From the NCBI GenBank assembly GCA_030667985.1, contig DAOUUU010000007.1, positions 1-39,848 of the forward strand: a stretch of 39,848 bases of DNA. Direction: 5' to 3'. The position numbers and the translations under genes were made by a program. Within the stretch, counting starts at the first letter, position 1. The number at the start of each line of letters is the position of its first letter. This document shows, in pieces, positions 1 through 39,848 of this stretch. This stretch comes from Candidatus Krumholzibacteriota bacterium (GTDB taxonomy: Bacteria > Krumholzibacteriota > Krumholzibacteriia > Krumholzibacteriales > Krumholzibacteriaceae). The notes under the pieces were generated by a model. The model did no database searches and was not told the origin of the DNA. It saw only the letters and a list, made by a program, of their open reading frames with translations.

Positions 1-401
1 CGCATGGGGACGGAAACCACGCAGTGTTGTGCACATTTCCTATCCATTTTGCACGACATGGCGAATGCACCCTCCGGATCAGCCTAACGACAGCCCTGAC
101 AAACAGATATATGAACGCACACACAGTGCGCGCCTATTGCTCCCTATGTAATCCCAACTGTTTGAATCGGTTACGCAGGCGGATGATACTCTTGTTGGAG
201 CAACAACAGGTAACGAGCAAGAACTATTCACAATTTCAAGGAATCAGAGGATACAACGGGGAATCACCGGAACAGCATGATACGATCTCAGCACAAACCT
301 TGCCGGCGAGCTGCTATTCTCTTTGACTATGATCGGGAGAGCTTTTAGGATATATAGAGGATAGAGTATCTTCGTATCGCTAAATATCCGGGAGGGACAA
401 G
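1..401. other. Leader region without a convincing gene
   Basis: An open frame of 100 codons runs from 24 to 326, but its translation has no recognisable domain, no good ribosome site and unnatural composition, so I do not call it. The only signal I see is the promoter just before the PAS gene. The upstream gene must lie outside the window. Confidence 0.5.
323..351 (+). promoter_or_regulatory. Candidate sigma70-type promoter of the PAS gene
   Basis: TTGACT (323-328) and TAGGAT (346-351) are separated by 17 bases, five and four of six matches to the -35 and -10 consensus. Transcription would start near 358, leaving a leader of about 44 bases before the ATG at 402. Seen by eye only. Confidence 0.4.
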
Positions 402-746
402 ATGGAAAAATTGAGAAAGCTCATAGGCGCATTCAACGAATTGGGTGAAGCAGCGTCAGTATACAAGAACCAGAAATTCATCGCCGTCAACGATCTTTTC
501 GCCGAGATATTCGAGCGTGAAGTCGAGGCCCTCGAAGGACTGCCCCTTCTCGAGATCTGCCACAACGAATCGATCGAGATGATCCGTGATTTCATGCAGC
601 GCAGGACTGTCGAGGATCACGGAGTCCCGATGAACTACAACTGTACGTTCATAACACCAAACCAGCCGAAGCTCATACTGAATGTTATCGCCATCAGGCT
701 CAAGGATGCCGATGGCGGTATCCTGGTCATCGTAAGGAAGGCCTAA
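402..746 (+). CDS. Single-domain PAS protein
   Basis: A 114-residue cytoplasmic protein that is essentially one PAS domain: a short N-terminal helix, then a PAS core (about 18-112) with the typical 'FIAVNDLFAEIFE' entry and a final strand ending 'GGILVIVRKA'. There is no output domain, signal peptide or membrane segment. PAS domains bind ligands or cofactors or mediate protein contacts; which applies here cannot be read from sequence. A strong GGGAGGG ribosome site precedes the ATG. It is monocistronic, facing the oxidative-defence operon across a shared terminator, so a redox or regulatory link to the neighbouring SpoIIE-type phosphatase is possible but only inferred. Confidence 0.75.
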   Translation: MEKLRKLIGAFNELGEAASVYKNQKFIAVNDLFAEIFEREVEALEGLPLLEICHNESIEMIRDFMQRRTVEDHGVPMNYNCTFITPNQPKLILNVIAIRLKDADGGILVIVRKA

Positions 747-757
747 AGGAAAAAAAA

Positions 758-787
758 AGGCGGGATGCCCTATAGGCATTCCCGCCT
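758..787. terminator. Bidirectional intrinsic terminator
   Basis: GGCGGGATGCC (759-769) pairs with GGCATTCCCGCC (775-786) around a 5-base loop, with one bulged T. A run of eight A precedes it (751-758), which is a U-tract for the minus-strand operon. It lies between convergent genes ending at 746 and 818, so it probably ends both; the U-tract favours the minus direction. Confidence 0.8.
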
Positions 788-817
788 GAAAATCAGCAAC
801 TGACAGCGTCAATACCG

Positions 818-1312
818 TTATTTCATCGCTTTTCTGATCTCCTCCGAGATCCAGACGACATGTTTTCTCTCTTCCGCTATCAGCCTGTCGATCTCATTCC
901 GCCCCAGATCCTCCCTGGTCATCGATTTCATCGTCTGGAAAAAGAGAATCGTGTCCTTTTCGAAGGTGAGAGCTGCTCTCAGAGCCTCGATCTCGTCTCC
1001 AACCTTGGAGGCGAGCTCCTCGGCCTCGTGGACGTTATTGAAGATCCGTGATTTCACCAGAGCATCGAGATAGAGATACTCCTGGCCCTCGGGATCGACG
1101 ATCGTCGGCTGCGCCGATTTCGGCGGGAGTGCCTCGCGCAGTTCCTTGAAGGTCTCGTAATGCTTCTTCTCCTCCTCCATCAGGCGGAGAAAGACCTTCT
1201 TGATCTCATCATTCTTCGAGAGCTCGGCCGCCTTCCTGTAATAGGCTTGACCGTTGGTCTCCACATCCATTCCCATCTCGAACACTTCATCAGCGTTGAA
1301 CGAAATACTCAT
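818..1312 (-). CDS. Rubrerythrin-like ferritin-family di-iron protein (no rubredoxin domain)
   Basis: A 164-residue four-helix ferritin-like protein with two complete half-sites: Glu18 with Glu48-x-x-His51, and Glu118 with Glu148-x-x-His151. This is the ligand set of rubrerythrin-type di-iron sites, which reduce hydrogen peroxide at the expense of rubredoxin. It lacks the usual C-terminal rubredoxin domain, so electrons would have to come from a separate protein; two small rubredoxins are encoded immediately upstream. The ATG at 1312 is preceded by GGAGG. It is the last gene of the PerR-headed operon. It could instead be an iron-storage or sensor member of the family, but the intact ligands support catalysis. 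Confidence 0.8.
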   Translation of the reverse strand: MSISFNADEVFEMGMDVETNGQAYYRKAAELSKNDEIKKVFLRLMEEEKKHYETFKELREALPPKSAQPTIVDPEGQEYLYLDALVKSRIFNNVHEAEELASKVGDEIEALRAALTFEKDTILFFQTMKSMTREDLGRNEIDRLIAEERKHVVWISEEIRKAMK

Positions 1313-1360
1313 CAGCCTATATCCTCCTTGATTATTAAACGGAGCCGTCGAGTGCGGATG

Positions 1361-1519
1361 CTACACCTTCTCGAACTCGTCTTTTCCGGCGCCGCAATCT
1401 GGGCACACCCAGTCGTCCGGCAGTTGCTCGAAAGACGTATCCGGTTCGACGCCATTATCAGGATCTCCCTCGGCTGGATCATAGATATAACCGCAAACGA
1501 GACATTTCCACTTGTCCAT
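1361..1519 (-). CDS. Rubredoxin
   Basis: A 52-residue rubredoxin, a small cytoplasmic one-electron carrier with one Fe(Cys)4 centre. The sequence begins [19 protein letters not shown] and carries the second knuckle '[13 protein letters not shown]', so both CxxCG motifs and the conserved Tyr, Trp and acidic surface are present at the normal family length. The ATG at 1519 follows AAGGAG (about 6 bases upstream). It sits between a 40-residue rubredoxin-like gene and a rubrerythrin-like gene that has no rubredoxin domain, so it is the likely electron donor to the di-iron proteins. It was found by translating the gap, because a longer open frame on the same strand masks it. Confidence 0.93.
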
Positions 1520-1584
1520 TCCGGGCTCCTTTCCGAATGCTCATATCCATTTCTAAACAGCGCCACCGGCTGCCTGCCGGGCCG

Positions 1585-1707
1585 TTATTTCTGCGGGATG
1601 TATTCGACGAACTTCTCCTTTGGCGCCCCGCATACAGGGCAAACGTCGGGCGGTTCGTCGCCCGTGAATATGTACCCGCACAATGTGCATTTCCACTTCC
1701 TAACCAA
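1585..1707 (-). CDS. Minimal rubredoxin-like protein (rubrerythrin C-terminal type), TTG start
   Basis: A 40-residue protein with CxxCGYIF (Cys7, Cys10) and CPVCGAP (Cys23, Cys26), matching the short rubredoxin knuckle normally found at the C-terminus of rubrerythrins rather than a full rubredoxin. A stop codon in frame just before the TTG at 1707 fixes the start. A purine-rich AAGGGTG (1714-1720) lies six bases upstream. It probably carries electrons to the neighbouring ferritin-like protein encoded just upstream (1780-2271), as if the rubrerythrin rubredoxin domain had become a separate gene. It is too short for most gene callers. Confidence 0.85.
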
Positions 1708-1713
1708 TCAAAT

Positions 1714-1720
1714 CACCCTT
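1714..1720 (-). promoter_or_regulatory. Ribosome binding site deciding a TTG start
   Basis: AAGGGTG on the minus strand, six bases before the TTG at 1707. With an in-frame TGA immediately before the TTG, it makes TTG the only reasonable start of the 40-residue rubredoxin-like gene. Confidence 0.6.
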
Positions 1721-1779
1721 TCATACGACAAGTCCATAAAAAATGTGGAGACGAGAAGGAACCGGCGATCCGATTCCGC

Positions 1780-2271
1780 TCAATCCTCAAGAAAGGCTGT
1801 GTTATCGATGTCGAACCAGTAAAATCCGCCTATGATCGAATTGCGCTCCGCTTCCAAAAAAACGTAGTGCCCCGCTTCCTCATCGGCCAGGCTCTCGAAG
1901 AGCCGCTTGAGCTCCGGATCCAGGACCTTCTCCGCCTGACCGGTATAGAACTCTCTCGCCCGCGCCTCCGCCTCGAGCGCAACTCCGAGCGCCTCGAGCG
2001 CTCCCGTCTGTTCTTTGACCGTGAACCCCCGCATCTCGGACTGTTCCAGCCTTGCATCATCGGTGGAGAATTTTTCGCCCGTCATCTTCTCGTACCACGA
2101 TTCCAGTTTGATCCGGTGACCTTCTTCGTCGATGGAAAGCTGGGAAAACTTCTCCTTGCCCTCGGCGTTTCCGATCTCTTCGGAGATCCGTTTATAGAAA
2201 TTCCGGGCGCCGACCTCTCGATAGATCGCCAGCTCGACCGCCTGCTGCAAATCGTTGTCGTGCTCACTCAA
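1780..2271 (-). CDS. Rubrerythrin-like ferritin-family protein, TTG start
   Basis: A 163-residue ferritin-like four-helix protein. Glu19 with Glu49-x-x-His52 forms one half-site; Glu100/Glu102 with Glu132-x-x-His135 forms the other. The C-terminus ends in the aromatic/acidic 'GGFYWFDIDN' tail typical of rubrerythrin-related proteins without a rubredoxin domain. The start is TTG at 2271, with AAGGAG eight bases upstream and only three bases after the stop of the preceding gene, so translation is probably coupled. Expected role: peroxide reduction or iron handling in the cytoplasm, fed by the small rubredoxins encoded next. It resembles the N-terminal part of the upstream fusion, so the two may be related by duplication. 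Confidence 0.8.
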   Translation of the reverse strand: MSEHDNDLQQAVELAIYREVGARNFYKRISEEIGNAEGKEKFSQLSIDEEGHRIKLESWYEKMTGEKFSTDDARLEQSEMRGFTVKEQTGALEALGVALEAEARAREFYTGQAEKVLDPELKRLFESLADEEAGHYVFLEAERNSIIGGFYWFDIDNTAFLED

Positions 2272-2274
2272 CGC

Positions 2275-3270
2275 TTATTCTCCTTTCGACTTGACGATGA
2301 TTATGGAGACCTCGTCCTCTATGTGCTTCCCGCCGATGAAGGCATCGACCTCCTTCAACATGTCCTGGATGATTTTCTTCGGCGGCTTATCCTTGCATCT
2401 TCCGAGAACACGTTTGACGCCTTCGCGCCCGAAGTATTCCCCCTTCTCGTTCTTGACCTCTATGATGCCATCCGAGAAAACACAAAACAGGTCGCCTCCT
2501 CCGAAAGGCGCTTCGTGCTCGCGATAAGGGTAATTTGGATCGATCCCTACGATCAGCTGAGTGTTGAGCAGGGAAGCGACCTTTCCATCGTCGAGGACGA
2601 GGAAGGGAGGCTCGTGTCCGGCACAGGTGAAAGTCAGGGTTTCCTTTTCGCTGTCAAAGAGAACGCAGAGCATCGTGAGGAATGTTCCCTCGCCCTCGTA
2701 TTCCTCGTACAGCCCCCTGTTCAGCAGCTCTACGATCATTTTGGGGCTCATCTGCCCCTCATCGAGGACACCCGGGCCCGACACCTCGCTGTGTTCACCC
2801 ACGATCCTCGCTGCCAGGGCATTCACCTCAGTAGTTTCAAGACTGTGCCCCATAACATCGTAAAGGACGAGCACCGTCCGGGTCCGGTCGCCGCTCTGCC
2901 CGCGAAGGACGAAGGAGAGAATGTTGTCGCCACCGATGAGTCTCGATGGAAGCGAGACCGCGGCGACCTCGAGATCGCCGTTAGTCTCGAGCGGAGTGAA
3001 CTCGAGTTTCTGCGGGAGATCATAGCTGAGTATCTTCCCCTTCTCTTTATCCTCTCGCTCCACCCAACCCTTCTTGACCGACATGTACTCGGTGACGAGA
3101 AGCCGCCTGTGATTGCGCTCCTCCTCTGCGAGCCGCGCGAGCAGACCCTTCACACCGGCGGGCATGGTCGGGTCCTCGCTCTTCCGCGAGTAAAAGTTGA
3201 ACGCGCCCGTCTCACGCTGGATCGCCCCGGATAATACTTTTAAAATCTGGTCTTTCTCTTTTTCGCTCAT
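2275..3270 (-). CDS. Half ferritin-like di-iron bundle fused to SpoIIE/RsbU-type PP2C phosphatase
   Basis: A 331-residue protein of two parts. Residues 1-65 look like two helices of a rubrerythrin-type bundle: Glu20 in 'IQRETGAFNFY' and Glu51-x-x-His54 in 'LAEEERNHRRLL'. This is only half a di-iron site, so a dimer would be needed to complete it. Residues about 85-328 form a SpoIIE-family serine phosphatase with metal-binding Asp115 (IGGD), Asp138 (DVMGH), Asp267 (SDGI) and Asp319 (EDE), plus the 'TCAGHEPPF' strand. Such phosphatases usually dephosphorylate STAS anti-anti-sigma proteins. The ATG at 3270 overlaps the previous stop (ATGA). A longer frame exists upstream but lacks a ribosome site and overlaps the flavin reductase. 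No STAS or anti-sigma gene is in the window, so the target is unknown. Confidence 0.88.
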   Translation of the reverse strand: MSEKEKDQILKVLSGAIQRETGAFNFYSRKSEDPTMPAGVKGLLARLAEEERNHRRLLVTEYMSVKKGWVEREDKEKGKILSYDLPQKLEFTPLETNGDLEVAAVSLPSRLIGGDNILSFVLRGQSGDRTRTVLVLYDVMGHSLETTEVNALAARIVGEHSEVSGPGVLDEGQMSPKMIVELLNRGLYEEYEGEGTFLTMLCVLFDSEKETLTFTCAGHEPPFLVLDDGKVASLLNTQLIVGIDPNYPYREHEAPFGGGDLFCVFSDGIIEVKNEKGEYFGREGVKRVLGRCKDKPPKKIIQDMLKEVDAFIGGKHIEDEVSIIIVKSKGE

Positions 3271-3887
3271 CCCTGTTCGCTCTTTTTTTCGTAATAGTAT
3301 GAATATGTCATCGGTTCCTCGTCCTTGAAACGCTCGCCGCCTACGATCTCGCCCAGGAAGATGCTGTGCGTTCCTGCGTCGACCGTCTTGTCCTCGATCA
3401 CGGAGCACTCGATGTAACCGATCGCTTTCTCGTATATGGGACAGAGGGTCCGTCTCCGCAGGATCGGCACTCCCTTGAATTTATCGAAATCGCGCCCTGA
3501 CCGGTAGCCGAATCTTCGCACGATCCGCATGTCTTCTGTGCCGAGGATGGAGGCGGCGAATACGCCGCTTTTCTCGATGTATTCATGGGTAAGATTGTTG
3601 TGGTTGATCCCGATCGCCAGGCGCGGAGGATCGCTCGTTATCTGAAAGAGAGTATTGCAGATCTGACCGTTAATCTTTTCCCCGTCGATCGAGCTTACCA
3701 TGTAGAGGCCGTAGGTGACCTTCCAGCAGGCGCTGATGACCGCATCTGTCTCCTCCCTGGGAAAACACCAATCATGCTCGGTCTCGAAGGAGCTCCTGGG
3801 AGCCTGGCATTTGGGACAGGAATCGGGCGGGAAGAGGCCGATAGCAATAAATCCGCATTCAGCGCATTTCCAGTTCTGGGCGATCAA
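3267..3887 (-). CDS. Rubredoxin-flavin reductase fusion (high-molecular-weight rubredoxin type), TTG start
   Basis: A 206-residue protein with an N-terminal rubredoxin knuckle (Cys8, Cys11, Cys24, Cys27) followed by a flavin-reductase split-barrel domain (about 45-200) of the kind that binds FMN. Known Hrb proteins of acetogens take electrons from NAD(P)H and pass them to flavodiiron proteins or rubrerythrins, but there the rubredoxin is C-terminal; here the order is reversed. The start is TTG at 3887 with AAGGT about seven bases upstream, 13 bases after the perR stop. It overlaps the next gene by four bases. In this operon it is the obvious NAD(P)H entry point feeding the rubredoxins and di-iron proteins. 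Confidence 0.85.
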   Translation of the reverse strand: MIAQNWKCAECGFIAIGLFPPDSCPKCQAPRSSFETEHDWCFPREETDAVISACWKVTYGLYMVSSIDGEKINGQICNTLFQITSDPPRLAIGINHNNLTHEYIEKSGVFAASILGTEDMRIVRRFGYRSGRDFDKFKGVPILRRRTLCPIYEKAIGYIECSVIEDKTVDAGTHSIFLGEIVGGERFKDEEPMTYSYYYEKKSEQG

Positions 3888-3900
3888 GATGAAACCTTAC

Positions 3901-4317
3901 CTAGCGACAATCCTTGCAGGTACCCCTGAGGACGACCTGGGAAGAGCGCACGAGATGGCCGCCGATCTCGCCGGCGGGCAGCTGCATCCCATCCATGTCA
4001 TCGGGGTGGATATCATGTATCTTCTTGCATTCCCGGCAGAAAAAGTGTAAATGGGGCTCCACATGCGGATCGTAATTCAGATGATCGCTGAACACGTGGA
4101 TCGATTGCACCTCTCCTATCTCCTCGAGGACGTTCAATGTGTTGTAGACGGTCGAGAAGGATAGCGAGGGATACATCTTCTTCAAGTCTCCGTGGATGGT
4201 AAGGGCGGAAGGGTGGTTTTTATTGCCGAGCATATACTTGATCACGGCAAGCCGCTGAGGAGTTAGCTTGAAGCCCTTGCTCCTTAATTTTTGAATCGTC
4301 TGCTCAAATGAATACAT
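3901..4317 (-). CDS. perR: PerR-type peroxide-sensing Fur-family repressor
   Basis: A 138-residue Fur-family protein with an N-terminal winged helix and a C-terminal dimerisation domain. The PerR regulatory ligands are present with a constant offset of two from Bacillus subtilis PerR: His35, Asp83, His89, His91 and Asp102. Structural zinc cysteines are Cys94, Cys97, Cys134 and Cys137. PerR loses DNA binding when peroxide oxidises the ligand histidines via bound iron, so the operon would be induced by peroxide. The gene leads the oxidative-defence operon and probably regulates itself; palindromes lie upstream. A GGGGA site precedes the ATG. Zinc- or iron-responsive function is less likely given Asp at the site that separates PerR from most Fur proteins. 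Confidence 0.9.
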   Translation of the reverse strand: MYSFEQTIQKLRSKGFKLTPQRLAVIKYMLGNKNHPSALTIHGDLKKMYPSLSFSTVYNTLNVLEEIGEVQSIHVFSDHLNYDPHVEPHLHFFCRECKKIHDIHPDDMDGMQLPAGEIGGHLVRSSQVVLRGTCKDCR

Positions 4318-4378
4318 AGGTATTTTCCCCTATTTTCAGGTCATATGTGTTAACTTAAACAACCGCCTCTTCCTTGTC

Positions 4379-4388
4379 AATAATTATT
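4379..4388. promoter_or_regulatory. AATAATTATT palindrome, candidate PerR/Fur half-site
   Basis: A perfect 10-base palindrome followed by C, 62 bases upstream of the perR start in an AT-rich stretch. The same palindrome plus C recurs at 4487-4496. AT-rich TAAT-type inverted repeats are the style of PerR and Fur boxes, though it does not match the full 15-base Bacillus Per box. Confidence 0.4.
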
Positions 4389-4486
4389 CTTAATATGAGC
4401 AATAGCAACAAATAACTGCATAAATATTTAGTATTAGTATAAACATAGTAACAAATATCCGCCCTAATTAAAAGCCTTTTTCAATT

Positions 4487-4496
4487 AATAATTATT
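4487..4496. promoter_or_regulatory. Second AATAATTATT palindrome upstream of perR
   Basis: Identical to the palindrome at 4379-4388, including the following C, 108 bases further from perR and 79 bases beyond the end of the convergently placed glycosylase gene's 3' side. Two identical palindromes in one intergenic region support a regulator site. Confidence 0.35.
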
Positions 4497-4574
4497 CCGC
4501 ATAAGAGCTTGCTGCCAGAAACAGAGAGGAAATCAACCGAGCACGCGTCGCATTGAGGCTACCGTGCACACTAT

Positions 4575-5255
4575 TTATTCTCTATCTTGTTTATAATCAC
4601 AACATTGAACGATACTGCAGGCAGGGCAGAGGGGCTCGCGAGGACGGCAGTGCCTCTTTGCGTGCTCCACGATCAGAGCGTGAAACTCCTGATAGAGCTC
4701 GGCACTGCGCGGCAGTCCCCGTTCGAACATCAGCCTGATCTCGTCATACGGCTCGTCGCCCTTTACAAGTCCTACCCTCGAGAATATCCTCCTGGTATAT
4801 GCGTCGATCACAAAGTAGGGCTCGCCGTACCCATAGAGCATAATCGAATCGGCCGTCTCGGGGCCTATTCCGTTAAGAGCGAGAAGCGCCTCGCGTGTCG
4901 GGTTGGTTTTCGCCGAGAGATAGAAAGCGAGCCTCTTGAGCCGCTCCGCCTTTTGATTAAAGTAGCCCGCAGGGCGTATCGTTTCCGCGAGCTCGGGCAA
5001 GCCGGCGGCCCGGATCGCATTGGGGCTCAGGAGACCGGCCCTGTTCAAATTCTCGATCGCCCTGGAGGCATTCTTCCATGCGGTATTCTGGGTCAGGATC
5101 GCGCCGACCGCCACTTCGAAACGGTGCGAAAAATTAGCCGGACCGCCCGTGTACTCGGGTTTGGCCTGACCCTCGGGCGTTACTGGCCACCAACCCTGGC
5201 TGCCGTACACAGAGAGCAGCTTCTCGTAGATCTCGCCCAACATCGCTTTCTCCAT
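4575..5255 (-). CDS. COG2231 HhH-GPD DNA glycosylase with 4Fe-4S cluster (MagIII-like)
   Basis: A 226-residue member of the endonuclease III superfamily, which flips out damaged bases in base-excision repair. The helix-hairpin-helix is 'LNGIGPETADSIM', followed by the catalytic Asp in 'FVIDAYTRR', then the cluster motif C-x6-C-x2-C-x5-C at the C-terminus. The endonuclease III catalytic Lys position (GxGRKTA) is Glu here, which points to a glycosylase without lyase activity, as in the COG2231 group that includes Helicobacter MagIII (3-methyladenine glycosylase). The substrate is not readable. The ATG at 5255 has a weak ribosome site; the ATG four codons later (5243) follows GGAG with ideal spacing and may be the true start. 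Confidence 0.85.
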   Translation of the reverse strand: MEKAMLGEIYEKLLSVYGSQGWWPVTPEGQAKPEYTGGPANFSHRFEVAVGAILTQNTAWKNASRAIENLNRAGLLSPNAIRAAGLPELAETIRPAGYFNQKAERLKRLAFYLSAKTNPTREALLALNGIGPETADSIMLYGYGEPYFVIDAYTRRIFSRVGLVKGDEPYDEIRLMFERGLPRSAELYQEFHALIVEHAKRHCRPREPLCPACSIVQCCDYKQDRE

Positions 5256-5376
5256 GCTGGCTACTATACCGCATAAGGCGCGGGGAGGAAACCCGGCAAA
5301 ACTTCACCCCCAGACGGGGCTTTGCATGGAGAAACTATCCCAGACGGTTTGCGCGGAGCGCACACACTCAAAGCAG

Positions 5377-5406
5377 TTGACTGGCACAGGACATTTACAC
5401 TAGATT
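5377..5406 (+). promoter_or_regulatory. Candidate promoter of the nik operon
   Basis: TTGACT (5377-5382), an 18-base spacer and TAGATT (5401-5406). A short inverted repeat ACACTA-GAT-TAGTGT (5397-5411) covers the -10. The predicted start near 5413 falls inside the NikR-type operator, which fits repression by blocking RNA polymerase. Confidence 0.5.
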
Positions 5407-5409
5407 AGT

Positions 5410-5437
5410 GTGTTACCAATTCACGGATTCATAACAC
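5410..5437. promoter_or_regulatory. NikR-type operator
   Basis: GTGTTAC (5410-5416), 14 bases, then ATAACAC (5431-5437). This is one base away from the GTGTTAC-N13/14-GTAACAC consensus I recall for NikR operators in Deltaproteobacteria. It overlaps the expected transcription start of an operon that itself ends with nikR, so nickel-dependent autoregulation is very likely. Confidence 0.8.
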
Positions 5438-5449
5438 GATAGGAGGCCC

Positions 5450-6151
5450 ATGCATATACCCGACGGATACATCTCTCCTCATACTTCCGGGGTCCTGTAT
5501 CTAGCATCTATCCCTCTTCTGTGCCTCTCTATGAGAATCGTGCGATCGAGGATAAAGCAGAGTCATATCCCGCTTCTGGCGCTTCTTGCCGCCTTCTCTT
5601 TTCTGATCATGATGTTCAACATCCCCCTGCCTGGAGGCACGACCGGGCACGCTGTAGGAGGAGTGCTCGTAGCCATTCTGGTTGGCCCGTGGCCCGCCCT
5701 TCTTGCGGTGACACTCGCCCTCGCCGTTCAGGCCATCTTCTTCGGAGACGGAGGCATAATCACGCTTGGAGCAAACATCTTCAATCTCGCCTTCGTAATG
5801 CCGTTCGCCGGCTATCTCGTCTTCAGGGTGCTCGCCGGAAGATCTGAACCCGGAGAGAGAAGATTCGCACTCGCCGCTGCGTTGGGCGGATATGCCGGCG
5901 TCAACCTGGCAGCGGCGCTGGTCGGCTTCGAGCTGGGAATACAACCACTTCTGCACCACCTGCCCGACGGGACACCGCTCTACTGCCCCTATTCCCTCTC
6001 CGTGACTCTCCCCGCCATGATACTGCCCCACCTCACGGTTGGCGGGCTCGCCGAGGCGCTTGTCACCGGAGGCGTTGTTGCGTTCCTGGGCAAATACCAC
6101 ACCGAACTCTTCTCCTATACGGGGACGGGGCATGGAAAGGCGGCTGAATGA
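5450..6151 (+). CDS. nikM: NikM/CbiM-family substrate-binding component of a nickel ECF transporter
   Basis: A 233-residue integral membrane protein of the NikM/CbiM family, the S component that captures Ni(II) or Co(II). The N-terminus is MHIPDGYISP: after loss of no residues the free amine and His2 act as metal ligands in structurally known NikM, and His67 ('GGTTGHAVGG') matches the other ligand. About six hydrophobic segments are visible. A strong AGGAGG site precedes the ATG at 5450. It overlaps the next gene by four bases (ATGA). Nickel rather than cobalt is inferred from the NikR gene and operator. Confidence 0.92.
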   Translation: MHIPDGYISPHTSGVLYLASIPLLCLSMRIVRSRIKQSHIPLLALLAAFSFLIMMFNIPLPGGTTGHAVGGVLVAILVGPWPALLAVTLALAVQAIFFGDGGIITLGANIFNLAFVMPFAGYLVFRVLAGRSEPGERRFALAAALGGYAGVNLAAALVGFELGIQPLLHHLPDGTPLYCPYSLSVTLPAMILPHLTVGGLAEALVTGGVVAFLGKYHTELFSYTGTGHGKAAE

Positions 6152-6465
6152 GATACCGGAAGGGGTGGATCGTACTTCTCGTTCTCGCAGTCCTGAGCCC
6201 GTTAGGCGCCATCGCCATTGGCGAGGCATGGGGCGAATGGGGAATCGAGGCAATAGAGGAGGCCGTCGGCTTCAAGCCCAGGGGCATGGAGAAGACGGTT
6301 GAATCCGTTCCAGGCGCGCCGATACCCGATTACGAGATCCCCGGCCTGGAGGAACGGGGCCTGGGCGGGGCGGGACTTATTCTTTCCGCGCTGCTCGGAG
6401 CGGGTATCACCGCCGGCGCCGCATTCGGCATCGCCCGGGTGGTGAGGTATGGCAGGGTTTCTTGA
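6148..6465 (+). CDS. nikN: NikN/PDGLE-type auxiliary membrane subunit
   Basis: A 105-residue protein with one transmembrane segment near residues 7-25 and another near 75-98, joined by an exported loop containing 'PIPDYEIPGLE', a variant of the PDGLE motif that names this family. Proteins of the CbiN/NikN group pack against the M component and are needed for metal loading. The start codon overlaps the nikM stop, and its end overlaps nikQ by 17 bases. It is small and divergent, as is usual in the family; the gene order makes the assignment secure. Confidence 0.82.
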   Translation: MRYRKGWIVLLVLAVLSPLGAIAIGEAWGEWGIEAIEEAVGFKPRGMEKTVESVPGAPIPDYEIPGLEERGLGGAGLILSALLGAGITAGAAFGIARVVRYGRVS

Positions 6466-7201
6466 AAAGACCCTTCGATCCGGCGCGGATATCCTGGAAC
6501 GGTCGCTGACCGTCGAGTCCTGGAGCAGGCGGCGCGGATTCCTTCAGAAAACCGATCCGCGGTTGAAGATAGTGATGCTGGTCGTTCTCGTGCTGCTCTG
6601 TTCACTCGCCCGAAGCCATGTTCACCTGGCGATCCTGTACGCTACGGCCCTTCTCCTGGCGGTTCTATCGAGGATCGATCCATTCTTCTTCACAAAAAGG
6701 GTTTGGATATTTATTCCCGCTTTCTCCGGGCTCATCGCGCTCCCCGCTCTCTTTCTGACCCCCGGTTCGCCCCTATTCTCGATCGGGCCCATGACGGTCA
6801 CACGGGAAGGAGCGTCGACTGCTGCTTTTCTAGTTCTGCGTGTCTCTTCGAGCGTATCCTTCACCCTCCTCTTTGCTCTAACGACACCATGGAACGAGGC
6901 GATGCAGGCCCTGCGCGGCCTTCGAGTTCCCGCCGTGGCCGTCTCGCTGCTCGCCGTTTCATACAGGTACCTGCTACTGCTTATAAGAACCCTTTCCGAA
7001 CTGCTCACAGCAAGAAAGAGCCGTGTTCTCGGACGGACGCCTTGCAGACGGGAAATGGACTTCGTCTCGAGGAGCGCCGGCTTTCTCTTTCTGAGATCGC
7101 TCTACATCGCCGAGGGTGTGCATATGTCGATGATCTCGAGAGGGTACACGGGAGAGCCATCGCCGGCCGAAAAGGAAAGAGATGGTGGCGGCGATGCATG
7201 A
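6449..7201 (+). CDS. nikQ: NikQ/CbiQ transmembrane T component of the ECF transporter
   Basis: A 250-residue EcfT-family membrane protein. It opens with an amphipathic stretch 'DPRLKIVMLVVLVLL', characteristic of CbiQ/EcfT, followed by several membrane helices. It contains the cytoplasmic coupling helices with Ala-Arg-rich signatures ('TARKSRVLGR' and 'ISRGYTGE') that contact the ATPase. It links substrate capture by NikM to ATP hydrolysis by NikO. It starts inside the end of nikN and ends inside the start of nikO, so the whole operon is translationally coupled. Confidence 0.9.
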   Translation: MAGFLEKTLRSGADILERSLTVESWSRRRGFLQKTDPRLKIVMLVVLVLLCSLARSHVHLAILYATALLLAVLSRIDPFFFTKRVWIFIPAFSGLIALPALFLTPGSPLFSIGPMTVTREGASTAAFLVLRVSSSVSFTLLFALTTPWNEAMQALRGLRVPAVAVSLLAVSYRYLLLLIRTLSELLTARKSRVLGRTPCRREMDFVSRSAGFLFLRSLYIAEGVHMSMISRGYTGEPSPAEKERDGGGDA

Positions 7202-8084
7202 AAGATCGGACCATCAACCGTCGGATAGAGCGATCACGGAATCGAGTGCCCGTTCCCCGAGTGGTTCCCCGGGAGAATTCGCCTTCGAGCTGAATAATAT
7301 AAGCTTCACATATCCGGGCGGGGTTCTGGGTGTGGAAATCGAGCACCTTGGAATCCGCCGCGGCTGCTGCACGATCCTTCTAGGCGCCAACGGCTCTGGC
7401 AAATCGACATTGCTCAAGATCCTCGACGGACTGCTCTATCCCCAGAAAGGGAACTTAAGGGCGTTCGGCGAATCCGTTACCGAGAAACGACTGGACGAGA
7501 AGGACTTCCAGCGGCGCTTCAGGAGCAGAGTCGGTTTCGTGTTCCAGGATGCCGATATACAGTGTTTCTCGCCGACGGTCCGCGATGAGCTCGCATTCGC
7601 TCCGCTCCAGAAGGGAATGGACGAAAGGAATATCGATCTGCTCGTGCAGAAAGCCCTCTCAACCCTACGCATCGAATCGATCGCAGACCGATACCCCTAC
7701 CGGCTCAGCGGCGGAGAGAAGAAGCGAGTGGCGATCGCATCGATCCTCACCATGGATCCGGAGATCTACCTTCTCGACGAACCGACGGCTAATCTCGACC
7801 CCGCCACCGAGGGCATACTGATAGATCTACTCGCCGGTTTCGCAGAAGAAAACAAGACGGTGGTCGTGGCCACGCAGGACCTGATGCTCGCAAGGCACAT
7901 CGGGGACAGAGCCGTTATTCTGGGACCTGATCGCACTCTGGCTGCCGAGGGGGAGATGACCGATTTATTGGATCGCTCGGAGCTCCTCGCTTCTGCGGGC
8001 CTGGCCCACTATCACAGGCACCCGCACAGAAAGGCCTCCACTCACGAGCGCCACTCACACTACACGGAGGATGACTCAGGATGA
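7182..8084 (+). CDS. nikO: NikO/CbiO ATPase of the nickel ECF transporter, with His-rich tail
   Basis: A 300-residue ABC ATPase: Walker A GANGSGKST (68-76), Q-loop at 'VFQDAD' (120-125), signature LSGGE (175-179), Walker B 'IYLLDE' (195-200) and the D-loop after it. A family-untypical N-terminal extension of about 33 polar residues precedes the ATPase core. The last 25 residues carry seven His (276, 278, 280, 282, 288, 291, 293), a plausible nickel-binding tail. The chosen ATG at 7182 has AAGGA five bases upstream; an ATG four codons later is possible. It overlaps nikR by four bases. The partner genes make the role as energy module of the nickel importer clear. Confidence 0.92.
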   Translation: MVAAMHERSDHQPSDRAITESSARSPSGSPGEFAFELNNISFTYPGGVLGVEIEHLGIRRGCCTILLGANGSGKSTLLKILDGLLYPQKGNLRAFGESVTEKRLDEKDFQRRFRSRVGFVFQDADIQCFSPTVRDELAFAPLQKGMDERNIDLLVQKALSTLRIESIADRYPYRLSGGEKKRVAIASILTMDPEIYLLDEPTANLDPATEGILIDLLAGFAEENKTVVVATQDLMLARHIGDRAVILGPDRTLAAEGEMTDLLDRSELLASAGLAHYHRHPHRKASTHERHSHYTEDDSG

Positions 8085-8497
8085 AAACGACCAGATTCGG
8101 TGTATCGATGGACGACGAGCTGCTCGAGAAACTCGATTCGATTGTTCAGTCACGAAGTTATCCGAATAGATCGGAAGCGATACGGGACCTCGTGCGCGGA
8201 GCGTTGGTCGGAGAGGAATGGAGCTCCACATTGGACGAGGTCATAGGCGTGCTCGTTATCGTTTTCGATCATCACCAGAGGGATCTCTCTTCACGGCTCC
8301 TCGAGAAGGAACACGGAAGATCGAGCGATATGCTCGCCACCCTGCATCTGCACCTGGACCATGACAACTGCCTGGAGGCCAAGGTGATCCGGGGAAAGCC
8401 GGAGCAGGTCCGAGCGATTTCCGACGAGCTCATCGCGATGAAAGGCGTAAAGTTCGGCAGGCTGATCCCCGCGACATTCGGCGACAAGCTCCGTTGA
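8081..8497 (+). CDS. nikR: Nickel-responsive repressor NikR
   Basis: A 138-residue ribbon-helix-helix regulator with a C-terminal ACT-like nickel-binding domain. The N-terminal strand and helices ('TTRFGVSMDDELLEKLD', then 'YPNRSEAIRDLVR') bind DNA. The nickel ligands His78, His89, His91 and Cys97 correspond one-to-one with His76, His87, His89 and Cys95 of Escherichia coli NikR. With nickel bound it represses uptake genes. It is the last gene of the uptake operon, whose promoter carries a matching palindrome, so it closes a negative feedback loop. Confidence 0.95.
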   Translation: MKTTRFGVSMDDELLEKLDSIVQSRSYPNRSEAIRDLVRGALVGEEWSSTLDEVIGVLVIVFDHHQRDLSSRLLEKEHGRSSDMLATLHLHLDHDNCLEAKVIRGKPEQVRAISDELIAMKGVKFGRLIPATFGDKLR

Positions 8498-8578
8498 ACC
8501 GGCCCGGAAAAGACTTGCCCGACGGTTCCAGCCGCCCTATTCTACCAATAATCATAACCTTGACGAGAGAAACACAAT

Positions 8579-10120
8579 ATGCCGAACGCTGCTCATGACA
8601 CCAGCCGCACCGGCGGCAAGCGGTCCATCATACTTCGCTTCCTCGATCGTGTGGAGAGAATCGGAAACAAGCTGCCCCATCCAGCAACGCTATTTGCGAT
8701 CTTCGCCCTTATCATCGTCGTCGTATCGGAGATCATCTACAGGGCCGGCACCACAGCCGTCCATCCCGGAACGGGCGAGACTATCGGTGCGGTCAGCCTT
8801 CTGAACGCCGACGGCCTTAGATTTATCTTCTCGCGGGCCGAGAAGAATTTCGTCTACTTTCCGCCGCTGGGCATCGTGCTCGTCGCGATGATCGGGATCG
8901 GCGTCGCCGATGGTTCCGGACTGATCTCGGCCTTTCTCCGTCATCTCGTACTCGCCGCCCCGAAACGGCTCGTCACGGCCGCCATCGTGGCGGCCGGAAT
9001 ACTCTCGCACCTTGCATCGAGTGTCGGCTACGTCGTCCTTATCCCGCTCGGCGCGATGGTCTTCGTCGCCTTCAAACGGCACCCCCTGGCCGGTCTCGCC
9101 GCCGCGTTCTGCGGGGTCTCCGGGGGCTTCGGAGCAAATTTTCTGATCGGCTCGGTCGATCCCATCCTCGCCGGGCTCACCGAGTCAGCCGCAAATATCA
9201 TCGACCCGGCGATGAGGATCAATCCGGCGGTGAACTTCTACTTCATGGTCGCCTCGGCCTTTCTAATCGTCTTCATCGGGACCTGGGTGACCGAACGGAT
9301 CGTAGAGCCGCGCCTGGGACCGTACGAGGGCGAGCAGGAGGTGCTGGACAAAGTCTCCCCGCATGAAAAACGGGGACTCGTGTGGGCAGGGGTAACGATG
9401 GCCGCCGTAATCGTCCTTTTGCTGCTCCTCACAGTTCCTGAGGGAGCGGTGCTCCGCAATCCAGAGACGGGCGGATTGCTCAAATCGCCTTTCATGACTG
9501 GACTGATAACCGCGATATTCATCTTCTTCCTCTTACCGGGTCTCGCGTACGGCATCGCGGTCGGGTCGATAAAAAACGACAAGGATGCCGTCAAGCACAT
9601 GACGAGCTCGATGAAGGGCCTCGCCGGGTATATAGTCCTCGTCTTTTTCGCGGCCCAGTTCGTCTACTACTTCAAGCAAAGCAATATGGGTGTCCTGCTC
9701 GCTATAAATGGCGCAGAGTTGCTCAAGAGCCTCGGATTCACCGGCATCTGGCTACTGATCTCCTTTGTTCTAGTCAGCGCCTTCATCAACCTGTTCGTCG
9801 GAAGCGCCTCGGCAAAGTGGGCTATCATGGCGCCGATCTTTGTCCCGATGTTCATGCTCCTCGGATATCACCCCGGCATCACACAGGCCGCCTTCAGAAT
9901 CGGCGACTCGATCACGAACATTATCACTCCCATGATGAGCTACTTCGCCCTGATCGTCGCCTTCGCCCAGAAATACGACGAGCGGTACGGCATCGGCACG
10001 ATCGTGGCGACTATGCTGCCCTACTCCGCCGCACTCCTGATCTTATGGACGATTCTGCTCGCCGTCTGGATGCTCCTGGGGTTTCCCACAGGTCCCGACG
10101 CACCGCTTCACCTGCAATAG
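8579..10120 (+). CDS. AbgT-family transporter
   Basis: A 513-residue inner-membrane protein with about a dozen hydrophobic segments and the AbgT family hallmarks: N-terminal 'RVERIGNKLPHPATLF', 'GVSGGFGANFLIGSVDP', 'GSASAKWAIMAPIFVPMFM' and 'DSITNIITPMMSYFALI'. Characterised members import p-aminobenzoyl-glutamate or export sulfonamides and p-aminobenzoate, driven by ion gradients. The substrate here is unknown. It starts 81 bases after nikR with a weak ribosome site, so it may or may not share the nik transcript; no other folate gene is nearby. Confidence 0.88.
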   Translation: MPNAAHDTSRTGGKRSIILRFLDRVERIGNKLPHPATLFAIFALIIVVVSEIIYRAGTTAVHPGTGETIGAVSLLNADGLRFIFSRAEKNFVYFPPLGIVLVAMIGIGVADGSGLISAFLRHLVLAAPKRLVTAAIVAAGILSHLASSVGYVVLIPLGAMVFVAFKRHPLAGLAAAFCGVSGGFGANFLIGSVDPILAGLTESAANIIDPAMRINPAVNFYFMVASAFLIVFIGTWVTERIVEPRLGPYEGEQEVLDKVSPHEKRGLVWAGVTMAAVIVLLLLLTVPEGAVLRNPETGGLLKSPFMTGLITAIFIFFLLPGLAYGIAVGSIKNDKDAVKHMTSSMKGLAGYIVLVFFAAQFVYYFKQSNMGVLLAINGAELLKSLGFTGIWLLISFVLVSAFINLFVGSASAKWAIMAPIFVPMFMLLGYHPGITQAAFRIGDSITNIITPMMSYFALIVAFAQKYDERYGIGTIVATMLPYSAALLILWTILLAVWMLLGFPTGPDAPLHLQ

Positions 10121-10226
10121 GAAAACATGTGATTTTGTAGTAGAATATCGAAGGGTTAATGATTACATTATAAAATAGCTGATAAATTTTGTAAGTAATG
10201 TTTATTTATTTTGCGCGAGGGTTTAT

Positions 10227-11495
10227 ATGCATCGGCTCCCCATACTATCCCTTATCTTCGTCTGCGCCCTCACCGGAATCCTCCTGCACCATTCACGGGC
10301 CGAAACGGCAGAACTCCGGGAATTCATCGAGCTGGCGCTCGAGCGGAATCCCGAGCTAAAGGCCCTCGAGGAAAATATCGAGACCGCCAGGTACGGCGCC
10401 GCGGTTACGGGCAGCTATCCCTATCCGATCCTGAGCTATTCCTACTTCATCGATGAGATAGAGACGCGCCTCGGTCCACAACAGCATGTTCTGAAGCTGG
10501 TCCAACCCGTTCCCTTTCCGGGAAAGCTCTCCCTCATGGAGGAAATCGCGGGGTTCGAAGCGCTCGTCGCGGAGGAAGATCTTCACCTGGCACGTCTGCG
10601 GGTGACCAAAAGAGTCAAGACCGCCTGCTATTCCATCACCGCCGTCGACGAGATCCTGGGCGTCATCGAGAAGGAGAGAGTCCTGCTCGGCCGTTTCGAG
10701 GAAACAGTCGCGACGCGCCTGGAGACTGGAGGCGCGCACCAGCAGGACCTGCTGAAGGTACAGATCGAGATGCTCAAGCTGGATGAACGCGAGCTCGAAT
10801 TCAGAAAGAGGCGTAACACACTCGCCGCAAAGCTCAATGCCCTGCTGAACAGGGAAGCCGACTCCCCGGTAGCGATCGATCCTCCTTTTCCCCCAGAATC
10901 TATCGTCGAGACACTCGATCAGATCCGGGAGATAGCGTCGGATCAGCCGGAGCTCCGATCGGCGCGCCACAGGATCGACCAGAGAAACCAGTCTCTCTCT
11001 CTCGCACGCAGGAAATATTTCCCCGATTTTCTCATCGGAATGAGTTATTTCAACATCGGCGAGACTGCAATGGATATCCCCGATTCCGGCCGTGACGCGT
11101 GGAATGTGACGGTCGGCGTCAGGGTGCCATTATGGTTCGGAAAGGTCCGGAACGAGACCCGGCAGCATCAGAGCGGGATCCGCCGTCTCGAAAGAAGCTA
11201 CGAGGCAGCCAGGTCGCACATCATGGCCGATATCGAGGACCTGTACAATCAGTACCGTATCGCCGTCGATCTCGTCGCCCTCTACCAGGACGAGCTCCTG
11301 CCCCGCGCCGAGCAATCACTAGAAGCCACGGAAACCGGTTACCTGACCGGTGAGATAGATTTTTTATCGCTGCTCGACAGCGAACGCCTCCTGTTGGGCT
11401 TGAGAATATCTCTTGCCGAGCGGAAGGCACAGGTCGAGATACACATCGCCGAGCTGGAGGCGATTGTCGGGAGCGAACTCGCCAGGGGCGAGTGA
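10227..11495 (+). CDS. TolC-family outer-membrane efflux protein (CusC-like)
   Basis: A 422-residue protein with a signal peptide (about 1-22) and two repeats of the TolC-type outer-membrane efflux domain, rich in long coiled-coil helices ('LREFIELALERNPELKALE', 'LLLGRFEETVATRLETGGA'). TolC-like trimers form the outer-membrane exit duct of tripartite pumps. The next two genes encode the CusB- and CusA-like parts, 21 bases and 13 bases away, so this is the channel of a copper/silver pump. The N-terminus shows no lipobox cysteine, unlike E. coli CusC. The preceding 100 bases are AT-rich and probably hold the promoter. Confidence 0.88.
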   Translation: MHRLPILSLIFVCALTGILLHHSRAETAELREFIELALERNPELKALEENIETARYGAAVTGSYPYPILSYSYFIDEIETRLGPQQHVLKLVQPVPFPGKLSLMEEIAGFEALVAEEDLHLARLRVTKRVKTACYSITAVDEILGVIEKERVLLGRFEETVATRLETGGAHQQDLLKVQIEMLKLDERELEFRKRRNTLAAKLNALLNREADSPVAIDPPFPPESIVETLDQIREIASDQPELRSARHRIDQRNQSLSLARRKYFPDFLIGMSYFNIGETAMDIPDSGRDAWNVTVGVRVPLWFGKVRNETRQHQSGIRRLERSYEAARSHIMADIEDLYNQYRIAVDLVALYQDELLPRAEQSLEATETGYLTGEIDFLSLLDSERLLLGLRISLAERKAQVEIHIAELEAIVGSELARGE

Positions 11496-11516
11496 ACGAA
11501 AGGAGTTGTAGAGGTA

Positions 11517-12809
11517 ATGACACTGATCAATCGCGCTCCGGGCCTGCTACTGGCGGCCGTGCTGGTCTTCTTACTCACCGCGACGGCAGTACCGCAGGAA
11601 GATGAGATCCTCTACTGGACTTGCGGGATGCACCCGTCGGTCAGGGCGGAGGATCCGGGCAAATGTCCCATTTGCAATATGGACCTCGTTCCCGTGATGA
11701 AAGAGCCCGAGGCAGTCCCGGGCGAGGAGAGGGAGATCGAGCTCACGATCGGTCCCGACGCGGCCAGGCTCGCTCAGATCAGAACAGTCGAGGTCGCCCG
11801 GATGATGCTCGTAAAAAAGATCCGGGCGCCGGGGGAGCTTGCCTACGACGAGACGCGCAGCGCCGTCATGTCTTCGCGGGTGAGCGGCTGGATCGAGCGC
11901 CTCTTCGCCGATTACACAGGAATCGAAATAGGGAAAGGCGAGCCCCTCGCCGAAATCTACAGTCCGGAGCTCGTCACGGCCCAGAAGGAGTACCTGCTCG
12001 CCCGCGGTACAGCCCTCGAGAAGGGCGCCAGGGAAAAGCTGCTCCTTCTCGGCATCACGCCGGCGCAGATCGATGAGCTCGAGCGGAGATCGGAGGTCAA
12101 AACGGTTCTGCCCATCCTTGCCGAGATCGGCGGCACGGTCGTCCACAGATATGTGACCGACGGCGACTTCGTCAAGAAGGGTCAGGCTCTCTTTCTGGTC
12201 TCGGACCTCTCGAGGCTCTGGGTGTACGCCGATCTGTTCGAGAACAACCTGCAGCACGTCGAGATCGGACAGATGGCGAGCATCACATCCGACGCGTTCC
12301 CCGGCGAAGAGATCCTCGCGCAGGTCGCTTTCATCGAACCGTCGCTGGACCGGAAGACAAGGAGCGTGAAGGTGAGGCTCGATGCCGACAACAGCAACCG
12401 GCTGCTCAAGCCGGGTATACGGGTCGATGTCGCTTTCCGGATACCGCTCTCATCCGATAACGGGGGTTCGGACGCTCACATGGGCCGTGGGGAACAGGGC
12501 GGCGCCATGGGCCGCGGGGGCGTTCTGGCCGTTCCTCGGAGCGCGATCATCGATACGGGCACGAGGAGCGTCGCATTTGTCGAGATCGCTCCTGGGCGGT
12601 ACCAGCTGCGCAAGGTGAGACTCGGAGCGTCGGCCGGTGGCTATTACATCGTCCTGGCAGGTCTCGAGGAAGGCGAGCGGGTCGTGGAGAAAGGCAGTTT
12701 CCTGCTCGACAGCCAGACACGGCTCACCGGCGAGGCAGAGGAGATCTACGGCGGAGCGCTCGGCAAGGAGAGCAAGAAGACGGGCCAACAGCCAAAGCAC
12801 ATACACTGA
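11517..12809 (+). CDS. CusB-like periplasmic adaptor with N-terminal heavy-metal-binding domain
   Basis: A 430-residue membrane-fusion protein with a signal peptide (about 1-25). Residues 33-60 form a heavy-metal-binding domain: Cys36-Gly-Met-His and Cys50-x-x-Cys53, followed by a Met (CPICNMDL). Then come the barrel-sandwich, hairpin and beta-barrel domains of CusB-type adaptors ('YTGIEIGKGEPLAEIYSPEL', 'DLSRLWVYADLFE', 'FRIP'). It bridges the RND pump and outer-membrane channel and may hand metal to the pump. It lies within a cusC-B-A operon. A His/Gly/Met-containing loop near residue 320 could be a second metal contact. Confidence 0.9.
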   Translation: MTLINRAPGLLLAAVLVFLLTATAVPQEDEILYWTCGMHPSVRAEDPGKCPICNMDLVPVMKEPEAVPGEEREIELTIGPDAARLAQIRTVEVARMMLVKKIRAPGELAYDETRSAVMSSRVSGWIERLFADYTGIEIGKGEPLAEIYSPELVTAQKEYLLARGTALEKGAREKLLLLGITPAQIDELERRSEVKTVLPILAEIGGTVVHRYVTDGDFVKKGQALFLVSDLSRLWVYADLFENNLQHVEIGQMASITSDAFPGEEILAQVAFIEPSLDRKTRSVKVRLDADNSNRLLKPGIRVDVAFRIPLSSDNGGSDAHMGRGEQGGAMGRGGVLAVPRSAIIDTGTRSVAFVEIAPGRYQLRKVRLGASAGGYYIVLAGLEEGERVVEKGSFLLDSQTRLTGEAEEIYGGALGKESKKTGQQPKHIH

Positions 12810-12822
12810 ACAGGCGCATAAC

Positions 12823-15800
12823 ATGATCGACTACATCATAGAATGGTGTCTCAAAAACCGGTTCCTTGTCATATCGGCGGTTCTACTCCTGGTTGCGGTC
12901 GGCCTCTGGGCGCTCAGACAGACGCCGGTCGACGCCATTCCCGATATCGGCGAACTCCAGGTCATCGTGATAGCCGACTGGCCCGGCAGGAGCCCGCGCG
13001 ACGTCGAGGACCAGGTAACCTACCCGCTCACGACCAAGCTCATGGGTATCCCGCGCGTCAAGACGATCCGAGGGAACTCCGCGTTCGGATTCTCCCTGGT
13101 CAACATCATCTTCGAGGAGGGGACCGACTTCTACTGGGCAAGGACGCGTGTGCTCGAACGGATCAATCTCGCGCAGAACGTGATGCCCCAGGGAGTGGCG
13201 CCTGTTCTCGGCCCCGATGCTACCGCCCTCGGACAGATCTTCTGGTATACGGTCGAGAACGCTTACTTCTGTCCCGATCATCAGCACATCAGAAGTGTCG
13301 AAGCGGGGACCTGCCCGGAGGACGGGCGGCAGCTCGTACTCGCCAAAAGCGACCTCGGCGAACTGAGAAGCCTTCAAGACTGGTACATCCGTTACCAGCT
13401 GAACGGAGTGCGGGGAGTCAGCGAGGTCGCCTCGGTCGGCGGCTACGTGAAACAGTACCAGATCGACGTCGATCCCCATGCCCTCTACGCCCGGGGCGTA
13501 TCCATCCTCCAGCTCGTCGGGGCCGTACGCAACAGCAATCTCGATATCGGGGCGAAGGTCTTTGAAGAGAGCGGAATGGAGTTCATCGTCCGCGGGATCG
13601 GTTTCGTCAAGGACGTCGAGGACCTCGAGAGCATTGTCCTCGCCGCGCCGGACGGCGTGCCGGTCACGGTCGGCGATGTGGCCGTTGTAACCATAGGCCC
13701 AGACTTCCGGCGCAACGCCCTCGACAAGGGAGGCGCCGAAACGGTCGGCGGTGTCGTCGTCATGCGGTACGGCGAGAATCCTCTGGAGGTTATCGAACGC
13801 CTCAAAGTCAAGATAGAGGAGATCGAGTCGGGCCTGCCGCCCGGAATAAAGATCGTGTCTTTCTACGACAGGACCGAGGTCATCGGCAGGGCGACGCATA
13901 CTTTGAAAGTCGCACTCATCGAGGAAATAATCATCGCCGCGCTGATACTGCTCCTCTTTCTCTGGCACATCAGAAGCGCTCTGATAATAACAATCGTGCT
14001 CCCTCTCGGGGTACTCGGTGCATTTCTCCTCATGAAACTCATCGGGATGCCGTCAAACATCATGTCTCTGGGCGGCATCGCCATAGCGATCGGCGTCATG
14101 GTGGACGCCGGGATCGTCATGACCGAGAACATCCACCGCCACCTCGCCTCGGCCGGAGGACGCCTCAGACGAAAGGAGCGCCTCGAGATCACCACCAGAG
14201 CGGCGAAGGAAGTGGGCACACCGATCTTCTTCGCGATACTCATCATCATCGTCGCTTTCGTACCCGTATTCGCTCTGATGGGGCAATCCGGCAAGCTTTT
14301 CCGCCCCCTCGCTTTCACCAAGACCTTCGTCATGACCGTGTCGGCCCTCCTCTCTATCACGCTTCTCCCCATCCTCGGCACACTGCTGCTCGGAGGCAGG
14401 CTAAGGAAAAGCGAAGAGAATCCCATCACCCGCCTGATCGTCCGCCTCTACAGGCCGGCGATCTCCTGGGCCCACCGCTGGCGCAAACTCCTTATTTCGG
14501 CTGTTGCGGCCGCGATGGCGGCGAGCCTTCTGTTATTCGTGGGCATCCCCAGTGAGTTCATGCCTCCTCTTAACGAAGGAGATCTGCTCTTCATGCCGGT
14601 CCTTCTTCCGGGCGCCTCACTCACGCAGGTCAAGGAGATTATGAGAACGCAGGATATCGTCATCAAATCGCTTCCAGAGGTGGAGATGGTCGTCGGCAAG
14701 CTGGGCAGAGCAGAGACGGCGACCGACCCCGCTCCGGTCGCGATGATCGAGACGGTGATCAAATTAAAACCGAAAAAGGAGTGGCGGCCCGGCATGACCC
14801 TGGCAAAGCTCATCAAGGAGATAAAGGAGAAGACCCGCATGCCGGGAGTGAGCCCCATCATGACGCAACCGATAAGAAACCGCATTGACATGCTCGCAAC
14901 CGGGATCCAGACCCCTGTTGGAATCAAGGTCTTAGGAAGCGACCTGGGGGCGATAGAGCGCACGGCGATCAAGATAGAGAAGATCATACGCACGATTCCC
15001 GGCGCCCGCGGTCCATACGCGGAGCGCCTCGGGAACAAACCCTATCTCGAGATCGAGATCGACCGAGCCAAGGCGGCACGTTACGGAGTCCTGGTGGGAG
15101 ATCTCCAGCACGTGATAGGGGCGGCGGTCGGCGGAATGAACATCTCGACGATGATCGAGGGGCGTGAACGCTATCCGATACGGGTAAGGTACCCACGCGA
15201 ACTTCGAGACAGCGAGGAAGAGATCGGCGACGTGCTTGTGCCGACTCCATCGGGCGCCCAGATCCCGCTCTCCCTCGTGGCCGATATCAGGCGTGTTCCA
15301 GGCCCCGCCATGATCGCGACGGAGAACACGCTGCCATATGTCCGTGTCTTCACTTCGATCGACACCGAGGCGGTCGGCCTCATGGAATTCGTGAAGGACC
15401 TCGAAGAGGCCCTCGATCGGGAGATCAAGCCGGTTCTGCCGAAAGGAGTCTACTACAGCATCGCAGGCCAGTACGAATACAAGCGGGAAGCCGACCGGCG
15501 GCTCCTCCTGCTCGTTCCATTCTCTCTCTTCGTGATCTACCTGCTGCTCTACATGAAATTCAAGTCGCTGTCGCTGGCCTTGATACTCGTGACCGCTCTC
15601 CCCTTCTCTTTCGTAGGCGCCGTGGCGCTACAATTCATCCTCGGCATCAACTTCAGTGTCGCCGTCTGGGTCGGATATATAGCGCTCTTCGGCGTGGCCG
15701 TGGAGGACGGGATCGTGATCCTCGATTACATGCGGAAACGGGTCGCGGGAGGCGGGGACATCAGGAAGAGCGCGATCGAGGCCGCGACACTCAGGGTAAG

Positions 15801-15999
15801 ACCGATCCTCATGACGACAGCCACCACGATCCTGGCCCTCCTGCCGATCATGTTCGCTACCGGCGCCGGCAGCGAAGTCATGCGCCCCATTGCGACGCCG
15901 ACAGTCGGCGGCATGGTCACATGCACTTTCTCCAACCTCTTCATCGTTCCGATCCTGTACGTCTGGATCGCGGAGCGGGGAGCAACCAAAAGAAAATAA
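12823..15999 (+). CDS. CusA-type heavy-metal RND efflux pump
   Basis: A 1058-residue RND permease of the heavy-metal efflux group. The three Met ligands of CusA that bind Cu(I)/Ag(I) are all present: Met591 (FMPVLLPG), Met641 (VAMIETV) and Met690 (NRIDMLAT). Asp428 in 'MVDAGIVMTEN' is the proton-relay Asp. An extra loop (about 145-175) holds Cys150-x-x-His153 and Cys164-Pro, a degenerate heavy-metal-binding knuckle where E. coli CusA has a short loop. An open frame extends 62 codons upstream but overlaps cusB and lacks homology; the ATG at 12823 begins the typical 'MIDYIIEWCLKNRFLV'. Together with the two preceding genes it exports copper or silver from cell to outside. Confidence 0.93.
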   Translation: MIDYIIEWCLKNRFLVISAVLLLVAVGLWALRQTPVDAIPDIGELQVIVIADWPGRSPRDVEDQVTYPLTTKLMGIPRVKTIRGNSAFGFSLVNIIFEEGTDFYWARTRVLERINLAQNVMPQGVAPVLGPDATALGQIFWYTVENAYFCPDHQHIRSVEAGTCPEDGRQLVLAKSDLGELRSLQDWYIRYQLNGVRGVSEVASVGGYVKQYQIDVDPHALYARGVSILQLVGAVRNSNLDIGAKVFEESGMEFIVRGIGFVKDVEDLESIVLAAPDGVPVTVGDVAVVTIGPDFRRNALDKGGAETVGGVVVMRYGENPLEVIERLKVKIEEIESGLPPGIKIVSFYDRTEVIGRATHTLKVALIEEIIIAALILLLFLWHIRSALIITIVLPLGVLGAFLLMKLIGMPSNIMSLGGIAIAIGVMVDAGIVMTENIHRHLASAGGRLRRKERLEITTRAAKEVGTPIFFAILIIIVAFVPVFALMGQSGKLFRPLAFTKTFVMTVSALLSITLLPILGTLLLGGRLRKSEENPITRLIVRLYRPAISWAHRWRKLLISAVAAAMAASLLLFVGIPSEFMPPLNEGDLLFMPVLLPGASLTQVKEIMRTQDIVIKSLPEVEMVVGKLGRAETATDPAPVAMIETVIKLKPKKEWRPGMTLAKLIKEIKEKTRMPGVSPIMTQPIRNRIDMLATGIQTPVGIKVLGSDLGAIERTAIKIEKIIRTIPGARGPYAERLGNKPYLEIEIDRAKAARYGVLVGDLQHVIGAAVGGMNISTMIEGRERYPIRVRYPRELRDSEEEIGDVLVPTPSGAQIPLSLVADIRRVPGPAMIATENTLPYVRVFTSIDTEAVGLMEFVKDLEEALDREIKPVLPKGVYYSIAGQYEYKREADRRLLLLVPFSLFVIYLLLYMKFKSLSLALILVTALPFSFVGAVALQFILGINFSVAVWVGYIALFGVAVEDGIVILDYMRKRVAGGGDIRKSAIEAATLRVRPILMTTATTILALLPIMFATGAGSEVMRPIATPTVGGMVTCTFSNLFIVPILYVWIAERGATKRK

Positions 16000-16003
16000 T
16001 CGC

Positions 16004-16033
16004 CTGACAATCACCCACAATTTCTGCTATAAC
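16004..16033 (+). promoter_or_regulatory. Candidate promoter of the glycosyltransferase
   Basis: CTGACA (16004-16009), an 18-base spacer and TATAAC (16028-16033). It lies just after the efflux operon. The -10 overlaps the left arm of a 9-base-pair inverted repeat. Confidence 0.4.
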
Positions 16034-16052
16034 GTGCAAGAGCTTATAGCAG
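16024..16052. repeat. Perfect 9-bp inverted repeat before the glycosyltransferase
   Basis: CTGCTATAA (16024-16032) pairs perfectly with TTATAGCAG (16044-16052) around an 11-base loop. It has no U-tract on either side, so a simple terminator is unlikely; it covers the candidate -10 and start, which suits an operator or a leader hairpin. Confidence 0.45.
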
Positions 16053-16067
16053 GAACCAAGGAGTGCC

Positions 16068-17132
16068 ATGCGCATAGCGTTTCTCGGAGACGGCGCACTG
16101 AACCATGTGCAGAGATGGGCCGGTTACTTCGCCCGGCAGGGACACGAGGTGCTGCTGGTCACGTTCGAAGAGCCAGGCGAGTGTCCCGTCTCCTGCCGCC
16201 GCATAAAGAAGATCCTCCCGACCAAGCTGCTCGGGTACGTCGCAGGGCTCGGCAGCGTCAAGAGCGAACTGGAATACTTCCGGCCCGATATCGTGAACGC
16301 GATCTACGTGGGCGGTTATGGATTCATAGGAGCGCTCTCCGGGTTCAGGCCGCTCGTCGTCAGCGCCATCGGTTCCGATCTGCTCGTTGATTACCCTTCG
16401 TCGATCGTCCACAGGGCACAGATACGTTATGCGCTGAAACACGCCGACCTCGTCACGACCGATGCCGCCCTACTCACCAGGGCCGTCATCTCTACAGGCG
16501 TTCCAGCATACAGGATCGTCGAGGCCGTATTCGGCATAGAAGAGACTGTCTTTCATCCGGATCCTGAACCGGCGGACCGATCCGGGCGTCCGCGCAGGAT
16601 AGTCAGCACGCGAAACCTCAAAGACATCTATGATATCGGAACCCTGATAGAGGCGTTCCCCGCGGTGCTCGAGCATTTTCCGGCCGAACTCGTGATCTGC
16701 GGGGACGGTCCGGGCCGGAGCCTGCTCGAAAAGAGGGTCTCGGCACTCGGCGCCGGTGAAAATATCACATTCAAAGGAAAATTGAAACCGGAGGCGATAG
16801 CCGCGGAACTAAAGAGCGCCGACCTATACGTCTCGACCTCCCGCTCCGACTCGACATCGGTCTCACTCCTCGAGGCAATGGCATGCGGCGTGCCGCCGAT
16901 CATAACCGAGATAGAGGCGAACAGGGAATGGATAACCAACGGAGAGAACGGCCTGCTCTTTCCTGTGGGCGACTCGAAGGCTCTGGCCGAGGCGGTCATC
17001 AGGATGTTGACAGACAAAACCCTCGCTGCTGGAGCCCGGGAGACCAACCTTCGACTCATCAAGGAAAAAGCCATCTGGAAAGATAACATGCAGAAGATCG
17101 AAACAGAGTTTACACGTCTAGCCGCCCTCTGA
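16068..17132 (+). CDS. GT-B glycosyltransferase, GT4 family
   Basis: A 354-residue glycosyltransferase with two Rossmann-like halves. The N-terminal acceptor domain starts 'MRIAFLGDGALNHVQRWA'; the C-terminal nucleotide-sugar domain carries 'LVICGDGPGRSLLEKRV' and the EX7E-type motif 'SLLEAMACGVPPIITE' near residues 268-283, both typical of GT4 retaining enzymes. Such enzymes act at the inner membrane on lipids or glycans. The donor and acceptor are unknown. AAGGAG precedes the ATG. It stands alone, with no other polysaccharide gene nearby. Confidence 0.85.
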   Translation: MRIAFLGDGALNHVQRWAGYFARQGHEVLLVTFEEPGECPVSCRRIKKILPTKLLGYVAGLGSVKSELEYFRPDIVNAIYVGGYGFIGALSGFRPLVVSAIGSDLLVDYPSSIVHRAQIRYALKHADLVTTDAALLTRAVISTGVPAYRIVEAVFGIEETVFHPDPEPADRSGRPRRIVSTRNLKDIYDIGTLIEAFPAVLEHFPAELVICGDGPGRSLLEKRVSALGAGENITFKGKLKPEAIAAELKSADLYVSTSRSDSTSVSLLEAMACGVPPIITEIEANREWITNGENGLLFPVGDSKALAEAVIRMLTDKTLAAGARETNLRLIKEKAIWKDNMQKIETEFTRLAAL

Positions 17133-17484
17133 TAGTCACATCCACCAAGCACAACAACACACTATACGCCACTATCGGGCATCATGTGAAAACATGAGAA
17201 ACGAAGCATACCCATTCGGAAGGTTTAAAGGGAAACTTCCGCACTAAAAATCGCCGCGGCCCTTAAACTGGGAAATATCCCCCTGATCAGTGCATCTCCC
17301 TTCTGTCCATGCGCCGCCGAGATATATCCTCCATCATTTTAACGAGACCTGTAGCGCCCTCATAATATAAATAATAACAATTTGTTACATTGAGCTGCCG
17401 AGCCTTTCTATCCGCGCTGCAACAACATCTTCGCCTCACGCGATTCTGTGGAATATTACTTGTTCTATACTTCTACGGAACTGC
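17133..17484. other. 352-base intergenic region with one hairpin
   Basis: No gene seen. A hairpin CGGAAG(G)TTT / AAACTTCCG (17217-17241, one bulge) lies about 85 bases after the glycosyltransferase and may be a weak terminator, though no U-run follows it directly. A strongly AT-rich patch at 17366-17386 may belong to a promoter for the next gene. Confidence 0.4.
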
Positions 17485-18168
17485 ATGAAAAGTTCATTCA
17501 GAGACGTCTTGCGCGAGACAGATGGGATGGATGAAATGGAAGGATGGACTACTGATTCTGCTATGTTGAGGTTCCTTGCTATAACGCTGGTCGTATTGTC
17601 GGCGGTTGACAGATCGCGTGGCTGGAAATTCCGAACTATGCTCGCTCTGTCCGCTTTTGCCGCCTCTCTCTCCTGTCATTACAGCATCAACGGACTACCG
17701 GGTCTCGGTCACAGCCTCTCCGGCGTGGCCGTCGCCTTTCTCGCAGCCTACCCGCTCTTTAAGATGCACCGGGTCTCTCAGTCGGAACTGCTTCTCTCGC
17801 TCGCACTCGGGAGCATTCTCGGTTTTGCCTGTTCGGCGATGGTCTTTCTGATCGCCCATCTTTTCCTGATCCTCCAGGCAGCACTGCGGGCCGACTATAT
17901 CCTCGTTACCGAAGGGATACTCGATACGGCATCCCGATATGAAGCGGACCTGTTCGCCATGGACGAAAAATCGGCACTCGCCGAGATCGAGGCGATGAAG
18001 ATCATGAAGAGCGAAGGACTTGATTACGAAAAGCACTACCTGCTGGCCGCGAACCACGGCAATCTCTCGTCCATATCGCCCGACCAGCGCTATGTCAATA
18101 TACTCCCCTGGCCGGCCAAACTCGCACTCGGCACCCTTGCCGTTCTCACGTACGGCATACCGATATAG
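17485..18168 (+). CDS. Polytopic membrane protein, possibly a degenerate prepilin-peptidase (A24) relative
   Basis: A 227-residue protein with four or five hydrophobic segments between residues 28 and 130 and a final one near 210-227, plus a polar, acidic cytoplasmic or periplasmic stretch between. 'VVLSAVDRSRGWKF' resembles the first Asp motif of TadV/CpaA-type prepilin peptidases, and the 'GLGHSLSGVAVAFL' helix fits that fold. The second catalytic motif (GxGD) is not present, where the sequence reads 'VSQSELLLSLALGSILG'. The relationship is therefore tentative and catalysis doubtful. The next gene, 13 bases later, is DUF192, so they probably form an operon. Confidence 0.5.
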   Translation: MKSSFRDVLRETDGMDEMEGWTTDSAMLRFLAITLVVLSAVDRSRGWKFRTMLALSAFAASLSCHYSINGLPGLGHSLSGVAVAFLAAYPLFKMHRVSQSELLLSLALGSILGFACSAMVFLIAHLFLILQAALRADYILVTEGILDTASRYEADLFAMDEKSALAEIEAMKIMKSEGLDYEKHYLLAANHGNLSSISPDQRYVNILPWPAKLALGTLAVLTYGIPI

Positions 18169-18181
18169 GAAGTGATTTTGA

Positions 18182-18529
18182 ATGTCTGTGAGGAATACGA
18201 GAAGCGGCGACTTGATCGCGGGAACGCTCCTCACGCTGAGCCCGAACTTTCAGAAGACACTGAGGCATATCAGCCGACATGGGCTCCCGTCGGACTGCGC
18301 GCTCTGGATCAGCCCATGCCACGCCATCTACACCGTCGGAATGAAATATCCCGTTGATATCATATTCCTGGATAAGTACGGCGTTGTCGTAAAGCTCCTC
18401 CGCTGTTTCCCGCCCAACTGCTACGCGGAATCGGCGTCGAACACGATCAGCGCGCTCGAGCTTCCGAACAACAGGATATCGGAAAGCGGAATCGAGATCG
18501 GCGACAAGCTCGAGCTCGACCCCACCTGA
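18182..18529 (+). CDS. DUF192 family protein
   Basis: A 115-residue DUF192 protein. The family core is clear: 'LWISPCHAIYTVGMKYPVDIIFLDK', then 'VVKLLRCFPPN', 'ISALELPNN' and 'IEIGDKLEL'. These proteins form a small beta-rich domain, and their function is not established; some lie beside pilus or secretion genes. No signal peptide is visible, so it is probably cytoplasmic here. A GGAAGTG site precedes the ATG. Its end faces the end of the MEMO gene with 13 bases between. Confidence 0.85.
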   Translation: MSVRNTRSGDLIAGTLLTLSPNFQKTLRHISRHGLPSDCALWISPCHAIYTVGMKYPVDIIFLDKYGVVVKLLRCFPPNCYAESASNTISALELPNNRISESGIEIGDKLELDPT

Positions 18530-18542
18530 TAAACCGCAGCTA

Positions 18543-19661
18543 TCACCAGAATCCGACAGCCGCATAGCCCACCCAGTGTCTCATAGTGCTTATATTTGTA
18601 GTGCCCAGTCCATGGATCTCGCCCGGGAGCATGCCCGGATCCAGGCTGGTCCCGTAACGGAGAAGATGTCCTATCGGGCTTCCCCTTCCAGTACGATCAG
18701 CGTAATCGGCAAGCACTGTCAAACCGAACGGAATGGAATAGACGCCGCACCAGGTGACCTTGTAGGGCCACTCCAGATCGTCACGCTCTACCCGTTCCCT
18801 GAACAGGTCGATTTTTGATCCATCTATCTCCCCTATCAGGGTGCTGTTGGCTATATCGAGGTCCTGGGCCACTCCGCGCCCGAAGCCTTCAGCGCCGACA
18901 CCGAAGGGAGCGTAGTTGCGCCCGCCCCAAGCTTCATCGCCATAGTGCACGCAATCGGCGGATATAACGATCGCGATATCCTTGCCCAATTCCCACCCCT
19001 TGTCGGAACATATCCTCTCCAGGGCGGCCGCGAATCCCTTACCTGCCTCTTCTAACAGATCCCCGGGAAGACGTGTGACGAGAACGGGGACGATTTCGAC
19101 TTCCGGCTCGAAGAACTGGAGAAACGGGATGAAGGCTTCCAGTGAATGTTCAGCCGCGTGCAGCTCGTCGCTGACCAGAACGAGCTCGGGCGGCAGCGAT
19201 TCGATGATTTGATCCCTGACGCCGGAGACCGGAACATTGCCGTAGGGTCCAGTCCAGGCGGCATGATCTTCGAACACCAGCTTGCCCTGTATTCCCTTTC
19301 TACGGGCCGCGTGACATACACCGATCAGCACCACTACCGGCGCTTCTATTCTTTTCATGACATGGATGTAGACACGTCCGGCATAGAGGTAATCGTCATG
19401 GGGGGCGATGCATCCGATCATCGCCTCTCCCCCATGCTGCTCGAGATCCGAACGCCCCTGATCTAACCATTTCGCCTCCAGCGAATCCGACAGGGCCACG
19501 ACCTGTTCTATCTGAGCCGGATTCAACGCGTATCCGACCGAGTCTACCGGCACACGTATCCTGCTCTGAGTATCAGAGTCGTTTTCGCCGCCGACCGGGA
19601 CTGAAGCGGCCAGAATGGAACACGCCATCGTCGCAAGGATCACAAAGCGGGGATATCTCAT
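18543..19661 (-). CDS. Exported MEMO-family protein (AmmeMemoRadiSam B)
   Basis: A 372-residue MEMO/AmmeMemoRadiSam-B protein preceded by a signal peptide (about 1-25, 'FVILATMACSILAASVPVGG'). Family motifs are present: 'APHDDYLYAG', 'VVLIGVCHA', 'HAAEHSLEAFIPFLQ', 'ISADCVHYG' and 'WCGVYSIPFGLTVL'. The two His and the Cys line up with the metal-binding triad (two His, one Cys) of MEMO proteins, which bind copper or iron. The usual partners AmmeMemoRadiSam A and a radical SAM enzyme are not adjacent. Export with a metal triad, in a window with copper efflux, suggests a periplasmic metal or redox role. This is an inference. Confidence 0.85.
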   Translation of the reverse strand: MRYPRFVILATMACSILAASVPVGGENDSDTQSRIRVPVDSVGYALNPAQIEQVVALSDSLEAKWLDQGRSDLEQHGGEAMIGCIAPHDDYLYAGRVYIHVMKRIEAPVVVLIGVCHAARRKGIQGKLVFEDHAAWTGPYGNVPVSGVRDQIIESLPPELVLVSDELHAAEHSLEAFIPFLQFFEPEVEIVPVLVTRLPGDLLEEAGKGFAAALERICSDKGWELGKDIAIVISADCVHYGDEAWGGRNYAPFGVGAEGFGRGVAQDLDIANSTLIGEIDGSKIDLFRERVERDDLEWPYKVTWCGVYSIPFGLTVLADYADRTGRGSPIGHLLRYGTSLDPGMLPGEIHGLGTTNISTMRHWVGYAAVGFW

Positions 19662-19845
19662 GATTTTACTCCTTCCGGATATCGCGAAGGTGATTCTACA
19701 ACAGCCTGTGTTCTACAGTCCATCTATCCTTCGATACAGGCCGCCTCGACATGAAAGTGCTTCGCATCATTCCGGCAAAGCTATATATTGGGTCCTGACC
19801 GGAAGTCAGCTTCCTAATCGAACATCATCATCCTCTCTGAACGGT

Positions 19846-21060
19846 ATGGAACGAATAAAGCGCAGGATACTATCGACCGTCGTACTGCACCACTTCTGCA
19901 ACGACGCGTCCGTCGTGGCGCTGCCCGCAATCTTCCCCGTCCTCCATACACAGAAGGTGCTGATCAAACAGTACTCCGACATAGGAACCATCTTATTTAT
20001 CGGCCTCGCCGTCTCTATAGTCTTCCAGCTCATAATCGGCCATAACGCAAAGAGGCGCCATTACCGCCGCTTCCTAATCCTGGACGCGGCTATAGTCGGC
20101 ATCTCACTGCTTCTAATGACCCTGTCCAGAAACTTAGTCATGCTCGTAATATTCTTCGTCGGGGTCAGGATCGGCACAAGTGTATACCACCCCGTCGGAA
20201 TATCCTGGGTTTCGCACACTTTCAAGGGAACGAGGCTCGACAGGGCCATGGGCTTTCAGAGCGCATTCGGGGACCTGGGCGTGCTGGCGGCATTCGCGTC
20301 GACCGGACTGCTCGCCCATCATTACGGATGGAGGGTCCCTCTGCTCCTCTGGGGGATCGTCAACCTGACGGCGATCCTGGCAAGCCTTTTCATCTCGAGA
20401 GGAACGGAAACAGAGGAAGATCCGAGGGAAGAGGAAAGAGTAGCATGGCGGGAGATATTCGGCAGACTCAGGATATTCATCCCCGTGATCATTCTCGGCG
20501 GAATGGCCTGGGGCGTCACGCTCGGTTACGCTCCGAGCCTCTTCAATCACAGGTTTGGAATATCGATATCGCAAACCGGGATCATCATGAGCTGCTGGAT
20601 AGCTGCGGGAACATTCACCTCCTTCATGTACGGCAAGATCGCCCCGGTCCTCGGGCGGCACTCGACTATCATGATCGCTTACGTGATCGTAGTTTTGACC
20701 TCGGCCGCCATCGGTCTCAGCGGCAACGCACACTTGACGATAATCGCCTTCGTCGTCTACGGCATGGCGCTCTTCATCACCTATCCGGCGATCCTGTCTT
20801 TTGTCGGAAGCACAATCGACGCAAAGAACAAGACCGCCGCCTTCAGCCTCGTCTCCACGATACAGATCGTCGGCATCTCGAGCATCGCTTACACATCAGG
20901 ATTCCTCTCTGACTCCTACGGTATCAACACTCCGTTCCTGCTCCTCGGAGGCGTCACGCTCCTGACGGTGATATACCTGGCAATCATTCTCCGGATGAAA
21001 AAGATCACCGCCGGTCCCGTCCCTCCCCGCGCGCGACCTAAGGATATCGTAACTGGATGA
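19846..21060 (+). CDS. MFS transporter, Fsr-like
   Basis: A 404-residue major facilitator with about 12 hydrophobic segments. It opens 'VVLHHFCNDASVVALPAIFPVL', the Asn-Asp first-helix signature of the fosmidomycin-resistance (Fsr) branch, and has 'VGVRIGTSVYHPVGISWVS' and 'FQSAFGDLGVLAAF' as in that group. The substrate is unknown; drug or metabolite efflux is the usual role. An open frame extends 77 codons upstream, overlapping the divergent MEMO gene, but that part is not MFS-like; the ATG at 19846 is the first sensible start, though its ribosome site is weak. Confidence 0.85.
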   Translation: MERIKRRILSTVVLHHFCNDASVVALPAIFPVLHTQKVLIKQYSDIGTILFIGLAVSIVFQLIIGHNAKRRHYRRFLILDAAIVGISLLLMTLSRNLVMLVIFFVGVRIGTSVYHPVGISWVSHTFKGTRLDRAMGFQSAFGDLGVLAAFASTGLLAHHYGWRVPLLLWGIVNLTAILASLFISRGTETEEDPREEERVAWREIFGRLRIFIPVIILGGMAWGVTLGYAPSLFNHRFGISISQTGIIMSCWIAAGTFTSFMYGKIAPVLGRHSTIMIAYVIVVLTSAAIGLSGNAHLTIIAFVVYGMALFITYPAILSFVGSTIDAKNKTAAFSLVSTIQIVGISSIAYTSGFLSDSYGINTPFLLLGGVTLLTVIYLAIILRMKKITAGPVPPRARPKDIVTG

Positions 21061-21079
21061 TCCAGTCGGGAAATCTGAC

Positions 21080-21109
21080 TTGACGGGAACGAGCACACGT
21101 TTCTATACT
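21080..21109 (+). promoter_or_regulatory. Promoter of the aldolase-dehydrogenase pair
   Basis: TTGACG (21080-21085), an 18-base spacer and TATACT (21104-21109), both five of six matches to consensus. It leaves a leader of about 40 bases before the ATG at 21158 and is 19 bases after the MFS stop. Confidence 0.6.
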
Positions 21110-21157
21110 GCCCTTCCAGGCCGCTCGGGACGAATAGATTCGAAAAAGGAGAAAAGC

Positions 21158-21955
21158 ATGAGTTGGGGACTCGAAAACAGACTTTCACGGATAATCAGGC
21201 CGGACACGGGGCACACACTGATGCTCGCGGTCGACCATGGCTACTTCCTCGGACCTACGAGGGATCTCGAGGTCCCCAGAGAGACCATTACTCCGCTGCT
21301 GCCCTTCGCCGACGCACTCATGTTGACGCGCGGAGTGCTCCGAACCTCGGTCGATACCGGCTCCGGCACACCCATGGTCCTGAGGGTCAGCGGGGGCACG
21401 AGCATCGTCGGCGGTTCGCTCGCCGACGAGGGAATCACCACGCCGATGGAGGAAGCGATAAGACTGAACGTATCGGCGGTCGCCCTCTCGATCTTCGTGG
21501 GAACCGACCACGAAAAGCAGACACTGCTCAACCTGAGCGATCTCGTGACAGAAGGGGAACGGTACGGGATACCCGTACTCGCCGTGACCGCTGTGGGCAA
21601 GGAGCTCGAAAAGAGGGACGCGAGGTTCCTCTCACTCTGCTGCAGAATAGCCGCAGAGCTCGGAGCGCACTTCGTCAAGACATACTACTGCGACGATTTC
21701 GAGAAGGTCGTCGAGGGGTGCCCGGTGCCCGTCGTGATCGCGGGCGGACCGAAGCTCGATACATTCGAGGAAACGCTCCAGCTCGTACGGGACGCTATCG
21801 AGCGCGGCGCTGTAGGCGTCGATATGGGCCGGAACATCTGGCAGTCGGAGCATCCGGTCGCAGCCATCAAGGCGGTGCGGGCCGTGGTCCACGAGGGCGC
21901 CTCCGCCGCCGAAGCGATTGGCGTCTTCGAAAAGGCGAAAAGCGAAAAGAATTAG
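21158..21955 (+). CDS. DhnA/LsrF-type class I aldolase
   Basis: A 265-residue TIM-barrel aldolase of the archaeal-type FBA (DhnA/LsrF/DeoC) family. 'TLMLAVDHGYFLGP' is the family entry, 'HFVKTYY' carries the Schiff-base Lys, and 'VVIAGGPK' and 'GAVGVDMGRNIWQ' form the phosphate site. Members include fructose-bisphosphate aldolase, the AI-2 thiolase LsrF and the archaeal dehydroquinate-route synthase, so the substrate is open. A strong AAGGAG precedes the ATG at 21158; a longer frame begins at 21080 but starts inside the promoter. A zinc dehydrogenase follows 12 bases later and probably acts in the same pathway. Confidence 0.85.
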   Translation: MSWGLENRLSRIIRPDTGHTLMLAVDHGYFLGPTRDLEVPRETITPLLPFADALMLTRGVLRTSVDTGSGTPMVLRVSGGTSIVGGSLADEGITTPMEEAIRLNVSAVALSIFVGTDHEKQTLLNLSDLVTEGERYGIPVLAVTAVGKELEKRDARFLSLCCRIAAELGAHFVKTYYCDDFEKVVEGCPVPVVIAGGPKLDTFEETLQLVRDAIERGAVGVDMGRNIWQSEHPVAAIKAVRAVVHEGASAAEAIGVFEKAKSEKN

Positions 21956-21967
21956 AGAGCTGATCAG

Positions 21968-22987
21968 ATGCGAATCGCTGTCTATCACAACAATAACGAT
22001 ATCCGTATCGAGGATCGTCCCGTCCCGGAGATCGGGCCCGAGGAACTCCTCGTCAAGATGGAGGCGAGCGGAATCTGCGGCAGTGATGTCATGGAGTGGT
22101 ACCGCATACAGAAGGCCCCCCTGGTTCTCGGGCATGAGATAGCCGGCACGGTCGCGAAGGCGGGCGAAAAAGTCACCGAATTCGAGGAAGGCGACCCTGT
22201 CTTCGTCTCGCACCATGTCCCCTGCAACGCTTGCCGGTACTGCGAGGCGGGACAGCATTCTCTCTGCGATACACTTCGCACGACCAACTTCGACCCGGGC
22301 GGATTCGCTGAATACATCCGCGTACCGGCGATCAATGTCCGAACCGGAACCTTCCGCCTTCCGGACTCGATGACCTTCGAGGAGGGCGCTTTCATAGAAC
22401 CTCTCGCGTGCGTTCTTCGCGGTATTCGCACCGCTCGCTTTACCGGGGGTTCGAGCGCAATCGTTCTGGGCAGCGGCATCAGCGGCCTGCTCTTTATCAA
22501 GGCCCTGCGGGCCGCCGGAGCTTCCCGGATCGCAGCTACCGATATCGTAGATTTCCGTATCGAAGCGGCCAAGCGTTTCGGGGCCGATATCGCAATAAAG
22601 CCGGAAGAGGCGGAACCGGAACGGATCAAGGATCTTAACTCTGGATCGCTATTCGACCTGGCCATCGTCTGTGCCGGTTCACCTTCCGTCGTCGAGCAGG
22701 CGCCAAAGCTCGTCGAACGCGGCGGCACCCTTCTTCTCTTCGCTCCCCTCGAGCCGGGCGAGACCGTGACATTGCCACTCTTCGACATATGGCGGGATCA
22801 GATCACAATCGTCTCCTCCTACGCCGGCTGCCCCGTCGACATCGAGGAAGCGATCGGGATGATCTCCAGAAAACGGATCGATGTGACCGATATGATCACC
22901 CACCGATTCCCCCTTGAGGAGACCGCCAGGGGCTTTCAGCTCGTCGCCGAGGCACGGGATTCGATCAAGGTGATCATTCTACCTTGA
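21968..22987 (+). CDS. Zinc-dependent medium-chain alcohol/polyol dehydrogenase
   Basis: A 339-residue MDR oxidoreductase. Catalytic zinc ligands are Cys37 (GICGSDV), His56 and Glu57 (GHEIAG); the structural zinc lobe has Cys86, Cys89, Cys92 and Cys100. The nucleotide-binding fold starts at 'AIVLGSGISGLLFIKAL'. It resembles sorbitol, threonine and related NAD(P)-dependent dehydrogenases that oxidise or reduce a sugar-like hydroxyl. It is co-transcribed with the DhnA-type aldolase, suggesting an aldol cleavage or condensation followed by redox of the product. The substrate cannot be assigned from sequence. Confidence 0.88.
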   Translation: MRIAVYHNNNDIRIEDRPVPEIGPEELLVKMEASGICGSDVMEWYRIQKAPLVLGHEIAGTVAKAGEKVTEFEEGDPVFVSHHVPCNACRYCEAGQHSLCDTLRTTNFDPGGFAEYIRVPAINVRTGTFRLPDSMTFEEGAFIEPLACVLRGIRTARFTGGSSAIVLGSGISGLLFIKALRAAGASRIAATDIVDFRIEAAKRFGADIAIKPEEAEPERIKDLNSGSLFDLAIVCAGSPSVVEQAPKLVERGGTLLLFAPLEPGETVTLPLFDIWRDQITIVSSYAGCPVDIEEAIGMISRKRIDVTDMITHRFPLEETARGFQLVAEARDSIKVIILP

Positions 22988-23017
22988 GCCCCCGAGGCCT
23001 ATACTGCCTGAGATTGC

Positions 23018-23053
23018 TAACTCCTTATTTTTCCTAGTGGTAACTCCCTAGTG
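23018..23053. repeat. Short duplicated motif upstream of the Cys-rich gene
   Basis: TAACTCC occurs at 23018-23024 and 23041-23047, and CCTAGTG at 23033-23039 and 23047-23053, in the same order. The two pairs lie within 36 bases, 100 bases upstream of the Cys-rich ORF. They may be regulator sites; an extended -10 (TGCTATAAA, 23100-23108) follows downstream. Confidence 0.4.
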
Positions 23054-23161
23054 TAAAACGTTTATTGTTGACTAATTATTACTGTTTTGGTAAGGTTTAT
23101 GCTATAAATAAGGTATGGTCCTGGCGTTACACGCGCACGATATATGGAATAGGAGAGCTAC

Positions 23162-23425
23162 ATGTATACGCAGCACGAAAAGGAAATTAGAGAGATAATG
23201 AAGCACACGGACTGCCCGAAGGACTTTTCATGCTATAAAAGCGGTTTTCAGAATATATGCAAGGCGAAGAACTTTGGAGTCGAATCAGTCATCGAATGCC
23301 TCGAGGATAATCCGCAGGAATGCGGATTTGCACACCCTTACGGGCATCTCCACTTCTGCAGATGTCCTTTGAGAAACTTTGTTGAGCAGAAATTCAGCGC
23401 TGAAACCGGCTCTTCCAGGCGTTGA
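23162..23425 (+). CDS. Small cysteine-rich protein of unknown function
   Basis: An 87-residue cytoplasmic protein with seven Cys (18, 24, 33, 46, 54, 66, 68) and His residues at 58, 62 and 64, arranged as 'DCPKDFSCYKSGFQNICKAK', 'ECLEDNPQECGF' and 'HFCRCPLR'. The spacing could hold a zinc or Fe-S site. I recall similar conserved small proteins in anaerobic bacteria but none with known function. AGGAG lies seven bases before the ATG, and an AT-rich promoter region precedes it. It is monocistronic. The lack of a signal peptide argues against a disulfide-bonded secreted protein. Confidence 0.75.
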   Translation: MYTQHEKEIREIMKHTDCPKDFSCYKSGFQNICKAKNFGVESVIECLEDNPQECGFAHPYGHLHFCRCPLRNFVEQKFSAETGSSRR

Positions 23426-23579
23426 CTTATAACAGAGAACGTGGTAGTCTGCGGCTCCCCTACTATGTTAGGCCACTTGCCAAGGGGACGGATTACTGTG
23501 ATCATACACCGGGTGGCCTGCTGTTCCTGTTTTCTCGATGTTCTCGCCCAAAACTCAGCTGCGATTGAAGGAGGTCCAC

Positions 23580-25694
23580 ATGAAGAGTGCGCGAAGTGTG
23601 AGTCTTTTTCTCTGTACGCTTTCTCTGCTGCTGGCGATCGGCCTCGAAGCCCGAGCCCCCGGCTCCGCCGAGATCGCAATTCCCTTCGATTTCCCACCCG
23701 GAATCATTCTGACGAGTCCAGTAGGGATGGATACTTTCTACGTCGATCCGGAGATGACCGGTATTCCGCTCGAGATCCTCGTAACCGATATGCTCGGGTC
23801 ACCCGTCACAAACGACATGGGAGACCCGATAGATATCCCGGTCGACTTCCTGCTCACCAAGCTTCCGGACGGAGCGACTGGGGCCGGGTTCCAACCGGAA
23901 GGCCTCGACTCGATCCGGATCTTAAGCGACATCTCCGGTATAGCCCAGGTCAACTTCGATGTGGGCGACCTCCCCGGTGTCTACCGGGTGGAAGCAAAGA
24001 GCCCCTACAGCGACCTGAACTGGAGCTTCACCTTTGTAACGGGCGGCTTTACGACACACATCACCGTGATCCCGGCCGTGCCATCGGCACCGGTTGATAC
24101 GCTCGGCGGGATCCTGGTTGACATATTTCCCGTCGACCGCGACTTGACGCCGATCCTCGACGCGGAGCTCGTCGTCACACTGCGGCAGGGACCCGACTAC
24201 AAGAAGAGCTATCCGGTCACAAATATGGGCGGCGGTCTGTACCAGGCCCTCGTGCCTTCGGCGATCGCGGATCTGGCGACCATTATCGCGACCGACACCT
24301 CTTCCTGCGCCGAGGGCTGGGCGGATGTGGAGTATCTCAAGGACATAGGCGACAGCCTCTACTTCGATCCGTCCGATGTGCAATTCATGGCTTACAGCAT
24401 CGGTGAGGATCAGTACTATATCGTAGGCACCTATCTCTACGACCGTTTCGGAAACAAGTTCTTCGAGGAGGAGACGAACTACACGGGCGCCGTGTTAGGG
24501 GATCCGCCGATCGCATTGGTCGATTCGACCTGGATCGAGAACGACTACTTCATGAACAGGGTGAGGGCGATCGACGTCGGGAGTTGCGAGCTCCAGGTGG
24601 ACGAGTGGAACTTCGGCGTCACCGACGTCGTTCCGCTCGATTTCTACGCAGTCGCGCTGCTCGATCCGGAAGGCACGACGGTTGTAGAAGACTCTATCAC
24701 AGTGCCTCTTGTTATCTACATGACCGACCCTATGGACACACTCGGATTCTACGATCTCGAGATCAGCTACAATTCCGACGCGCTCGAGCTGGTCGATGTC
24801 CTTGACGGCGATCCGTTCGACGGCTTCGCCGCCCCCATGGTAGTAGATGTAAACGACTCGACTGTTTCCCTCTCTCAAACCTACTCCGGGATCGGCGGAG
24901 GGGAAACGTCGAAGATGGTCCATATCGCCGACCTTACCTTCTACGCCCAGAACCCCGGGGATATGAGGATCGACTCGCCGATCGTCTACGCAATAGGAAC
25001 GACAAGCGGGAAGACGGTTGCTGCTGCGCCGGTCAAGCCGACGAAGAAGAAGGTCAAAGCGAAAAAGATCCTGAACCTCAAGATCTTCGCCGAGAAGGGA
25101 TCCGGCATGACGAAGGAGTCGGTCAAGAAGGACATCGCCCACGCCCAGGCCGTCTTCGACAAGAACTACGCGGCCTGCTGCGCCATAACGATCAAGTGGG
25201 ACGGCAAGATCGACACATTCAAGACGAGCGATTACGACAAGGACAACGACAAGAAGCTCAAGGACTACACCGACAGCAAGCTCACCGACGAGGAGAAAGC
25301 ACTGATAAACAAAACCAAGTCGAGGCGCTCGTCGAGCTCTGCCAATGTCTACTACATGAAGAACAACTGCACGCCAACGGGCAAGTCACACACAATCGGC
25401 GAAGCGATAACAAGCGACAATTTCGGTTCGGGTAATGCCTCGGTCGTCTCGGGGAGTTCCCTCAGAACGTACGGATCGAGGGAAAAGAAAAACGGCGATA
25501 CGATGAATAAGGGCCTCGCCCACGAGCTTGCCCATCTCCTCGGCGAGCTGGCCGACCTGGCGGGACCCGGCTCGGCCAACCTGATGGAGTACAACAGCAC
25601 CGGAAAGAACGACTCCGGAGTCAAGCTGACGAAGGAGCAGTGCAAGAAGATCATGGACAAGGGAACGAGCAAGGGCTTACTGAAGGACAGCTGA
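23580..25694 (+). CDS. Secreted multidomain protein with cohesin-like domain and HExxH metallopeptidase domain
   Basis: A 704-residue protein with a signal peptide (about 1-24), N-terminal beta-rich Ig-like modules (about 25-360), a cohesin-like domain (about 365-475; 'VPLVIYMTDPMDTLGFYDLE', 'VHIADLTFYA') and a C-terminal catalytic part. The latter has His648-Glu-Leu-Ala-His652-x2-Gly655-x3-Asp659, a metzincin-style zinc motif with Asp as third ligand, and a downstream Met669 ('NLMEY') as a possible Met-turn. A basic KK-rich linker separates cohesin and protease parts. The ATG at 23580 has GGAGG upstream and gives the signal peptide; a frame opening at 23538 does not. No C-terminal sorting domain is seen. 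Substrate unknown. Confidence 0.75.
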   Translation: MKSARSVSLFLCTLSLLLAIGLEARAPGSAEIAIPFDFPPGIILTSPVGMDTFYVDPEMTGIPLEILVTDMLGSPVTNDMGDPIDIPVDFLLTKLPDGATGAGFQPEGLDSIRILSDISGIAQVNFDVGDLPGVYRVEAKSPYSDLNWSFTFVTGGFTTHITVIPAVPSAPVDTLGGILVDIFPVDRDLTPILDAELVVTLRQGPDYKKSYPVTNMGGGLYQALVPSAIADLATIIATDTSSCAEGWADVEYLKDIGDSLYFDPSDVQFMAYSIGEDQYYIVGTYLYDRFGNKFFEEETNYTGAVLGDPPIALVDSTWIENDYFMNRVRAIDVGSCELQVDEWNFGVTDVVPLDFYAVALLDPEGTTVVEDSITVPLVIYMTDPMDTLGFYDLEISYNSDALELVDVLDGDPFDGFAAPMVVDVNDSTVSLSQTYSGIGGGETSKMVHIADLTFYAQNPGDMRIDSPIVYAIGTTSGKTVAAAPVKPTKKKVKAKKILNLKIFAEKGSGMTKESVKKDIAHAQAVFDKNYAACCAITIKWDGKIDTFKTSDYDKDNDKKLKDYTDSKLTDEEKALINKTKSRRSSSSANVYYMKNNCTPTGKSHTIGEAITSDNFGSGNASVVSGSSLRTYGSREKKNGDTMNKGLAHELAHLLGELADLAGPGSANLMEYNSTGKNDSGVKLTKEQCKKIMDKGTSKGLLKDS

Positions 25695-25783
25695 CAGATT
25701 CCACCACTCGAACCCGATGGCTTTGGCCATGGAAATGCTCTAAACATATGATAGATGAACGATTCGAAGAGAGGATACGGATC

Positions 25784-26470
25784 ATGCTCAAGAAAGTGAA
25801 AATACACATCGTTTTGATCCTGCTTCTGACCTGCGCTCTCGGCGCGCGTGCGCAGGAGCCGGTCTACCCCGGATCGACCGGGAACATACTCGATCTTTTG
25901 ATCAACAACTCGAGCGATCTGCTCTACTTCAAGGGGGGCAACGCCGAGGTGTTAGGCTGGTCCGGGATCATCATCGATGTATCGCCAATCATGCAACCTG
26001 TTACTCCGCCGGACCTCCCTCCCCTCACTTCGGGAAACGTGACCTTCACATTCGATGTGAATGTACATTCGGAACCGGGAGAGCTCGGCTACATAGACAT
26101 ACTCTTTACGACCATGACAGGGGACTCGGCGATCGTCGAGGCGGAACTCGTGGCGGACGCGCAGACAGGAACTACGGGCCGGATCACGCCGCGTCTCGCT
26201 CTGCTCTACCAGAACTACCCGAACCCGTTCAATCCGAGCACGTCGATCGAGTTCTACCTTCCCAAGAGGGAACGGGCGAGCCTCAAGATCTACGACGTCT
26301 CGGGCAGACTCGTCCGGACGATCATAGACGAATCGCTCGACCAGGGTGAACACCGGTACAAATGGGATGGAGCGAACAATGAGGGAAGACGCGTCTCTTC
26401 TGGAGTCTATTTCTACATGCTTAGGAGCGAATCGATCGAGCTGTCTAGAAAGGCTGTTCTGCTCAGATAG
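25784..26470 (+). CDS. Secreted protein with Por/T9SS-type C-terminal sorting domain
   Basis: A 228-residue protein with a signal peptide (about 1-22), a cohesin- or beta-sandwich-like middle (about 25-140) and a C-terminal domain from about residue 144: 'NYPNPFNPSTSIEFYLP', 'IYDVSGRLVRTI', 'GVYFYMLRSE', ending with a basic 'KAVLLR'. This is the FlgD-like/Por sorting domain that directs proteins to type IX secretion in FCB bacteria. AGAGG precedes the ATG at 25784, which gives the signal peptide; an in-frame earlier opening does not. It follows the metallopeptidase by 89 bases and may be its partner. The passenger function is unknown. Confidence 0.8.
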   Translation: MLKKVKIHIVLILLLTCALGARAQEPVYPGSTGNILDLLINNSSDLLYFKGGNAEVLGWSGIIIDVSPIMQPVTPPDLPPLTSGNVTFTFDVNVHSEPGELGYIDILFTTMTGDSAIVEAELVADAQTGTTGRITPRLALLYQNYPNPFNPSTSIEFYLPKRERASLKIYDVSGRLVRTIIDESLDQGEHRYKWDGANNEGRRVSSGVYFYMLRSESIELSRKAVLLR

Positions 26471-26491
26471 CCTTGTGCTAGAGTCCATTCT

Positions 26492-27247
26492 ATGTTCACC
26501 AAAGCGATCGTAAGGCGGCCTGGGCCCAATCTCGGTGATGGGATAACCACATCTTCCCTCGGCCTGCCCGACTACGAAAAGGCCCTCGAACAGCACGGCG
26601 CCTACTGCAACGCCCTCGAAAGCTACGGCCTCGAGCTCATCAAACTCGAATCAGATCCAGACTTTCCCGATTGCCACTTTGTCGAGGATACGGCGGTCGT
26701 AACGGACAAGGTCGCCGTCATATCGCGTCCCGGCGACCAGCGGCGGAGGGGCGAGGAGGCGGAGATCGCAGGGCTTTTAGCCGAATACAGGCCCTTAGAG
26801 CATATCGAGAGCCCCGGGACACTCGACGGCGGCGACGTTCTCGAGGTGGATGGCCGGGTATTCGTCGGGCTGGGCGGGAGGACGAATAAGAACGGCGCAC
26901 GGCAGCTCAAGGCGATACTCGAACCTCACGGGTTCGAGGTTGTTACAGTGCCCGTCGGCCCGATGCTGCATCTTAAATCGGGCGTGAACTACGCGGGAGG
27001 CGCGCTCGCGGTAACGGGTGAAATGGCCTCGAGCAAAGTGTTCGCTGAATATAAAAAGGTGAACATCCCCCCTGAGGAGAGCTATGCGGCAAACTGCCTG
27101 TTCGTGAACGGTCGCCTGATCATAGCGATGGGATTCCCGAAGGCCAGGCGGCTGCTTGGCGGTCTCGGTCACGAGACCATCGAACTCGATATGAGCGAGT
27201 TTATGAAGATGGACGGCGGGCTGACCTGTCTCTCGATCCGCTTCTGA
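26492..27247 (+). CDS. Dimethylarginine dimethylaminohydrolase / arginine-deiminase superfamily hydrolase
   Basis: A 251-residue guanidino-modifying enzyme. It has the family signatures 'CHFVEDTAV', 'GTLDGGDVL', 'HLKSGVNYAGG' and the C-terminal catalytic Cys in 'DGGLTCLSIRF', with the catalytic His in 'LHLKS'. DDAH converts methylated arginine to citrulline and a methylamine; close relatives act on agmatine or other guanidines, so the exact substrate is open. No ribosome site is obvious before the ATG at 26492, 21 bases after the preceding stop. It faces the OPT transporter gene with 19 bases between. Confidence 0.85.
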   Translation: MFTKAIVRRPGPNLGDGITTSSLGLPDYEKALEQHGAYCNALESYGLELIKLESDPDFPDCHFVEDTAVVTDKVAVISRPGDQRRRGEEAEIAGLLAEYRPLEHIESPGTLDGGDVLEVDGRVFVGLGGRTNKNGARQLKAILEPHGFEVVTVPVGPMLHLKSGVNYAGGALAVTGEMASSKVFAEYKKVNIPPEESYAANCLFVNGRLIIAMGFPKARRLLGGLGHETIELDMSEFMKMDGGLTCLSIRF

Positions 27248-27266
27248 CCCAGTTCTTCCTCCCCCC

Positions 27267-29240
27267 CTAGGTCCTTCCTCCACCCCGCTTTGCGTACTGA
27301 TACATAAAGACCGACAGGATCACCAGCATGGCTATAGCCACGATCTCGCCGGCCGATTGAAAGCTATCGCCCGGGTATCTCACCGCGAGGAACCTGTCCC
27401 ATTTGGCGGCGGCGAAGACAGCCGCCACGACACCCGCGATCGAACCGCCCGCGATGTATCCGCTCGCTACCAGTATCCCCCGCTCCCTGTTCTCCTTCGC
27501 CACTTCCTTCTTCCTGTGGCTCTTGCCAACGAGGTATGAGATGAATCCGCCCAGGAGGACCGCCGTGTTAAGCTGGATCGGCAGATACATACCGAGAGCG
27601 AAGGCGAGGGCCGGTATGCCGCTCATCGCGAGAATCACCGAGATGATGACTCCGAAGGAGAAGAGTATCCACTGAACACCCGCCCCCTCCCCCATGAGAC
27701 CGACGATGATCTCCTTCATCGCCGACGCCTGCGGCGCGGGCATCTCCATCGATCCGAACGTGTAAGTCTTGGCGAGCAGTATCATAGCGAAACCGCAACA
27801 GGCGGCCGATACGAGTATGCCGAGAAACTTGTATACCTGTTGGTTCCGGGGCGTAGCTCCGATCCAGTAGCCTATCTTGAGATCGGTCGCGAAGGCGCCG
27901 GCGACTGCGAGAGATGTGCAGACGACACCACCGACGATGAGAGCGATGAACATCCCGGGTTTGCCGGAAAGTCCCACCCGTGTCAGAATCACGCTTGTTA
28001 TGATCAGTGTGACGAGCGTCATGCCCGATACCGGATTCGTGCCGATCAGACCGATCGCCCTTGCCGCTACCATGGTGAAGAGGAACGATATGGCCATCGC
28101 AATCAGCACACTGACCGTGCTCACCGCCGAACTTCCCAGATCCATCCGGAAGAATATCCAGAGACATACGGCGATCGCCCCGATTCCGAGCAGGACATCA
28201 CGCATGCCCAGATTATGCTCCGTCCTCAACTCCTCGTGATCCTCGCGCGCCGAAGCGATCCCCTTGATGCCGAGCATGAACGACTTGCCGATCGAAGGCA
28301 GGCTCCGAAGGATGCCCATGAGCCCTGCACCGGCGATGCCCCCTATGCCGATCAACCTGACATAATTAACGAATATATCGTCGACGCCCATCTCCGCTAT
28401 TGGCACCGTCCCGGGCGGAATGATCCCGCTCAGGTGCTGACCGAGATAGCTGACGAACGGGATAAAGACGAGGAAAGAGAGAAAGCTTCCCGCCGCGATG
28501 ATCGATGCGTATTTGATGCCGACTATGTATCCGAGCCCGACTATCGCGGCGAGCCCGTCGATCCTGATCGCCATCGTGAAACGTTCCTCGAGCCAACGGC
28601 CCACTCCGACGGCATGGAAGGTAACGACCTCCTTCCAGAACCCGAACGTGAGTATGCAGAAATCATAGACGAACCCGACGATGGCGCTCCAGACGAGTAT
28701 CTTCGCCTGCTGTCCGCCACTCTCACCCGATATCAGGATCTCCGTCGTCGCCATAGCTTCTGGAAACGGGAGTTTTCCGTGCTCGTTCACCATGAGATAG
28801 TGCCGCAGCGGGATGAGAAATAGCACTCCGAGGCAACCGCCGAGAAAAGCGGTCAGGAATATATGCCAGAAAGAGACCTCGATACCCAGCATGTAGAGAG
28901 CCGGAATCGTGAAGACGGCGCCCGCGACGACCGCGCTAGACGCCGCGCCGATCGACTGGATGATCACATTCTCCAGGATCGAGCTGCGTCGCGAGAATAC
29001 ACCGGCGAGCCCGATGGCGAGGATCGCTATCGGTATCGCCGCCTCCATCCCCTGGCCGGTCTTGAGAGCGAGGTATGCGCTCGCGAGAGAAAAAATGACG
29101 GCCATGACAAGCCCGATGGCCACAGAACGTACCGTAATCTCGAACAGGGACTCTTGCGCAGGAACGATAGGCCGGTAGCTTTCCCCCGCCCCGAGTTCCC
29201 GGTATGCTTCCGGCGGTAACTTTGTCGGGACATCTGCCAT
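27267..29240 (-). CDS. OPT-family oligopeptide transporter
   Basis: A 657-residue inner-membrane protein with about 14-16 hydrophobic segments and OPT family features: 'SLASAYLALKTGQGMEAAIP' near the start, 'LPFPEAMATTEILISGE', 'RHYLMVNEHGKLPFPE' and 'GMYLPIQLNTAVLLGG' near the end. Bacterial OPT members import di- to oligopeptides or related compounds. The ATG at 29240 has GGAG eight bases upstream; an upstream in-frame opening of 27 codons adds only a polar tail with no ribosome site. The divergent S9 peptidase gene suggests peptide uptake and breakdown. Confidence 0.9.
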   Translation of the reverse strand: MADVPTKLPPEAYRELGAGESYRPIVPAQESLFEITVRSVAIGLVMAVIFSLASAYLALKTGQGMEAAIPIAILAIGLAGVFSRRSSILENVIIQSIGAASSAVVAGAVFTIPALYMLGIEVSFWHIFLTAFLGGCLGVLFLIPLRHYLMVNEHGKLPFPEAMATTEILISGESGGQQAKILVWSAIVGFVYDFCILTFGFWKEVVTFHAVGVGRWLEERFTMAIRIDGLAAIVGLGYIVGIKYASIIAAGSFLSFLVFIPFVSYLGQHLSGIIPPGTVPIAEMGVDDIFVNYVRLIGIGGIAGAGLMGILRSLPSIGKSFMLGIKGIASAREDHEELRTEHNLGMRDVLLGIGAIAVCLWIFFRMDLGSSAVSTVSVLIAMAISFLFTMVAARAIGLIGTNPVSGMTLVTLIITSVILTRVGLSGKPGMFIALIVGGVVCTSLAVAGAFATDLKIGYWIGATPRNQQVYKFLGILVSAACCGFAMILLAKTYTFGSMEMPAPQASAMKEIIVGLMGEGAGVQWILFSFGVIISVILAMSGIPALAFALGMYLPIQLNTAVLLGGFISYLVGKSHRKKEVAKENRERGILVASGYIAGGSIAGVVAAVFAAAKWDRFLAVRYPGDSFQSAGEIVAIAMLVILSVFMYQYAKRGGGRT

Positions 29241-29371
29241 TTCGATCTCCTCTCGGATACTATTTCCTTCTGTACCGCTCGTATTGCCGCCTACCATATC
29301 ATCGCAACCTGCTCCGGTCAAAAAGATTCGTCGTATCCGCGGAGCGGCGTCCGGCTCCTTAGTATATTTGG

Positions 29372-29400
29372 TTTACACCTGCAACATATTAAAGCATTAT
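29372..29400 (+). promoter_or_regulatory. Candidate promoter of the S9 peptidase operon
   Basis: TTTACA (29372-29377), a 17-base spacer and CATTAT (29395-29400): five and four of six consensus matches. It lies 62 bases upstream of the S9 peptidase ATG in the divergent OPT/S9 intergenic region. Confidence 0.45.
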
Positions 29401-29461
29401 CAGTACTTAAGAATAACCCCGTACCCCCTCGCAACCCTAGCCAAACGCCAAGGAGGGACAG

Positions 29462-31558
29462 ATGGCACGATCCAGACCGTATGCCTCATTATCTGCAGTT
29501 ATTCTCTTCACCATTTCACTCTTGGTCGCAGTTCAGACAACACCGGCAATGGCGGAACTCTTCTCGCCAGAGGACGCTCATAGTGTCAAGCGCATCTACA
29601 GCGCAGTGATGAGCCCGACCGGGGAATGGATAGCCTACACCGTTTCGATCCAGAGGGAACCGGACGATGAAGCGGGCGGAGCCTACTCGGAGCTCCACGT
29701 CGTCTCGCCGAAAACGGGCGAGATACGCCCCTTCATCACGGGCGAAGTGAACGTGAGCTCGCTGCGGTGGAGCCCGGACGGCTCGAGGATCGCGTTTCTC
29801 ACCAGCCGCGGAAAGAAGGCAAAGAGACAGGTATGGATAATCCCGGTCGGCGGCGGCGAAGCGATACAGGTCACGAGCTCCAAGACTGGTATCTCCACAT
29901 TCCGCTGGCATCCGCACGGAGACAGGATCGCGTATATTGCGACCTGCCCCGAAACGGCCCAGGAAAAGGATCTGAAGGAGAAGGGATACCGTTTCATCTT
30001 CTTCGAGGAAAACCTCAAGCACCGGAACATCTACATGATAGGCGTCGATGAGAACGGCGGCGTGGGAGATCCGGAACGCCTTACAGAGGGCATCACCGTC
30101 TGGAGCCTGGAATTCAGCCCATGCGGAAAACGGATCGCCCTGGCAGCATCATCGAAAAACCTGGTCGATCATAGCTATATGTTCAAGAAAATCCATCTCC
30201 TCGATATCGAATCTAAGAAACTCGTTCAGCTTACAGACAATCCAGGCAAACTTGGGAACTTCGCCTGGAGCCTCGACGGCTCGAAAATCGTCTATGGCGC
30301 GGCGCTGGAACTGAAAGACCATGCCGTGAGCCAGGTCCTTGTGATCGACGCTGCGGGCGGGGAGGCGCGCAATCTGACCGAGCCGGGCTTTATGGGACAT
30401 GTCGAATGGGTAGGGTGGAAAAACAGGAAGACGATCGTTTATAAAGCAGGCGAAGGAGCCTGGTCGACACTTAGCATCGTCAAGGCCTCCGGGGGCGACA
30501 GGAAGATCATACTCGATGCGAAGGAGACTGGATTTGTCTTCCGTACGCCGAGCTATACGAAGGATTTCAAGCACTTCGCCCTAGTCGGGAGCTCGCCGGA
30601 GATACCGAGCGACATCTTCTACTGGCGATACGGGTCGAAAGAGCCGAAACGGCTCACAACGATAAATCCATGGGTCGCCGAACGCGAGCTCGGCAAGCAG
30701 GAGGTCGTCCGTTACCAGGCGCGCGACGGGCTGGAGATCGAGGGAATCCTCGTCTACCCGGTCGGTTACACGGAGGAAACAAGCTACCCGCTTATCATCT
30801 CGGTCCACGGGGGCCCTGAATCGCACCGTTCGAATGTCTGGCTCACCAGTTATTTCAATCCCGCACAGGTACTGGCCGGCATGGGCTATGTGGTATTCTA
30901 CCCGAACTACCGCGCCAGCACCGGCTACGGCATCGAGTTCGCGCTCCAGGGATACGAGGACCCGGCGGGCAAGGAGTTCGACGACCTCGCCGACGCCATA
31001 GACTTTCTCGTCGAGAAGGGGATCGCGGATCCGGAGCGGGTCGGCCTGGGCGGCGGCTCCTACGGCGGTTTCGCCGCCGCATGGTTCGCGTCCTACTACA
31101 CGAAGAAGGTTAAGGCGGTCTGCATGTTCGTCGGTATAAGCAATCTTATAAGCAAGCGGGGGACTACCGACATACCATGGGAGGAGCTCTACGTCCATTC
31201 CGGGACCAAGCTCGAGAAGACCTGGAAGCGGAGCCTCGAGCGGAGCCCCATCTACTGGGCGCACCAGAGTGAGACCGCGGTTCTGATCGTCGGCGGCGCC
31301 GACGATCCGCGTGTCCACCCGTCCCAGAGCCTCGAGTTCTACCGCAGGCTCAAGATGAACGACCATCCCGCGGTCCGATTCGTCCAGTACCCCGGCGAGG
31401 GCCACGGGAACAGGAAACAGCCGGGAAGGATCGATCTCCTTCACCGCCACCTCCAGTGGTACGACTGGTACGTGAAGGACAAGAAGCCCCTGCACGGCCC
31501 GATGCCGCCGATCGACATCAGCGAAAATTACGGGATAGATCTTCCCGATGAGGAATAG
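29462..31558 (+). CDS. Exported S9-family serine peptidase (acylaminoacyl/dipeptidyl-peptidase type)
   Basis: A 698-residue peptidase with a signal peptide (about 1-31), a seven-bladed beta-propeller built from WD40-like PD40 repeats ('LRWSPDGSRIAFLT', 'SLEFSPCGKRIALA'), and a C-terminal alpha/beta hydrolase. The triad is Ser533 (GGGSYGG), Asp615 (GADDPRVH) and His648 (GEGHGN). The family releases blocked or N-terminal di- and tripeptides from oligopeptides. GGAGGG precedes the ATG. It is divergent from the OPT transporter and followed 32 bases later by the Fe-S aldo/keto reductase, so it heads a likely operon of three exported proteins. Confidence 0.92.
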   Translation: MARSRPYASLSAVILFTISLLVAVQTTPAMAELFSPEDAHSVKRIYSAVMSPTGEWIAYTVSIQREPDDEAGGAYSELHVVSPKTGEIRPFITGEVNVSSLRWSPDGSRIAFLTSRGKKAKRQVWIIPVGGGEAIQVTSSKTGISTFRWHPHGDRIAYIATCPETAQEKDLKEKGYRFIFFEENLKHRNIYMIGVDENGGVGDPERLTEGITVWSLEFSPCGKRIALAASSKNLVDHSYMFKKIHLLDIESKKLVQLTDNPGKLGNFAWSLDGSKIVYGAALELKDHAVSQVLVIDAAGGEARNLTEPGFMGHVEWVGWKNRKTIVYKAGEGAWSTLSIVKASGGDRKIILDAKETGFVFRTPSYTKDFKHFALVGSSPEIPSDIFYWRYGSKEPKRLTTINPWVAERELGKQEVVRYQARDGLEIEGILVYPVGYTEETSYPLIISVHGGPESHRSNVWLTSYFNPAQVLAGMGYVVFYPNYRASTGYGIEFALQGYEDPAGKEFDDLADAIDFLVEKGIADPERVGLGGGSYGGFAAAWFASYYTKKVKAVCMFVGISNLISKRGTTDIPWEELYVHSGTKLEKTWKRSLERSPIYWAHQSETAVLIVGGADDPRVHPSQSLEFYRRLKMNDHPAVRFVQYPGEGHGNRKQPGRIDLLHRHLQWYDWYVKDKKPLHGPMPPIDISENYGIDLPDEE

Positions 31559-31590
31559 AACTGAACTCATGGAAAGCGAGGTGACCGGAG

Positions 31591-32820
31591 ATGTCTTCGA
31601 AAGAGAAACTGAACAGAAGGTCCTTTATCGGCCGCAGTGTCGCTTCTGTCGTGGGCGCCGGCCTCGGCCTCTCGGGCGCAGCGAAGGCCCTGGCGGCCGA
31701 GCGGCCCGCCGAGGAGGAAAGCGCCGGTTCAAAGGACAAACCAAGTATCAGGGAGTACCGCGACCTCGGCGGGACGGGATGGAAGGTCAGTGATCTCGCG
31801 TTCGGGAACGGCGGGATGCAGGAGCCGTCCACGCTGGAGTACGCTATCGAGCGCGGCATCAACTATGTCGACACTGCCCGGCAGTACTATGACATGGAAA
31901 AGGTGATCGGACAGATATTCCCCGCCAAGCGCGACAAGCTCTTCGTCACGACAAAGCTCATGCCGGAGCTCGTCACGCCAGAGACGACAGCCGAGCAGGT
32001 GATGGCTGGGATCGAGGAGAGCCTCGAGCGCCTCAACACCGACTATGTCGACTGCTGCCTGATCCACTCGGTCGGCGAGGATCCAAAACTAAGCTCGCCC
32101 GATAAGATCAAAAACACGAAGGTCCACGAGGCATTCGCCAAGGCGAAGAAACAGGGCAAGATCCGTTTCTGGGGTGCCAGCTCTCACGGACCGAGGATGA
32201 TCGAGGACTTCGACTGGCTCGTAGAGAATACCGACATCGACATGATCATGCCGGGAATGAACTTCATGACAAAAGGGCTCGAGCCGGTCCTCGCGAAGGC
32301 GGCCAGGAAAAATGTCGCCGTCGTCGCGATGAAGAGCATGTCGGCCACCAAGAAGATCGACTACAAGCCCTTCATGAAGGAGGGCGGGACGATCAGGCAG
32401 GCGGTCCTGAAGTGGATGCTGGCCCAGCCGAACATCCATACCGTCTCGGTGTCAATGAGGACGATGGAGGAGATCGACGAATTCGTCGCCGCTTCGGGCA
32501 AACCAAAACTCACCCCGGAGGAAAAGAAGGCCCTGAAGGGCTACGGAAAGCTCCTCGATTCCGACTACTGCCGCCCCGGATGCGATGGCTGCATAAACGC
32601 CTGCCCCTACGAAGTGCCGATAGCCGATATTCTCAGGTACAGGCTCTACTTCAACAACTACGGCCGTGAGAAATACGCGATGGGCCTCTACAGGAAGATC
32701 CCCGAATCACGCAGTGCCGCCATGTGCAGCAGCTGCTCGGGATTATGCGAGAGCAACTGCTCGTTCAACCTGGCGATCAGGTCGAAGCTTCTTCGCGCCC
32801 ATGACGAGCTCACCGTGTAA
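31591..32820 (+). CDS. Tat-exported aldo/keto reductase with C-terminal Fe-S motifs
   Basis: A 409-residue protein. Residues 8-35 are a Tat signal ('NRRSFIGRSVASVVGAGLG'). The middle is an aldo/keto reductase TIM-barrel ('YVDTARQYYDMEKVIGQIF', 'LFVTTKLMPELVTP', 'YVDCCLIHS'). The C-terminus has ferredoxin-like clusters 'CRPGCDGCINACPYEV' and 'MCSSCSGLCESNC', as in the Fe-S AKR group. Such proteins are predicted oxidoreductases of unknown substrate; Tat export implies a folded, cofactor-loaded enzyme outside the cytoplasm. It is cotranscribed with the S9 peptidase (32-base gap) and a LolA-like protein (17-base gap). Confidence 0.9.
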   Translation: MSSKEKLNRRSFIGRSVASVVGAGLGLSGAAKALAAERPAEEESAGSKDKPSIREYRDLGGTGWKVSDLAFGNGGMQEPSTLEYAIERGINYVDTARQYYDMEKVIGQIFPAKRDKLFVTTKLMPELVTPETTAEQVMAGIEESLERLNTDYVDCCLIHSVGEDPKLSSPDKIKNTKVHEAFAKAKKQGKIRFWGASSHGPRMIEDFDWLVENTDIDMIMPGMNFMTKGLEPVLAKAARKNVAVVAMKSMSATKKIDYKPFMKEGGTIRQAVLKWMLAQPNIHTVSVSMRTMEEIDEFVAASGKPKLTPEEKKALKGYGKLLDSDYCRPGCDGCINACPYEVPIADILRYRLYFNNYGREKYAMGLYRKIPESRSAAMCSSCSGLCESNCSFNLAIRSKLLRAHDELTV

Positions 32821-32837
32821 AGGAACAGGAGATCGAT

Positions 32838-33617
32838 ATGAAACAGGTAATGACCATGCGAGGCGGCATAACGGCGGCACTCTTCGTTTGCTTTTGCATG
32901 CTGCTCATCCTCCCCTCCACAGCGGTAACGAAGAAAGGGGATGGAGGAAAACGCCTGCTCGAGCAATCGGTGGAGGCGATGGGAGGAATGAAGGCCTTGC
33001 GGGGTTGGACGACGATGACGTCCACGGGGATCCTGAACCAGTTCAGGCCGGGTTGGGGCACGCTCAAGGCGAACTGTTCGAGACATATCAAGAAGCCGGA
33101 CAAGGCCAGGGAAGAGCGCGATTTCAGCGCGTACGACCACCCCTTCTTCTACAACTACTACCTGAACGGCGAGGACGCCTGGATGTTCGTCAATATGTCG
33201 GCCAGAGAGCATCCAACGGTGACCAAGGCGATGAAAGATCTAATAAGAACGATAGACGAGACAGCCTATTACGCCGAGGAATGCGACACATTCTTCATAG
33301 TCGAGGACGTTCCCGACGATTCTCTCTTCAGCGGCTCGTCGATTGACCGTATCGGTGTCGTCGATCAGGGGGATACGCTCCTGTTCGATCTGAGCAAGGA
33401 GACCCATCTCCCCGTCAGGAGGATCGAGAAGAACGGCACCGCGCACATCATCCTGAACGATTACCGTGAGACTGGCGGCCTGATAGTCCCGTTCCACCTG
33501 GAGGTCTTCGAACCCCAGCAGGGAATGTCGACCGAATATATCTGGAAGGAGATCCTCTTCGACGTTGAGATCGATGACGCGATCTTCGAGGAGAACAGGC
33601 CCGCTAAAAAAGAATGA
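32838..33617 (+). CDS. Secreted LolA/outer-membrane lipoprotein-sorting-like protein
   Basis: A 259-residue exported protein with a signal peptide (about 1-30) followed by a beta-rich domain. The opening 'GGKRLLEQSVEAMGGMKALRGWTT' and later 'LPVRRIEKNGTAHIILNDYRE' resemble the LolA-like fold, also used by MucB/RseB-type sensors and by single-gene exported proteins that bind lipids or hydrophobic ligands. The specific role is unknown. GGAG lies seven bases before the ATG. It is the last gene of the S9/AKR cluster and converges with the site-2 protease gene, seven bases apart. Confidence 0.6.
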   Translation: MKQVMTMRGGITAALFVCFCMLLILPSTAVTKKGDGGKRLLEQSVEAMGGMKALRGWTTMTSTGILNQFRPGWGTLKANCSRHIKKPDKAREERDFSAYDHPFFYNYYLNGEDAWMFVNMSAREHPTVTKAMKDLIRTIDETAYYAEECDTFFIVEDVPDDSLFSGSSIDRIGVVDQGDTLLFDLSKETHLPVRRIEKNGTAHIILNDYRETGGLIVPFHLEVFEPQQGMSTEYIWKEILFDVEIDDAIFEENRPAKKE

Positions 33618-33624
33618 GAACGGA

Positions 33625-34749
33625 TCATTCGCCGAGATATGACAACAGTTTCAAGGCCTCCATAAGATCGCGCCTTGTCACGATACCGACGACTGCGCCT
33701 TCTTCATCCAGGACGGGCAGTCTGCCATAACCTCTTTTCATGATCAGATCCACGACCTTCCCGGCAGGATCGAATGGGCGGAGCGCGAAACGCATCATAT
33801 CCCTGTCCATCACCTCGTCGACCGTCACGTTCGACCAGTGTTCCCTGTCGATATGTTTTACGTGCTTGAGCGACACGACGCCGATGACCCTTCCCCCCTC
33901 TATGACTGGATAGGAATCGTAGTGATGCTTGAGGAAATAATCATCGACGAGTGACTGCAGGGTCGTCGAAGCATCGGCTGTTACGACATTCGTCCTCATA
34001 ACATCCGCGACTCGAAGGTGCCCTATCGCCTCCCTGAAAGCGACGTTCGCGTAGCTCGTCTGCGCCGCCTGATACAGGAAAAATCCAATAAAGACCATCC
34101 AGATCCCGCCGATGAAATTGCCGGCGAAGAAATTGATGAATCCGAGGACGATCAGCAGGACGGCGAAACCCTTTCCCACCCTGCTAGCGATCCTCGTGGC
34201 CCTTGTGATATTACCTGTCTTGTACCATATGACCGACCTGAGTATTCTGCCGCCGTCCAATGGAAAACCGGGAACCATATTAAACACGAGTACGATAATA
34301 TTGATCCTCATCAGCGACCTCAGAAGAGCAAAGGCCACAGTGCTTTCGCGAAATAGAAGCGAGATCCCATAGAAGGCGAGGGCAATCAGGACGGTCATTG
34401 CCGGACCGGCGGCAGCGATCTTGAGCTCGCTCAGCGGCTTGTCCACATCCCGCCCCATCTGGGCCACACCACCGAACATGAAGAGCGTGATCTTCTTGAT
34501 CGGCACGCCGTTCCTGGTGGCGACGATCGAATGACTGAACTCGTGCATCAGAATGGAGAGAAAGAGCAGAATGGCCGTCATGAAACCGAGGATCCAGAGC
34601 TTGAGCGGATCAAAGGCACCTGGATGGATCGAGGGATAATACCTGGTCGAAAAGGTCCATGTCATGAGCGCAAGCACGAACAACCAGCTCATATTGACAT
34701 AGACCGGTATGCCCCACAGCTTGAAGAGCCGGATATTCGTATTGAGCAT
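33625..34749 (-). CDS. Site-2 protease-type M50 metalloprotease with two CBS domains
   Basis: A 374-residue membrane protease. The zinc motif is His69-Glu70-x-x-His73 in the membrane, and Asp165 in 'NMVPGFPLDGGRIL' supplies the third ligand. Four to six hydrophobic segments surround these. The C-terminal half (about 247-372) holds two CBS domains ('VADVMRTNVVTADASTTLQ', 'VDEVMDRDMMRFALRP'), which bind adenosine nucleotides and may gate activity. Site-2 proteases cleave transmembrane regulators or remnant signal peptides. It lies 38 bases after panD on the same strand, perhaps in one operon. The ribosome site before the ATG at 34749 is modest. Confidence 0.9.
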   Translation of the reverse strand: MLNTNIRLFKLWGIPVYVNMSWLFVLALMTWTFSTRYYPSIHPGAFDPLKLWILGFMTAILLFLSILMHEFSHSIVATRNGVPIKKITLFMFGGVAQMGRDVDKPLSELKIAAAGPAMTVLIALAFYGISLLFRESTVAFALLRSLMRINIIVLVFNMVPGFPLDGGRILRSVIWYKTGNITRATRIASRVGKGFAVLLIVLGFINFFAGNFIGGIWMVFIGFFLYQAAQTSYANVAFREAIGHLRVADVMRTNVVTADASTTLQSLVDDYFLKHHYDSYPVIEGGRVIGVVSLKHVKHIDREHWSNVTVDEVMDRDMMRFALRPFDPAGKVVDLIMKRGYGRLPVLDEEGAVVGIVTRRDLMEALKLLSYLGE

Positions 34750-34787
34750 CGTCTATCTCCGGGATCGTGCAGAGCAGGTGATTACTT

Positions 34788-35141
34788 CTAGAAGCCGTTC
34801 TTGTAGCGGACAAAGTGATTGCCGCCGTCGACTTCGGCTAGGAGGGGGCTGATCTCGGACGAGATCCAGGTGAAGGCCATGATATCGATCTCGTCCCCTT
34901 CGCTGATGAGATGGGCGGCTGCGCCGTTCATACCGATGACCCCGCTGCCCCGCTCGCCTTTGATCACGTAGGTCTCCAGGCGCTGGCCGTTCGTCCGATC
35001 GACTATAACGACACTCTCGTTCTCGGCCAGATTGGTCTTATCGATCAGGTCCTGATCTATCGTTATACTGCCTACGTACCTCAGATCCGCCTGTGTCACG
35101 GTCGCCTTGAGAATCATCGATTTGAGCATCATCCGCTTCAT
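34788..35141 (-). CDS. panD: PanD-family aspartate 1-decarboxylase with unusual Lys9 and His11 replacements
   Basis: A 117-residue pyruvoyl enzyme precursor of the PanD family, which makes beta-alanine for pantothenate. The self-cleavage site Gly24-Ser25 ('RYVGSITID') is intact, as are Arg54, Thr57, Tyr58 and Asn72 in E. coli numbering. The N-terminal strand reads 'KSMILKATVT' where normal PanD has 'KSKIHRATVT': Lys9 is Met (AAG to ATG) and His11 is Leu (CAC to CTC), each a single A-to-T change. Lys9 helps bind the substrate carboxylate in PanD, so normal aspartate decarboxylation may be impaired. It lies 99 bases after the ligase-PanD fusion, which keeps Lys and His at these places. An upstream ribosome site is weak. 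Confidence 0.82.
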   Translation of the reverse strand: MKRMMLKSMILKATVTQADLRYVGSITIDQDLIDKTNLAENESVVIVDRTNGQRLETYVIKGERGSGVIGMNGAAAHLISEGDEIDIMAFTWISSEISPLLAEVDGGNHFVRYKNGF

Positions 35142-35240
35142 ATTGATCCGCTTTCGAATATCAATTTCAGGTTCCTCCGCTTGGGCGCAAATAATATAAC
35201 CAATCGGCCGCTCGGGATAAAGAGTGTTTTGAGCTGGATA

Positions 35241-36743
35241 TCAGATAATCTCGCCGGCGCTCTCGGTCAGGTAGCGTACGAACCTGTTCCGCTCGTCCAC
35301 GAGTATATTCTCAAAGCTCTTTTCCGAGCCGTCCGACCAGGCAAAAGCCATGATACTCACCTCGTCGCCCGCGCAAATATGCCTCGATGCCGCGCCGCAA
35401 GCTGTGATCTCGCCGCTTTCCCTTTCCCCCTTCACGGCGAAGGTCTCGACCCTCGCCCCGTTAGTGTTGTCGACGATGAGCACCTTTTCCCCATCCGAGA
35501 TATTTGTCAGCTCGAGGAGTTTTTCGTCCACGACCAGACAATCCATCTCCTCCGGTTTCTCCCCGGTGATCCTGGCCTTGTGGATCTTGGATTTAACGAC
35601 CAGGCGATCCTCCGTACCGGATCCGGCGGAGGGGGCTCTTCCATCATGAGCGGGCGGTTTTTCGTCCATCGGCCTGAATGACCGGCCCTCGATACGTTCG
35701 AGAAGAGGGAATCCCCTGCCGCATGAGCACTTGCGGTCTGATTGGATGACGAGATCCCCCGTCCGGTACCTGATAAAAGGCGCGTATCGATTCATGAGGT
35801 CGGTGACGACCAGCTCGCCTACCTCTCCCGGTTTCACCGGTTCATAGTCCTCGCCCAGGACCTCGGCGTATATGAGGTCCGAAAAGAGGTGAAGCCCGGA
35901 ATGTTCGGGGCATTCATGCGCCACACAGTCGAATTCCGTAGTGCTGTAGCGATCAAATACTGGACAACCGAAGAACCGCTCGATCGTCTCGCGCTGCTCG
36001 AGCGAAAGCGTCTCGCCTCTCGTGATGACGGCGGTGGGTGCTATTCCTCCCAATCCCTCTTTCGTGCAGAAACGGCAAAAGAGTAGGAGAGAGGACGGAT
36101 ACCCGACGATGACGGCCGGGCCGTATCTCTTTAGCCTCTTCGCGTAGCGGCGCATTAAATCGTCCGACATATCCAACGTCGAAAGGCAGATAACGTTGTT
36201 GAAGTAATTCCTCAGGCCTTCCAGAAGGCGCTCTTTGAAGAAACGGGCAGGCGGATGCTCCCAGAGAATAGCCTGCCGGTCCCCCACATCGATACCGGCC
36301 CACCGCAAGCTTCTGAGCGTATTGGCCCGCCTCGCCGGTCCCGAAGCCACATCTCCGAAGAAGTAGAGCGCCTCTCCGGTCCTGCCGCTCGTTCTATAAG
36401 GAAAGCCTCTCCGCGTCGGATCGGTCGTGATTATGCGATTTCCCGCCTCCCGTATCAAAGCTTTTGTTAGAAGTGGTATGCTGCGAAAGTCATCCGGATT
36501 CGATATACCGTCCGGCATGATTCCGCGCGCCTTGAAAAGTTCAGAATAGTAGGGTACGTATTTCGCGGCCGTCACGAGAAGATCTAGGAGCCTGTGCCAC
36601 TGGAGTTCCTCGAGATCCTCGTTGGGGAGCCACTGATTCTGCTCGAACTCCTCCAGCATCGGAAGCAGCTCGTCTCCCCGAAGCCCCCGGTAGATCGGGT
36701 AGACGACATTCCTTACGATCGGAGGATGCAGCGGAGGAACCAT
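35241..36743 (-). CDS. PaaK/CapK-type AMP-ligase fused to a PanD-like domain with Cys at the cleavage position
   Basis: A 500-residue protein. Residues 1-358 form a phenylacetate-CoA-ligase/CapK-type adenylation body: P-loop 'YRTSGRTGEA' (116-125), 'DRYSTTEFDC' (264-273), 'RYRTGDL' (325-331) and 'CSCGRGFPLLERIEGR'. The usual mobile C-terminal subdomain is absent; after a flexible linker (359-378) comes a PanD-like domain (379-492). There Lys386, His388, Arg431 and Thr434 match PanD Lys9, His11, Arg54 and Thr57, but Ser25 is Cys402, Gly24 is Asp401, Tyr58 is Phe435 and Asn72 is Cys449. So it cannot mature as a normal decarboxylase. The start chosen is ATG 36743 (AAGGGA upstream); a TTG at 36776 lacks a ribosome site. 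Confidence 0.85.
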   Translation of the reverse strand: MVPPLHPPIVRNVVYPIYRGLRGDELLPMLEEFEQNQWLPNEDLEELQWHRLLDLLVTAAKYVPYYSELFKARGIMPDGISNPDDFRSIPLLTKALIREAGNRIITTDPTRRGFPYRTSGRTGEALYFFGDVASGPARRANTLRSLRWAGIDVGDRQAILWEHPPARFFKERLLEGLRNYFNNVICLSTLDMSDDLMRRYAKRLKRYGPAVIVGYPSSLLLFCRFCTKEGLGGIAPTAVITRGETLSLEQRETIERFFGCPVFDRYSTTEFDCVAHECPEHSGLHLFSDLIYAEVLGEDYEPVKPGEVGELVVTDLMNRYAPFIRYRTGDLVIQSDRKCSCGRGFPLLERIEGRSFRPMDEKPPAHDGRAPSAGSGTEDRLVVKSKIHKARITGEKPEEMDCLVVDEKLLELTNISDGEKVLIVDNTNGARVETFAVKGERESGEITACGAASRHICAGDEVSIMAFAWSDGSEKSFENILVDERNRFVRYLTESAGEII

Positions 36744-36782
36744 AGACTGAAAATCCCTTCGGACAGGCCAAATCAATATCGT

Positions 36783-36810
36783 AACATATATGATAATTTA
36801 TAGTTGTGAA
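36783..36810 (-). promoter_or_regulatory. Candidate promoter of the ligase-PanD fusion
   Basis: On the minus strand TTCACA (36805-36810), a 16-base spacer and TATGTT (36783-36788). The predicted start falls at about the TTG at 36776, which favours the ATG at 36743 as the translated start. Confidence 0.4.
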
Positions 36811-36895
36811 GCCTTCAAGCCAATAATCATGCCCGGCGCACGCGCCCCCAGGAGTTGATTCTCCACGGTATCAGGCGCATTTTCGTTTATTGTCC

Positions 36896-37891
36896 TCATT
36901 CCCGCCGCTGGCAGATCCCTACAACGAAATCGTCATCGACACCACCGGCAGAGAGCATCTCGTCCTCCGCCTCGAAACAGGTCCGCAGCAGCTGCTTCGT
37001 CTCCTCATCGTCCCTCATGAAATTATGCGCGATATCCTTGAAGAGGAGCTGGAGAACATTTCCTCCGAATCCCCGGACATCGGCGAAGCGCATCATCCGT
37101 TCGATGAGCGGTAGTATCCTACTCGATTCCTTCGCCTCTGTCGAGTCGTAGAGCATCATACCGAGCCGCCCGGGGCGATGAACACGCCTCTTTACCGTGC
37201 CGCTCTTCCACCTGACCCTGTAACGCTCGGGAAGGCGGGCGAGCAGACCGTTCACGGCATCGAGCTGATCGTCTGTCCATTGAAAACGTGAGGGCCCGAC
37301 GAATTCGTTGAAGACGAACCACCCGTCCGGCTTGAGGGCACCGATTATCCTCTCGATGGCCGATTCCAGCGGGGAGAAATGATGGAGCGACTGCCTGACC
37401 ATAACCATATCGTAAGCCTCATGCGGCATTTCGACCGAGAACACATCGCCCACGGCATAATCTACAATATTTCCATGATCTGCGACAGCAGCCCTCTCGC
37501 GCGCTTGCTCTATCCGGGAGTGCGACAGATCATACGCGTCAATCGATTCGAAAAATCCTTTGGAGGCGAGCTCGAGCTCGTTGTGTCCGGTACCGCATCC
37601 GAGGGCGAGCCCTTTGAGTTTTTTCCCCGCTCCGATGTGCTGGCGGTGGAAATATGTAAAATAATCGGTGTTCACGTCTCCGGTCATCATTAGGTTCCAG
37701 CGCGCTCTGACTTCTGGTATCTCCCACCAGTGTCTCTCCGAACATTCGGTATGTCCCCACGGCTTATCGGGACGGCCGCGAAGGATTCTCTCGAAGATAT
37801 CCCTTGTCCGGCCCTGCCTGATCTTCTCGTTGAGCGCCGAAATATCATGGATATTGAAGAGATTGTCGAACACGGTGATAGAACCCCGCAC
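36896..37891 (-). CDS. SAM-dependent class I methyltransferase
   Basis: A 331-residue protein with a Rossmann-type methyltransferase core. 'LKGLALGCGTGHNELELA' is motif I, 'IDAYDLSHSRIEQARE' is motif II with the acidic ribose-binding Asp, and 'YDMVMVRQSLHHFSPLE' and 'LKPDGWFVFNEFVG' follow. A novel-looking N-terminal domain (about 1-85; 'GRPDKPWGHTECSERHWWEI') and a C-terminal helical part flank it. The substrate is unknown. The start is GTG at 37891, one base after the stop of the DUF3147 gene, so translation is coupled. It ends about 150 bases before the ligase-PanD gene begins. Confidence 0.85.
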   Translation of the reverse strand: MRGSITVFDNLFNIHDISALNEKIRQGRTRDIFERILRGRPDKPWGHTECSERHWWEIPEVRARWNLMMTGDVNTDYFTYFHRQHIGAGKKLKGLALGCGTGHNELELASKGFFESIDAYDLSHSRIEQARERAAVADHGNIVDYAVGDVFSVEMPHEAYDMVMVRQSLHHFSPLESAIERIIGALKPDGWFVFNEFVGPSRFQWTDDQLDAVNGLLARLPERYRVRWKSGTVKRRVHRPGRLGMMLYDSTEAKESSRILPLIERMMRFADVRGFGGNVLQLLFKDIAHNFMRDDEETKQLLRTCFEAEDEMLSAGGVDDDFVVGICQRRE

Positions 37892-37892
37892 G

Positions 37893-38225
37893 CTACCGCA
37901 AGAAAATCTGATGCACGACGGCTCCTATAACCCACGCGCCGAAGCTCGCCGCGAGTATCATTCCAAACGGAAGCTGCTTTTTGAAGGCAAAATAGGCCAC
38001 GATGAAAAACAGTATGCTGGGAACGATACCCCAGAGGGCGCCCTTCGTGTAGCGGCCCAGCAGTTCGAAATTCCCGCGGTTGTCGCTGTAGAGCCAGATC
38101 AGGATGATTGCGCCGGTCAGTGGCATCGTCGCTAGCAACCCTCCAAGAGTCGGGAATCTGCGCCCGATCTGCGTAACAAGGACGATGATTACGATACTGA
38201 TCAAGAGCTTTAGGACAAACTGCAC
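37893..38225 (-). CDS. DUF3147-family small membrane protein, GTG start
   Basis: A 110-residue protein with four hydrophobic segments filling almost its whole length ('LLISIVIIVLVTQIG', 'GGLLATMPLTGAIILIWLY', 'IVPSILFFIVAYFAF', 'ILAASFGAWVIGAVV'). The 'FPTLGGLLATMPLTG' segment and overall size match the DUF3147 family of unknown function. The GTG start at 38225 is supported by AGAGG six bases upstream. It is translationally coupled to the methyltransferase. It could be a small transporter or efflux subunit, but nothing in the sequence decides. Confidence 0.75.
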   Translation of the reverse strand: MQFVLKLLISIVIIVLVTQIGRRFPTLGGLLATMPLTGAIILIWLYSDNRGNFELLGRYTKGALWGIVPSILFFIVAYFAFKKQLPFGMILAASFGAWVIGAVVHQIFLR

Positions 38226-38388
38226 GATTACCTCTCCCTCGAAGAGAGCAGTCTCATAGTCTGTTTATCGATAGTATTCCCCTGGCAGTTGAGCTTGTCT
38301 AGAGAAAAAGGTGGGGGCCAACCAGGCCATCTGCTCGAAAGGCCACTAACCTGCAGCCGCGAACACTTTGTAAGGCGAAGGACAATTA

Positions 38389-39540
38389 CTAGTTATCTTT
38401 ATATGTTATATTAATTATATCCAAGCACATGTATGTAATCTGAACTGTACGTTTTGCCGGTGAGAGAATATTTACTTCAACAAGCTTTTCCAAGTCAGCC
38501 TTGGCTGTGGGGAAAGAAACATCATACTTTTTTGTGACATGCGGGATACGTATCACTGGAGAAACAAACAATTCATCAACGATAGCCCCTAATCTATAGC
38601 TGCCGCCAATCTCTTTTACTTGGTCTTTAAATCTATTCCAGAGTCCAAGAAGGGCATCGCATCGTTTCTCAGTGTCTTTTGCTTGATGGATTACTCCTAT
38701 TAGACAAAATTCGATCCAGGTTTCCCAATCTCCCTTTGCACTAACATTAAACAGATTTTCCATGTATGCATCTTTATTATTGTCAAAATATGCGCTCATA
38801 TATAACCATTGATTCGATAATCCGCACCATTCAGATATCATTATTGCCAATAACAATCTGCCGACTCTACCGTTTCCATCTCTAAAGGGATGGATAACCT
38901 CAAATTGATAATGGACTAGAAATGCATTTACTAAAAGATCGTACTTGTTGCCTTCATGCAAGTATTTCTCAAATGAATCCAGACATTCAGCCAAACAATC
39001 TGGTGGAGGCGGAACAAAATGAGCTGGTCTTCCAATCTGATTCTGTAATCTACGAAAAGACCCCGGATCCTTCTCGGCACCCCTTACTCCATCCATTAGT
39101 ATTCGATGAAGTTCTCTAATTAATCTTAACGATAATGGCAATTTCTCATGAGAATAATACCTCGATCTTAGTGCTACTCCATAATTGAACACTTCCCTGT
39201 AGGCATTTATTGGATCCGATTCCGAACTAGGATATTTCGGATCAATTTCAAATATCAATTGCTTCTCGGGTTCAGTAATCGTACCTTCCAATCTAGAAGA
39301 TTTCTGGGCTTCACGATTCTGAAGAGGTCGAATTAGAAGTTGGTGATTTGGCAAATGTTTTGCAGTTCCATCCAAATTCCCCAAAGCCGTCCTTGCCTCA
39401 ACGAGGAGCGGCCATAGTCTTTCCGGCCAACACCATTCCGGTGGAAGACTATCTGGAACAAAGGCATGCGTCACACCTGGGACTCCACTTATTGATTCCA
39501 AGCGACCTGTACTTTTATCTGTGAATTTTGAGATGTCCAT
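38389..39540 (-). CDS. Fic-family protein AMPylase with N-terminal inhibitory motif
   Basis: A 383-residue Fic protein. The active-site motif His217-Pro-Phe-Arg-Asp-Gly-Asn-Gly-Arg (217-228) is complete, so transfer of AMP or a related group from a nucleotide to a protein hydroxyl is expected. The class II inhibitory helix motif Ser81-x-x-x-Glu85-Gly86 is present upstream, which keeps such enzymes inactive until relieved. The C-terminal part (about 310-383) looks like a winged helix ('VTKKYDVSFPTAKADLEKLV'), as in DNA-linked Fic proteins. The gene is clearly more AT-rich than its neighbours and is flanked by hairpin-rich DNA, suggesting horizontal transfer. Targets are unknown; no antitoxin gene is adjacent. 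Confidence 0.9.
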   Translation of the reverse strand: MDISKFTDKSTGRLESISGVPGVTHAFVPDSLPPEWCWPERLWPLLVEARTALGNLDGTAKHLPNHQLLIRPLQNREAQKSSRLEGTITEPEKQLIFEIDPKYPSSESDPINAYREVFNYGVALRSRYYSHEKLPLSLRLIRELHRILMDGVRGAEKDPGSFRRLQNQIGRPAHFVPPPPDCLAECLDSFEKYLHEGNKYDLLVNAFLVHYQFEVIHPFRDGNGRVGRLLLAIMISEWCGLSNQWLYMSAYFDNNKDAYMENLFNVSAKGDWETWIEFCLIGVIHQAKDTEKRCDALLGLWNRFKDQVKEIGGSYRLGAIVDELFVSPVIRIPHVTKKYDVSFPTAKADLEKLVEVNILSPAKRTVQITYMCLDIINITYKDN

Positions 39541-39647
39541 CAGCCTGCCACCTTCGCAGAACTTATTGATAATTCATCACTTATAGATTTGTGCAGATTT
39601 TACCCCATTCGTCACCAAAGTCAACATTAAAATTATCTGGCCTTTTC

Positions 39648-39685
39648 TTTAATCAGGCGAGCTTCGATTAAAATTGCTTTAATCG
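39648..39685. repeat. Alternating TTTAATC/GATTAAA inverted repeats upstream of fic
   Basis: TTTAATC (39648-39654), GATTAAA (39666-39672) and TTTAATC (39678-39684). The middle copy can pair with either neighbour: CGATTAAA-ATTGC-TTTAATCG (39665-39685) is a perfect 8-bp stem. About 108 bases upstream of the fic ATG; a candidate operator or attenuator. Confidence 0.5.
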
Positions 39686-39747
39686 CACTTCTAACTGATT
39701 ATCTATTACTATGTTGTAGGAATTGGGGAAATGTACGTTTTTCGCCT

Positions 39748-39799
39748 AACGGACTGCCGTTTCCCGTGCAGAAGTGGGCGGATCAGTCGATACGCCCAC
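39748..39799. repeat. Two GC-rich hairpins near the window end
   Basis: AACGG-ACTG-CCGTT (39748-39761) and GTGGGCG with CGCCCAC around a 12-base loop (39774-39799). Both are perfect. They stand in an AT-rich context with no U-tract, so they are not obvious terminators. Confidence 0.45.
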
Positions 39800-39848
39800 A
39801 TAGCAATAGAGTAACTTTAAAACCTTTTGTTAACAGATATTTAGAATA

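Follow-up and report, generated by a model that had tools for sequence, protein, structure and literature searches.

Why would a bacterium encode two PanD-like proteins side by side, one of them joined to an adenylating ligase and neither of them carrying a complete active site? PanD is a textbook homotetramer with all catalytic residues in one chain, and is the target of pyrazinoic acid. The locus that raises this question lies in a stretch of 39,848 nt (hereafter the window; positions 1 to 39,848 of contig DAOUUU010000007.1, assembly GCA_030667985.1) from a Candidatus Krumholzibacteriota bacterium, whose 2.5-Mb assembly is 93.5% complete. Those relatives that carry a name are MAGs of Candidatus Krumholzibacteriota/Krumholzibacteriia. 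Coordinates of the fused gene, the stand-alone gene, their codons and the peptidase gene that comes next all refer to the minus strand.

The fused gene and its stand-alone neighbour

The fused gene (35241..36743) encodes a decayed PaaK/CapK-type ligase body, a linker and a PanD-like domain. Its stop codon is at 35241-35243, and the reading frame offers an ATG at 36743 (500 aa) and a TTG at 36776 (511 aa), of which the ATG is backed by the N-termini of homologs. An earlier note on this DNA referred to Lys386, His388 and Cys402, which are K397, H399 and C413 of the 511-residue numbering minus 11. Residues 47-366 of the protein match PaaK-type ligases (PDB 4r1l, E 1.3e-29), and the NCBIfam relatives of the ligase body (35679..36743) are the DVU_1553-type, FlxY and PaaK families. 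The C-terminal domain (35244..35606) is recognized by Pfam as Asp_decarbox (PF02261; residues 392-498, E 1.3e-24, 86.7 bits, cut-off 25) and stays below the curated panD model TIGR00223 (68.8 bits, cut-off 106). In the AlphaFold model, the ligase body extends to residue ∼363 and is followed by a disordered linker (35607..35678; pLDDT <50 at 366-391) and a PanD fold at 391-503. The model has no C-terminal subdomain; the linker, which sits where relatives carry an AMP-binding C-terminal subdomain of ∼70–75 aa, runs directly into PanD. The fusion that the earlier note had read from the sequence is thus borne out by Pfam, the PDB match and AlphaFold, and its recurrence across two families of the order indicates that it did not arise by chance.

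A separate panD next door, which the earlier note had also brought up, is indeed present. It lies 99 bp downstream of the fused gene on the same strand (34788..35141) and encodes a stand-alone PanD of 117 aa (hereafter the small PanD) that exceeds the TIGR00223 cut-off of 106 with 125.1 bits. Beyond this pair, the window's genome contains no further PF02261 match. Across the order (families f1 and f2), the pair, or part of it at contig ends, occurs in all but two of 25 genomes, of which one is 61% complete and the other fragmented. The two genes are usually adjacent on the same strand, with a distance of ∼1.1 kb in one locus (L049). A canonical PanD was detected in none of the 25 genomes, and the other families of the class have one ordinary PanD or none. 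In 54 genomes sampled from three other phyla, a search for fused or paired PanDs returned only single, short PanD ORFs. The next gene in the window (33625..34749) encodes an M50 site-2-type peptidase with two CBS domains; its cluster (c3) is found in 19 loci, and it follows the small PanD in most relatives. One genome (G008) has a second fused ligase–PanD gene (L040:5965-7716), with deacetylase-cluster genes nearby and no adjoining small PanD.

Active-site residues of the two paralogs

A PanD active site forms where adjacent subunits meet (PMC6969166, PMC4410942). In PanD complexes, one subunit contributes Lys9 and Arg54, in trans, and the other the pyruvoyl group at position 25, Thr57 and Tyr58 (PMC3314653). 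We tabulated these positions in 22 fused domains, 22 small proteins and 43 canonical PanDs, a set from which six non-canonical rows had been left out for both the residue table and the tree. Among the canonical PanDs, Lys9, Tyr22, Gly24, Ser25, Arg54, Thr57, Tyr58 and Asn72 are present in 43/43 and His11 in 42/43 (one Gln). All 22 fused domains keep Lys9, His11 and Arg54, and 19 keep Thr57; none has Tyr22, Gly24, Tyr58 or Asn72, and only two have Ser25. The Gly24 position is Asp in all fused proteins. Conversely, Tyr22, Gly24, Ser25, Arg54, Thr57, Tyr58 and Asn72 are invariant in the small proteins (22/22), and Lys9 and His11 are present in none. Their Lys9 position is Met in 22/22 (35115..35117 in the window) and their His11 position Leu in 20 and Met in two (35109..35111), while Ser25 (35067..35069), the pyruvoyl precursor within the motif YVG-S, is found in every one. 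Hence, each residue lost from either partner is retained by the other. The partition follows the line between trans and cis contributions for those residues that published crystal structures assign to a subunit. We found no such assignment for His11 and Asn72 in the open literature, and no mutant data for Lys9 or His11 in open-access literature.

The fused domain in the window is typical in this respect. It retains the equivalents of Lys9 (35586..35588), His11 (35580..35582), Arg54 (35451..35453) and Thr57, with Lys9 (PMC3314653) and Arg54 (PMC3314653, PMC6969166) predicted to be lent in trans. Ser25 is replaced by Cys (35538..35540), Tyr58 by Phe and Asn72 by Cys, and Tyr22 and Gly24 are also changed, in agreement with the kept and lost residues that the earlier note had listed. 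Its Lys386 and His388 correspond to Lys9 and His11 and proved invariant. Its Cys402, for which it had considered a role as acyl carrier or acceptor, did not: the position holds Cys in 18, Ser in two and Gly in two of the 22 fused proteins, which speaks against such a role. A better reason for the invariance of the Lys and the His would be that Lys9, together with its neighbour His11, is lent to the active site of the adjacent subunit.

In the tree, the canonical, the fused and the small PanDs each group in a single clade, which fits a duplication of panD. We also observed covariation between Met11 of the small and Ser72 of the fused proteins, a weak, post hoc signal from few sequences (rank 49 of 5520).

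Decay of the ligase part

Between ligase body and PanD domain, 21 of 23 homologs carry a normal AMP-binding C-subdomain with the catalytic-Lys motif (SPAGK/TPAGK). It is absent only from the window protein and from L034, so that the earlier note's suggestion of a PanD domain taking the place of this subdomain does not hold: in the full-length homologs PanD is an additional domain that lies behind it. The intact homologs are ∼560–600 aa long. In the AlphaFold model of one of them (L036), the C-subdomain spans ∼365-445 and PanD 461-572, and a Foldseek search with the full-length model returned BT_0428 and PaaK2 (4r1m, 2y4o) as best matches.

The two proteins without the subdomain have also diverged in the rest of the ligase. 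Of 85 ligase columns that are invariant in the other 18 sequences, 12 are changed in the window protein, and in L034 the count is 17 of 85 otherwise invariant columns; in leave-one-out controls, at most 5 of 90 invariant columns differed. Their branch lengths are 0.81 (window protein) and 1.87 (L034), with a median of 0.18. The altered sites in the window protein include adenylate-binding motifs: its glycine-rich loop reads YRTSGRTGEALYF versus SSTGGSTGEPLYF in relatives, and YSTTEF is found where relatives have YGS[RN]EF. None of the 28 invariant columns of the PanD domain is changed in either protein. That these columns stay constant while the ligase columns decay argues for a function of the PanD half in its own right. 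We therefore read the missing C-subdomain, judging by these substitution patterns, as a secondary deletion in decaying ligases, and the window copy is probably a dead ligase that has been retained for its PanD half. An assembly error is an unlikely source of the missing subdomain, as two separate MAGs share both the loss and altered ATP-motif residues. An AU test comparing one with two subdomain-loss events gave p = 0.39.

In the sampled homologs from outside the Krumholzibacteriota, the match stops at residue ∼456, before the PanD region. Their genes mostly adjoin glycosyltransferases, and a Dechloromonas homolog (L082) sits in an XrtA/PEP-CTERM exopolysaccharide locus (TIGR03088, TIGR03108, TIGR04063). 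Phylogenetic profiling has tied a CapK protein (NE2015) to such systems (PMC1569441). The ligases of these loci resemble the fused proteins in their ligase body, in the C-subdomain of full-length relatives and in the neighbouring GT4 glycosyltransferases, to which family f1 adds a polysaccharide deacetylase; they differ in that the sampled homologs have no PanD region and the window copy no C-subdomain. The deacetylase gene lies directly upstream of the fused gene in most f1 relatives. We did not find it in the genome of L034 (75% complete), and the window's genome (G000) has only a 41%-identical homolog, located elsewhere. Since family f2 keeps a full ligase without a deacetylase neighbour, the link between deacetylase and ligase is only suggestive.

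A candidate decarboxylase with a shared active site

We propose that the fused and the small protein, both descended from a duplicated panD, form an aspartate 1-decarboxylase that is pyruvoyl-dependent, obligately hetero-oligomeric and built around a shared active site; to this reading we assign a probability of roughly 0.78. Assembly, catalysis and substrate of the pair are what we infer here from the sequence patterns described above. After the duplication, the active site would have been divided, each copy losing the half that the other retained, and one copy would have been joined to a ligase of the polysaccharide-locus kind. The small subunit would cleave itself between Gly24 and Ser25 to generate the pyruvoyl group and supply Thr57, Tyr58 and Asn72; the fused subunit would supply Lys9, His11 and Arg54, so that aspartate could be bound at the site of the small subunit, with decarboxylation proceeding by the chemistry known from PanD. 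If the two kinds of subunit alternate around the ring, every second interface would be live, namely where a small meets a fused subunit in this orientation. At the dead interfaces the pocket may be filled and hydrophobic, in that Met9 and Leu11 of the small subunit would pack against Cys25, Phe58, Cys72 and Val75 of the fused one. The mixed assembly alone would thus be functional, and neither homomer. In most relatives, this polypeptide also has a PaaK/CapK-type adenylating ligase, of the type seen in exopolysaccharide loci, that is still intact; in the window's genome the ligase has lost its mobile subdomain and is degenerating, on a protein probably retained for its PanD half.

Several observations count against this model. 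Arg54 is invariant in the small PanD as well, where the hetero-oligomer would not need it for catalysis, and the second fused copy of G008 has no small gene next to it. The retained Arg54 would be in keeping with a small PanD that works as a lone homo-oligomer, perhaps acting on another substrate through a pocket lined by Met9 and Leu11, with the fused domain as a ligand-binding or regulatory domain of the ligase. In line with this, the small PanD has an entire processing half and scores above the cut-off of the panD model, and its invariant Met9 looks selected rather than drifting. However, a lone small PanD leaves unexplained that the fused domain has retained the residues that a PanD subunit contributes in trans and has lost those it uses in cis, and the constancy of that domain in proteins with a decaying ligase means that the ligase is not the reason for its retention; we therefore regard this alternative as unlikely. 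Even less probable, in our view, is that the fused domain serves only for oligomerization, as a catalytically idle tag by which the ligase attaches to a PanD ring. The PanD fold does form rings, and the fused domain has kept the fold while acquiring hydrophobic changes at the lost sites, yet Lys9, His11 and Arg54 are invariant pocket residues for which docking has no need, and Lys9 and His11 are the very ones missing from the small partner. Finally, the earlier note's view of a PanD domain that stands in for the C-subdomain and provides the ligase with an amino-acid pocket or Cys thioester carrier matches the true architecture of the window protein and the predominance of Cys at the Ser25 position (18/22), but we give it almost no credence, as both domains coexist in nearly all homologs, four of the 22 have Ser or Gly at that position and the window ligase body is itself decaying.

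The proposed shared-site enzyme has much in common with known PanDs (TIGR00223, PF02261; structures from E. coli, M. tuberculosis and H. pylori), namely the fold, the Gly24-Ser25 site of the small subunit and an interface active site with Lys9 and Arg54 in trans; it departs from these homotetramers in that its catalytic residues are spread over two paralogs, one of which carries the ligase fusion. We found no description of a heteromeric or ligase-fused PanD in open-access full text, a scope outside which most subscription papers fall. The closest functional parallel that we found is the deoxyhypusine synthase of trypanosomatids (Afanador et al. 2018, as described in PMC10820115), a two-paralog heterotetramer with complementation at a shared active site. 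In one paralog, the catalytic Lys is replaced by Leu, and each heterodimer interface has one live and one dead site (PMC10820115). The pair differs from ours in enzyme and chemistry, in being eukaryotic and in having no ligase fusion. Trypanosomatid AdoMetDC with its prozyme is likewise a pyruvoyl decarboxylase that depends on a catalytically dead paralog, but there the prozyme relieves autoinhibition allosterically and lends no catalytic residues (PMC10820115). If our reading is correct, the pair would allow a clean test of how a duplicated homomer turns into an obligate heteromer when its copies undergo complementary losses: live and dead sites would share one ring, and the fused ligase would be seen in the midst of decay next to a PanD half that is retained. 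It would also mean that annotating panD as present from the small gene alone overlooks an essential partner.

The product is most likely beta-alanine for PanC-dependent synthesis of pantothenate. Both panB and panC are present in the window's genome (C89:1883-2653 and C89:1003-1827) and in nearly all relatives, which makes pantothenate synthesis the natural use of beta-alanine. Many Krumholzibacteriota of families f3, f5 and f6 (among G025-G079) have panB and panC and no detected PanD; beta-alanine is thus apparently obtainable by other means, so that the pair may not be strictly needed for it. More tentatively, and with considerable doubt, the mixed ring of relatives with an intact ligase might make beta-alanine, or another beta-amine, that the ligase on the same chain activates for attachment to amino sugars which the neighbouring deacetylase has freed. 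The pair would then serve both CoA and a surface polysaccharide, and the polysaccharide branch would have been lost in the window's lineage.

Two further genes were noted in the window. Upstream of the fused gene, a SAM-dependent methyltransferase is encoded at 36896-37891; its cluster occurs in four compared loci and does not always adjoin the pair. A Fic/DOC-family protein with a Fic_N domain, unrelated to the PanD pair, is encoded at 38389-39540.
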